Part shown: positions 1 to 64,000 of the stretch, piece by piece
Layout: each line of letters begins with the position of its first letter
How positions within the stretch are numbered: the first letter of the stretch is position 1
Source of the DNA: Xiphophorus maculatus
Taxonomy: Eukaryota; Chordata; Actinopteri; Cyprinodontiformes; Poeciliidae
Length of the DNA stretch: 64,000 nucleotides
NCBI RefSeq assembly: GCF_002775205.1
Contig: NC_036460.1
Span: 906,001-970,000 of the forward strand
Reading direction: 5' to 3'
Position numbers and translations under genes: made by a program
Notes under the pieces: generated by a model
Told to the model about the DNA's origin: nothing
Seen by the model: only the letters and a program-made list of their open reading frames with translations
Database searches by the model: none

Positions 1-815
1 AGGAACAATTGTGCAACTGTGAGATGCGTTGAGGCCATTACCAGGGTACTTATAAGGTAATGGCCCTATTTACAGAACAAAAGCACCTGCTAGATAAAAT
101 CCTTCAGGTCATTTGGCCTGTCTCTAGACTGAATAGGTATATGTCACAATGGACTGACTCCAGCGCTTCTAGTGTTAAAACAAACACAAACGGAGGTGAT
201 GATGAGTTCCCCTTCATCCTGCAGAGACACAAGTGTTCCCATGACAACCAGGAGATCAAATCTAGAAGCTTGAACCTCTGAACTTCCTGTGAACTAGTGG
301 TTCTCACCAGTAGCAATACTGATAGACTTTAATGCATTTATTTTGATTAATTAATGACACTGATTTTAAAATGTTAGAATTTTTTAGACAATTAATTATT
401 TTGTTTATGTTTTTTACAAAAGTTCCAGCCAGAACCTTTAAATTTGTGCGTTTCTGGTACGCCTGTAAATCTGACGCACAGCCACATCCACTAAGAGCAG
501 AGATGGAAGCTGCTGCTCTTCATACACTGGGGGTTAAATTCTGCTTCTAACGATCTGATTGGATGATGGAAAAGACTATAGTTGTGTTTAAGTTGAGCTA
601 AAAGGAGTTAGCCTATCAACGGAGCTATGTTAGCACACCTTTGAGCTCATGTTTATTTATTCTACAGGTTAGCAGCAAAGATATGTTTATGAACTTAAAA
701 TGTTGCTTGTTTTGTTGATTAAAATGTGATCAAATAATTATAGGCCCTGAAATGAACTTCATTATACATGTCAACGAGTCCCATCACTAGTTTATATTCA
801 AGTAGAAGTAAAAGT
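1..815. other. No gene recognised
   Basis: AT-rich sequence with no exon I can recognise. The remaining exons of the capns1 gene that starts at 2112 on the minus strand should lie to the left of this window; none is visible here, so this stretch is probably part of a capns1 intron. Confidence 0.4.
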
Positions 816-1109
816 GTTACTCTGTAACTGTAATTAGTCAGTTCCAGTAACTCTGTAACTGTAATTAGTCAGTTCCAGTTACTCTGTAACTGTAATTAGT
901 CAGTACCAGTAATTCAGGAACTGTAGTTAGTCAGTACCAGTAATTCAGGAACTGTAGTTAGTCAGTACCAGTTACTCTGTAACTGTAATTAGTCAGTACC
1001 AGTTACTCTGTAACTGTAATTAGTCAGTACCAGTTACTCAGTAACTGTAATTAGTCAGTACCAGTTACTCTGTAACTGTAATTAGTCAGTACCAGTTACT
1101 CTGTAACTA
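816..1109. repeat. 31-bp minisatellite
   Basis: About nine to ten head-to-tail copies of a 31-bp unit containing TACTCTGTAACTGTAATTAG and GTCAGTACCAG. Copies differ mainly at TTCCAG/TACCAG and CTCTGT/TTCAGG. It lies just downstream of the third capns1 coding exon, inside the capns1 intron. Confidence 0.9.
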
Positions 1110-1340
1110 ACTACTCAGAACCTGGTTCAGAAACGAAGCTTGAGGTTCATTAAGGGTTCAACTCGTGGGACTCGTCCAGAGACTCGACCAGCTGATTGTA
1201 ATAGGTCTTTGTCCTACAGTCCGAGTCGGTTCTGTTCAGACTCAGAGACTCGTTCAGACAGAACCTTGGAACCAGATGTGGGTCTAGTCCTGGTCAGAGC
1301 TGCAGGTCAGGAAAACCCAATAAAATGTGATGAGACTCAC

Positions 1341-2112
1341 ATCTCCGGCCAGCTGCTGGAAGACCTTCCTGAACTGCTTCTCCTCATCGTTCTCGCGAGC
1401 CTCGGCATAGTTCAGAGGTCGGCGCGGCGGCGGCTGGGGGAAGAAAGCAGCCTGTGTCAGACTGAGGGAGAGCAACAAGGCGCTCTCTGTGAGCCGGTGC
1501 CTTCAGCCCCGACATGTTCCAAACCCAGAACAGTCAGGGAGGAAACTAAGCTCTGAAGCATCAGAACTGTTTACAGCTGTTTACTGCTTATCTGACCTTT
1601 GACCTCATCTGCCAGTATGTAGCTACACGAGGCCTCGTCACCTTATCGTGTAGACCAGAGGTGTCAAACTCCAGTCCTCACGGGCCAGTGTCCTGCAACT
1701 TTTAGATGTGCCTCTGCTGCACCACCTGAATAGAATAATTAGGTCATTAAGGTTCTGGAGAACTGATCTACACAAGGAGGAGGAATGAAGCTGCTTCATT
1801 CCAGTGTTTTGTACCTGTGGCTCATCTAAAACCTGGAGGACAGCGACTGGAGGACTGGAGTTTGACTCCTGTTGTTTAGACAAACATTGCCTGCAAAACA
1901 TCTCTCTACAGTGGACCCTATAGACTGCTGTCGGTACTTACTGGGTCTGAGGGTCTGAACTGAGACGGGTCGATGTTGCTGTTGGACGGAAAAACAGGAA
2001 CTGGTTAGCTTAGCATAATGAATGGAAACCAATGAAAGCTGTTAGCCTGGGGCGCTAGCTTTCACCTCACAACGTTGATGATGCCACCGATCAAACTCTT
2101 GGTCAGAAACAT
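1341..2112 (-). CDS. capns1: Calpain small subunit 1, N-terminal exons (partial)
   Basis: Regulatory small subunit of the conventional calpains, cytosolic Ca2+-dependent proteases; its C-terminal penta-EF-hand domain lies outside the window. Three coding exons are visible: 2112-2066 (start MFLTKSLIGGIINVV), 1978-1942 (NIDPSQFRPSDP) and 1433-1341 (PPPRRPLNYAEA...FQQLAGD). All have GT-AG borders and join in frame to 59 codons. The proline run followed by a conserved E/Q-rich stretch ending in QLAGD is the signature just before the first EF-hand of CAPNS1. The N-terminus is only 28 residues before the proline run and lacks the glycine-rich domain of the mammalian protein. The exon carrying the ATG begins at a splice acceptor (exon edge 2123), so there must be an upstream leader exon. 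The gene leaves the window to the left. Identity is confident; which fish paralogue it is cannot be told. Confidence 0.88.
1656..1873. mobile_element. hAT-like non-autonomous element (MITE), copy 1
   Basis: A 0.2-kb element whose ends are inverted copies around GTCAAACTCCAGTCCT. The flanks GTGTAGAC (1648-1655) and GTTTAGAC (1874-1881) match at 7 of 8 bases, as expected for an 8-bp hAT target duplication. The same sequence recurs at about 25006-25222. It lies in the capns1 intron between the second and third coding exons. Confidence 0.75.
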
Positions 2113-2157
2113 GTTGAGAAGACCTGAGGAGACAGGAAGTGCATGAAGAGATGAGTT

Positions 2158-2600
2158 GGGTTTTTTAAATAAACTTTATTTATTATAATAAACAACAATA
2201 CAATTGTACTGTGAACAAAACTCAGGAAGATAATAACAATAATTTACCAGGGGGAGAATAAAATAAAGCAAGAAGATAAGAAAACGACCATCAATATAAA
2301 TATGTATAAAGGAAATAGCGCAAACTGTGATATGTGTGCCAGATGTCACAGTGCATTAACTTAAAAGATAATCCAAAATTCCAAGTTGATTAAAAGCCCG
2401 TATTGTTGATTCTGCTTTTTGATTAGTGGAGGATTGAAATGTTGATAAATAATGTTTAAGTTCGATCAAAAAAACTAAAAAATTTGGTTTTTTCTTCAAA
2501 AATGTGCATTTATGTAGGTGAAATTTAGCCTTAATAATTAGTAAATTGATAAGGAGACTCTTTACATTCATTCCTCCATTTTGTTGAAATCCAAATAAGA
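2158..2600 (-). mobile_element. 5'-truncated L1-like LINE with 16-bp target duplication
   Basis: The minus strand ends in an A-run preceded by AATAAA-like signals. The upstream frame (about 2600-2356) reads like a LINE-1 ORF2 C-terminus, for example LINLLIIKAKFHLHKCTFLK. The insertion is bounded by a perfect 16-bp direct repeat, CATGAAGAGATGAGTT, at 2142-2157 and 2601-2616. It sits in the capns1 leader intron, immediately upstream of the acceptor of the ATG exon. Confidence 0.85.
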
Positions 2601-2782
2601 CATGAAGAGATGAGTTCAAAGTCTTCCTGGACTTCACGATTACGCCACATCTGAACGATGCATTCAAGGACCTCTGGTCATTTCAGAAAATGTAATGAGC
2701 CCGTCTTTGACTGTCTCTCTCGACGGTATGCTAACGGCATCATTACAAACAACCCGAGAGCTGGATCAAACCTGATGGTTCT

Positions 2783-3105
2783 ACACTGAGCAGAACATTA
2801 TGACCACCTGAGAACATATATAATATGGACCAGATTGTTCTGAATGAGTCCACTGGCATTTTATGGGCTGAGCTTAATAACTTGTTGCTGCCACCACCGT
2901 ACTTCACAGCTAGGATGGTACATTCCAGTTTTTCCTCCAAATGTAACGATGGTCGTTATGTCCAAACAGTCCCATTCAGTCTCATCAGACCAGGACAAGA
3001 GAGATGAAGACGTGGCTTCTTCCTCTCTGATCGGCGTTTCAGCCCATGTCGGTACCAGACTCGTTTCACTGTGGATCGTGACTATGAAGCTTTTTGTTGT
3101 CTTCT
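2783..3105 (-). pseudogene. Degenerate Tc1/mariner transposase remnant
   Basis: 2783-2811 resembles a fish Tc1/mariner inverted-repeat end (AACATTATGACCACCTGA). About 2880-3100 is the reverse complement of the part of a Tc1-like transposase gene around the GGGS-type motif and the conserved W-S-DE region; the phrases GTTGCTGCCACCACC and ATGGTCGTTATGTCCAAAC are typical. No intact frame remains. It lies in the inferred capns1 leader intron. Confidence 0.7.
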
Positions 3106-3558
3106 AATTCTCCTCCTCATGTTGTTGGATGATTTCCTTTGAATTTTTATCCACAAAAAGGTTGTGAATCAGCCAATCAGAAGATGATAAATGATGACAT
3201 CATCATGTGAGCTTTTACAAAGGCTTTAAATTTTCCGTGGAGTTTAATTTCTGAAGGATTCAAATATCAGGAAGCTGAGTCCAAGAAAACTGGAAATCTG
3301 GCTGCTTGTGAGGAAAATATGGCATAATAAGGCTGATTGATGTTGTTTTGGTAAAACTGATTTCTCAGCTGCTTTGGCGTTAAACGTTGAGATGTTTTGG
3401 ACCTGAACCCGTCCAAAGCGTCTCCAGTCCAAACAAACACTTCTAGCTGCTTCCACCTCCTTACAGATGCGCTTCTGTAACTTTCCACCAGTGGGTGTGA
3501 CGCTCCTGATGGTCAACAACAGAGTAAAGTTCAAAGCAGGACGTTTTCTGGTACTTAC

Positions 3559-3670
3559 AGTTTATCTTCAGTAGGAAACCAGAACCAGAACCGGAACCAG
3601 GACACGGAGCTGGAATTGCAGAGGACAGGCAAACTGGAGACGCTCCCAGAAACAGAGTCCACAAAACCAG
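3559..3670 (-). other. capns1: Probable capns1 5' non-coding leader exon
   Basis: On the minus strand a strong donor, AAACT|GTAAGTACC (GT at 3558-3557), ends a stretch lying just downstream of a CRE and a GC box. The coding exon at 2123-2066 starts with an acceptor, so a leader exon is required; this is the best visible candidate. No ATG start is seen in the leader. The right edge (transcription start) is a guess. Confidence 0.45.
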
Positions 3671-3689
3671 GCAGAGGTACCTCCTAGCC

Positions 3690-3714
3690 TGACGTCACCA
3701 TTAGCTCCGCCCAC
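3690..3714 (-). promoter_or_regulatory. CRE and GC box, probable capns1 promoter
   Basis: A perfect palindromic cAMP-response element TGACGTCA (3690-3697) is followed by CTCCGCCCACC (about 3704-3714), which is a GC box on the minus strand. Both lie immediately upstream of the inferred leader exon. This is motif evidence only. Confidence 0.4.
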
Positions 3715-3719
3715 CAGCA

Positions 3720-4979
3720 GCGCCCAACCCGTCCATGTTACTAAAGCGGAGTAAACATGTTGCGTTCAGGTCCAACAGGAAAAGCCAGTTCTTTCTTTCA
3801 TGGCATAATGCTTAAAAAATTTGTTAGTAAAGATTTACATAATAATTTAAACCCAAAATAAAAACTAAATAAATATGATATTTAAAGGACTGGAGTTAAA
3901 ATCTCAGTATTTTAATATAAATGTGTTTTCTTAATAAGAATTTATCACAGAATACATTTTTCTCAAATTTTTCTCATTTATCTTGAGACTAATCAGTTAA
4001 AATATAAGATATTTATATTTTCTATAAATATATCATATTTATATAAAATAAATATTAAACATTTATTTTACTGACATAAAAAATCTGTTTTTATGTGTGT
4101 AGTGCCAGATTACACAAATGTGAAAAGATGTTCAACATGATCTAATTTGAGTAAGTAATGCAGAGAGCTATAATATTTTAACAGTCTAACATTAATACAT
4201 TCTGTCTCCATACAGCAGACAGAAGCAGATAAATAAGTTATTGTCAGGCAAAAAGCCTGACATCCAGCAAGCTCAAAATGTTCATTCATAAAGTTTATAG
4301 AAAATATTCAAACCAAAAACACTTTTAAAAAGGAACATTTTTAACAGTCAAACTCTGAATGAAAGTGGTTTTATTGTAAGTTTCCTTCAGTGAACTGATG
4401 AACAAACAGAAACGTGTTCCTCCGGTCCTGATGGGTGTGTCCTGCTCACAGCTGATGGACCTGATCCAGGCGGAACCAGTCAGCCTAAAAGACACCATCC
4501 TCTCAATCCTGAGGCCAGTCAACGTTTACTGCCCCCTAGTGGTTATATTTAGTGCCCCACGCTGTACCTGGTGCCCCCCTTGGTGCTCTACAAGCAGACA
4601 GTCAGGTTCATTCAGACTGATACGTTTGATCAGATAATAAAACATTGGAGAAAAACGATTCAGTTGAACCGCAGGAAAGCTCCAGCAAAACCAGAACCAG
4701 AACAGGTTTACGTCTCCTTTGGGTCAGCTCCAAGCAGAAATACACAGGCACTGACCCAGGAGTACTTTCTCCACCCAGGTGTAAAACTCGGTCCACTATA
4801 TTTATTCACCCCTCAGACCTCAGAATGACACAGAAACAACAGCTGAAAGCTTAAATAATATTTTATCAGTCAAATCAAATCAGTTTTTATGTAGATAGTG
4901 TCAGATTGCAGAAATGTGAAAAGATGTTCAATATTATTTAATTTTAAGAAGTACTCCCTGACTGCAGAGTGTTGTAATA
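3720..4979. other. AT-rich spacer, nothing recognised
   Basis: Low-complexity A/T-rich stretch at 3820-4320, then unique sequence. No exon-like frame and no recognisable transposon apart from the LINE that begins at 4989. Confidence 0.4.
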
Positions 4980-4988
4980 TTTTAACAG

Positions 4989-6621
4989 CTTCCATCCATC
5001 TTCTTCCGCTTATCCGAGGTCGGGTCGAGGGGGTAGCAGCTTCAGAAGGGAGGCCCAGACTTCCCTCTCCCCGGCCACTTCTTCTAGCTCTTCCGGGGGA
5101 ATCCCGAGGCGTTCCCAGGCCAGCCGAGAGACATAGTCTCTCCAGCGTGTCCTGGGTCTTCCCCGGGGCCTCCTCCCGGTGGGACGTGCCCGGAACACCT
5201 CACCAGGGAGGCGTCCAGGAGGCATCCTGACCAGATGCCCGAGCCTCAACTGGCTCCTCTCGATGTGAAGGAGCAGCAGCTCTACTCTGAGTCCCTCCTG
5301 GATGACTGAGCTTCTCACCCTATCTCTAAGGGAGAGCCCAGCCACCCTACGGAGAAAACCCATTTCGGCCGCTTGTATCCGCGATCTCGTTCTTTCAATC
5401 ATGACCCAAAGCTCATGACCATAGATGAGGGTGGGAACGTAGATCGACCGGTAAATCGAGAGCTTCGCTTTTTTGCTCAGCTCTCTCTTCACCACAACGG
5501 ACCGGTACAGCGCCGCTTCACAGCAGACGCTGTACCGCCTGTCGATCTCCCGCTCCCTTCTTCCTCCATTTGTGAACAAGATCCCAAGATACTTGAACTC
5601 CTCCACTTGGGGCAGGACCCCCCCCCGACCCGAAGAAGGCACTCTACCCTTTTCCGGCTCAAGACTATGGCCTCGGATTTGGAGGCACTGATCCCCATCC
5701 CGGCCGCTTCACACTCGGCTGCGAACCGCTCCAGCGAGAGCTGCAGATCACGGCCTGATGAAGCCAATAGGACCACATCGTCTGCAAAAAGCAGAGATGA
5801 GATCCTAAGGCCACCAAATCGGATCCCCTCAACACCTTGGCTGGTCTAGAGATTCTGTCCATGAAAGTAATGAACAGAATCGGTGACAAAGGGCAGCCCT
5901 GGCGGAGTCCAACTCTCACCGGAAACGAGCCCGACTTACTGCCGGCAATGCGGACCAGACTCTGACACCGGTCATACAGGGACCTGACAGCCCGTATCAA
6001 AGGGCCCGGTACCCCATACTCCCGGAGAACCCCCCACAGGGCTCCCCGAGGGACACGGTCGAACGCCTTCTCCAAGTCCACAAAACACATGTAGACCAGT
6101 TGGGCGAACTCCCAGAACCCTCCAGGACCCTGCTGAGGGTGTAGAGCTGGTCCAGTGTTCCACGACCAGAACCAGAACCACACTGCTCTTCCTGAATCCA
6201 AGGTTCGACTATCCGACGGACCCTCCTCTCCAGGACCCCTGAATAGACCTTGCCAGGGAGGCTTAAGAGTGTGACCCCTCTATAATTGGAGCACACCCTC
6301 CGGTCCCCCTTTTTGAACAGGGGGACCACCATCCCAGTCCGCCAATCCAGGGGAACTGCCCCCAATGTCCATGCGATATTGCAGAGTCACATCAGCCAAC
6401 ACAACCCTACAACATCTAGAGCCTTAAGGAACTCTGGGTGGATCTCATCCACCCCGGGGCCCTGCCACCGAGGAGCTTTTTAACCACCTTGGCGACCTCG
6501 TCCCCAGAGAGTGGAGAGCCCAACCCAGAGTCCCCAGGCTCAGCTTCTTCAATGGAAGGCATGTTGGTGGGATTGAGGAGGTCTTTGAAGTATTCTGCCC
6601 ACCGGCCCACAACATCCTGAT
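4989..6621 (-). pseudogene. Non-LTR retrotransposon, RT region, frameshifted
   Basis: A 1.6-kb 5'-truncated LINE in minus orientation, flanked by the direct repeat TTTTAACAG (4980-4988 and 6622-6630). Translated pieces in changing frames cover a reverse transcriptase: KGDRRVCSNYRGVTLLS, DLEKAFDRVPRGALW, RQGCPLSPILF, an FADD-type catalytic motif straddling a frameshift near 5775, and the C-terminal part (YLGILFTNGG, RTRSRIQAAEMGFLRR, GRRPRGRPRTRWRDY, PPEELEEVAGERE). At least three frameshifts make it inactive. The 3' end is the GATAAGCGGAAGAAGATGGA tail common in teleost LINEs; the clade was not assigned. A short copy of the same 3' end lies at 59177-59329. Confidence 0.9.
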
Positions 6622-6630
6622 TTTTAACAG

Positions 6631-7250
6631 ATTGTTAATGTATAACTGTCCTTCAGTGGACATCCCTGAACTTGATACGACCGACAGGAAAATGAGCTTG
6701 AGCCCATAATCTATACAATTACTATAGTTAATAATAAATGCAGAGTAGTAGGAGAAAGTAGCAAGAAGTTCAGCTTGTCTTCCTGTCGCCTCTAGCCGCA
6801 GCTCAGGATAACATTAGCTAGTCCATCAGCTTCATCAAAAAGGAAAGTTTAAGCCTAGTTTCTGACCAGGTGATTTTTGTCCCCATTTTTCAGATGAAAA
6901 TGTGATGAACACTAAGGATGAAACATCCCAACAGGCTCAACCAAACTTTCGGGTTATTTTTTAGGGATGTTTGTAAAAACAAATGGAGGTAGTGGAGACA
7001 GTGTCATGCTGAGGGAATGAGGGAGGCATTTAATCAGCAAAATTTCAGTTTTTCACCACAAAAATATGAGAACAAACAGAAATAATATGACAGTAAGTGA
7101 CACAATAAAGCAGAAAACGATTTAAAATTTCTATGTTGCTATGGAAACCTGCTTTGGACCTAAACCGGGTCAGAGAATCTCCCAGAACCTTCTCAAGTGT
7201 TGTTTTTAAAAAGTCCCACGGTCCCTGAACGCCGTCCTGTTCTTCCTGTG
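6631..7250. other. Spacer upstream of tmem87a
   Basis: Unique sequence without recognisable exons or repeats between the LINE and the tmem87a promoter. Confidence 0.35.
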
Positions 7251-7267
7251 TCGTCATCACCCGGAAT

Positions 7268-7276
7268 CCGGAAGTG
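7268..7276 (+). promoter_or_regulatory. ETS site in a TATA-less promoter
   Basis: CCGGAAGTG is a consensus ETS/GABPA site 57 bp upstream of the tmem87a start codon, in GC-richer sequence with no TATA box. This is typical of housekeeping promoters. Function is inferred from the motif and its position. Confidence 0.5.
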
Positions 7277-7332
7277 TCCCGCTTGTTGTGAACTGTCTAT
7301 CCGTTGGTCCCTTCTTCTTCCTGCTGGTTCGA

Positions 7333-10300
7333 ATGGCGGGTTCTGTGGGTTCGGGTCGGACCGGCTCTGGGTTCTGCTGCTCTGCGGTGCTGCTGCTGCT
7401 GCTGGCGGCCGGACCTGGACTCGTCCGGGCCGTGTCGGAACCGGGGACGTGGACGGTGCACGTCGGTGTGAGTTTTCTGTTATCTAAAAGTTAGTGACGC
7501 TAAAAGGTTCCAAGGAGGAGAGCGAGTTCGGTTTCAGGTGGTTCTGGTTCGGTTCTACTGCTCCATGGAGCTGATTCTGGGTTAGTCATTAAAGCCGAGT
7601 CAAGGACATGAACTGATCTGATCAGAAAATGGCGAACATGGCAATGCGCAGATTAATGAGAATTTAACGACTTTAGTTGTAAGAATCGTGTGTGACGTCA
7701 CTAAGAGAGCAGCCGAACTCACGGACGGGTTACAGCCTCCAGAACCTCCTTATTCTATTTACAGGAACCGAACTTTTGATCTTTTAGTTTTCTTGACAGG
7801 ACTTAAGTCAGGTTTGGGTCTGGGCTTTGACTAGGCCATTCTGCTGTAGCTCTGCTGCTGGGTTTGGTTCAGTCGGATCCTCTGGTTCTGGTTGTGTTTC
7901 AGGAGAACCAGGAGCCTCAGTTCTTCCTCTTCAGGAAGACGCTGTTCAAAGACAGCACCATCCACCTGCGAGGTGAGTTCTGACCCGGTCCGGTCCGACT
8001 CGGCCTGGCCTCTGACCCCTGACCTCTGTGTTTGTCTCAGCTGATCCTCAGGACTGCGACTCGTCCTCGACGATGGACGTTTCCTGGTACCTGAGGAACT
8101 CCCACTGCTACAACGAGGTCTACAACAAGAACGTAAGCGGCTCGGTCCTGATGGTACCGCCGGGTTCTGGTAGTCCCGCCGGGTCCTGGTGGTACCGCCG
8201 GGTCCTGGTAGTCCCGCTGGGTCCTGGTGGTACCGCCGGGTCCTGGTAGTCCTGCCGGGTCCTGGTGGTACCGCCGGGTCCTGGTGGTACCGCCGGGTCC
8301 TGGTAGTCCGGCCGGGTTCTGGTGGTACCGCCGGGTGCTGGTTCGGCTCGGAGGTTTGTTTGGAGCAGAAACGCTGCAGATTGCAGCCGCAGCATGAAAC
8401 TTTTCTGAAGATAATTTTTCCTGTCAAACTTCCTCCATGTTGTGACAGTTTGATATGAAACAGAAAATCTGTAAAAAGATTGATCTTAGTGCTGTCAATC
8501 ATCCTCATGTACTCTCTAATTGTGTTAATGCCAGAGAAACAAATTGCTGTTATAGGAAAGTCATTTATTTGTTGTCATTTTTGACTGTGCTAGCTATCAT
8601 TAGCATTAGCGACAGGCCGTGCTTAGGCCTGTCGCTGTAACAAATTTAGCTGGATGATAAATCATGATAAACGATAATATTGTTGTTTTGAGACCATTTT
8701 CCAGTAATGGAAACATTCTCAAAGATCAATAAACTTTATTCTAATAAACATCTAGCTGCAGCGTAGCAGAGAGCAAAGGGACGAACAGCGTCACACGACA
8801 CGACATTGTGATTGACAGCGCTAAGACCCGCCTCCTGGCTCTGATTGGCTGTTTCCGGAACATGGTGACAGTTATCACTAAGACATTTTATTATGTTCCT
8901 GCAGCTTTAATCTTGTTGTCCAGGTGCATTGCCTTCAAGTGCCCGTGTTTCTGTAGGATTTTATGGCTCAGTTGATGTTTGTGTCTCCACCCAGCTGATA
9001 CCAGAGGAATACTACATCTCGGACTCGGTGAAAGTAGAGGGGGGGTCGGGGTCCTTCATGAGGCACACCTACGAGCCAATCAGCTGCCAGATAAAGCGCC
9101 CCATTGTGAGGACCGCCGGATGAGCAGCCGCCGAGTCGGAGACAAAAACGCAACTAAAGCTGTTTGCTTCGTGTTTCAGTTCAGCATAGCGCCGTTGAAC
9201 TCGACCAAGCTGCTGGAGAACTCGGTGTCATCGTCGTCAGCTCCGGTGGGTCCAAAAGCAGCAACATTGATAACGTCACCGCAGGAACGCCTCGTTCTGA
9301 GAAACGGGAAGAAACTTTGATTCTCATTGCTTTTCTTTTTAAGTTAAATTCCTCAAATAGATTTTTCCCCTCCAAATATACAAATTACTCAAAATTAAAC
9401 CTGAAGTTGGGGCGTGCTGTGGTGGCGCAGCGGGTTAGCACGCCCCACGTTTGGAGGCCTTAGTCCTCGACGCGGACGTCGCGGGTTCGACTCCCAACGA
9501 CCTTTGCCGCATGTCTTCCCCCGTCTCCTCACCCTCCTTCCTGTCTGCCTACTGTAGAAAAAATACGAGCCACTAGTGCCGCAAAAACTCTCCGGAGAAA
9601 AAAATGGAAAAAAAAAATAAAAAAATTTAAACCTGAAGTTATTTAATTAAAAATGCTTTAAATGTAAAAAATAAAACCCCTGACCAGCAGTTGGCCGGCT
9701 CACTTCTGTAGCCGAATCCATACAAATTGATTAATCATTGAAATAATAATTCATTTAGTTATGGAGACCTGGAGTACACAGACTCTAAAACAGGCCGTCA
9801 GCTGAAGGAACAACTCGGCTACTGTTGCCTGGACGACGCTTTGCTGCGTTTTTTCTGTCTACAACAGTAAACTAATTTCAGTGAATCTGTGGTTTCCTTC
9901 AGCTGAGAGAGAGAATCATCCTGCTGTTCTTCTCCTGATGCCTTTTTACGACCAGAACCGAGCCGGGTCAGGCTGTAGAGCTGCTAACGGACTCGTCAGG
10001 ACTGTAAAACAGCAGGATAGATTCTGTGACCTTTAATGTAACTCACGGTGACCTTGAATCGACCTTTAAAAGGTTAAAGTTGAGCTGCTGGAGGCAGCAG
10101 AAACCCAGGCTGGTGTTTGGACCAGACCTGGTTCTGGATTGATCAATACTTTAGCCTTGGAGTTGAAACTCGACCTGTTGGACAGATCACATTTCAGGTC
10201 AACCATTTCGGTTTTTACCTGAGGTCAGTGAACGCATCGTCGCTGGGTGTGGTTCTGGTTCGGCCGTATCAGCCGGTCCAGTTCTGGTTCTGAACTCTAA

Positions 10301-10670
10301 TGTTGTCTTTCCGTTATGACTCAAAGGAAAAGTCCGGGAGGAAGAGGAGGGAAGCTAAGAAACCAGAACCAAAGGTACGGCCCGGTTCTGTTCGGTTCCG
10401 GTCAGAGCCGTTTGGACCTATGGTCCAGAACCTTCATGTGAACTTGACTGATCTTCTTCTTCTCTGGTCCTCAGGCTGCTGGTGTCTCCTCTAATCAGGT
10501 CAGTCGGGTCACCAGAACCGAGTCAGGGTTTGTTGCGGGGTGAAAGGTCAGGGAGCTGACCCTGTTTGTTCCTCAGAGCGACTCCGACATTGTGGCTCGG
10601 ACCTGGGAGGACGGACCCTACATGTTCATCATCAAGGTCCAGAAGACCGGGCCGTGGACACTGCAGCGTC

Positions 10671-10723
<53 letters not shown>

Positions 10724-13700
10724 GCACTCAGAGTGTTTGGTCTCTTCCTGGTTGAACTGGTTCTGTGTTTCTGTTTCCAGTTCGGGTCAGCATGAAGGGA
10801 CCTCATGGCTTCATCTCAGGAACTGAGTGGCCTCTGATGGTGGTGAGACCCCAACACACACACACACACACACATGCACCCACACACACACACACACACA
10901 CACACCTACACACACACACACACACGCACACACACACACACACAACACACGTTTGCGTGGGTATCTTTGTAGGAGCCTTAGATTGACTTCCATTCATTTC
11001 TATAGCCTAACCCTAACCAAAACTCAATTCACACCTTAGTCCTGTTTTAGGGTCAAGGGTCAACCCCGACCCACAAACAGCGTTTCTCCTTGTGTGGACC
11101 ACAGACCACGGAGCTGATCCGCTGGACCCATCTTCAGGGTCTCTAGGTCTCCATAGCAACCATGAGAGACTACAGTTTGGCCTACACAAACATGAACATG
11201 TAGACATTGTTAAGCTCCGGTGGGCCTTTAACTAGACCAGATATGGACCCTGCAGACTGTGGAGCCATTTTCTTGGCTTTCCTTCAAATTAAAGGCAGAT
11301 TCTTTCTGACCTCGTGTCAGATGCTGCTTCAGTAAAAACTCAAATAAAAGTTTTGTAGACACGGTCATGGGCGCTAACTCCTCTTGCTAACTGATCCTGC
11401 TAACTGATTATTCTAACTCCTCCTGCTAACTCCACTGGCTAACTCCTCCTGCTAACTGATTATGCTAACTCCTCCTGCTAACTCCAGTGGCTAACTAGAT
11501 TGGCTAACTAATCCTGCTAACTCCACTGGCTAACTCCACCTGCTAACTGATTAGGCTAACTCGTCCTGCTAACTCCACTGGCTAACTAGACTGGCTAACT
11601 CCTTCGGCTATCTCCACTGGCTTACTCCTCCTTCCAACTCCACTGGCTAACTCCACCTGCTAACTGATTAGGCTAACTCGTCCTGCTAACTCCACTGGCT
11701 AACTAGACTGGCTAACTCCTTCGGCTATCTCCACTGGCTTACTCCTCCTTCCAACTCCACTGGCTAACTCCTCCTGCTAACGCCACTGGCTAACTCCTCC
11801 TACTAACTTCACTGGCTCACTTCTCCTGCTAACTCCCCGTGCTAACTCCACTGGCTAACTCCAATGTCCTGCTAACTTGTCCGTGTCTCTGCAGTTCTAC
11901 ATGGTGATGTGCATCGGGTATGTGCTGCTGGCTGTGATGTGGCTGGTTTTGTCCGCCTGCTACTGGAGAAGCCTGCTGCGGATCCAGTTCTGGATTGGTG
12001 GCGTCATCTTCCTGGGCATGCTGGAGAAAGCCGTGTACTATGCCGAGTTCCAGAGCATCAGCTATGAGGGCGTATCAGGTAGCCTGTTAGCCGGGTAGCC
12101 TGTTAGCCAGGTATCATGTCAGCCTGTTAGCCATTTATCATGTCAGGCTGTTAGCCATTTATCATGTCAGGCTGTTAGCCATTTATCATGTCAGGCTGTT
12201 AGCCATTTATCATGTCAGGCTGTTAGCCAGGTATCATGTCAGCCTGTTAGCCAGGTATCATGTCAGCCTGTTAGCCATTTATCATGTCAGCCTGTTAGCC
12301 ATTTATCATGTCAGGCTGTTAGCCATTTATCATGTCAGCCTGTTAGCCATTTATCATGTCAGGCTGTTAGCCATTTATCATGTCAGCCTGTTAGCCATTT
12401 ATCATGTCAGGCTGTTAGCCATTTATCATGTCAGCCTGTTAGCCATTTATCATGTCAGCCTGTTAGCCAGGTATCATGTCAGCCTGTTAGCCAGGTATCA
12501 TGTCAGCCTGTTAGCCAGGTATCATGTCAGCCTGTTAGCCAGGTATCATGTCAGCCTGTTAGCCATTTATCATGTCAGCCTGTTAGCCATTTATCATGTC
12601 AGCCTGTTAGCCATTTATCATGTCAGGCTGTTAGCCATTTATCATGTCAGCCTGTTAGCCAGGTATCATGTCAACCTGTTAGCCAGGTATCATGTCAGCC
12701 TGTTAGCCAGGTATCATGTCACCCTGTTAGCCAGGTATCATGTCAGCCTGTTAGCCAGGTATCATGTCACCCTGTTAGCCAGCGTCTCCTCCTCCTGGTT
12801 CGACCTCCTGAGCTGTCATGTGTCCTCCTGCAGTCCAGGGGGCGGTGGTGTTTGCCGAGGTGCTTTCGGCTGTGAAGCGGACGCTGGCCAGAGTTCTGGT
12901 GATCATCGCCAGTCTGGGATATGGAATCGTCAAGTGAGTCCAGCAACTGCTGCCATCAGAGAACAGTAATCCCAGTAGTATAACAGAACTGGGCCTGGAG
13001 AGAACGGGTCGCCCAGAACCACGAATCACTTCCTAGCCTGTTCAAGGTTCTGACAGCATTTGTATTTATTAACATGTCTCAAAGATTAAAATGATCGAGA
13101 ACACTGCTGACAGATCCATCGGGTTCCCTCCTGAACTTCCTCTCATCCTGCATTGAGGATCTTTGCAGCAAGATGCCTCACTCCGGCAACTCACAGACAT
13201 CTGTTTTAATGCGTTTTGTTACATAAGAAAAATAAACTCAAATAAACTTTTTTGCATCCAGAGTTGATGTTACAGATGCTTTAAGTTTCATGATTCCCAG
13301 ATTTGTAGGTTTTCTTTGTTTCTAAGCTATTATGACCTTTAACCCCTGTGACCTTCTACCCCCCCTGTTTCTGTCAGGCCAAGGCTGGGTGCCCTGCTGC
13401 ACAGAGTGGTCGGCGTCGGCTTGCTCTACCTGCTCTTCTCCATCATCGAGGGAATCCTGCGGGTCCACACGGTGAGTTCTGACCTGCTGGCCCGGTTCTG
13501 TTGGACCTGTTCCAGCCCAGTTGTGGATCAGTTCCGGCCCGGTCTAACCCGTGTGTTCTGCAGGATCGGGGAAATGACGACCGGAGCCTGATAGTGTGTG
13601 ACGTGGTTCTGGCTCTGACCGACTCCTGCGTTGTCTGGTGGATATCCTTACAGCATCAGAACCTTCAGTCATGATTGAATATCGTTTCGCTGTTTGATTC

Positions 13701-16700
13701 GTTATGTCTGCCTGGTTGAACTCCAGGTCCAGATTTCTAATCTGAAAACAGAGAAGAAGAAAAAGCCTCTGAGAACCAATCAGCTGCTGATTTAATTTCT
13801 TTCTATTTATTCTTTCTCATCCTCCTTTTTTCTTCCTTCTTTATTCTTGCATTCATCTCCTCCTCCTCCCTTTGTCTTCAGGCTGAAGATGATGTTCTTC
13901 TGGCTGCTATTCCTCTGGCTGTGCTCGATTCTGCCCTCTGCTGGTGGATATCCACTGCTGAACCTTTCCTTTTTAGCTGTAGAGAATCAGACTGTTGCTG
14001 CCTCTTATGTGTTAGCGATCCATGTTAGCGTCTTCCATGTTTGGGTCCCCCATGTTAATGTCCCTCATGTTAGCGTTCTCCATGTTAGCGTCCTCCATGT
14101 TAGAGTTCTCCATGTTAGCGTCTCCCATGTTAATGTTCCTCATGTTAACGCCATCCATGTTTGGGTCCCCCATATTAGCGTCCCTCATGTTAATGTCCCT
14201 CATGTTAGCGTCCTCCATGTTAATGTCCCTCATGTTAGCGTTCTCCATGTTAGAGTTCTCCATGTTAATGTCCTCCATGTTAGCGTCCTCCATGTTAATG
14301 TCCCCCATATTAACGTCCTCCATGTTAATGTCCTCCATGTTAGCGTCTTCCATGTTAATGTCCTCCATGTTAGCATCCTCTATGTTAGCGTCTCCCATGT
14401 TAGCGTCCTCCATGTTAATGTCCCCCATGTTAGCGTCCTCCATGTTAATGTCCCCCATGTTAGCGTCCTCCATGTTAATGTCCCCCATGTTAGCGTTTTC
14501 CATGTTAATGTCCTCCATGTTAATGTCCTCTATGTTAGCGTCCTCCATGTTAATGTCCCCCATGTTAGCGTTTTCCATGTTAATGTCCTCCATGTTAACG
14601 TCCTCCATGTTAATGTCCTCCATGTTAGCATCCTCTATATTAGCGTCTCCCATGTTAGCGTCCTCCATGTTAATGTCCCCCATGTTAGCGTCTTCCATGT
14701 TAATGTCCTCCATGTTAGCATCCTCTATGTTAGCATCTCCCATGTTAGCGTCTTCCATGTTAATGTCCCCCATATTAACGTCATCCATGTTAATGTCCCT
14801 CATGTTAGCGTTCTCCATGTTAGCGTCCTCCATGTTAGCGTCTCCCATGTTAATGTTCCTCATGTTAACGCCATCCATGTTTGGGTCCCCCATGTTAGCG
14901 TCCTCCATGTTAGAGTTCTCCATGTTAGCGTCCTCCATGTTAATGTCCCCCATATTAACGTCCTCCATGTTAATGTTCTCCATGTTAGCGTCTTCCATGT
15001 TAATGTCCCCCATGTTAGCGTCTTCCATGTTAATGTCCTCCATGTTAGCGACTCCCATGTTAGCGTCCTCCATGTTAATGTCCCCCATGTTAGCGTTCTC
15101 CATGTTAGCGCCTCCATGTTAGAGTTCTCCATGTTAGCGTCCTCTATGTTAGCGTCTCCCATGTTAGCGTCCTCCATGTTAATGTCCCCCATATTAACGT
15201 CCTCCATGTTAATGTCCTCCATATTAATGTCCTCCATGTTAGCATCCTGCATGTTAATGTCCCCCATATTAACGTCCTCCATGTTAATGTCCCCCATATT
15301 AATGTCCTCCATGTTAGCATCCTGCATGTTAATGTCCCCCATGTTAGCGTCTTCCATGTTAATGTCCTCCATGTTAGCGTCTTCCATGTTAATGTCCTCC
15401 ATGTTAGCGTCCTCTATGTTAGCGTCTCCCATGTTAGCGTCTCCCATGTTAACGTCCTCCATGTTAATGTCTCCCATATTAAGGTCCTCCATATTAGCGT
15501 CCCCCATGTTTGGGTCCCCCATATTAGCGTCCCCCATGTTTGGGTCCCCCATATTAGCGTCCTCCATGTTACCGTCCCCCATATTAGCGTCCTCCATGTT
15601 AGCGTCCTCCATTTTAACGTCCCCCATATTAGCGTCCTCTATGTTAGCGTCTTCCTTTATGGCGCTCTGTGTTATGTCTACTTGGAGCATTTGGTCCGGG
15701 TTAGCTGTAGCGTCTCGGTTTCTCGATGAAGCTTCCTTGACCTTTGGTCCCACATCTTCGTGAGCCTGGCTCAGACGATGAAGCTGCTGAAGCTGAGAAG
15801 GAACGTTGTGAAGCTCTCTCTCTTCAGACACTTCAGCAACACCCTCATCTTTGCTGTCATCGGTGCGTGAATGCCTCCTGTTCCTCCTCTTCCTCTTCTT
15901 GCCTTTCTAAATCTCTGTGTTGTTTTCAGCTTCGGTGATCTTCATCATCTGGACGGCGAAGAACTTCACCATGTCCAGGTGTCTCCCTGTAAGTAAGGAG
16001 ACGCCCTTATGTCTCTCTGTCGTCACGTCTCCAACGTTTTCATTCTTGCTGGTTTAGGACTGGAGGGAAGTCTGGATCCAAGACGCTTTCTGGCGCTTCC
16101 TGTTTTCCGTCATCCTATTGGTCATCATGTTCCTATGGCGACCGTCGGCAAATAATCAGATGTAAGAGGCGTTCTGGGGTTGGGTCATGTTTTATTCTGT
16201 GGTTTTAAGTGGACTGTGTTTGTGCGTGTCAGGTACGCCTTCAGCCCCCTGGTGGACGGGGACAGTGAGGATGAGGAGGAGAAGGAGCCCATGATGAACG
16301 AGGCTTTTGGTCAGAAACCTTCATCGTTTGTCTTCCTCAGCCTTTCCTCCCAGCCTCCAGTGAAGCTGCAGTTTGTTATGAAGTGAAGTTTTAGCTACCC
16401 CTTTAACTGCTTCCTGTTTGATTCAGGGGGTCACTGGTTTTAATATTTAATAAGAAATCAGTGCAAATCCAATAATAATCCTTATTAAATAGTTAATATG
16501 TTTATAAAAGCAGCAGATGGCTGAAGTCTTGAGGCTTAGTGTGTTGTTTCTTATATGTTGAAGCTTGTTGACCTTCTAATTGAGTCGTGGTTCTCTGCAG
16601 ACTCAAAGTGGGCGTGTCTAAAGCGTGAGCTCTGATTGGCTGGCTCCGGCAGCAGGAATCTGACAGGAATTGTTCATCAGTGGCGACCGCTTTAAAAAGA

Positions 16701-18286
16701 TAAACTAGAAAGTAAAAAGGTTAAGGCCAGCTGAAGTCACGTTATGTTTTGAATGATAATTTTCCAGTTTTTGTGGTTTCCATCCGGGTCAGACTGTAAA
16801 CGTGTCTCATCTGGTTCTATAGTTCTGGATTGTTGTTATGGAGACCAGATTCTGTAGCTGCTGGTCGTCACAGTTCCTACAGATGTATTACTGAACGGTT
16901 CAGCCCAGACAGGAAGTGAACTGGAAGCGGACCAAACCTCCACCGCCTTCAGCTGGTCCAGGAACTCTGACATGTTGAAGCTTTGCTGTTTGTTTCCCAT
17001 CAGACGGGATGAAGATGAGGGGGACGAAGACCGAGAGCAACGGGACAGCCAGACCCAACAAAGTGGTGAGCTCTGTAAATCATCTTCATCGCCACCATCT
17101 TCATCAGCTTCAGCTGTTTGCTAACCAAGCGGTTCTTCTGTGAACGTGTCGGGACAGGATGAAGATCTGAAGTGGGTGGAAGAGAACATCCCGTCATCGA
17201 TGGCCGACATGTGAGTCAGTTCCCGCTCAGCAACCCGAACTGAGCTAGCCTCCAGCTAACGTCGAGCTAGCCTCCAGCTAACTGGCTCCTCTTCTTTCCA
17301 CAGAGCGCTGCCCCCTCTGCTGGACTCAGACGAGGTCAGTTCCTACTTCCTGGTTTCACTTCCTGGTTCTGGTTTTCCAGTGTGATCAATGTTCAGTTGA
17401 GTCACTTTAACCTCTGATCTCCCAGAGGGTTACCATGGTTACCTGATGCACAGAAAACACTCGGTGTTGTCCTGCATCTAAGCAGCAGGGGGAGAAAAAT
17501 GCCCAGCAGAGCTGACCGGTCGCCATGGTTACATCATTCTTGTTGTCATGGCGATGATGGCTGAGCTGCTGCAGCCATTACTAATCTGAGGAGCAGAACC
17601 AGAGCCCAGTTCTGCTGACTGACCCGGTGGATCCGGGTGAGACCAGTTCAGATCCGGTCTTCTGGTCATCTTCTTGTCGTCTTCTTGTCGTCTTCTTGTC
17701 GTCTTCTGGTCATCTTCTGGTCATCTTGCCGTCTTCGGGTCGTGAAATGAAATGAATCCATCAGTAGGAACCTAAACTATGTCATCATAAATCCTGATTG
17801 GAGCAGACTCCGTCAGTCTGTCCTCCATGTTGGTTTGTCCTGAATTAAACCTCTAACCTGGTTTATTTGCAAACCAGTCTTCATCCTGCTCATTCTTACT
17901 GGACAGTCTGTTTATGGTACTGATGATGATGATGAATATGATACGGAGCGCTATTAAACCCTAAAGTTAGTCGGGTAGACTCTGATTAGCTTCTCTGCTC
18001 TCCTATTGTTTAGTGTGAAGCATAAAGTTATTACAAGTTATCTGATGAAGATCTGCTGTTCATGAAATGTCCTCAGGTTTGGACGCCAGTTATTAAAAAC
18101 GATCAATCCGTCCAGGCTCCTGTCAGCTCTACCGGATGGCAGAGAGTGCTAACCGGGATAGCATACAGGCTAACATCCCAGATGAATGTTAAAGTAGCTC
18201 ACTATGAACCAAATCAATGAATCATATTGATCTCTCTGTTTCAGGAAACCCAGACGACAAAGCTGGAGATGTCTAAGATGGAGTGA
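7333..18286 (+). CDS. tmem87a: Transmembrane protein 87A-like, complete gene
   Basis: Golgi seven-transmembrane protein of the GOLD-domain 7TM family; TMEM87A has been linked to Golgi ion transport and retrograde traffic. Coding exons: 7333-7467, 7903-7972, 8041-8132, 8995-9105, 9180-9245, 10327-10374, 10475-10498, 10577-10667, 10781-10842, 11895-12078, 12834-12933, 13378-13471, 13564-13641 (or 13882-13947), 15754-15862, 15930-15988, 16058-16161, 16233-16309, 17004-17065, 17158-17210, 17304-17334, 18245-18286. Phases agree and sum to 564 codons including the stop, close to the family length. Visible: signal peptide (residues 1-35); luminal domain with [16 protein letters not shown] helices at about 234-257, 260-285, 311-327, 333-356, 366-385, 414-432 and 452-470; the family phrases [31 protein letters not shown] and LWRPSANNQ; acidic cytosolic tail with [12 protein letters not shown], ending in SKME. 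The donor of exon 8 is weak. The tail favours TMEM87A over 87B. Confidence 0.93.
8148..8340. repeat. 19-bp minisatellite in tmem87a intron 3
   Basis: About ten GC-rich copies of a 19-bp unit, GTACCGCCGGGTCCTGGTG, with GTACC/GTCCC variants. Starts 16 bp after the donor of exon 3. Confidence 0.9.
9409..9626 (+). mobile_element. tRNA-derived SINE
   Basis: Head with an A box (GGTGGCGCAGCGGGTTAGC) and a B box (GGGTTCGACTCCC), a unique body and an A-rich tail. It is flanked by the 14-bp direct repeat TTAAACCTGAAGTT (9395-9408 and 9627-9640). Inserted in tmem87a intron 5. A related element lies in minus orientation at 60286-60431. Confidence 0.92.
10674..10720. repeat. (CA)n microsatellite next to the exon 8 donor
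   Basis: Uninterrupted CA repeat of 47 bp starting six bases into the 113-bp intron after tmem87a exon 8. Confidence 0.97.
10854..10951. repeat. (CA)n compound microsatellite
   Basis: CA repeat interrupted by CATGCACC, CTACA and CGCA, beginning about 12 bp after the donor of tmem87a exon 9. Confidence 0.95.
11371..11879. repeat. 13-bp minisatellite with 117-bp higher-order unit
   Basis: Tandem CTAACTCCACTGG / CTAACTCCTCCTG / CTAACTGATTATG units of 13 bp in tmem87a intron 9. A block of nine units (117 bp) is repeated almost exactly around 11530-11646 and 11647-11763, showing a second-level duplication. Ends about 15 bp before the acceptor of exon 10. Confidence 0.9.
12079..12780. repeat. 24-bp minisatellite abutting the exon 10 donor
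   Basis: About 29 copies of AGCCTGTTAGCC + AGGTATCATGTC or ATTTATCATGTC in tmem87a intron 10. The array begins at the donor itself (CAG|GTAGCCTGTTAGCC) and fills nearly the whole intron up to exon 11 at 12834. Confidence 0.93.
13564..13641 (+). other. tmem87a: tmem87a alternative exon 13A (26 residues) with U12 AT donor
   Basis: U2-type acceptor TGTTCTGCAG|GAT, then [20 protein letters not shown]...VVWW. It ends exactly at TGG TGG before ATATCCTTAC, a match to the first eight positions of the minor-spliceosome AT-AC donor. Phase 0 on both sides. It encodes a transmembrane helix of the 7TM domain (residues about 360-385). Confidence 0.85.
13882..13947 (+). other. tmem87a: tmem87a alternative exon 13B (22 residues), tandem duplicate
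   Basis: Pyrimidine-rich U2 acceptor TTTGTCTTCAG|GCT, then [19 protein letters not shown] followed by CWW, ending at TGG TGG before ATATCCACTG. Same phase (0/0), same terminal WW and same helix as exon 13A. From memory it is closer than 13A to the mammalian TMEM87A helix (IPLAFLDTALCWW). The donor has the ATATCC core but departs from consensus at positions 7-8, so it is a weaker U12 site than 13A. Transcript support was not available. Confidence 0.75.
14014..15655. repeat. 15-bp minisatellite inside the U12 intron
   Basis: About 110 copies of CATGTTAGCGTCCTC / CATGTTAATGTCCCC. As 15 is a multiple of three and the unit lacks stop codons in several frames, open frames of more than 300 codons appear on both strands (for example 13847-15763 plus, 14012-15103 minus). 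These are repeat artefacts, not genes. Confidence 0.95.
17659..17745. repeat. 12-bp tandem repeat
   Basis: Short array of GTCTTCTTGTC / GTCATCTTCTG units in the last intron of tmem87a. Confidence 0.7.
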
Positions 18287-18712
18287 ATTTGACGGAGGTG
18301 GAGCAGATGGAGAGATGGCTGGTGTTTCTAAATGGACATAAAAAAGGATGGAGGAGTGATGGATGGAGGAGTGATGGAGGAGTGGACAGTTTTTGGGTTT
18401 TTCTCTGATTGTCTCCTGGCTCCCTGAGCTCCTCTAAACGTTTCACTGGGAGCTGAATCCAGTCATTCTGTGTATAATGATAATAATGATGATCTGCTTT
18501 CTGCAGCACGGCCGCTGGCTTCCATTGTTGTTGTGCAGTGGCGCCGCCCTGCTGGATGTCTGTCGGGTTTGCTTTTGCTTTTATGTTTTTTGCGTTGTGA
18601 ATTGGTGTTTGGATATTTTTCCTCCTCTAAAAGCCAAAGGGACGAACCAGAGAGAGAAATCACGAGGAATTATTGACTTTTATTTTGTAAAGTTTGTCTT
18701 TGTGTTTCAACC

Positions 18713-18718
18713 AATAAA
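18713..18718 (+). promoter_or_regulatory. tmem87a: Poly(A) signal of tmem87a
   Basis: AATAAA about 430 bp after the stop codon, followed by T-rich sequence. Marks the likely end of the transcript near 18740. Confidence 0.7.
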
Positions 18719-18744
18719 GTTTTTATTTTCACCTGATTCTTACT

Positions 18745-20160
18745 GAAGCTTCATTCTGCCTCCTCTTCCTGGACAGAACCGGTTCTGATCGGGCTATACA
18801 TGGCCGCCCGCCTGTCCCAAACCGACATGGCGTCCGCCCTCTGCTCCACCAGCGCCATGGTAACCGTTAGTGACATTATCCAGATTAATCCAGACACACT
18901 GCAGATTCCAGGCAGGAATGATCCCGGTGGATCATCGGACCTCCTGGGAAAATGAAACTTTATGGAAAAACATAAATGATCCGAACGGAACCGGCCGGAC
19001 GGCAGGAAGCAGGCAGAGCAGATCAACAGATCCAAAACTTCATGGCTGGAAACACGATTTAGTTTTTACTTCCAAAAAGAAAACTGATCTGAAAAATAGT
19101 GGCAAAAATCTGCAAAGGAGGAAAAACTTTATTCTTAGCTCGGCTCTGAGGACTCTAGCCTCTTCCCCCTTTACTCTGCCACCTGTAAATAAAGCCCAGT
19201 GTGTCTGACGCCCCCTGCTGGAGGGCCATCTGTAAAGTCTTTTAGAACATGGCAGTTTAGCAAACGCCGCATTTATGTTTGTGATGGTAGGACAGAAAGT
19301 TGTGAACCTGAACTCCAGATGACCTTAAAATGTGTCTAATGGTTGTCATGGAGACCGCCCGATGCGAGGCGTGAAGATGTTTTCACTTCATCACTGTGAG
19401 CAGCAACCGGGTCTCTGGCCCAGTTTCATTATTGCTCTGAAACCTATTGTTTATTATTATTTATTGTATAATTTATGCACAATTTTAATTTGTTTAATAA
19501 AAAAAATTGGATAAAAATTAGCTTATTTTAACCTAATTCAGGCACACTTACATTATATAATGTTGACTAATTCACTAATGCTTTAGAAAATGTTAGAATA
19601 TTGACTCATTTTGCTGATTAGTGATAAATGAATTACAGGGTTTAGAAGCCCAGTGTATCAGAAGCCTGGCAGCCCGCCATGCTTTGCTTGTAGTCTTTCT
19701 TTCAGAGGAGCGTTGAGGAGAGATGAGAATGATTTAAATGTGTGAACAAACAATTATGTGTTGTTTCCATCTCATCTCGCTGCCCAGCGTGTGGCGCTGT
19801 CTGCGCTGTAAAGTTCATGTCTGTGTCCCGGTTGGTCAGAGCGTTAGCGGTTAACGAACCAACGCTAATCTCATCATGCAGGTTCAGCCTGTGAGGAGCT
19901 TCACGCTGGTTTTATATTATTTTATTATTATTTTTATATAATTTTTCTGGTTACACGAAGCACCAACCCATAACAAATGTTTTGTCCACTTAGTCAGAGT
20001 TAATGAGGGCGGAGATCTGAGAAACTGAAGCAACCAAAACAGTTTCTGTGGCTCTTATTAAAACTCAACAGACAGAAATGTTAGAGCTGCTAAAGCCACA
20101 TTAGCAGCATTGAATTAAATCTCAGTTTGTTGCTCATCTCTGCTCAGTGCAGCAGATTGA
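18745..20160. other. Intergenic, nothing recognised
   Basis: Unique sequence with no exon-like frames of known family between tmem87a and a repeat-rich block. Confidence 0.35.
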
Positions 20161-20165
20161 ACTCA

Positions 20166-21800
20166 TCCTGCAGGGCCGGTCCAAGGCTGCATGAGGCCTG
20201 GGGCAGAATCTGACCTAGGGGCCCCTCTTGCTGCTAAAACCATCAGCACCTCTAACAGCTTCTGGGTTGGATTTAATCTGGGAGAGAGAGAGTAGATTAA
20301 CTGGCCAACCTGAAAACAATCAGTTATAATTACAGTTTATTCATTTGTATTTGTGAACAAACAGCTCAAACTCACAGCATCAGATTGTTGCTATGGTAAC
20401 AAGACAATCTAACTATGAAGATTGTTCTTTGATCTTTTACAAAGTAAACTTACCAGCTCCTTAAAATCTTACATTTAAATGTTAAACAATTTAAAATCTT
20501 TTAATTTATGCTGAAACCATTAAATCAAATTCAGCAGCTTTGATCATCTCAATAAATAAATGTTACATTTATGTATCTGTGATACACCATAAAGTGGGAG
20601 AATTTAATTATCACTTGGTGATAGTCCAGAAAATCTGTTTAAGAAAATATACGCCACCACACAGAAATTAATAGTATTGCAACTAATTACATATATGGGT
20701 TTTAAAAGAAAAAGAAAAAGAAAAAAAAAAGGGTAACGAAGGTTCGGGCAACGTCTCACCAGGAGACCGGAGTTGAGGAGCCCCGGCCCTCGCTCTTCAG
20801 ACAGAGTTTGGGGAAGAAGACGGCGGTTGTCCTTTCTTTCTCTCACTGACTGTTCGTCATTACAGGTTAGTAGTGTGAAGCTGGTGAGGGCTGCCCCCCC
20901 TTTAAAAATGTGGAGTAACAATGTATATGTGGATATGATTTGTAATTTGATTGATAGATGTGCTGAAACATTGAAAATAAATAAAGAAAAAAAGGATTTG
21001 TTAGGATCGCAGTTAGCTACATTTTAGCTACAACGGTCCCATAACGGCCGTTTTTAGCTCCGTTCCACTCCCCGATTAAACATTGGTACCCTGAGATACA
21101 TTGTGTTGTTTTATCTGTTAAAAAGGAGTTATTATTATTATTATTATGATTATTGTTATTATTATTATTATTATTATGATTATTGTTATTATGATTATTG
21201 TTTTTATTATTATTACTATAGACTTTACTTTTTCTCCCTTGCTATGTAATCAATTAAACTGTAGTTTATTCAGTCGGACAGTAGTTATTGAAAACACATT
21301 AGAGCGAGCTTAAGGTTTTGTCCATTATTACATCTCCCTCTTGCAGTATTCAACATAATTAATCCTCTTATTTGAGAAATGGTTTTTTTAATGTATATCG
21401 CTGCACTCTGGATTGATTGGTGAGAGTTGATACCTTTTTACACAGGTGAAGGCTGTGTGTGGTTTTTTGTAGCAGAAGAAAGGACACAGGAATGTGATTG
21501 TTCTAGGAAATGTTAATAATTTCATAATTTCAATAATTTGTAATAAAGACAGAGTTTGGGGAAGAAGACGGCGGTTGTCCTTTCTTTCTCTCACTGACTG
21601 TTCGTCATTACAGGCTCTCCAAGATCAAGGGAAAGTAGAAAGTCTTCAGAAGAAGAAAAAAAACGGAAAAACAAAACAAAACATCATTTGTTATATTTGT
21701 CACTATAAGTAGAGACGAGTAACATATCTGTGCTAAAATATCATCATTTATGGCCCCTGAAGCCCTGGGGGCCCGATGGAGCTGCTGACTTCATTTGGAT
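20166..21800. repeat. Repeat-rich block with a duplicated segment of about 65 bp
   Basis: Begins with AGGGCCGGTCCAAGG, a motif often seen at ends of fish DNA elements, and ends near GCCCTGGGGGCCCGATGG. Inside, a segment starting ACAGAGTTTGGGGAAGAAG and ending TGTTCGTCATTACAGG occurs at about 20800-20866 and again at about 21549-21614; the copies differ in both flanks. The second copy directly follows TAATAAAG, as a retroelement R-U5 region would. An ATT-rich microsatellite lies at 21129-21217. The overall element type is unresolved. Confidence 0.5.
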
Positions 21801-24800
21801 TAAACAGAAGTGAAAATAATTGATATTCATTTTAATTGTATTTTTGATTAATTGTTTTTTTTTAAGACAAGTAATTACCCAGTAATATTTTACATTTCCT
21901 GTCAACTTAACATCTTTTAATACAAAAACATGGCGGACGCCTCGGCGTCCCGACCGCCGGGCTCAGCAGGTTTACTGGGGGAAACTCTGAATTAATAAGA
22001 GAATATACGTATTTTTGTTTTTGTTGCAAATTAAACATGAACGAGTCGTCAGTCCAACTTCTGGACTAAATCTAATCAGATCGGATATTTCCACTTCAAC
22101 TTCTCTGTAGTTTTTTAATGACTTCATCCTCTCTTTACCTTCTAAAAACTTTCAAATATTTAAAATAAAGATTACCTGGATGCTGAAAATATGAGCTGAA
22201 ACTTCTTTTTCTCACTTCTTAGAAATAGAAACCAGATTTAGGTCACTTTTAAAATTTGTGGACTGCACAAAATCAGCCCAGGAGCCACAAATGGCCCCCT
22301 GGCCACCCTTTGAACACCCTGGACTTAAATCCGTTGCTTTGCTTTAAAGTTCTCTAGTTGTTCCGGGTTTGGTTCAGAGAAGTTTGAGTTAGAAAAGTAA
22401 AATATTAATTTAAAACGCTCTTAAGTCACATGTTGCAGGAAATCAAAAAGGTGTTTTTAGCTGTCTGTGAATTTGGTAGAATTATGAATGAATATTTTTA
22501 AAGATGAATTAACGTTTCCAAAGTGAGAGCGGCAGGAATGTCTTCGCTTCTCTCAGCAGCAGTTTCAGTAACACTGGAGGGAAGTTGCAGATGAATTTCC
22601 GAGCTGTCATAAATCCATCGTAATCCAGCAGGCAGATTGTTGATCATATTATAATCAGGCATCATGTTTTGGTGAGCAGCGCCGGATTAAAGGATTGTTC
22701 CTCATGTTTGTCTAAAATAAATCTGCTGAACCTTTTCAGCTCAAATCCTTTAGAGGACTGAGGCTCATTTTTTATTTCTATAAAAGGACCAAACTAATTC
22801 ATATCTATTGTTTTCATTACATAAAGAAAACAGCAGCAGATAAAAGGTGTGAAGCGTCTGGCATGTGGAGCTGCAACATCCCATAATACTCACAGATCTT
22901 CTTCAGTACAAAGGAATCTCGCCTCACTCCGCCCATTACGTAACGGGATTATTGATACGCAGATTAGCGGCCGACCAATCGGAACAGGCCCCGCCCCCAA
23001 ACAGAAACACACCGAGTGACTTGCAGTTTAGTTGTTAGATTTTAGTCTTTATTTTTCTATCTTTTTCTTGACAATTTGCTAGCAGACATGTGAAAACTTG
23101 GACCAACAAAACATTATCATCGTTATCATTATTATTGTTGCTTTTTATTGTTTTATTAATTACAGCATATTGTCAGATGTAACAGTGAGAAGATGGCGTT
23201 TTAAAAAACAAAGAATCAAAAACCAAACAGGAAAACAAGAAGAAAGAAACATTTTGACTTTAGTAATCAAAGCTGTTTTGCTTTTCTTTTTATTCCATAT
23301 ACACAATAAAACAGTCTAAAACATTAAACACACAGAGCTGAAGACGGTGCAGTGGTGGGGGGCAGTCCTCATCTACTGGGAGCAATGGGAAGACTGGGGC
23401 TGAGGGAGGGGACTACAAACAAAACTGGTCGTCAATATAAAACTAAGAGTCTTTTTTCTTCTTTTGTTTTTTGTTTCCTTCACATTTAAATCCACCAATC
23501 AGACGTCGGCAGTGATTGAGGTGGGGAGGAGCTAAAGGAGGGTTTTTTACATTTCTGCGTTTTCTTTTCTCTCGTAGACATTATAAAATCTCACAGACAA
23601 GCAAAGAAAAAGTTAAAAAAACAGGATGCACGTTTAGTCTGCATGACCCGGGCGACGGATGAAGGTGGGGTGAATTATTGCTTTCTGAGGAAGTATTTTT
23701 ACTTCTCATCTACATGAATTGCATCCCTCTCATTCGCTCCGACTGTCTCTCACCGTGGTGATCTGTTTACGTGATTGCTCCGATTATTCGGGAGGAAGAG
23801 GAGGGATGGAGGGAGGAGAAGGAGGAGGAAGAGTTGGGGGCGGGGCTCAGAGCTCCTTGCTCAGCGAATCCCGGGCAGTTTTAATCCTCTTTGTTTGGCC
23901 TCACACGTTTCCCGCCTTTTTGTCTGGCAAATGATAACAAAAGAGATTGAAAAAATGTATTAAAATAGAATAAAAGCAGTCATACAAAAAGATTAGATGT
24001 GAGTTTAGTGGTTTAGTACAGATGTCGGTCTCTAGTGTTGTTAGTTTTTTAGTGTTAAAGGAAACAGAAAGAAAAACCAGCATGGAGGATTATCATCACA
24101 TTCAGCATGAAGAGCAGCGTCTGAATCGGCTTCTCTCCTTTTATTCATCACTTCAGAGAAACAAGCCTCAGCCTGAAATCTGACCAAGTTTAGATCCTGA
24201 CAGAAAAATAAACCTGAGATGACAGAAGTCTGAACTCTGTTCAATAATTCACTGATCAATTCACTACAAACTAACCATGCGGGTGCAGCTAGTCAGCTAT
24301 TAACTATTTATTGATGCACTTATCAATCTTGATGTCCCATTGAAAAGCTTTCTTCTTTCAACATAAACACTGAGCTAACTATATGAGCTGGTTAGCTATT
24401 TAAATCTAACAACTAGTAGCTACGTTTAGGTGCTGAAACTCTTGAAAAGCTCTTGTGACACTTTAATGTCACATTGATCGACTCTTTTGATGTCCTTCAC
24501 TGCAGACGCAAAGCTAACTACGTAAGTTAGGACTAGTTAGCTAGTTACAGCTAACCTCTTGCTGCTGAGTGCGAGGCCTGGAAGGTTTTAAAAGACTTAT
24601 TTTTAAAAGGCTAATTTTGATTTAGATTTTTCTCATCTGTTGATGTGACTTTAATTTTCTTTCCTTCATTAAAAAGTGGAGTACCACAACTTCAGCTATT
24701 TAGCTTGCTAAAGCTAACAGCTATGTAGTTAATTCAACTACCATAAGATGTTTAGCAAGCCTTTGTTAATATCAGATCAGTCTTTGATCGACTTGCGTTT

Positions 24801-25005
24801 CCCTTTCAAATATTCAGATTTTTTTTCTATAGATCTAAATATTAAGCTAAAGATTGTTAGCTAGTTGAATGTAACTGCTACCAGTTCATTTTAACTGATG
24901 GAAGATTGTGAATAAAGCTTTAATTTTGACCGCCAATGACAGCTTGATGGTCACAGCTAGTTAGCTATTTACAGCTAGCAGCTACTGGCACCTGGAAGCT
25001 CTAGT
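21801..25005. other. AT-rich intergenic region
   Basis: No gene recognised. 22255-22325 carries a phrase typical of hAT ends (GCCACAAATGGCCCCCTGG, then ACCCTTTGAACACCC), probably a decayed fragment. About 24270-24980 is enriched in TAGCTA / GTTAGCTA motifs without a clear tandem period. Confidence 0.4.
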
Positions 25006-25222
25006 CCAGGAGTCTCAAACTCCAGTCCTCGGGGGCCAGTGTCCCGCAGCTTTTAGATGTGCCTCTGCTGCACCACCTGAATAGAATAATTAGGTCATTA
25101 AGGTTCTGGAGAACTGATCTACACAAGGAGGAGGAATGAAGCCGTTTCATTCCAGTGTTTTGTACCTGTGGCTCATCTAAAACCTGCAGGACAGCGACTG
25201 GAGGACTGGAGTTTGACACCTG
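25006..25222. mobile_element. hAT-like MITE, copy 2
   Basis: Nearly identical to the element at 1656-1873, with inverted ends around CAAACTCCAGTCCT. The 16-bp string CACCTGGAAGCTCTAG occurs at both edges (24989-25004 and 25217-25232). Confidence 0.75.
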
Positions 25223-25232
25223 GAAGCTCTAG

Positions 25233-26236
25233 AAGGAAGATCAACTATAAAAACAGTCTGCAGTTGTACATCTAATGATTTCAATAAATCAAAACGTTTT
25301 TTCTGAGGTAAAGTTTGTCATGGAAGAAGACTTAGGAAGAAAACCAAACAAATAACGTACAGCTATCTGAACTATTTCTGGATTGCAGCTTTGCCTGGAA
25401 CACCAGCCAACAATATGAAAAACTGAGTGTAATCTTTGTTTTTCTAACTTCATTCACTTTAATTCAGCTTCAAGAAGCTTTACAAACAGCCAACTAACTC
25501 AGCATTTGCCCAAGTTAACCCGGTACTTGAGTCTGGAGTGGAGGATTTATGTTTTTCAGGAATGACAATCGTTCCTTCAGACTGTTGTTGTCTCTTTGCT
25601 GTCAAAGTCAGTACAACGAAGGGAAGCTAGTTCTGCTCTTACATCTCCGACCTGGAGGGTAAAATGCCCTTTTAATTGATTTAAAATAATAACTTGTATC
25701 TGAATGCTGTAGATTCTCTCCTGTTTGGTGTACAAATAGAGAAAATACATCATGAAACGTTGCAACATCTGCAGGTTGGGACAGAACAAAGTTACAGAAA
25801 CAGCTAAACCCCTTTAGCAACACGTCACTAACAGCCTGCGGGAAACGTTGCTGCAGCGCCGGCTGAGCATGTTGGGATGAAAGCAGGCGCCGCTGGACGG
25901 CGAGCCGCGCGCAGCAGTCTGAATGGAGAGGAGGTGACAACCATAATAATGGAGGAAGGTCAGAGGTCGCCCTGAGCAGGTGGCAACCACAGAAAAGCTT
26001 CAAAAACGGAGCGCCGAGTCGGCGGAAAGGAACGCGCTCCCTCAGCAGACCTCACAGAGTGACGGAAACGTTTGGCTAGTTTGTGTTTTCAGACCGTTTG
26101 CTGTCAGTCAGAAGCCGCTGTTTCTGTTTGAACGACTTCCTGAGAAAAAAGCTTCCTGTGGTCTGAAAGCTGCTGCCGGCGCCGGAGTCTGGCTTCCATC
26201 AGCAGCTGTTTCTGTCCATCACCTTTAGCTGCTCTG
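25233..26236. other. Intergenic, nothing recognised
   Basis: Unique sequence; the open frames here show no family resemblance. Confidence 0.35.
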
Positions 26237-26829
26237 AGGTTAGCCAACTTAGCATAAAGACTGGATAGCGTCCAGGTTAGCCTAGCTTAGCATAAAGACT
26301 GGATAGTATGGTGACCAAATGTCCGTATTTCACGTCCTGTCCCGGGCGTCCCGGGTTTTTTTTAGAAAGTGAGGAAATGTCCTGTTTTTTTAAATTTCCT
26401 TCATTGGACCATTAAATTTACAGGCACTAGGGCCCTGCGCTGCATGTCACGTAATCCCTGAGCTGCATCAGTGCGGGCAGCCATGTTCTTAATCAGAAGA
26501 TAGATAGCGTGGCTGTCAGTGCGCCAACAACATCCCAAAGCGCAAATGTATGAAGTTTCCCTGCTTTTAGAGCGCCCCCCCCTCCCTGCTCCAGGTTGTC
26601 CTGGTTTCACCAACACCCCCCCCCAAGCAGGTTTTCCTGGTTTTCCCAAAGTAAAATATGGTCACCCTACTGGATAGCGTCCAGGTTAGCCTAGCTTAGC
26701 ATAAAGTCTGGATCGCATCCAGGTTAGCCTAGCTTAGCATAAAGACTGGATAGCATCCAGGTTAGCCTAGCTTAGCATAAAGACTTCATAGTGTCCAGGT
26801 TAGCATAGCTTAGCATAAAGACTGGAAGC
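26237..26829. repeat. 38-bp tandem repeat interrupted by an hAT element
   Basis: About seven copies of a 38-bp unit containing GGTTAGCCTAGCTTAGCATA and AAGACTGGATAGCGTCCA, split by the insertion at 26307-26669. Confidence 0.9.
26307..26669. mobile_element. hAT-type non-autonomous element with 8-bp target duplication
   Basis: Terminal inverted repeats TATGGTGACCAAA (left) and, read inward from the right, TAGGGTGACCATA. Flanked by a perfect 8-bp direct repeat CTGGATAG (26299-26306 and 26670-26677), which is a single motif in the uninterrupted copies of the host array. Contains C-runs (26575-26625). No coding capacity. Confidence 0.9.
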
Positions 26830-28590
26830 AGAGGGAAACTGCTAGCATTGCTCAGATTAAACACTTTTAACCAGTATAAATGATCCCACCGTCTGATTAT
26901 CTGTGGAGTTTTCATAAAAAAATAACTATTCTCACATTCATTGTCTTTAAAAACTCATTTTGTAAGATGGATATCTATAAATCCAAACTATCAAATAAGA
27001 ACGTTTTGATTTTATTTTTGCCTGAACATCTGAACTTTAAAAATAATATTTCATTTGTAACTGAGATCACTGAATTAATAAATCAGAATTTAATGTTTTT
27101 CAAAGCAGAACAACCCGAGTTTTGGTGAAATAAGAGGCTTTCATGTAAAGCTGGGCATAAACTCACATTTTTGTCAAAGTAATCATGTGTCATCCATTGC
27201 GTAGCACAATGGTGGTAAAACTTCACGACCGACTTCCCATCAGTAATCAGGCCTGTTTGAAATTCTGGTCGCCCCGGTGAAGGTGTTGCCCTGTGGCAGC
27301 AGCCCTTCAGCTGAACGCTTCTCAGCAAAGCATATAAGCAACCTGACATAATATAATATTATAATACTTAAATATTGATTGAAAAAAAATTGAAATACTG
27401 GAAATAACAAACTTTAAACAACACATGAAAATAAATATGAATTTAAGGTTCACTCATCTCTCTCACGTTAGCATTAGCATACGTTTTCAAATACAAAACC
27501 GCTGCAGTAAAAGCTTGCAGCTAACTCTAGTGGAGTTAAAGTTGGCGTCTCCTCGCCGTTTGTGAAGGTACTCTGTCAAAAATTATCAGCCAAAATGATT
27601 ATTCATCCTGTCATAATAAAAATAATTGGTTCATTTTTCAAAGCCATATTTTCATCATGTTATTCATATATATATATTCCACAGTTGCAAACTAAATATT
27701 AGACTGAAGCTAATTATTGAGCTTACATATAAATATTCAGGTAATATACAGATTCACTTGGACTATCAAAATAAAAGTTGTGTTTTCTGAAACCTTTAAT
27801 TAAACTCCAGCTTTCAAATCGCTTTGAATCACAACTTTATCGTTGTTTCCCTCTTTTCCTGAACAACATTGCAGCTTAAAGGATGAGCTAATTCAGAGCT
27901 AGCTAAACATTAGGCTAGCTCTGACATAAATATTTAACATTGAGCTAAATATTTGGCTTTCTAAATAAATGTTTAGGTTTGAGCCAAATATTTACTTAGC
28001 ATAGTAAATATTTAGTTAGCTAGCTAAAATGAACTGCCATGTTTTTCTCATATGACCGGCTAAATAACACAAATTATTGTTTTTCTTTTTCTTCTCTAGA
28101 CTCAAGGCTACGACGTGTCGCTAACGCACGCACAGTGAGATAAAAGGATTTGCGATGCTGACCGCTGTTTGATCTGGACCTGAACATACGGAGCTTTATG
28201 TTATCTATAAAGTGGTTTATGGATTCATGACACTTTGTTGTTCTGGTTCTGATGAAGCACCAAACCAGCTGTTCTTAGAAATGTGGTGGAAATCTAAAAA
28301 TCTGTTTTTTTAAAGTCTGTAGTGAAGATAAACTCTGAGGAGGAAACTGACTTTGAGCTGCTTCCATTCACTGCTGCTGCTATAAAAAGGTGATCAGAAC
28401 CGATCAGAACTGATCAGAACCGGGTCTAAAACTGGCCTTAAAGTTGTAGATCGGGTGTAAACCTCTTTCCATGTTGCCATAGAAACCTAAAAGCCGTGAG
28501 TTCATGCTTGTGCTACGTAACTTTTATCACGTGAAAGTGTTTTAATGTGACTATAATTATGTGCAGTAAAGTGTGAATATAAGGAGCATG
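26830..28590. other. Spacer and probable 3' UTR of the scaffold gene
   Basis: AT-rich. The minus-strand gene ending at 28600 must be polyadenylated somewhere here or further left. ATTAAA on the minus strand at 28546-28541 and AATAAA near 27017-27012 are candidates; neither is compelling. Confidence 0.35.
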
Positions 28591-28599
28591 TTTGTGTCG

Positions 28600-31500
28600 T
28601 CAGTATCTAACTTTGTAATGGCCATTGAAGCTGTTGTCGATGCTCAGCTCCCTCTCTAATTGGACGGTAGCTGCTGACATCACAGTTTGAACGATAGCCA
28701 CGGCTGCTTCTCGGAGGTCCCTCTTCCTCATCTCCTCCTCCTCTTCCTCCCCCCTGCCTCCCTGGTCACAGCCTCCATTTTGGGGAGACTCTGCCTCTCC
28801 CCCCTCCTCCTTCTCTTCCTCCCTGCTCTCGGTAAGCGCTAGCTTGGATTCAACATGGCTGCCTTGCTTCCTGCTGCTGTCTGTTCGCTCTGCGTCTTGC
28901 TGCCGCTTGCTGTTAGCTCCTCCTCCTTCGCGGCCGCTCTGAGGCTCGTCAGAGTCCCGGCCGATGCGCTCCAACTCACCGCTGTTCACAGCCGCTGTGG
29001 CGTTGATGATCTTGGCGTTGGCGTCGTCCTTCACGCCCTCCTTGCTCTTCTTCATGGGGCTGCTGTTCTTCATCTGCTCCTCCTCCTCCTGGTGGTTCTC
29101 GGTGACGTTCTCCTCCGCCATGCCGTTGGAGCAGCCCGTCTCACCGTTGGTCTCCGCCGCTTCCACCGGCGTCTTCTCCGGCTCCTCCGCTGCCTCGCCT
29201 CCACTCTCCGCAGTCTTCTCCTCGGCCTCTTTGTCGTTGCTCTCCTGGGTCGCTGCGGCGGCCTCACCGTCAGCGCCGCCCTCCTCTGAGGCGTCTCCTC
29301 CTTCGGCGGCCTCTTGCTCCTCCTCCTCCTCCTTGGCGCCTTCGCCGTGGTCCACGCTGCTGGACTTGCCCTTCCGCATGATGAAGTTCTTCAGGGAAAC
29401 GGCACGGCCAAAGTGGGAACGCTTGGCCTTGGCTGATTTACCTTCTTCTGCGGCTGCTTCCTCACCTGCGCAGGAAATGGAGGAACGTTAGCTAACCAGT
29501 TACTTCTGGAGTAACGAGTGTTTTAATAACCGACTGGATGGAAACCTGAACCAAAGAAGACTGCAGTTCTCTTTGTCTGGATTATTTTGAATGACCCTTT
29601 CTGTAGAGCAAGCTTCTTAGCAGCTAGCTGCGCTAACCCTAACACACTGCTGATAAACACTAGCTCTGCTAATGCTAAAGCGCTAAATTCTTTGTTACTA
29701 CCTTAGCCTAATTGGCCGGAGTAGGGCTTTGGTCAGAAAGCATGCTAACATTAGCAGATTTGAACAGTTTACTGTTGCACAGCAATGCATTCTGGGTAGA
29801 AAATAAGAGTCTTTTGCTGCACTGTATCAGGAGAGGAAACTGAACTGCTTGTTAACATTCAACACGGATGTCAAACCTTATTCAACTGACAGTTTATAAA
29901 ACAGCCAAGTAAATTAGCGCTTTCAGGATTTATCCAGAAAATGTATTTTATGGGAAGCTAAGTATGCGGAATGTTTTCAAAATTAGCAAAAAGGCTAAAA
30001 ATTAGCTCTACTATTAGCCCATTTACAAATTAGCAAACGTTTCCCACCACTAGTTTAAGTATTAAAATCTTAGGCAGCAGAAAAGAAAGCAGAACCTTTA
30101 ATTTAGGCGAAGCTAAGTGTGCTAGATGTTTTCAAAGTTAGCAAAATCGCTACAGTGCCAAACAAAAAATTAGCTCACCTATTAGCGGATTAATGGAAGT
30201 GTGCTCACCGCTGCTTCTTACCCATGAAGGTTTTGTCCGGAGAATCCAGAAAGCTTTGAAATAATTCATGAATAGTTTTAACTGTCAGTGTTGATTTAAT
30301 GATTATAGAGCTCACAGGAAAATGGCCGAATGTGAAAACAGCCGCAGCTTTTAGAGATCAGGGTTGCAGGATGTTTAGAAAACCTGTAGCATAGCTGCCC
30401 TGTTACCGGACGCTTGCCTCTGATTGGCTGATGGTGCTTCGTGGCGACTCCTCCCCTGGAACTGCTTTGCCTTGTGGAGTCTCAGGAGTTCAGAGACTCA
30501 ATCTAAGCTGTAGAAACAGAACTGAACTGGTCAGGGAGCGGACCGATCGCTGCGTGAAACATTGGAAACATTTTTATTCTTTCAAGCTGCAGCGTGATCC
30601 AAAGCAGGGAACCGCTCCAGCTTCAGAACCGCCCGTCAGCCGATCCAGACGGTTCTTTGAGTCTGAATCATTAGCCGTTTTCCCATTAACAGTTTTTATT
30701 CACATTTTAACGTATCGCATTAGAAAAAATTGATAGAAATGGCACAATTTAAAATGACTTCCTCAGTCACTTCAGGCAATTTTTGGCTTTTCTAAAAAAG
30801 AGCTAATGCGCTAAAGACGGAAACACATTTACAGGATCATTTCTGACACAGCAAACTTTCCCCTCTACTGCTGGGTCCGTGCCTTACCAGAGGCACCAAA
30901 CTCTGAAAAATCTCAAATTACAAACCTTCAGCAGGGAGGGGAGGACTCTCTCTGGTTCATGCTAGCTAGCAACTTCTCCTTCCTGTTAGTAACTTCTACT
31001 TCCTGTTTATTCCAGCCATGTGTAGCATCAACATCTGATGACATCACACTCTGTTCAGCCTGACTGATTGGCTCCTAACCAGCAGATGGAAATCGACCAA
31101 TTTGCCTTTTTCTTTTATCCGTTTTTGCGACATTTGAACGTTTGCATGGCGGTTGGATGGAACCGCGGCTGCTGGTACCGAGGTCGACCCGTTCTTCCAG
31201 GCTGCTGCCCGCTGCCGGAGGTTGGCTGTTTCTGCGGTGGTTTTGATGATTAACAGATTTTAAGCTGATTGGTTTACAGAGAGTTGATTAGATGTTACAG
31301 CCTACTGAGGAACATCCGACCAGCATCCTGTTTTCTGTCACTCCTTCCTTTTATGCAGCCAAAAGCTAATTTTGACTGGAGCGTCTGTAAAATTTGAATT
31401 TCACACAGTAAATATTTTACTGGATGACATGCTGAACTACATCAGCTCCCTGCGAGCCGGTGAGCCTCGACCTCCCTGGAACGGCGTGGACTCAGACTCA

Positions 31501-33313
31501 GCCTGAGCCCAGAGCTCTGCAGCGGCGTCCCACTGGGATGATACCTGGAGTCCGGCTGTTTCAAACCCGTCAAGCCTTCAGCGCGCCAGTCGGACGAGCT
31601 CCGACGTCTTTAAAGAGCCTTTCCAACGGGAACAACCCGAGTGGAGATCTACTGAATTTCACCTCAGACAGACGGATCACTCCTTCACATCTGAGTGATT
31701 TTTTAAACAAAGCACACACGTTTACGTATCAGTTCATGTAGAAATCATTGAGTTTTAAACAGAATCAGTCAAGAAACCGAAACAAAAACATTGTGACTGA
31801 AAACTACATGAACCCCATGACCCAGCTGGCTGTGGAAACCATCAAGTCCACTCCATGACTGCCAGGTAAACCAACCCCAACCATCACTCCTCCACCACCG
31901 TGCCTGACAGTTAAACTGAGCTGCTGTTTAGTTTGACTAACATCTCCTGCGTATGAAGCACCGCTGCTAGCTGGTGTAGCTGTTGGATTTTAGGATGTTA
32001 GTTCCTGTTTTCTCACCAGAGGCTGCAGTGGCGTCCTCCTCACCAGTAGGGACGCACTCTGTGTTGGCCCGTTTGCTCTTGGGGATGACACGCTTCTTGA
32101 AGGAGGTCCAGATCTCGTTGGCGTGTTGCGTCACTGTCCCGGCTCCCGCCACCTTCTCCTCCTCGCCTCCCTCGGCCTTCTCCTCCTCCGTCTTCGCTTC
32201 CTCGGCTCCTGCCTCAGCCTTCCCCTCCTCTTCTTCTTCTCCTTCCCCTGCGCCCTCCTCTGTTTTGTCGGCAGACTCTTTGTCCGAGCCCTTGGCCTTG
32301 GCGCTGATGCCCACCACGGACGAGTCCCTCTTCAGACCCTGGAAGGTCCAGGAGCGTTTCAGCTTCCAACGCTTGTGACCGGACTCCTTGGAGTCCAGGG
32401 TGGAGGAGTCTCCGCCTCCTGCTTCTCCCTCTGCTCCCTCCTCCTTCCCATCCTCGCCGCCGCCACTCTTTTTGTGTGTCTTCTGAGCCATGAGCTTCTT
32501 GAAGGAGTGCCAGCGCTTCATGTGCTTGGTAGTCGAGGACGAAGCTTTCTGCTCTCCCTCTGCTCCTGCCGCCGCTCCGCCCTCCTCCGCCGGGGCGTCC
32601 GCCATGGCGTTGAGCGCTTCTGGGTCCTCCAGGCGGTCCAGGGACCGAGACCGGACTTTGACCTGCTTCTCGGGCTCCGCCGCGCCACCATCCTTCTTCT
32701 CGGTGCTGCGATGGGAGAAGATCCTCGCCACGGGCTTCCGGATCAGATCGCGGACGGTGGATTTGGTCTCTGCAGTTTTGCTCTTCTTCTCCTCCTCCTT
32801 CTCTCCGTTCTCTGCAGGCTTGTCCATTGCCGCCTGTCCCTCTGCTCCTCCTTCGGCTCCTCCTTCGGCCTCCGCTCCTTCCTCTCCTGCTTTTTCTCCG
32901 TCCTTCTCGGCGGCTTCCTCAGCTCCCCCTGTGGCCGCGGCGTGTTCCTTCTTCTTCCTGCCTGCCATCACCTTCCCCAGGCCGCTCTTGTTGAGGAAGG
33001 AGTCAAGGAAGGAGGTCTTGGTCTCGGTGGAAGAGGTGCTTTCTGAGCTCTGAGGAGGAATCGCCTCCCCACCTGCTGCTGCTCCTTCCTCTTCACCGCC
33101 GGCCTCCTCGGCTGCGGCTGTGTCATTGTTCACAGTCTCTTGGTTTTCCGTCGCCTCGCTGTTGACCGCCGAACCGTCGTTCTCCACCACTTCGCTGCCG
33201 ACAGTCTCTGCGTTTGCGGTTTGGACTGGCTGCTCCACCTCGGCTGGCTTGCTTTCTGGGGTTTTCCCATCTTCCTGGACCACTGGCGCCGCACTGACCT
33301 CAGTCGCCGCCAT
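28600..33313 (-). CDS. Acidic A-kinase-anchor-like scaffold protein
   Basis: Two coding exons, 33313-32017 and 29465-28600, join in frame (TCT G|GT GAG) through a GT-AG intron of 2.5 kb to give 720 residues. Very rich in Glu, Ala and Gly, probably disordered. Against this stand basic-aromatic blocks: SFLDSFLNKSGLGKVMAGRK (about 101-120), KRWHSFKKLMAQKTHKK (about 266-282), HKRWKLKRSWTFQGLKR (about 313-329), IWTSFKKRVIPKSKR (about 401-415), and HFGRAVSLKNFIMRKGKS in exon 2. The WxSFKK pattern is that of the polybasic membrane/calmodulin sites of AKAP5 and gravin (AKAP12). Near the C-terminus (about 683-706) REAAVAIVQTVMSAATVQL fits the spacing of the amphipathic PKA RII-binding helix. Inference: a membrane-associated PKA anchor. 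It lacks an N-terminal myristoylation glycine (starts MAATEV). I cannot name the orthologue. Confidence 0.8.
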
Positions 33314-33485
33314 CTCAGAAAGGGAAAACAGTAATCAGAGCTGAACTTCCTTCCTTGACCTTCTTCCTTCCTCTTCCTCTGTGACTTTCTGGGGCTGGGT
33401 TCCTCCTGTGCGGCAGCGCTCTCAGGTCATGGAGAGCAGTGGCGAGGAGGAAACGCACTCAGCATCCTACTAGTCCTCCAAACTC
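33314..33485 (-). other. 5' UTR part of scaffold exon with acceptor and uORFs
   Basis: On the minus strand CTTCTCTTCTCCACAG|GAG marks a strong acceptor (exon edge 33485), so the ATG exon is preceded by at least one non-coding exon to the right. The leader has two overlapping upstream ORFs: ATG at 33465 (12 codons, stop at 33427) and ATG ACC TGA just after. The main start has a good context (GAGATGG). Confidence 0.6.
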
Positions 33486-36400
33486 CTGTGGAGAAGAGAA
33501 GGGTGAGGAGAGAGGGGGGAGAGGAACAGATGGTTAATAGTCTGAATCGACACCACGGACACTCAATTAGTCTCGACTAGGCCGTGCTTTGAATGTGGAA
33601 TGAAGGGAGGATCTCGACAGGGAATGCAATGCAATTACGATGTTTCCAGAACAAGTGACACTTGGAGAAGTTAAAGCTCGGTGTGTGAACACGCCGACTC
33701 TGTCCTCCTTTCCTCTCAGAAAGTCAGGAACAGTGTTGGGAATCAGCCTGAAGGAGTCGTTTCTCTGCGGCTAAACCCAGGAAGACCTGCAGCGGGTTTC
33801 CTGAGTAAAACAGGATCGACTGTCGGATCTTTATTAAACCTACGTCAAAGTGCTGCTGCTGGTCGATCTGTTACGACCCAGAACCGTTGCCAGTCGTTAG
33901 CTTCGGCCCAAAATGATGACCTGCTGTTTCACCAAACAGTCAATCACGAGGAAAGCGGCTGATTTGATCCATCAACAGTAAATTGGGATCTAAAAACATA
34001 TGTACTCTCTATGGAAATAAGTCAGTAGATTAATCAATCCATGAATCAATTTTAGATACTCCTGATCTCAGCAGGAACCGCTGGTCCACAAAGTCCTTCC
34101 TTACATTTCTACCAGCTAGAGGACAGCAGCGTTTCCCAGCCCTAGAACCCTGCAGGTTTTAGATGTTTCCCTGATTTAACACACTGGATTCAGCTGATTG
34201 CAGCTCAACAAAAGCCTGTTAATCAGCCATCAATTAAAATCAAAGCACATTTAAGACATTCAGGGCATGGTGGCTTCAGGAGCGGGGAGGGAAACGCTGA
34301 GCTACAGGGGGAAGGACAGTCTATCAAATAGTTACTGGGAATTATTGGCAAATGAAAGACTGATGAAGTGACCATCAGACATCCTCAGTCTGTCAGGGGA
34401 GTGAAGGATTAGAGGAAGGTGAAAGGTCAGTTTGTAGCTACGCAGCTGGATCCAGTCAATCTGAAGGTAGTTTGGACCACAGTCACCGACAAACTGGAAA
34501 CACTGGAGGACTGAAGCTCTGAGGTGTGGAAGGCACAGTCAGTCAGTCAGTCAGTCAGTCAGTCAGTCAGTAACAGACCTGAGGTTTGGCTCGGTCCGGG
34601 ATTCTGGAGTCCTGCAATCGGTCCAATTGAGATCTGAAGTGTCTAAAAAGTCTCCGTCTCTAGGGGTCGGGTGTTTGTAGACTAAACTGTCCCGGTTCTT
34701 TCTGGAGGACTGACACGTCCTGCAGAGGAGCAACGACCACCGGCTCTTCTGGCGGGAATTGAACCTTTTCCTCCCGGCTTGTTGGTAAAGTGAACTCTTC
34801 CCTGAGTCCCTCATTTCTGCCTCTGTCTGCAGGCGGCCTGTTTGCTTCGAGCAGAAGATGCTCCGCCACTCTCCGTAAGCAGTGGTAGTAGCAGCGCCTG
34901 AATGAATGAATCAGAGGCTGATGAGTCACGCGCCGGGCGAGCACCGTCTGTCTGACGGAGGTGAGAAAGGGAAGCCGCCTGCAGCAGGGAGGCTCTCAGG
35001 TGGAGACGAGCGGCGGGGCTGTAAACACATCCATCACATGCTCCAGATAATCCCACAGTGCCTGAGCGGCTCCATCGCTCAGCGGCTGCTCTGCCTTCCT
35101 GTTGACGGTTGACTGGTTTGCTGTTTCACAGGCTGATTTACGGCCTGACTGAGGCAGAAACACTGAAACGCCTCCAATTCGTCGTTGTTTGGGTTGTAAA
35201 TGGAGCATTTTCAGAGTGGATGCTGAATCATGACTCAGCAAAGAAGATTCTTCAAGCAGACAAACGCCAGTTCTCTTCCTGCAGCTGCGTTGTTTCAGTG
35301 AGACGACATGGACGACGCTCAGCAGAACAGCTGTTGATCGGACATGTTTCCATCCAGCTAGCATGCTAATTTGGAGCAAACCTTTAAAGTGTCACAAGAC
35401 CAAAAACGCTCAGGAAGCAAGGCATGTTAGGAAAGGTGAAAGTTTTCCGTCACTCGGAGCAAACACAACACACAGGACCCAACAGCAACAAAGTTGAACA
35501 ACTGTCCAGTGTTACGTTGCTAGCCCACGTCTATGTGTTTGAATGTTGCTGGAGGACGGCTAGCAGCTCATAGATCCATAGGGAGGAAAGGAGAGCGCGA
35601 AGTCGCCTCCTGTGTATTGAGACTGTTAGCCGCGTTTCTGTCTGATGGTTTGGAGCGAATCCACCAGTTATGTTTGTGGGGTTAGGGTTAGGGTTAGTGC
35701 TGGGACAAACAGGAAGTAAAGATTGCTAGCTAGCATGGAGCATACATCGCAGAAGAATGGAGATGACTTCAGGAATGCGTTGCTATCTTCCTGTCAAATG
35801 CTTCCTGCTTTTCGACGCGGTTTGGAGCATTACGGGAAGGTCTGGGGAAACGCTGATCAGCTGATTGGTCATGTGAGGTAAACATTATAAAAATTGCCTG
35901 CAAGTTTGGTGCCTCTGGGAAGGCGCAGATCCTGCAGTGGATGGGAGCATCCACCGACTTCTTTAGTGTTTCCATCCATCATCCAACACGTTTATCCCTG
36001 GTGGGGCCGCCAGGGGGCTGGTGCCTCTCTCCAGGGGTCAAAGGGCAAGAGGCGGGGTCACATAGACAGGAAATGTGTTTCCATCCATTTACTTCCCAAG
36101 CAAAGGCTAAAACTTTTGTAGCTCCTCGCGTCAGCTGCTGCAGTTCTGTGGATTATTTTATTTATTAATGTAACAAAATAATCAGCCCAAAGATGATGTC
36201 ATAACTCAGACTATGACGCCATAGATTTGCTCCATAAGCTGCATCAGATCATTAGAGAGGCTGACCCTGGATATTAATCGGTTATTAAGCAGCAGAGCCC
36301 CCCACCCCCCTCCCCTGGTTTGGGTTTTGTGCGTCTTGGCAGACGGTGATTGGCTGCAGCGTCAGATGTGAGGCTGAAGCCCTGAGGTGTTGAAGCTCCA

Positions 36401-36900
36401 TCAGACGGAGGACAAAATGGAGGGAGGGCGATGAAGAGGAGGATGATGAAGAGGAGGAGGAGTGGTGCAGACATGGGCTGATTGCGAATCGTCTGTTTTC
36501 CTGTCGTCTGTCTGGTTTTCTTCACCTCCGTCTGGTTTCCTCCTCTTCCTCTCATTTCTCTTCACAAATGTCTCATCTTTTCCTTCCATCTCCTCTCCTC
36601 TTCCTCTTCCTCTTCCTCTCTTCCTCCAGTTTTTATAAGCCGTTTAATTCGGCTGCAGATATGAACTCTGATGTTTTTATCATTATTAACCCAGAACTGA
36701 TCAAGGTCACATCACAGCTTCTGCTAACAGGTTGGAACCAGATCCAGCCAGAGCCGCCAGCTGCAGCGCCCCCTGCAGGACTAAACCGGTACCGAGGTCC
36801 AGTTCCCTGCACAGCCCACATGAGAGCAGAACCAGCGGTGCTGATCCAGTCCAGCAGTTTTTCACTGTGAGCATGTTACAGCTAACAGCTGCTAAGTGCT
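33486..36900. other. Probable first intron of the scaffold gene, no exons recognised
   Basis: Contains a CAGT microsatellite (about 34535-34570) and three copies of the telomere-like GTTAGG at about 35677-35697. Many open frames, none with family resemblance. Confidence 0.35.
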
Positions 36901-36963
36901 GAATGAATGAATGAATGAATGAATGAATGAATGAATGAATGAATGAATGAATGAATGAATGAA
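36901..36963. repeat. (GAAT)n microsatellite
   Basis: About 16 uninterrupted GAAT units. Confidence 0.97.
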
Positions 36964-37895
36964 GCTGATTCAGGAGGAACTCGGCTGATGGACTCAAACT
37001 GAGGTGAATTTTCCTTCAGTGTAAAAACTAAGGCAAACGGGAAAAAACACGCTGCAAAAAATGACTGAAAATGCTGCAATGAAAGAAAATAGAAACAAAA
37101 TGGTACAAACAGAAAAACAGCACAAAATCTTTCACAAACACAAATCCTCCAAACCAACTTTTACAGTATTTGATATGAGCAGCATATTTAGAGCTCCCCC
37201 TGGTGGCCTGGAGGTGAGTGTTATATTTCTGTTTGTGACATTTCCTCCCTTGCTTCCGATGGCTGCAGCATTTTTCTGTTACATTTTGTTCACTGTTTGA
37301 ACCTGTCAGCCACCGTACATAATGACCCCAAACCTCTTGTAGAACTGGTTTCTTACTGGTTCTGTGCAGCTCAGAACCAGTTTGTCTCTGTAGAGGAGAA
37401 ACGTCTTGCCCTCATTCTGACTGATAACTTTCTGACCACCAGAGGGCGACATGGAGCAGCAGTCCAGACAGTCACATGATCAAGTGAACGAGGAAACGGT
37501 ACAGTCATAGAAAAGTAACAACCCGGTCCAGATGCAGCAGAACTCTGTGGACGTCATGACACTGATCCCAGTATAAACACACCAGTCAGAACTGGGAAGA
37601 GTGGAAGAGAATCAAACCAACATGGCGGGACCTGATGGTCCATTAGCTCCGCTTCACTCACTCAGGTTTACAACATGGCTGCAGCTTCAGAGCCGTCCTG
37701 CTTCAAGTTGATCCAGTAGCAGCAATTATTTCAGAGCTAACTAGTTAGCTAGCTAACTAAATAATTAGCTTAGAGATACTCAGATTAACTAAAAGTTTAG
37801 TTTGAAGCTGTGACATTTATAACTATCACGATTAACATGATGACAACATGGTTTAAATTAGGAACTGGTTTTACTGGTTAAGGGTCAGGGTAGAC

Positions 37896-38123
37896 TAAGG
37901 GGGGGCAACTCCAGGCCTGGAGGGCCTAAAGGTCTCCTGCAACTTTTAGATGCATCTCCACTTCAACACACCTGAGTCAAATAATGAGGTTGTTAGCAGG
38001 ACTCTGGAGAACCTGACTGCACTGAGGAGGAGATTCAGCTGTTGGATTTAAATGTGTTGGACCAGAGAGACATCTGAGAGTTACAGGACGCCGAACCTCC
38101 AGGACCAGGACTGCCCACCCCTG
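37896..38123. mobile_element. hAT-like MITE with perfect 8-bp target duplication
   Basis: Ends are related inverted repeats (GGGGGGCAACTCCAGGCCTG left; CAGGGGTGGGCAGTCCTGG read inward from the right). Flanked by GGGTAGAC at 37888-37895 and 38124-38131. Internal text (GCAACTTTTAGATGCATCTC) is related to the MITEs at 1656 and 25006. Confidence 0.88.
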
Positions 38124-38521
38124 GGGTAGACGGTGATTCTTGCTCTGTGGTTTGGTGATTTGCTGGTGTGTCTCTCTCTGTGATGAGCATCGTCTCGCTC
38201 CATGCAGATAAACAGTTTGTTGCTGTTGTTGCTGCGGATTAAACCTGATGCTGCAGATTGACCTCTGAGAACCCGCAGGCCTTTTAGTGTGAAGGTATTA
38301 GAGAGCTTTAATCTGCAGCAGCAGAGCAGTCCGCTCCAGCTGGATCCAGTCCAGGAGGCCGCACAAACCGCCTGCTAGCGCTGCTGCTGCACGTCTACGC
38401 TTATATTTCTATGTTCTCCGCTGCCTCAGAGTCCATAAGAACTAGAGAACAACAGACTGCTGTGGTTTAACTGCTGCCATCCCACTGGAGGAGGAATTAA
38501 CACAACGGACTCCTGTTCCTA

Positions 38522-38523
<2 letters not shown>

Positions 38524-38598
<75 letters not shown>
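38524..38598. repeat. (CA)n microsatellite
   Basis: Uninterrupted CA repeat of about 75 bp. Confidence 0.97.
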
Positions 38599-38601
<3 letters not shown>

Positions 38602-41600
38602 GCAGCTGAAGTTAAACAGATGAGTTTCTGTCTGGGGATGAAATCGGAGGTTTGCACCACATCAGGCTGAATTTTTAGAGAATAAAACTTTAACTAAAGT
38701 TAAAAACGTTTTGAACTAAACTCTAAAGATAAAGTTCAGTTAAAAAAAATTGATCTTGGTAAAAAATTCTATATTTTTATCTCTAATTTCAGAAAGAGAA
38801 ACTATAAATCTTGTGGTTGTGGCTCACAGAGAATAAAAACATCAGAATATGATCCCAGATCAATAAATGTTTTAGACAGGATGGTCGTCTGACATCACTT
38901 CCTGCTCTGGGCTCCTTTTGCAGGAAATATTGGCTGCAGTTATCTCCATTGCTAGTTCAACTTTAGCCACAATTTTTCCTTCCACTCAACTTTCTATAAA
39001 TATTAATAGTGATTCTTTCTGGAGCTGTAATTGTATAAAACAGAACTCAAAGATGAAATCATCTCATGAAATAGTTCATATTTCAGCAGAACATATACTG
39101 AATGTTCTGACCCGATCCACTTCCTGGATGAAATGAGCTCCTGCAGGCCGGCGTCATGGAAACTGTTTGTTAAAACGATCTGGTCCGATCTCTGCGGTCA
39201 GCGCCACGCGTCTCGCCTACAGCGACCTCTGACCCCGGAACTCACCTCCATCGTTTAGATCAAACCACAAAATTCAGACTCTTCTTTAACCGCTAGCTGT
39301 TAGCTGTTAGCCGCTAGCCGGATGTGATCTTCTTATGTTCTTTACGTTATTAAATGTTGTGGATAAATTTCAGATTAAAACTCTTTTAAAAACAAGCTTC
39401 GACTTTAATCTCACATTTCTTTAAGGTTCTGATTTAAAAGTTTGAGTTTTCATTGAGTATAAGCAGAAAAATCATCATAAAATGATCATGAAAACAATAT
39501 AAACTATCATTTGTTTCACAGCATTTAGAGTTTTGGGTTGAAATTTGTCATCATTTAGGAGAAAATCATGGATCAATCAGATTTTAAGATGTTTTTTTTA
39601 TATTGAATCATAAAATGTTTAATTACAAAAACTGAAATTATTTACATTAGGTGGATTAGTTTCCTTAACTTGTGATTTTGGTTTTTCCTGAATGTTTTTA
39701 TTCAGTTTAAATCAAATTAATCTCTAATTTACTGCTTCTTCCAGATGATGGTGAAAACGTTAGGATTGGATTAGGCCAGATTACGCTCTGAATATTCAGT
39801 GCAGAGTTTCCTGTCAGACTTCCTGCTTCTGCCTGTGAACTTTGACCCTCACCTGCTTTCCTCCTGTTTTTACCAATTAGCGGCGCTCCAGTGTTCCCAT
39901 CAGGCCCAGTTTAAAGGAACAGTGTTTTCCTCCATAGTGGCGTCATTATCAGAGCCCGGATCCAACAGAGGCCCCTTCATCACGCTGCCCTCCTCCTCCT
40001 CACTCTCACACAGTCAGGCCTTTATCTGCCATCATGTGCTCGCCTCTCTGTCCTGCAGCCTGACCCGGTTTCCCTGCGTTCGCGGCGGGGAGGAACGGCT
40101 GATTTGGGAAGCTGGCGCAGCGTCGCATGGCCGCAGCTTAACGCTGATTTGATGTTATCTCTTAAGTCGTTCTGCAGAGGTTTGGCTCAGAAATCTGTCC
40201 GGCTGCAGAGGCCGGTTGACAGTCACGAGGATCCGAACCAACAGAGGTGAACTCTGAATTAATCTGCTGTTTTATTTCTCTGAGAAAACTTCAGCTAACA
40301 GAGCAACTGTTGACTGACAGCAGCAGTCAGAAACGATTGGATAAACATCCGAATCAAAGATCTGGAGGAAAACCTGATAAAAGGAAACCAAGGAAATCGG
40401 AAACATTTCAGATGAATTTACCAGCAACGCCTCGGCTCACATTCAACAACCAAACGCCAAGTTCTTCATTTTCTCATTCAGGTGTCACTGAGAGGAATCT
40501 TTAGACAAATCATCAAGTTAATTGAATCTTTTCCCCTGTATTTTTGATATTCTGAATAATTTTCATAAAAACTCTAGTTGAATTTTTTTCTTGAATCCGT
40601 TTTTGCTCTTTTTTTTTTTAGCTAAAAACCTGGAGAGGTTTCTATGGAAGACTAAAGAGTTCACTGACATCTTTTTTTAAAAGGTTATTTTATTTTAAAA
40701 AGTGATTAAATGAAATAAATGTCTAATATTTTATATGATAATAACTCTTGGGGTAACAGGCTAAAGGCTCCCAGTTCATTTTGTTTCCCTGTTTTTATTT
40801 CTTCCTTCTGTTTTGCCTCTGAAGCACATGGGATTATTTCTCATGGAAGTTAAAAAATTCTATGTTTGCTCAAGATAAATATCATAAGAACAGAAAAGAA
40901 TAATCTAACTGAATTATATATTTTCTGAAGACTTTATATTTCATAATTTATTTCCTCATTTGTGCTAGCTGGCAGATTATGAACAACAAGAATTAATTTT
41001 GGAGTTTTTGTTTTTTCACATCAGACTGTGAATAGTTTAGATCATTAATTCTCAAAGCCACTAATATAAAAACGTTGAGTGTAAATTAACTCCTGGTTGC
41101 TAAGTAACGGCTAAAAGTTTGAAAAACCCCAATGAACAGCAAGATCCAGAAACCAAGATCCTGTCAGTTTTTAACAGAACCGGTCGGGTCAGAACCAGTC
41201 CTTAACTGGTTGGTTACTGGTTCCTAGGTTAGCATGTTTGCAGCCGGCTAGCTAACCGAGCTAACGGGCTAGCATCAGCACTGAGTGTTACTCTAGAAAA
41301 AGCAGAAAACTAAAATCTGTTACTCATAACGAGCATGTTGAGTTGATCACTAGAGTAAAGTCAGCATGAGGTCGTTTCCCGTCCGTTTGGGTCGGGAGCG
41401 GCGCTGGTGCCTGTTCTGCTGACCCCGGGTCACCTGGACAGGTGGGTTCTCTGTTTCTGCTCATTTACATTTAAATTCAACTCCCTGTTTTCTGCCTTGC
41501 TGAGCGCGCTCAGATCAGATCCCATTAAAGCAAACAGACATCCCCACATCATGATGCTGCCACCACCATGGATCCTGCTTTCTGATTAGGAGACTAATGA

Positions 41601-43690
41601 AGCCATCCAGTTGCCCTTTATTTTGGGGCAGCAGCATTAAGGGGTGCTGACAGACATTATGACTGTCTGTCAGCTGAGATCAGAAATGATGCTGCAGCAA
41701 TAAATGTGTGAAATCATCTGTTCTCTGGGTTGCCGGTTTGAATCCGTCCTGATGAGCATCACACTCATCGATCTGTGTTCACTCCAGCGCTCTGACTGAG
41801 GTGATAAAAATATGATCAGATTATGTAAACTGGTAATCTGAGGATTATTCTGGGCTGCTGTGTATCTGATCGCGTCAGGAAAACACGCCTGACCTCTGGA
41901 AGTTCACATTCCTGCTCACAGCGATAAACCTGCAAATTTAAGGAGACCCTCATGATCCACATGTGATGAGAAAACAGCAACAATCCGGCCCTTGTGCTCC
42001 ACATTTCGTCCTTTCCACGAGTTTTCCATATTTTCCAATTATTGGTCTCTCCATGCTCCTCCTCATCTCTCTGATCGTTTTCCCGTCTCCGTCTTCATCC
42101 TCCCCCGTCCTTCCTGTCCTCGTTCCTCACATCATTCATTTCTTCATGTCTGCTTCGGCCCATTAACCGGGCCAATTAGAACCAGAACCAGAAGCATAAA
42201 CTGGAGAAACTGGGACAGCGACGTCCTGCAACCGGCTGGAAATGAGACCTGGAGCTTCGTGTCAAATGTTCAGGAGAAATAATCCACAGCAGGCCGGTTA
42301 GGGTTCGCTGTCAGAGGTCAGAGGTCAGATGGGCACACAGCCCTACAACTACACATCCCAGAATGCACTGGGAGCTTCTCTCTTCTCTGATGTTAAATGG
42401 AAATCACAGCAAGTTTATTTTTCTAATCGCATTCATACGACACAATAAAACAAGAAACTACATTACCAATCAGACTCAAGGCGTGGACCTTTGACCCTTG
42501 ACCTGAGGAGTCTGGATGGTTCCGACCTGAACCTGCAGTGTTTCCTGCTGCAGACCGTCTGGAGCTGAAACCGGCGCCGGCTTGACGCTCCACTGAGACC
42601 TGGGGGCGTGGCCTCTGCTGAGGTTGGAAACGACCAATCGCTAATGTTTAGCCGTGACACATGGAGAGGCTACCAAGCTAACAGGAAGTTAAACAACCCC
42701 AACTTCTCTGCCTGGAGGAAAATGTCGTGATCGTTCCTCCTGCTCTTCCTTGGAGGTGTGGCCAACGCGGACTGAACGGCTCCGTTCTCTTCCTGATGCT
42801 AAGCTACAACCACAAGGCGTCGGTCACATCTCCTGCTTCTGTCCTGTGATTGGCTGGTTGAAACCCGTCCAGAGAAATTCAGCTCAATGGGAGAAATCCC
42901 AGAGAGATGGGAGATGAGAATTGAGTGCAACTGTTTCAGAAAGCAACAATCTGGAGTTTATGGATCAAACGGATCCGGTTCATTTCCCTCCAATAGAAAC
43001 CAATCTGAAAAAACGACGAGTTCTGACCCGGCTGTGACAAAGAAACATTTAATCTGCCTGGAAGTGATGTCATAATCTGTAATCTGAGCGCGGAGCGGCA
43101 GACGGGGCCCTGAGGGACCCCACAGGCTTCAGCTCTACTAACCAGACCCCCGCTGTGTGCAGGGGCCCACATCATGCCACCTCTTCCACCAACGCTGCCA
43201 GCTGATGTCCTGCTGGGGCCCCCGGAGGGCTGCCTGGCAGCGCGGGGCCCCCAGGGGCCCCAGCAGAAACCGGCTGAGGGAGGGAAGCTGCCTCAGGTGT
43301 TTTCTGTCTGCTGGTTTCCCTCTGAAGATTGTCGTCATTTTTCTCAGATGAAACTTCGAGTTTCATCTTTTGGGTCATCTGGACTCAAAGGTCAAAGTTC
43401 ACAGAGAAACCTGGACCAGGAAGACTGTGATTGGTCCTCCTGTCCTTTGTTTATTTATCTGTTTGTTTGTTTATTTACGTCACAGTAGAGTGGGGGGGAG
43501 GGAAGGGCGCCCCCGATGCCAGCAAGAGAGGGGAGCCAGAGCGCATGCGCCACACAGCAGGTGCTTCAGCAGGAGCTAATCTGCATTGCTAATGACCTCC
43601 CCCCCTCCCCCCCCCGCATCTTGGGGTGAGGAACCTCCTAATATGGCGACATGTTTTCACCCGGAAACACAAACACTGAGGAAAAATAAA
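38599..43690. other. Long non-coding stretch, nothing recognised
   Basis: Mostly unique sequence. A Tc1-like scrap (CATGATGCTGCCACCACCATG-type text) lies near 41550-41575. No exon of a known family is visible. If the CpG island to the right is the promoter of the scaffold gene, this would be its first intron. Confidence 0.35.
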
Positions 43691-43699
43691 AAATTCATC

Positions 43700-44640
43700 A
43701 GGTCCTGATTCTCGCCATTCCCGGATGGAGGGCTCGGTTCGGTTCGGGTCCCAGCAGCCCGCGCTGCTCCAGCCTGACCTCCTTTCCGGCAGGCTGGGAT
43801 GGATCCCGCCATGTGCGTGTTTCTTGCACGCGCCTCCGGGTTTCGCGCCGCTCCCGGTTCATTCCTGGTTATTGTTGTTATTGTGTCTGTCCACGCACGT
43901 AAACAACTCCACGCGCCGTGGGGTTCTGCTCCCATTCTCCAGACGGGACGCGCGCGCGCGCGCCAGCTGAGGCAGGTTTTCCGCTCGGTGCGTTTCTGGG
44001 GAAATATTCCAGAGGAATATTCCCAAATATTCCCGATGAGCCCATGCACGTGACTCTGTTGCTCCACATCACGGAGCAGCCGCGCGCGCCGAACCGCTGG
44101 ACCAGAACCTGCAGAACCTGTGAGATCCGACCCGACAGAGACCCCGAACCGCCGCAGCGGGTCCGCCGCACCGTTAGCGGCTAATTACCCGCGTCAACCT
44201 GCAGCCAGCCGCTCACAGAGCCGCAAACAAAGAGCCGCAGACAGGGTGGATGAGCGGATGGATGGATAGATGGACGGATGAAGGGTTGGATGGATGAATA
44301 AATGGATGATGGATGGATGAATAGATGAAGAAAACAGAACCAACCTCCTTCTGCTCGGTGCGTAAATCCGTCTCCAGGCGCGCACAGCTCGGTAATGAGC
44401 TTGTTGTGTTGGACGCAAAAAGACGCTGCTGGCGCTAAATCCTCCCACCGCCCCCTCCCCTCTCCCCCCCGCTCCCCCCTCTGATCTGCTCTCTCCTGCG
44501 CGCTCACGTGCGCGTGCGTCGTCCTCTCTCTTTCTCTCTCAGCCAATTGTGTGACTCGAAATTGGCGGGACGATGGCAGGTCCCTCAACGCTCGCGCACG
44601 CGTACCAGACGTACTGGCGTATGGTTGCCCCTAGCAACCA
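43700..44640. promoter_or_regulatory. CpG island, candidate promoter
   Basis: Dense CG dinucleotides (for example a run of CG repeats at 43948-43962 and clusters at 44077-44180 and 44495-44612) in an otherwise CpG-poor region. It includes an E2F-like TTGGCGGGA (about 44563-44571), a CACGTGCGCGTGCG stretch and an RFX X-box. No coding exon is seen nearby. It could be the distal promoter of the minus-strand scaffold gene, or of an unseen non-coding transcript. Confidence 0.55.
44623..44639. promoter_or_regulatory. RFX X-box
   Basis: GGTTGCCCCTAGCAACC is an inverted repeat matching the RFX consensus (GTTGCC-N-RGCAAC). It lies at the edge of the CpG island and next to C- and G-runs. Confidence 0.6.
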
Positions 44641-44786
44641 TCAAGCCCCCACCCCCGCGCCTTCCCCCCCCCGCGCCTTAATCCCCCCTCCCCCCACGCT
44701 TTGAGGGAGGCGTGAAGGAGAGGACGGGGTTAAATTTACAGGAGAAATGGAGGAAAGCGCTTCAAGTTTATAACAAGAAAAAAGAG

Positions 44787-44836
44787 GGAGGGGGGCAAGA
44801 GGGGGGGGGGGTGATCCGTGGGGGGGGGGGGGGGGT
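44787..44836. repeat. G-run cluster (G-quadruplex-prone)
   Basis: Several runs of 6 to 15 G within 50 bp, shortly after a C-rich stretch at 44645-44695. Confidence 0.8.
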
Positions 44837-46106
44837 GGATTGGGGTAACAAAGGCAACCAGCAGCAGAGAGTCTACGCGCCAGCAGCTTAGTGCCCCTGT
44901 GGAGCCGCCTTTGTTCTGCCCCAATGTGGGGGTGAGGGGCAGGAACAATGGCGCAACACTGGGAGGGGGGGCAGAAGGAGAGGGGGGTGACGCATCTTCA
45001 GTTGGAAAAACCCAAAAAGTTTTGTTCTGGTCCAGTAAAACCCTCAGTGTTCCTGCAGTAGATCCAGTCATCCATTAGATCCACTGATCCCTGACTGGGC
45101 CCAACCGGGTTAGCCAGGACCGGTGGCTAACACCTGGCTAACTCTTCTGCTAGCTCGGTTGCTAACTGTTCCAGATAAACATGAGCCTAACATGAAGCTA
45201 GTCTCGGCGCTGAGTCACGTGGATTCAAACAGAACCTGAAGGAACCGCAGCTGGTGACCCGTCTGGAACCAGTCACCTGTCCCAGTTGGACTGGTTGGAC
45301 TGGATAACAGACTGGGACTCAATCCAAAGGTTGTGGGTTTGACTCCAACTTCACAGGTTGATGAGCTCCTGGGGAAAACCCCAAGTGGATGGATGATTAA
45401 TCTCTGCACACAACTTGTGGAAGTGGGGGAGGTCAGAGGTCATCCAGATGAGAGGGTTTCAGGTCTTTCTCCTCTGTAGTGGTGCCCATTCTGATTGGCT
45501 GCCACTAGGAAACTTAGCAACACACGTGCACCAAAGCAGAGTGCTAGCTAGCATTAGCTTTGGAGACTCAGTGCAAACATGTTCAATACACAGCTGAAGT
45601 TTGCTTCTGATTGAATTCTGATTCAGCACTGGATGACCAGCCTAGCGATGCTAGTTGTTAGCCACTGAGGTAACTTTGCTGGTCCCGTTATCCTCACACT
45701 GGGCCATGAATCTGAGTGGACTGGCCTCCAGAACCAGAACCAGAATGTTTGGGCCTCCTGGAAGCTGCTGAACCCGTTCTAACCGATGATGTTTGTAATG
45801 TTCCTTTAAATACGTCCAGGACCCAGTGACTGGTTCTGACCCAGTGTGTTACCATGGTTACAGCAGTCCCTAGGCTCGAGTGAAACGAGAGCGGTTCCCT
45901 GAAACCAGTACAAACATTTTCCAGTTATCAATCCAGCTTCATCCATGGAGAACGGATCAGCCCAGTTTGAAGAGCTACTGGTTCACCAGTAAGCCCAGTT
46001 TGCCCCAGTATGGCCTCCCATTTGGGTCGGAGGAGGCAGAGCAGAACCAGAGCTTTGGTTCTTCCCACTAATCAGTGTGAGGTGAGGGCTAATTAGGCTG
46101 CAACAA
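44837..46106. other. Spacer, nothing recognised
   Basis: Unique sequence; no exon of a known family seen. Confidence 0.3.
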
Positions 46107-46278
<172 letters not shown>

Positions 46279-46400
46279 CCTTCAGGGAGACATGTTTCAT
46301 CTTTAAAATGTCCATCCTGCTCCAGTGTCTGTCTGTCTGTACAGATGGATAGATGGATGTAACCAGGTGTTTACGAGCTCAGAGGCTCTGGTGACATCAA

Positions 46401-46410
46401 GGTGTGTGTG

Positions 46411-46464
<54 letters not shown>
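46401..46464. repeat. (TG)n microsatellite
   Basis: TG repeat of about 60 bp. With the CA array 125 bp upstream it could form an inverted pair. Confidence 0.97.
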
Positions 46465-46465
<1 letters not shown>

Positions 46466-46976
46466 ATGATTGAACAGGCCAAACCACAGCAGACAGAAAG
46501 GAAGGCAGATCAGCGAAACAGAGTGAAAGCAGCGAGACGGAGCATCGATCTGACACCAACCTGGACAGGTCACCATCCAGAGAGGAAGAGGAGGAAGAAG
46601 AGGAAATAGTTTCTGTGTCTCTGCCATCATTTGTGTTCCACAGGAAGTTGATGTTTCATCACCTCCTCTTTTCTTCCACCCTTGTCCCTGGTGGAGTCAG
46701 GAGGTGCTGGTGTCTCTCCAGTGAGACATTTCGGGCAAGAGGCGGGCTCACCTGGACGGGTCTGCAGATTTTCTCATCACAAATGGAAATTTTAACGGTA
46801 TGATGTAATTCCTGCAAACCGTTTTCTCTCATGTTCCCATTTCTACTTCAGATTTCTGTGTCTCTTGGGTTAGGGTTAGGGTTGGTAGGGTTCTTGAACG
46901 TTACAATTCACAAAACCTTTCATCATCCATAGTTTGCATCACAGCATCGATATAACTGCAGAATCATGCTACATGA

Positions 46977-49900
46977 CCAGTCTCAAACCAGTCTGAAACC
47001 AGTCTGAAACTAGTCTGACAATAGTCTGAAACCAGTCTGACAATAGTCTGAAACCAGTCTAACACCAATCTGAAACCAGTCTGAAACCAGGCTGAAAATG
47101 GTCTGAAACCAGTCTGACACCAATCTGAAAGCAGTCTGAAACCAGGCTGAAAATAGTCTGAAACCAGTCTAACACCAATCTGAAACCAGTCTGAAAGCAG
47201 GCTGAAACCAGTCTGAAAATAGTCTGAAACCAGGCTGAAACCAGTCTGAAACCAGTCTGAAAATAGTCTGAAACCAGGCTGAAACCAGTCTGACAATAGT
47301 CTGAAACCAGGCTGAAAATAGACTGAAACCAGTCTGAAACCAGTCTGAAAGCAGGCTGAAACCAGTCTGACACCAGTCTGGAAATAGTCTGAAACCAGTC
47401 TGACAATAGTCTGACACCAGTCTGGAAATAGTCTGAAACCAGTCTGAAAATAGTCTGAAACCAGTCTGACAATAGTCTGAAACCAGGCTGAAAATAGACT
47501 GAAACCAGGCTGAAAATAGACTGAAACCAGTCTGAAAGCAGGCTGAAACCAGTCTGACACCAGTCTAAAACCAATCTGAAACCAGGCTAAAAATAGTCTG
47601 AAACCAGTCTGACAACAGTCTGAAACCAGTCTGACACCAGTCTGGAAATAGTCTGAAACCAGGCTGAAACCAGTCTGAAAATAGTCTGAAACCAGTCTGA
47701 CAATAGTCTGAAACCAGGCTGAAACCAGTCTGAAAATAGTCTGAAACCAGGCTGAAACCAGTCTGAAAATAGTCTGAAACCAGTCTGACAATAGTCTGAA
47801 ACCAGTCTGACAATAGTCTGAAACCAGGCTGAAAATAGACTGAAACCAATCTGAAACCAGTCTGAAACCAGGCTGAAAATAGTCTGAAACCAGGCTAAAA
47901 ATAGTCTGAAACCAGTCTGAAAGCAGGCTGAAACCAGTCTGACACCAGTCTGAAAATAGTCTGAAACCAGTCTGAAAATAGTCTGAAACCAGTCTGACAA
48001 TAGTCTGAAACCAGTCTGAGAATAGTCTGAAACCAGGCTGAAAATAGTCTGAAACCAGGCTGAAAATAGTCTGAAACCAGTCTGAAAGCAGGCTGAAACC
48101 AGTCTGGAAATAGTCTGAAAGCAGTCTGACAATAGTCTGAAACCAGGCTGAAAATAGTCTGAAACCAGTCTGACAATAGTCTGAAACCAGTCTGAAAGCA
48201 GGCTGAAACCAGTCTGACACCAGTCTGGAAATAGTCTGAAACCAGTCTGAAACCAGTCTGAAAATAGTCTGAAACCAGGCTGACAATAGTCTGAAACCAG
48301 TCTGAAAATAGTCTGAAACCAGTCTGAAAATAGTCTGAAACCAGTCTGAAAGCAGGCTGAAACCAGTCTGACACCAGTCTGGAAATAGTCTCAAACCAGG
48401 CTGAAACCATTCTGAAAATATTCTGAAACCAGTCTGACACCAATCTGAAACCAGTCTGACAATAGTCTCAAACCAGTCTGAAAATAGTCTGAAACCAGGC
48501 TGAAACCAGTCTGAAAATAGTCTGAAACCAGTCTGACAATAGTCTGAAACCAGTCTGAGAATAGTCTGAAACCAGGCTGAAAATAGTCTGAAACCAGGCT
48601 GAAAGCAGGCTGAAACCAGTCTGACACCAGTCTGGAAATAGTCTGAAAGCAGTCTGACAATAGTCTGAAACCAGGCTGAAAATAGTCTGAAACCAGTCTG
48701 ACAATAGTCTGAAACCAGTCTGAAAGCAGGCTGAAACCAGTCTGACACCAGTCTGGAAATAGTCTGAAACCAGGCTGAAACCAGTCTGAAAATAGTCTGA
48801 AACCAGTCTGACAATAGTCTGAAACCAGTCTGACAATAGTCTGAAACCAGGCTGAAAATAGACTGAAACCAATCTGAAACCAGTCTGAAACCAGGCTGAA
48901 AATAGTCTGAAACCAGGCTAAAAATAGTCTGAAACCAGTCTGAAACCAGTCTGACACCAGTCTGAAAATAGTCTGAAACCAGTCTGAAACCAGTCTGAAA
49001 GCAGGCTGAAACCAGTCTGACACCAGTCTGGAAATAGTCTGAAACCAGTCTGAAAATAGTCTGAAACCAGTCTGAAAATAGTCTGAAACCAGGCTGACAA
49101 TAGTCTGAAACCAGTCTGAAAATAGTCTGAAACCAGTCTGAAAATAGTCTGAAACCAGTCTGAAAGCAGGCTGAAACCAGTCTGGAAATAGTCTGAAACC
49201 AGGCTGAAAATAGTCTGAAACCAGTCTGACACCAATCTGAAACCAGTCTGACAATAGTCTCAAACCAGTCTGAAAATAGTCTGAAACCAGGCTGAAACCA
49301 GTCTGAAAATATTCTGAAACCAGTCTGACACCAATCTGGAAATAGTCTGAAACCAGGCTGAAACCAGTCTGAAAATAGTCTGAAACCAGTCTGACAATAG
49401 TCTGAAACCAGGCTGAAAATAGACTGAAACCAATCTGAAACCAGTCTGAAACCAGGCTGAAAATAGTCTGAAACCAGGCTAAAAATAGTCTGAAACCAGT
49501 CTGAAAGCAGGCTGAAACCAGTCTGACACCAGTCTGAAAATAGTCTGAAACCAGTCTGAAAATAGTCTGAAACCAGGCTGACAATAGTCTGAAACCAGTC
49601 TGAAAATAGTCTGAAACCAGTCTGAAAATAGTCTGAAACCAGTCTGAAAGCAGGCTGAAACCAGTCTGACAATAGTCTCAAACCAGTCTGAAAATAGTCT
49701 GAAACCAGGCTGAAACCAGTCTGAAAATAGTCTGAAACCAGTCTGACAATAGTCTGAAACCAGTCTGAAAATAGTCTGAAACCAGGCTGAAAATAGTCTG
49801 AAACCAGTCTGAAAGCAGGCTGAAACCAGTCTGACACCAGTCTGGAAATAGTCTGAAAGCAGTCTGACAATAGTCTGAAACCAGTCTGAAAGCAGGCTGA

Positions 49901-50566
49901 AACCAGTCTGACACCAGTCTGGAAATAGTCTGAAACCAGGCTGACAATAGTCTGAAACCAGGCTGAAAATAGACTGAAACCAATCTGAAACCAGTCTGAA
50001 ACCAGGCTGAAAATAGTCTGAAACCAGGCTAAAAATAGTCTGAAACCAGTCTGAAAGCAGGCTGAAACCAGTCTGACACCAGTCTGAAAATAGTCTGAAA
50101 CCAGTCTGAAAGCAGGCTGAAACCAGTCTGACACCAGTCTGGAAATAGTCTGAAACCAGTCTGAAAATAGTCTGAAACCAGTCTGAAAATAGTCTGAAAC
50201 CAGGCTGACAATAGTCTGAAACCAGTCTCAAAATAGTCTGAAACCAGTCTGAAAATAGTCTGAAACCAGTCTGAAAGCAGGCTGAAACCAGTCTGACACC
50301 AGTCTGGAAATATTCTGAAACCAGTCTGACACCAATCTCAAACCAGTCTGACAATAGTCTCAAACCAGTCTGAAAATAGTCTGAAACCAGGCTGAAACCA
50401 GTCTGAAAATATTCTGAAACCAGTCTGACACCAATCTGAAACCAGTCTGAAACTAGTCTGACACCAGTCTGACACCAGTCTGAAACTAGTCTGAAACCAG
50501 GCTGAAAATAGTCTGACACCAGTCAGAAACCAGTCTGCAACCTGTCTGAAACCAGTCTGCCTACTG
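46977..50566. repeat. 3.6-kb minisatellite of 11-bp monomers
   Basis: More than 300 copies of AGTCTGAAACC and variants AGTCTGAAAAT, AGTCTGACAAT, AGGCTGAAACC, AGTCTGACACC and AGTCTGGAAAT, arranged in recurring higher-order strings. Three monomers (33 bp) restore the frame. The minus strand lacks stops, so a 1056-codon frame (50134-46964) of 11-residue repeats (FQTGFRLFSDW type) and many overlapping long frames arise. No promoter or splice context supports a gene. Confidence 0.95.
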
Positions 50567-51126
50567 GCTTCCTGACAGACTGGTTTTCGGGCCGTTGCCT
50601 CTGTGATCCAGTCCAGCCTGCGGTTCTGCATGGCTGCATGTTTGTCTGACCTGCTGAGTCAGAAAGAGGTCAAAGGTTATGGAAGGTTTGTGGTGCCACT
50701 TTTCCATCCTGATGCATTCACACGCTGCGATGTGGCAGCAGCATTCTGTGCTGTGATTGGCTGAGGCAGCTGTAATGGGAGGAGCTTAGCTGGGATTAAC
50801 TGGGATCTGTAATGGATCGTATAATAACAGAGGAAGAGGAGGAAGAGGCTGCAGGATGGAGAAGTGGAATAAATCAACCTGAAGGGAAATACATGAAAGG
50901 AGATGATGATGATGATGATGATGAAGGCCTGGAGAAAGATAACGAGGAGCAGAACGAGCTTGTTAGCGCAGGGAGGAAGAGGAGGAGTTCTCCACTAAAC
51001 GGGACAAGAAGGAACAAAAGAAAAAGGACTTCCTGCCATGATGGCAGCCATCTTGACCGCCATCTTTAACCAGATGGACGAACTGCAGCCAGCGTTGTCC
51101 TGGGAGACGAACAGAACTGGAAGTTC
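50567..51126. other. Spacer, nothing recognised
   Basis: Contains a short GAT microsatellite at about 50902-50925. No exon recognised. Confidence 0.3.
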
Positions 51127-51131
51127 TGGAG

Positions 51132-51835
51132 TGTCAGGATCGGTGTTTTGTTTTTTTTGTTTTTGTGGAGGCCTGCTGCTTCCCACTTCCTCCACCAGAT
51201 GCCACCTAGGAGCAGAGCCCCTGGAGAGGCGTGGGGTCGAACCCGGGGACACACCTGTGGCGCATTGTCTGACAGAGGCTGGGAGTATTTAAGAAGCGGC
51301 GAGCTGACACTTCCTTGCCTGAGTGTTTGTTTACCTTGGTAACAAATCGTTCCTGAGTAGGCCCTCTGAGCATTTCCTGAGATAATCGCCTCCTGTGTTT
51401 TTTCCTGTTGTCAGGTTTACCTGGATTCCTCCGGAGTTTTCCGAGAGGAGAGTTCTGTGGGTCGTTTGTCCCGGACTACGACCAGCCGCCAGTTCGCTCC
51501 TCCACTCAGCCTGACTTACCTGTCCGCCCTCCAACGGTTCGTTGCCTCTCCACGCCGCCCCTGGGTCCGTTGTTGCTCCAAAGGAAACATCCATCCGCTC
51601 CTATTAAGCCTTTCCCTTCGTCAACATATATATTCATCCACCTTCCTGGATTCGTATATTTTAACAGCTTCTCCTCGTTGACAGTGGCTGAACTGGTTGT
51701 CCCTTCCAGACTCCTGCTCCGTGTTTTCTCCCCAACCCTATACCCTCGTGTCAATAAACTTCATTATTGTTTTGCACACGCGTCTCCTGATTGTGTTCGT
51801 GCATGTGGGTTCGTAAACTGGAACCAAACATGACA
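51132..51835 (+). mobile_element. Solo LTR
   Basis: A 704-bp segment beginning TGTCAGGATCGG and ending AAACATGACA (TG...CA, with TGTCA/TGACA inverted ends), flanked by the 5-bp duplication TGGAG (51127-51131 and 51836-51840). It has a TATA-like GTATTTAAG near 51281 and AATAAA at 51753-51758 followed by a T-rich stretch, consistent with U3-R-U5. No internal retroelement sequence adjoins it, so it is a recombined solo LTR. The superfamily is not assigned. Confidence 0.85.
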
Positions 51836-51840
51836 TGGAG

Positions 51841-53719
51841 TCAGAGGTCTGACATGTGCAGGTCTCCATGGAGATTCAGGGTAACACCTGTTGGTCTCCA
51901 TGGCAACTGGGGAGGGGAGAAGGATACCCAAAGAGACTGAATCAGGAACCAATCAAACCTGGTTTCACGTTATTAAATTATTACTATATTATTATACGTT
52001 TCAGAGAATCTGGTTGCTGTTCCTTCCTCTGGCTCTTCATCATTGTCATCATCATCATCATCACTCTGGTTTAGAAGTGTGTGTGGCTCAGACAGAGGAA
52101 GACGAGGCTGGATGGAGGGAAAAGATGAAGGTCAGCATGAGGAGTGGGAGGAGCTTTTCTCTTTTCAGTGGTGGTGCAGCGATGCATGTCAGCGTCCTCC
52201 ACCCCCCAAAAACCCACTGCATCCCGTCCACAAAGAAGATAGGCGGGGCGTGTGTGTGTGTGTGTGCCAGCCAGTCTGAACTAAAGACCGCCAAAACACT
52301 GAAGTGTGACTCATCACAGAGGATTACCTCCCTGCCCCTCCGGCTTCACTCTGACTGCTTTTATGAAACAGAACCATGAAAAGTTCTGGGCTGCAGGACG
52401 CGGAGCTCCGCCGCCGTCCAGCAGCCTGGCCGCCATCATGGCATCTGGTCTCAGGTTGGAGCTGCGTCCTGATTGGTCCAGTTCTGAACATCATTTTCAT
52501 TCAGGAAAGATTTAGACAGGAGCTGCAGAGATGTTAGAATAAGGAGGAGGAGATTCTCAGCTCATTAATCCGGATCATTATTATTATTATCATCTCCTTC
52601 CTCCACCTCATCTCTTCTTCCTCACTCACTCCTGATTTCCCGTCACGCTGGAGCTTCAGAACCGGATCAGAACCAGTGTACAGAACAGCCATCATGCTGC
52701 AGCTGTTGTTCCATCCAACCTGAAGCTAATCTCTTCAGTGTTACATAAAGGAGAATCTTTATGTAACCGATCTGTATTTTAGCTCTAAAAGTAAATATTT
52801 TATTTATTGTTGCGTTGGCAGAATGAGGCCGATCAGCTTCCGTTTTCCTCCAGTCTGCTAACACTTCCTGTTTGCCTGACACGGCGGTCCCAGAGGTTTG
52901 GGTTGGTTACAATAATCTGTTGATTCGCTCCAGTGATCCCCTTCCTCAGAGTGGAAGCCTGTCAGTCTGGCGCTCTGCTGTCAGATCCTTCCTGATGTCA
53001 GTTCTTCTTCTGGTGTTCTCCTGAATGTTTCTGGGTTCATACTGCCATCTTACCGCCACTGAAGCAGAAATCAGCTCCAAGCTCCAGAAAACAGGAACGA
53101 GTCGCCATCAGACATCCAGCAGGTCAGAGAATCCCAGAAAAGAGGAAGAAGAATCATCACAGCTTTAATCTGATGTTCATGGAAGCCGATTAAATATTTG
53201 AACTGAAGGGGATCTAACTGTGAAGGTGGCTTCAGAGTGTAAATATTTATTTATCTTTAATTTGTGTGTTTGCTCTTCAATGAGCCTCCAGCTCACAATG
53301 AAGCTCAGGAGATACGAGATTATTCTGCAGTAAATCTGATTCATCTGCTGACCGCTCATCCTCAGCAGGAAGGAAAACAGAAACACAGAGAACAACAACA
53401 GGCTGCGACTCATCACTCACTGGAAAAACAGCAACGATAAGCTGGTTAGCTAAGCTACAGAAACATAAACTGGATTATGTAGCAATGAGATCATAAACTA
53501 CAGAAGGAGAAATAAAGCTGGGGTTAATTACAATCATCAAATCTAAATGAAGCTAATGATAAATTAAGTTAACATGAACCACAGGAAGATAAATTACAAA
53601 ACATTTATCAATTCATAATGTAAAGGTGAAATGAATGTAGCTAAGGTAAGCAAAGATAAGTCAGGCTAAAACTATTGTTGAAGTTAAACATGTAAGTTAA
53701 GTTATGCTAATGTAGCAAG
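51841..53719. other. Spacer, nothing recognised
   Basis: Unique sequence; no exon or repeat family recognised beyond a short TG run at 52247-52266. Confidence 0.3.
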
Positions 53720-54297
53720 TGTGTAAAAATGTTTACATTTCACCCCAGTCCATCCTCATTGTCTATGTATATTTGTTTTTCTAGGTTTCTGAATTGTATT
53801 TTATTTTGGTGGAGAGCTTTTATTTTCTTGTTTCCTGTTTCCACGTCACATCCTGTGTATTCAAGCTGCCCTCCTCAGTTCACGTTGATCGTACAGAACT
53901 GTCTTCTGTTTGTGTATAAAAATATTCAAAAAGTCCTTGAAAGTATGTTTGTTAAACTCGCAACTTGTTATATATTGTGGTTGAACTGTTTTACGTTTAG
54001 CGCAGCGCTGGGTATTTAATTCCCACGTTAGTGACATTTATCGAGTTTACGGTGCCAACGTGTTTTTTGTTGTTGTTTGTTTTGTGATTGTTTAAGGTGT
54101 GTGTGGGGAAGCCAGAGCCCAAGAACTGCTGTCTGAAAGTATTGTTGTTTTAAACCTGAGAGAGCAGGTTTATTCTGCTCTCTGCTGAATAAACCAAATC
54201 AAAAGTTTTACTAATACTCTCTGCTGTCTCAGCCGGAGTTTACCTGCTGCAATACACCCAGAATCCTCGTCCGCTGGTTCCTTTCGCCCATTACACA
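53720..54297 (+). mobile_element. Possible second solo LTR
   Basis: Starts TGTGTAAAAATG and ends CCATTACACA (inverted TGTGTAA/TTACACA), with AATAAA at 54188-54193 preceded by a small hairpin (GAGAGAGCAGG...CTGCTCTCTG). The flanks do not give a clean target duplication, so borders may be off by a few bases. Confidence 0.45.
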
Positions 54298-54904
54298 CAA
54301 CAGACGAGTCAAATGAAGCTAAGGTAACGAACAGAAACATAAACTAATGTTATGTAAATCATGAGAAGGTAAGCTGCAGAAATGAAGATAACAAAGGATA
54401 AGATAACTCAGCTAACCTAATCTGATCTAAGGCAGAAGAAAGTAAGCTAAGCTACTTTTCCTAGCTAAGCCAAATTAGCTAACAGTGTGAACCAAAGGAA
54501 GACAAATCATAATATCAGCTAACAGCATCAAAGCTGTTCTTTTCTTGTGTTTCATTGTTTGTTTCTTTGAAGCCTAGAGCTGATGCCTGTTGAGAATCTC
54601 TGTAAAGACTTAATATCTGCTGTCCGCTAGCTCTGCTAAAATAGCTAGCATGGCTCACAGAGAGAGACAGACAGACAGAGAGAGAAAGACATTCAGCCAG
54701 TCTGCGCTCTGGACGTCCCGCTTGCTGCTCTGCTCCATCATAATCCCATTATGTGCAGCAACAACCTGCCAGCTTCGATCTGAGTCGTCATGCCAACCCT
54801 CGCCATGGGCCGTCATTGGCTTCTCAGCCAATGAGAAGCCTTCGTGCTGATTAGTGGGCAGTGATCTCATTATGATGTCCCGCTCACTCTGAGATGAAAG
54901 AATG
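54298..54904. other. Spacer, nothing recognised
   Basis: AT-rich unique sequence with GCTAAG/TAGCTAA-rich text. Confidence 0.3.
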
Positions 54905-55099
54905 GAACGATGGAGAGATGAAGGATGGAGAGATGAAGGATGGAGAGATGAAGGATGGAGAGATGAAGGATGGAGAGATGAAGGATGGAGAGATGAAGGA
55001 TGGAGAGATGAACGATGGAGAGATGAAGGATGGAGAGATGAACGATGGAGAGATGAAGGATGGAGAGATGAAGGATGGAGAGATGAAGGATGGAGAGAT
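54905..55099. repeat. 15-bp minisatellite (GATGGAGAGATGAAG)n
   Basis: About 13 near-identical copies, some with AACGATGG. Encodes open repeats on both strands only because 15 is a multiple of three. Confidence 0.95.
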
Positions 55100-56214
55100 C
55101 GTTTCTCCTTCAGTCTGATGGTTTGGCGTCTTGTGATGTCGGTGGTTTTGTGATGTCATCAAACTGTAAAGTTTGTTCAGTTGTTTCCTTTCTCACTGTG
55201 TTTCTGGTGTTTAAAGCTCATCCACCCGCCTTGCTGCTGAAATGTGTTAACAGATGAACTTCTCACAGAGTCGGCTGCTGATTTGATGGGTTCAGTTTGA
55301 AGAGCAGCAGATCCACTTGGAAACTCTACTGGTTTTCCTGGATATTTCTTGCTGATGATGCAGATTTGTATTCCTCTGATTTGCTCAAATCAGAAGCTAA
55401 GCAAGTCCTACATAAGATAAACGAAGCTCAGCTAACTTAAAGATGAAGGACAGCAACATAAACTAAAACTAGTGTGAATGCTGTAAGCTGAAAGATTTGG
55501 GTGAAAATGGCAAAAGCATTTGAAGTCTACAGAAAAAGACTTGCAGAAATGTAAGAAATCAATAGAAGCAGCAGAAAAAAGCAAAGGGATGCACAATGTG
55601 TAAAGAAAAACAGTTTCAGTCGATGCAAAAATCCCACCCAAAAGAGTATCAGAAAGTGGTGCAGAACAGCGATTACAAAGCTAACGTCACAGCAGATTAT
55701 AAGGCAGAAGGAGCAAGAAGCTAGTTAGCTGACATACTAACAATGACATCTAGGCTACTGATGTTACCTACAGTAACATACTTCATGTAGTGTGGAAAAA
55801 ATATTTAAAGGTTATATTAGCTAAAAATCTAAAGCTAGCTAAAGTACTAAATGTAGCATCTATGCTAGTATCTTCGGTAACATACTCCATGCAGAGAGAG
55901 CAATTTTTGCAATTCAGTATCATACTGCATTTTAGTGTGAAAAATTAGCTAAAATGCTAATATTAGCTTCAATGCTATCATAATCATGTTGGATTACACT
56001 AACATGCTGAGAAACTAATTTAATCAGTTTAGTTAGTCAATTTTGCCTTTTTAGTCAAAATTACCTAAAAAGATAATGCTATCTTCAATGCTATCATCAT
56101 CATGTTGGCTTACACTAGCATGATGGCTTACAATGCAAATTTGAATAAAATGTCTAACAATAGCACATTAGCTACCGCTACGCTACTTAATAGATTATTG
56201 ACTATTACAGGACC
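55100..56214. other. AT-rich spacer
   Basis: No gene recognised. Rich in TAGCTA/GCTAAC motifs. Confidence 0.3.
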
Positions 56215-57385
56215 AGGACTGCTAGCCGAAGTCACTAGCTAAAGTCGGTAGTTGAAGCCGCTAGCTGATGCCACTAGCTGGAAACATTAGCCAAAGTCAC
56301 TGGCTGAAATCGCTAGCTGAAGCCGCTAGTTGAAGTTGCTAGTAAAAGCCACTACCTGAAGTCGGTAGTTGAAGCCACTAGCCGAAACCACTGGCTGAAG
56401 TTGCTAGCTGAAGCCGCTAGCTAATGCCTCTAGCTGGATACGTTAGCTGAAGCCACTAGTTGAAGTGGTTAGTTGAAGCCACTAGCTGGAGACGTTAGCC
56501 GAAGGTCCGCAGATCAGCTGCTTTTGGAGGTACCGAGATCAAGACGGAAGCTCAGAGGGGACAGGGCTTTCTCTGTCATGGGCCCCAAATTATGGAACAA
56601 CTTGCCTTTGCAGGTCAGGGAGGCCCCTTCACTGTCCACTTTTAAAGCTCGTATTAAAACCCATCTATTTTATTTGGCTTTCAACTCTAGCGGGATCTAG
56701 TTTTAAATTGTATGTTTTTGTTTTTAAACTGTAAGTTTTATTTTATGCTTTTTTATTGTTATGTTGTGTTTTGATGTACAGCACTTTGTATCAGCTGTGG
56801 TTGTTTTAAAGTGCTTTATAAATAAAGTTGGTATGGTATGGTATGGTATGGAAACAGCTAGCTAAAGTCGCTAGTTGAAGCTGCTAGCCAAAGCTGCTAG
56901 CTGAAGTAGGTAGTTGAAGACACTAGCTGGAGAGGTTAGCCGAAGCCTCTAGCCAATTCCGTTGGCTGAAGTCGCTAGTTGAAGCCGCTAGCCGAAACCA
57001 CTGCCTGACGTCGCTAGCTGTAGTCGCTAGCTGATGCCACTAGCTGGAGTCGTTAGCCGAAGCCTCTAGCCAAGGCCGTTAACTAAAGTCGCTAATTGAA
57101 GCTGCTAGCCAAAGCCGCTAGTTGACATTGGTAGTTGAAGATGCCACTAGCTGGAGACCTTAGCCGAAGCCTCTAGCTGAAGTCACTAGCTGAAGCCACT
57201 AGCTGGAGACGTTAGCCGAAGCAGCTAGCTGAAGTCGATAGTTAAAGCTGCTAGCCAAAGCCGCTAGCTGAAGTACGTAGTTGAAGCCACTAGCTGGAGA
57301 CGTTAGCCGAAGCCTCTAGCCAAGGTTGTTAGCTAAAGTTGCTAGTTGAAGCTGCTAGCCAAAGCCGCTAGCTGGAGCCAGCAGT
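56215..57385. repeat. Degenerate 13-bp minisatellite, interrupted by a LINE end
   Basis: Units such as CTAGCTGAAGCCG, CTAGTTGAAGTCG and CTAGCTGGAGACG. The array is split by an L2-like 3' end at about 56503-56851. Confidence 0.85.
56503..56851 (+). mobile_element. 3' end of an L2/CR1-like LINE
   Basis: The open stretch RAFSVMGPKLWNNLPLQVRE...PSLSTFKARIKTHLFYLAF is the typical C-terminal tail of L2/CR1-type ORF2 proteins. After the stop comes a short UTR ending in AATAAAG and a (GGTAT)n tail, as L2 elements have. Severely 5'-truncated. No certain target duplication. Confidence 0.85.
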
Positions 57386-59165
57386 GTTTTCGTCTCCATC
57401 CTCTGAAGCGGTGAAGCCTCTCATCCTCACTTATCTTCACTTCTCACCTCTATTGGTGGAGCTGGGATTAACGTTCTCAGTTGCTGGGAAGAATCTCCTC
57501 TAATTGGATTCCAGGAAAGTTGAAAAGAGGATCAGTGTGAAAGCAGGACATGAAACAGGAAGTGGACCAGAAACAGGAAGTGGACGGGGGGGTGGGGTAG
57601 CCGGGAAGTCCTGATGTTCCTCTATCAGGCGCCATCTTTACTCTGGACTGAAGGAAAAACGTCTGCAGACGGTTCTGGAGGCCAAACCAGAACCGGCGGG
57701 CTGGATTGACCAATCAGCCGTCAGTTGATGAGTGATCCAACAAGATCTGGGTCAACTGGAGTCAGCTGCACTACTGAGGTCAAAGGTCACCCTGAACTAA
57801 TCTGGTGGTGGTAAACATGTGCTGGTTCTCTGCTGCTTGGACAGATTTAGCCGTCCCATCAAGACGGCCCAGTAATCCAGCAGAATTGCAGTGGGACCAT
57901 CAGATGAACTCAGACTGGGAATGACTAGGAATGACTGGGACAAGTTATGGTTCATGTCACCCAATGGACAAATTATTAAACCTTATTAAAAACGTCTCTG
58001 GGTTGAGATCGATTCATAGCAGCTGCCATCTTTACGTGTGTTTAAATAATCGAAGCATTAAAGTGGCTGCAGCAGGTCACTGGTGTGTGTGTGTGTGTGT
58101 GTGTGGGTGTGTGCCTGCGTGTGTGTGTGGTCTCTAGAGTGAGTCCCATGAGTCAATACAGACCATAATATTGTGAGTTTACCCATAATGCCCTGGGGAA
58201 GCGGTGGCTGAGTGAACTCATTGGAGGTTGAATACTGCACTGAGTGGACACTGGGGACCGTAACCACGGAGACACTGGGGACCGTAACCACGGAGACACT
58301 GTGACATGTTGCTACAGTTCAAATGAAGATAATTACGTAGTTATGAATGTTTGTTTATGAAAGATAAACATTAAGGTGATCCACTGATCCTCCCAGTGGT
58401 GACCAGGAGAACCACTGAGGTCGGTACCAACAGGCTGGTACCAGTGGGTCAGTATCAGTGGGTCGGTACCAACAGGTACCCCCTTTTGGCCCAATCTTTC
58501 ACATCGGGGCTTCAACATTATTATTTGGGAACTTCTGACTGCCTCCGTTTCCTGGGGTTCTGTTATGATGTGACACAGACTCTATTTTGACCCAGCCGGT
58601 TTTCAACCAGCATCTCCTCCTGAGTCTCAGCAGAACCAAACAAAGCCTCCAGTGTTCCTCTGGTGGAGGACAGGCCTGACATTCCCGGAGCCGGAGGAGT
58701 CGGAACGCTGCTGGAATGTTCCTGGAATCTGCTGGTTCTGGTCCAACATGTTCTGTGGACACAATATGTCTGCCGTTCGGAAGCTGCAGGTTTTATTTTC
58801 CTTCAGTCGATCAGACAACATGAAATTCTGATTTCTTCCTCAATTGATTTAAAACGAACCTGCAGCCGGTCCGCTGGGCAGAACCACCTGGAGCCCAACA
58901 CGCTCAAGGCTAAGAACTTCCAAGCCTCTCCAGGTCTTTCCAGGTGTTTCCAGGCAGCGCATGAAGCGTTTAAACGTGGAAATTGGATATTCCCAGTGTG
59001 GGATTTAACTATGATCTAAAATCCCCTGGAATCTTTTCTCTGCTCACATTAAACCATCCTCCCTGCAGCCGGAGCCGATGGATCTTCACGGATCACTGGA
59101 CCAATCGGATCCGGTCATCAAACAGAACCGCTGAGGGCGGGGTGGTCGGGTCCAAACAGAACCGC
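57386..59165. other. Spacer, no exon recognised
   Basis: Contains a TG microsatellite (58083-58130) and a 27-bp direct duplication (GGGGACCGTAACCACGGAGA) at about 58253-58303. Confidence 0.35.
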
Positions 59166-59176
59166 TACCGTTCATC

Positions 59177-59329
59177 CATCCATCCATCTTCTTCCGCTTA
59201 TCCGGGGTCGGGTCGCGGGGGTAGCAGCTTCAGAAGGGAGGCCCAGACTTCCCTCTCCTCGGCCTCTTCTTCCAGCTCCTCCGGGGGAATCCCGAGGCGT
59301 TCCCAGGCCAGCCGAGAGACATCGTCTCA
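59177..59329 (-). mobile_element. Short LINE 3' fragment with 11-bp target duplication
   Basis: About 150 bp matching the 3' end of the LINE at 4989-6621 (CTTCTTCCGCTTATCCGGGG, then TAGCAGCTTCAGAAGGGAGG), with CATC repeats at its 3' end. Flanked by TACCGTTCATC at 59166-59176 and 59330-59340. Confidence 0.88.
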
Positions 59330-59396
59330 TACCGTTCATCATACTGGAAACATTCTGTCTTTTTATCAAGGTGAAAACTGGAGCAAATTCACAACT

Positions 59397-59411
59397 TTTA
59401 TTTATTTTATT
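59397..59411 (-). promoter_or_regulatory. syne4: Poly(A) signals of syne4
   Basis: Three overlapping AATAAA hexamers on the minus strand, about 510 bp after the stop codon of the nesprin gene. Confidence 0.6.
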
Positions 59412-59917
59412 CCTTTACAAAAAACTGACTTTTTTACATTTTCCTTCATTTCTAGAAACAAAATATAAAAAGTGAAATGTTCCACATGGCAGATAATCTT
59501 CCTGAAATCTGGACAGAGATTATTTTAAAAATTCAAACCTGGAACAAAAAACCATTAAACAAGAAATATTGAAAAAGTAAAACAAGAAGATCTGGTTCAG
59601 AGCAAGGCAGCAGGAAAACTCGCTGGAGGGAAAACAAACGAACACATTCTGTTCATGGTCCGGTCCTGAAGTTAAGGAGCCCAGACCCGGTTCATCATGC
59701 AGAACCTCCAGAACCAGTAGATCCAGGACGTGGGACCAACGCTTCCTGCTGCCAAGATACGAGAAACCCTGCCAGACTCTTCAAAGAGTTGGACCAGACC
59801 GGATTGAACCAGACTGGACCAGATCAAACCGGATGGGATCGGGCGGCGGCTTCAGGAGATTGGGGTTTGGTTCTGAAAGAGTGGGACCCTGAAGGATGAC
59901 CTTTGACCTGACTAGTT

Positions 59918-62900
59918 TCAGGTGGGCGGCGGCCCGTTGACGTAGCTCAGCGTCAGGTGGAGGGAGCGTGGCATCCTGTTGCTACGGTGACAGGGAGGCT
60001 CCATGGCAACCAGGATGAGGCCGGCCAGCAGGGCGAGAGCAGCCAGGAGGAGGAAGAGGAGTGCTGATGAAGAGGAGGAGGAAGATCTGCTGTGGGAGGA
60101 GTGTGTGTGAGCAGAACAGGAACTGGATCAAGTTCTGGTTCTGGTCCTGGGACACCTGAATGCTCACCTGGGTTCAGAGAGAAGCTGCTCCTCTTCATCA
60201 CAGCAGGACGACTCCTCTTCCTCCTGATTAACAGGAAGTAGATCATCAGAATTCTGGAGGAGTGACGCCTCTTGATAGCGAACATCTTTTTTTTGGTAAT
60301 GCTTTGTTGGGGTTTTTTGACAGAGGTAATGAGAGAAGGCTGAGGTCACTAGGGCGGGAATCGAACCTGCGACGGCCTTGCCGAGGACTGAGGCCTCCAT
60401 ATGTGGGTTGTGCTCAACCGCTGTGCCACCAGAACATTTTACCTGTAACCTGCTGGACTCACCTGTAGAGCTGACTGCAGGTAACCAATCACAGCTCCTG
60501 CTGGTTCCCTGGAGGAGGGGACAGGAAGAGGATGCTGTCTGTCGTCATGACGACACCAGCTGTCGAAATGAAGATCCTGCTGAGTCAGAATATCACTATG
60601 GAGACGGTCCTGAAAACACAGATCCAATCATAATCAGGAGGGGCTCTGATTGGTCAGATTTCAGCCTATGAAGCTGAGGGATTATTACTTAATCTCTGGC
60701 TGAACCAGAGATTAGCACCAAGTTCCATCTAGAACCGGGAACAAAACCAGAACCTTCAGAATCGGCTCTAAAACACTTCCAGTCAGCGAGCCCACCTTCC
60801 CGTCTCCGTCCGTCTGCACCGCCCTGGAACAGGAAGTCATGATCTCTGCAGGGGTGGAGCTTTGGACCCTCAGCCACGCCTTGACCCGCCCACCGTCAAA
60901 CCTCATTGGCTTGTTGACATCTCCTTCAGGAGTCGAGGCGGCCCATTGGTCCTCTTCCTGTCTGATGGCTACAGGTGAGAACAGACCTGGTTCTGTTTGG
61001 CCTGTCCATTCCTGAAGAAAAGGAAATTTGGTCAGACGGTTATATGCTTGGTCAGTTGGTCCGTCTGCGTAGGACCCATGGGGCCCACAGTGGGTTCTGG
61101 AGGCCCGGCATCCTGCATGATTCACTTCCCTCCCTGGTCAGTGACAGGCACCACTGGATCCAGCTGTGTTAAACCAGGAGAGAACTAAAAGAGATGCCAG
61201 GCCTCCAGGACCCGCTGGACCCGCCTGGACCTGCTGCGTTAGAAGGTTTGAACAGGTCTGGGTTGATGTGACCTGAAGTCCGAGAGACTAAAGATCCATC
61301 TGCAGTTTTCTACCAAAATCCAGATTTCTGCTTCCAGACTTCTGGTTTTCAAACACTTCATGTTTCCAGTCATGGCTTCTGGCTTCTTAGGATAGAGACC
61401 CACAGCATCACAGGTCCTCCACCATGCGTCCCAGTGGGCATGAGGAGCCTGGAGCGTTTCTTACTGAAGGTTCGATGTCGGATGTCTGGATTCAAAGGTC
61501 TGGAGTCCAAATATGTTAACAGGACGAAGTCAGGCCGAAAATTCTAATGGCAACCTGGTGACAACTCTGAGGACCAGACCCGGACCTGGACCGGACCGGG
61601 ACCAGGACCAGACCCGGACCAGGACCGGACCCAGACCAGGATTGGACCAGGATCGGACCTGGACCAGGTTCAGACCCAGGCCAGGATCAGACCCGATTGA
61701 GGTCATGTGACTCACCAGAGCTGCTTCCTGGTTTGTGATGTCAGCGCTGATGTCAGAGCAGGAGTCAAAGGAGCTCAGGTAGCTCCACCTCTTGGTCTCG
61801 TCCGGTTGGCACAGACCTGCAGAGAGGAGCGTCCTGAAGCTGACCGTTATCATCCTCAGGTCTGAACCTCAGATGGAGGCAGCCATGTTGGATCACTGGT
61901 TCTGAACTGGGGAGGAACCGGGTCGGGTCGGTACCTGTACAGACGCTGAAGTAGGAAGAGTCTGCATCGTCGTGAGAGAGAGAGCGGCCGATGTCTACCG
62001 AAGGGTCCCACTCCAGCCCCAGATGTTCATGGGTAGGCGAGGGCGGAGGGGTCGGAGGTCGACAGGCGAGCCCGGTTGGTGCTGCGTTCAGGGACTGTCT
62101 GAAATCTGAAGGAAAGAGCTGGTGGTTTTTTGAAGGTTCACCTCTGAGACGGGTCGGAACCGAGGACAGGTCCAGGTCCGACTGGAGGACAGACTCTGAA
62201 GGACAGCCAGAATCTGCAGGCCGGGTCAGAACCGAGTCGTCCTCGAACACCTGCAGGAGGAAGAGGAGGAGGATGAATCTTCATCTTTCTGTTTGGACCC
62301 GACCACCCCGCCCTCTTTTCTCCAAGAAATGCAAAGCAAGCATCAAAAATTTCTAACAGTTCATGTCAACTGAACTGGTCCCAGTTTGGACTCTCTCCAG
62401 ACCCAGAACCTGAGAGTCCAGAACCCGGGCTCAGTTTCAGTGTCTCCATGGTTACCAGCGTGGTGCTGAGCAGCCGGGTGTGCGTGCGGGCGATGTTGTC
62501 GTAGACGTGGCTGCAGCGGCGCAGCAGCTCCAGCAGGTGGCTCTCCACGCGGCGCGCGTCGTCCGGCTCGCGGCGCTGCATCAGCTCCTCGCCGCGCCGC
62601 AGCAGGTCGTTGACCCGACCCGAGTTCTCGCACAGCGCCTGCTGGAAGGACTGAAGGAGAGGTCATGATGCTGCCACCGCCGTGTTACCGTGATGCTTTG
62701 AGCCGTCAGGAACTCACCCGGAGCTTTCTCAGCTTCTCGCAGTTACTTCCTGTCATGTGATCGATTTCCGTGAGGCAAGCGTCCATATCCGCCAACCAGA
62801 GCGCAAGCTCCTCCCTCTCTGCTTCAAACTCCTCCCACTCTGAGACGCAGAGCTGAAGACGGAGATAAAAACACGAAAAAACTCATTTAACACAAAAATT

Positions 62901-63517
62901 ATCAGAAAAAAACTCCAGGTAGCCTTTGATATTAATAATTCTAAGAAATGTGTATTGTAACATTTATTACTGAACCCAGGCGGTTTGGTTCTGGTTCTGG
63001 TCAGGGTCCAGTCTGACCTGCAGTCGTCCTGTAATGGTTTCCAGTTTGGCGTCCACTTCGTCCCATCGCCGCCCACATTCCCACGCCGCCCCCAGCAGCC
63101 GAGCCTGGACGGCGTCCTGGAAGAGCTGAGGAAGGGTCCGGTTCCTCCGGGTCAGGCCGTCCAACCGGATCAGCTGGGATCCCGCCTCGCTCCGCAGCCT
63201 CTGAGTCGCGTGCGGCACAAAGTCATCGGCATAAAGCAGCAGATCCACTGCTCACCATGGATTTATATTTAATGATTCATTTGAACCATTTTTTTCAATC
63301 ATCTCTCCATCATAATAATTTCTAAAATCAGGTGAAATCAGGACCAGCTTTGTCCCACTGCAGTACCTGGAACCTCCTCAGCTCCTCCTTGGAGGCGCTG
63401 TAGGTGAGGTGGGCGGGGCTCAAGGTGTTGATGGCCTGCTCAGCCAATCGCAGCCAGGCATCCAGGTGGCTGTGCTCCTGCATGAACTCGTGCCAGAGGA
63501 CCCATTTCCTGTCCAAC
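59918..63517 (-). CDS. syne4: Nesprin-4-like KASH protein, C-terminal part
   Basis: Outer-nuclear-membrane linker that binds SUN proteins through its KASH tail. Exons: 63517-63367, 63200-63018, 62852-62718, 62650-62456, 62250-61935, 61816-61716, 61011-60796, 60609-60463, 60253-60168, 60086-59918. All are GT-AG and in phase; 565 residues to the stop. Visible: spectrin-type repeats (WVLWHEFMQEHSHLDAWLRL; LCVSEWEEFEAEREELALWL), the family segment GEELMQRREPDDARRVES, a Pro/Ser-rich linker with LGLEWDPSVDIG, an acidic stretch, a transmembrane helix (ALLFLLLAALALLAGLILVA) and the tail CHRSNRMPRSLHLTLSYVNG + PPPT. The Cys 23 residues before the terminal Thr and the Tyr at -7 match SUN-binding positions. 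LSYVNG and the short tail fit nesprin-4 rather than 1, 2 or 3. Upstream exons lie beyond the right edge. Unlike the short mammalian protein it carries at least two spectrin repeats here. Confidence 0.88.
60286..60431 (-). mobile_element. tRNA-derived SINE in a syne4 intron
   Basis: Reverse complement of a SINE head: A box GGTGGCACAGCGGTTGAGC and B box GGTTCGATTCCCGCC on the minus strand, with a T-run at the left as its tail. Flanked by GAACAT at 60280-60285 and 60432-60437. It fills about 70 percent of the 209-bp intron between the exons ending at 60463 and starting at 60253. Confidence 0.88.
61555..61690. repeat. Degenerate GGACCA/GACCCG repeat
   Basis: Short-period (about 6-12 bp) tandem GGACCAG/GACCCGGACC text in a syne4 intron. 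Confidence 0.8.
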
Positions 63518-63948
63518 CTGCAGGAAGGAGCAAAGAAAACCCAAACACTGTAAACCTTCTGAGAGTAACCATGGGGCTCCTTAGTTCAGAAATTAATTCC
63601 TAACTATTCTCAGCGTTAAGAAACGCATTTGTCTTTGTGCAGATTTTCACATTTACCAAAGACAATTTGTTTTTCTTCAATAAATGGAGGCAACCAGCAA
63701 CTTTCAGAAGGAAGATGTTTTTGATTTACTACAGCAGATCATTGAGGCCGTCAGCGTTCATTCATAAACTCTACAAACTTCCAGAAAACTGTGAAACAGG
63801 CGAAACACCGAGTGTCTTTCAATCTACACTAAAAACCAGCTGGTTAGAGTTGCTTTGATTAATAATAACTGGAACATTGATCAACATTTTGATTAATCAA
63901 CATTTTGATTAATCAACATTTTGATGTGTAACGATGGCAAAATGTTTC
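63518..63948. other. syne4 intron, nothing else recognised
   Basis: The exon at 63517 starts in mid-codon, so an upstream exon must exist; none is recognised before the right edge. Confidence 0.4.
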
Positions 63949-63989
63949 TGACTGACTGACTGACTGACTGACTGACTGACTGACTGACT
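63949..63989. repeat. (GACT)n microsatellite
   Basis: About ten CTGA/GACT units at the right edge. Confidence 0.95.
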
Positions 63990-64000
63990 CCCTCCATTAG

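Follow-up and report, generated by a model that had tools for sequence, protein, structure and literature searches.

The exon pair and its splice sites

The window, a stretch of 64,000 nt from Xiphophorus maculatus, carries on its + strand a gene that is, as judged by its sequence, of the TMEM87A type, and in which two short coding exons, A and B, lie one after the other between a common upstream and a common downstream exon. The upstream coding exon (13379..13471), the peptide of which was aligned to human TMEM87A, is followed directly by a U2-type donor, GTGAGT (from 13472), common to A and B. Exon A (13564..13641; 78 nt) and exon B (13882..13947; 66 nt) are both open and in phase 0, and both have an AG acceptor, that of exon B with a strong pyrimidine tract (fraction 0.94 over 17 nt). 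Exon A ends at the U12-type donor ATATCCTTAC (13642..13651) and exon B at the U12-type donor ATATCCACTG (13948..13957), which differs from ATATCCTT at +7/+8. The two U12-type introns have one AC acceptor in common (15752..15753), upstream of which a U12 branch-point match, TTCCTTGAC (15733..15741), agrees with the consensus at 9/9 positions and places the branch A 13 nt before the end of the intron; TTCCTTGACCTTTGGTCCCAC directly precedes the shared downstream coding exon (15754..15862; 109 nt). The coordinates, lengths, phase and open frames of A and B are as the sequence-only reading had given them, and its observation that both exons end in TGGTGG directly before ATATCC, and that they share the GT donor of position 13472 as well as the AC acceptor whose last base is 15753, was confirmed.

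A search of the genome for TMEM87 protein gave nine matches, located in the window (C18) and at two other loci (C22 and C19); one of them, on C18, is weak (E = 7.6). When joined, the window exons match human TMEM87A over residues 290-492 (E = 3.8e-87), and the C-terminal exons match residues 469-555. The joined exons of C22 and C19 likewise match human TMEM87A; no other TMEM87 was found in the PDB. Three aligned blocks with 248 residues in all show 188 identities between the human protein and C19, 184 between it and C18, and 169 between it and C22; C18 and C22 have 169 in common. In this set, which consists of human TMEM87A and the three genes, 10 sites split C19 and human from C18 and C22, and the other two splits have 5 and 2 sites, a pattern that complicates the assignment; either C18 or C19 may be the one-to-one orthologue of human TMEM87A. 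The naming of the genes by identity over the first 160 residues was tried and did not separate the paralogues (C18-human 116, C19-human 116, C22-human 111, C18-C22 114, C18-C19 106, C19-C22 102; site splits 7 for C19 and human against C18 and C22, and 2 and 1 for the others). The KEPM..E.F tail is common to C18, C19 and human TMEM87A and is absent from C22. Since C22 is both the furthest from the human protein and without this tail, the window gene, being closer to human TMEM87A than C22, is on sequence grounds of the TMEM87A type; the other paralogue, putatively tmem87b, is most likely C22.

Within positions 12301-16300 of the window, the pattern [AG]TATC[CT] occurs on the + strand only at the donors of exons A and B. 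The octamer ATATCCTT is nevertheless common in the genome (704 Mb), with 10221 forward and 10273 reverse occurrences, compared with 9891 and 9633 for the same octamer written backwards. Therefore the motif alone proves nothing, and the evidence lies in its context. A search of positions 8000-20000 against Rfam at gathering thresholds found no family.

U12-type introns have a branch site resembling TTCCTTRAC about 10-13 nt from the acceptor, and this consensus was sought in the 45 nt upstream of each of eight acceptors (three AC and five AG). At the AC acceptors the match is 9/9 in C18, 8/9 in C22 and 7/9 in C19, with the branch A lying 13, 13 and 11 nt, respectively, upstream of the end of the intron. 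At none of the five AG acceptors does the match in these 45 nt exceed 6/9; that of C22 exon B has its match at 18 nt, inside the U12 distance range but without a branch A. Among 20000 random 45-mers, drawn from the window and the two other loci with the true sites included, 55 have a site at distance 8-21 that matches at 8/9 or better, and 515 have one that matches at 7/9 or better. The AC acceptor of C19 is the weakest, and a match of equal strength occurs in 2.6% of the random 45-mers.

The introns downstream of A and B thus have the ATATCC donor, the AC acceptor and the TTCCTTRAC-like branch site that define a U12-type AT-AC intron. In both C18 and C22, a U2 donor and a U12 acceptor enclose two U2 3' sites and two U12 5' sites, which is the layout known from JNK. 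The proposal that A and B are tandem related exons with a JNK-like arrangement of U12 and U2 sites is supported by these site classes and by the branch-point scan.

Counterparts in the genome and origin of the pair

The C22 gene also has two such exons, each of 72 nt and ordered as in the window: GRDNSAALMTAIVLAVFDSCAIWF and then TKDSDLALLANIPLALLDSSLCWW, both with ATATCCTT donors and followed by an AC acceptor. The counterpart of exon A ends at 3246 (L017), and the gap between the two exons is 252 nt. The statement that B has the weaker donor thus holds for the window gene, with ATATCCACTG, but is not a feature of the arrangement, as both C22 donors start with ATATCCTT. In the 7 kb C22 locus, the best matches to exon A by BLOSUM62 over 18 residues are C22 exon A (47) and then C22 exon B (46), and those to exon B are C22 exon B (80) and then C22 exon A (44). 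Outside the two exons, the best among 2493 open forward windows scores 18 against A and 19 against B, and among 2527 open reverse windows 14 and 18, respectively. Chance is a poor explanation of the pair and was rejected, because C22 repeats both exons in unchanged order and has no comparable window elsewhere in the locus.

Exons A and B of the window gene are adjacent homologous exons at the same protein position, with 6 of the last 18 residues identical and a BLOSUM62 score of 43 over these residues; the corresponding score within C22 is 38. In shuffling (20000 shuffles for each of eight pairs), the observed score was never reached in seven pairs, and was reached by 4/20000 for A and B of C18. 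Between C18 and C22, the A-type exons are identical at 7/18 residues and the B-type exons at 14/18; exon B is identical to human TMEM87A at 13/18 and exon A at 5/18. The B exons group clearly with each other and with human, and the grouping of the A exons is less firm and depends chiefly on particular residues that they share. Numbered as in the human protein, with the sequences aligned without gaps from the end of the exon, both A exons have Val366 in place of Pro, Cys373, and Val or Ile instead of Cys at 375, with Asp371 and Trp376 kept; both B exons have Pro366 and Cys375.

These data bear on the age of the pair, for which one old duplication before the C18 and C22 genes split is likely, as far as the sequences tell, but not proven. 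In favour of an independent duplication of the exon in the two genes, the score of 47 between the A exons is hardly above the cross-type values of 46, 44 and 43, and at first and second codon positions they have 22/36 in common, compared with 23/36 for C22 A and C18 B. Independent duplication is, however, rather unlikely in view of the B-B score of 80, which is far above the A-B scores within either gene, of the residues that the two A exons have in common at 366, 373 and 375, and of the same exon order in both genes.

The C19 gene has a single exon of this kind, GFYGTVALVANLSLSLIDSCVMWW. A second copy was not found on either strand of 8 kb, where the best other window scores 24, compared with 45-62 for the exon itself. 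Typing of this exon as A or B by score failed (59 and 45 with A of C18 and C22; 48 and 62 with B of C18 and C22), and only three diagnostic residues point to A: no Pro366, Cys373, and no Cys375.

The lower identities of exon A to its C22 counterpart and to human TMEM87A, relative to those of exon B, would also be expected if only B were productive and A were a relic, either decaying or seldom used. This is improbable, because A has an open frame, a plausible AG acceptor and, in ATATCCTT, the stronger U12 donor of the two. In addition, its C22 counterpart lies at the same place with a score of 47, compared with a maximum of 18 for windows outside both exons, and the C19 exon has A's features at the three sites, though its overall score shows no preference for A. 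Conversely, as the donor of B departs from the consensus at +7/+8, B could be rarely used, although it is the B type that is seen in the human structure. The pair is real, is kept in a second gene and is very probably functional, with both exons probably in use in X. maculatus.

Two versions of helix TM5

The suggestion that each exon encodes a version of one transmembrane helix is supported by sequence, and alignment to human TMEM87A identifies the helix as TM5. Residues 360-377 of human TMEM87A in the PDB are ASLAFIPLAFLDTALCWW, the exon end falling directly before Ile378, and all four PDB sequences found are B-type. Both types are hydrophobic, the mean Kyte-Doolittle values over 18 residues being 1.86 and 2.02 for A, 1.88 and 1.29 for B, and 1.48 for the human protein.

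In the description of human TMEM87A (GolpHCat) in PMC11239671, a bound phosphatidylethanolamine has its phosphate at Asp371 of TM5 and its acyl chain at Cys375, Trp376 and Phe379. The swapped residues adjoin this site, and the swap would probably alter the lipid-facing chemistry of TM5 and may change lipid binding. Three human isoforms are mentioned in PMC11239671 and in the Elkin1 paper (PMC7173973), and the isoform passages of the two describe no exon swap in TM5. If the two versions exist as proposed, the work on TMEM87A as a channel or lipid-binding protein with a B-type construct covers one of two helix versions.

A wider reading is offered only tentatively. The pair may predate the split of the TMEM87 genes and act as a strict AT-AC switch of the lipid-facing face of TM5. 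The two resulting forms would differ in lipid gating or conductance, and the U2/U12 splicing balance would decide which of them is made, with C19 frozen in a single form.

Probable mutual exclusion and comparison with known systems

It is very likely, from the arrangement of the sites, that A and B are a duplicated exon pair used one at a time through the classes of their U2 and U12 splice sites. The major (U2) spliceosome would splice the upstream exon to either A or B at its AG acceptor, and the minor (U12) spliceosome would remove the intron that runs from the ATATCC donor of the exon so chosen to the common AC acceptor. Joining of A to B would require a U12 AT donor and a U2 AG acceptor, and skipping of both a U2 GT donor and a U12 AC acceptor; both are mismatches, and the outcome would be one of the two versions of TM5. 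U12 introns with AT-AG ends exist in general, so that joining of A to B would be disfavoured but not impossible. The choice between A and B would be a competition of the U2 acceptor of B with the U12 donor of A, and the same competition is stated for TMEM87a/b and JNK in the review PMC8329584.

The reading frame is kept by A alone, by B alone, by both together and by neither. If U2 sites were joined to each other past the pair, from 13471 to the exon that starts at 15930, the frame would shift and run into a stop after two codons. As the double and the null products stay in frame, the frame is not the lock, and the splice-site class is likely to be. Steric hindrance and reading frame are known general mechanisms of exclusion (PMC5740500). 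Their operation here in place of spliceosome class is very improbable, since A and B are 240 nt apart (13642-13881) and their C22 counterparts 252 nt, far over the 50 bp donor-to-branch-point limit given in that paper; with the preserved frames, these gap lengths led to the rejection of both mechanisms. Exclusion by incompatible site classes, which follows from established splicing rules, is the likely account.

Arrangements of this kind are on record in mammals. In mouse Tmem87b, exons 11 and 11a are mutually exclusive around a minor intron according to RNA-seq and RT-PCR (Olthof 2019, PMC6717393), with no reads joining 11 and 11a, and with 11a predominant in cortex. The same paper places Tmem87a among the genes that skip the upstream exon, and draws a comparison with Mapk9. 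The 2021 review PMC8329584 states a JNK-like interlocked arrangement for both TMEM87a and TMEM87b. Five human clusters of mutually exclusive exons with U2/U12 incompatibility, 0.79% of all clusters, are reported in PMC5740500, the main text of which does not name TMEM87; its five clusters are listed in an appendix. TMEM87A also appears in a table of PMC2941758, with the entries CNS and N.

The sequence-only reading knew of no description of this arrangement for TMEM87A in fish. For fish this stands, in that no report of mutually exclusive TMEM87A/B exons with U12 sites was found in the parts of the open-licence PMC literature covered; the arrangement itself is published for mammals (PMC6717393, PMC8329584). 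The interpretation thus looks largely right but not new, the pair being a relative of the published mouse case and apparently conserved. What is new here is the X. maculatus instance, the presence of the pair in a second paralogue, and the placement of the swap on the lipid-contacting TM5. If the pair works as in mouse, the minor intron would be partly an isoform selector, which is one possible reason for its retention.

The mouse pair resembles that in the window in belonging to the same family, in having the second exon inside the minor intron, and in the U12-type donor on 11a (PMC6717393). Mouse exons 11 and 11a are both 72 bp, which is the length of the C22 exons, whereas those in the window are 78 and 66 nt and B has the weaker donor. 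The mouse exclusivity, moreover, was established by RNA-seq and RT-PCR, whereas the X. maculatus pair is known from the genome sequence alone.

The comparison with JNK drawn in the sequence-only reading is borne out by the same layout at four JNK-like loci of this genome. A JNK peptide used as query gave 18 genome matches, of which the eight on the four best loci (59-80% identity in the main exon) were used and the ten weaker ones left out. Each of these four loci has two 72-nt exons running from AG to a GTATCCTT donor. The interlocking of JNK exons 6a and 6b was reportedly described by Chang et al. 2007. In MAPK8/9 (JNK), as in the TMEM87 pair, two U2 3' and two U12 5' splice sites are interlocked and one exon is chosen (PMC8329584). 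The two systems differ in their intron ends: the JNK-like loci have GTATCCTT donors (8/8) and downstream introns ending in AG (4/4), whereas the TMEM87 introns are AT-AC at 5/5 donors and 3/3 downstream acceptors. The terminal-dinucleotide mismatch is thus stricter in TMEM87 than at the JNK-like loci.

The third TMEM87 gene

The third TMEM87 gene of the genome has a lone exon with a U12-type donor (C19 locus, L018 5759-5830), and the other exon copy may have been lost from this gene. The residues at three sites of the lone exon are A-like (no Pro366, Cys373 and no Cys375, in human TMEM87A numbering).

Minisatellites in the tmem87a-type gene

The U12-type intron that separates exon B from the downstream exon is 1806 nt long, and approximately nine-tenths of it is taken up by a minisatellite with a period of 30 nt (window 14019-15655; 54.6 copies, 83% matches). 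Two other minisatellites lie within upstream introns of the same gene, with 28.5 copies of a 24-nt unit (12097-12781) and 9.4 copies of a 52-nt unit (11373-11862), respectively.

JNK-like loci

In the positive control for interlocked U2/U12 exon pairs, a tandem pair of 72-nt exons with GTATCCTT donors is found in each of the four JNK-like loci (L031-L034) examined in the same genome.
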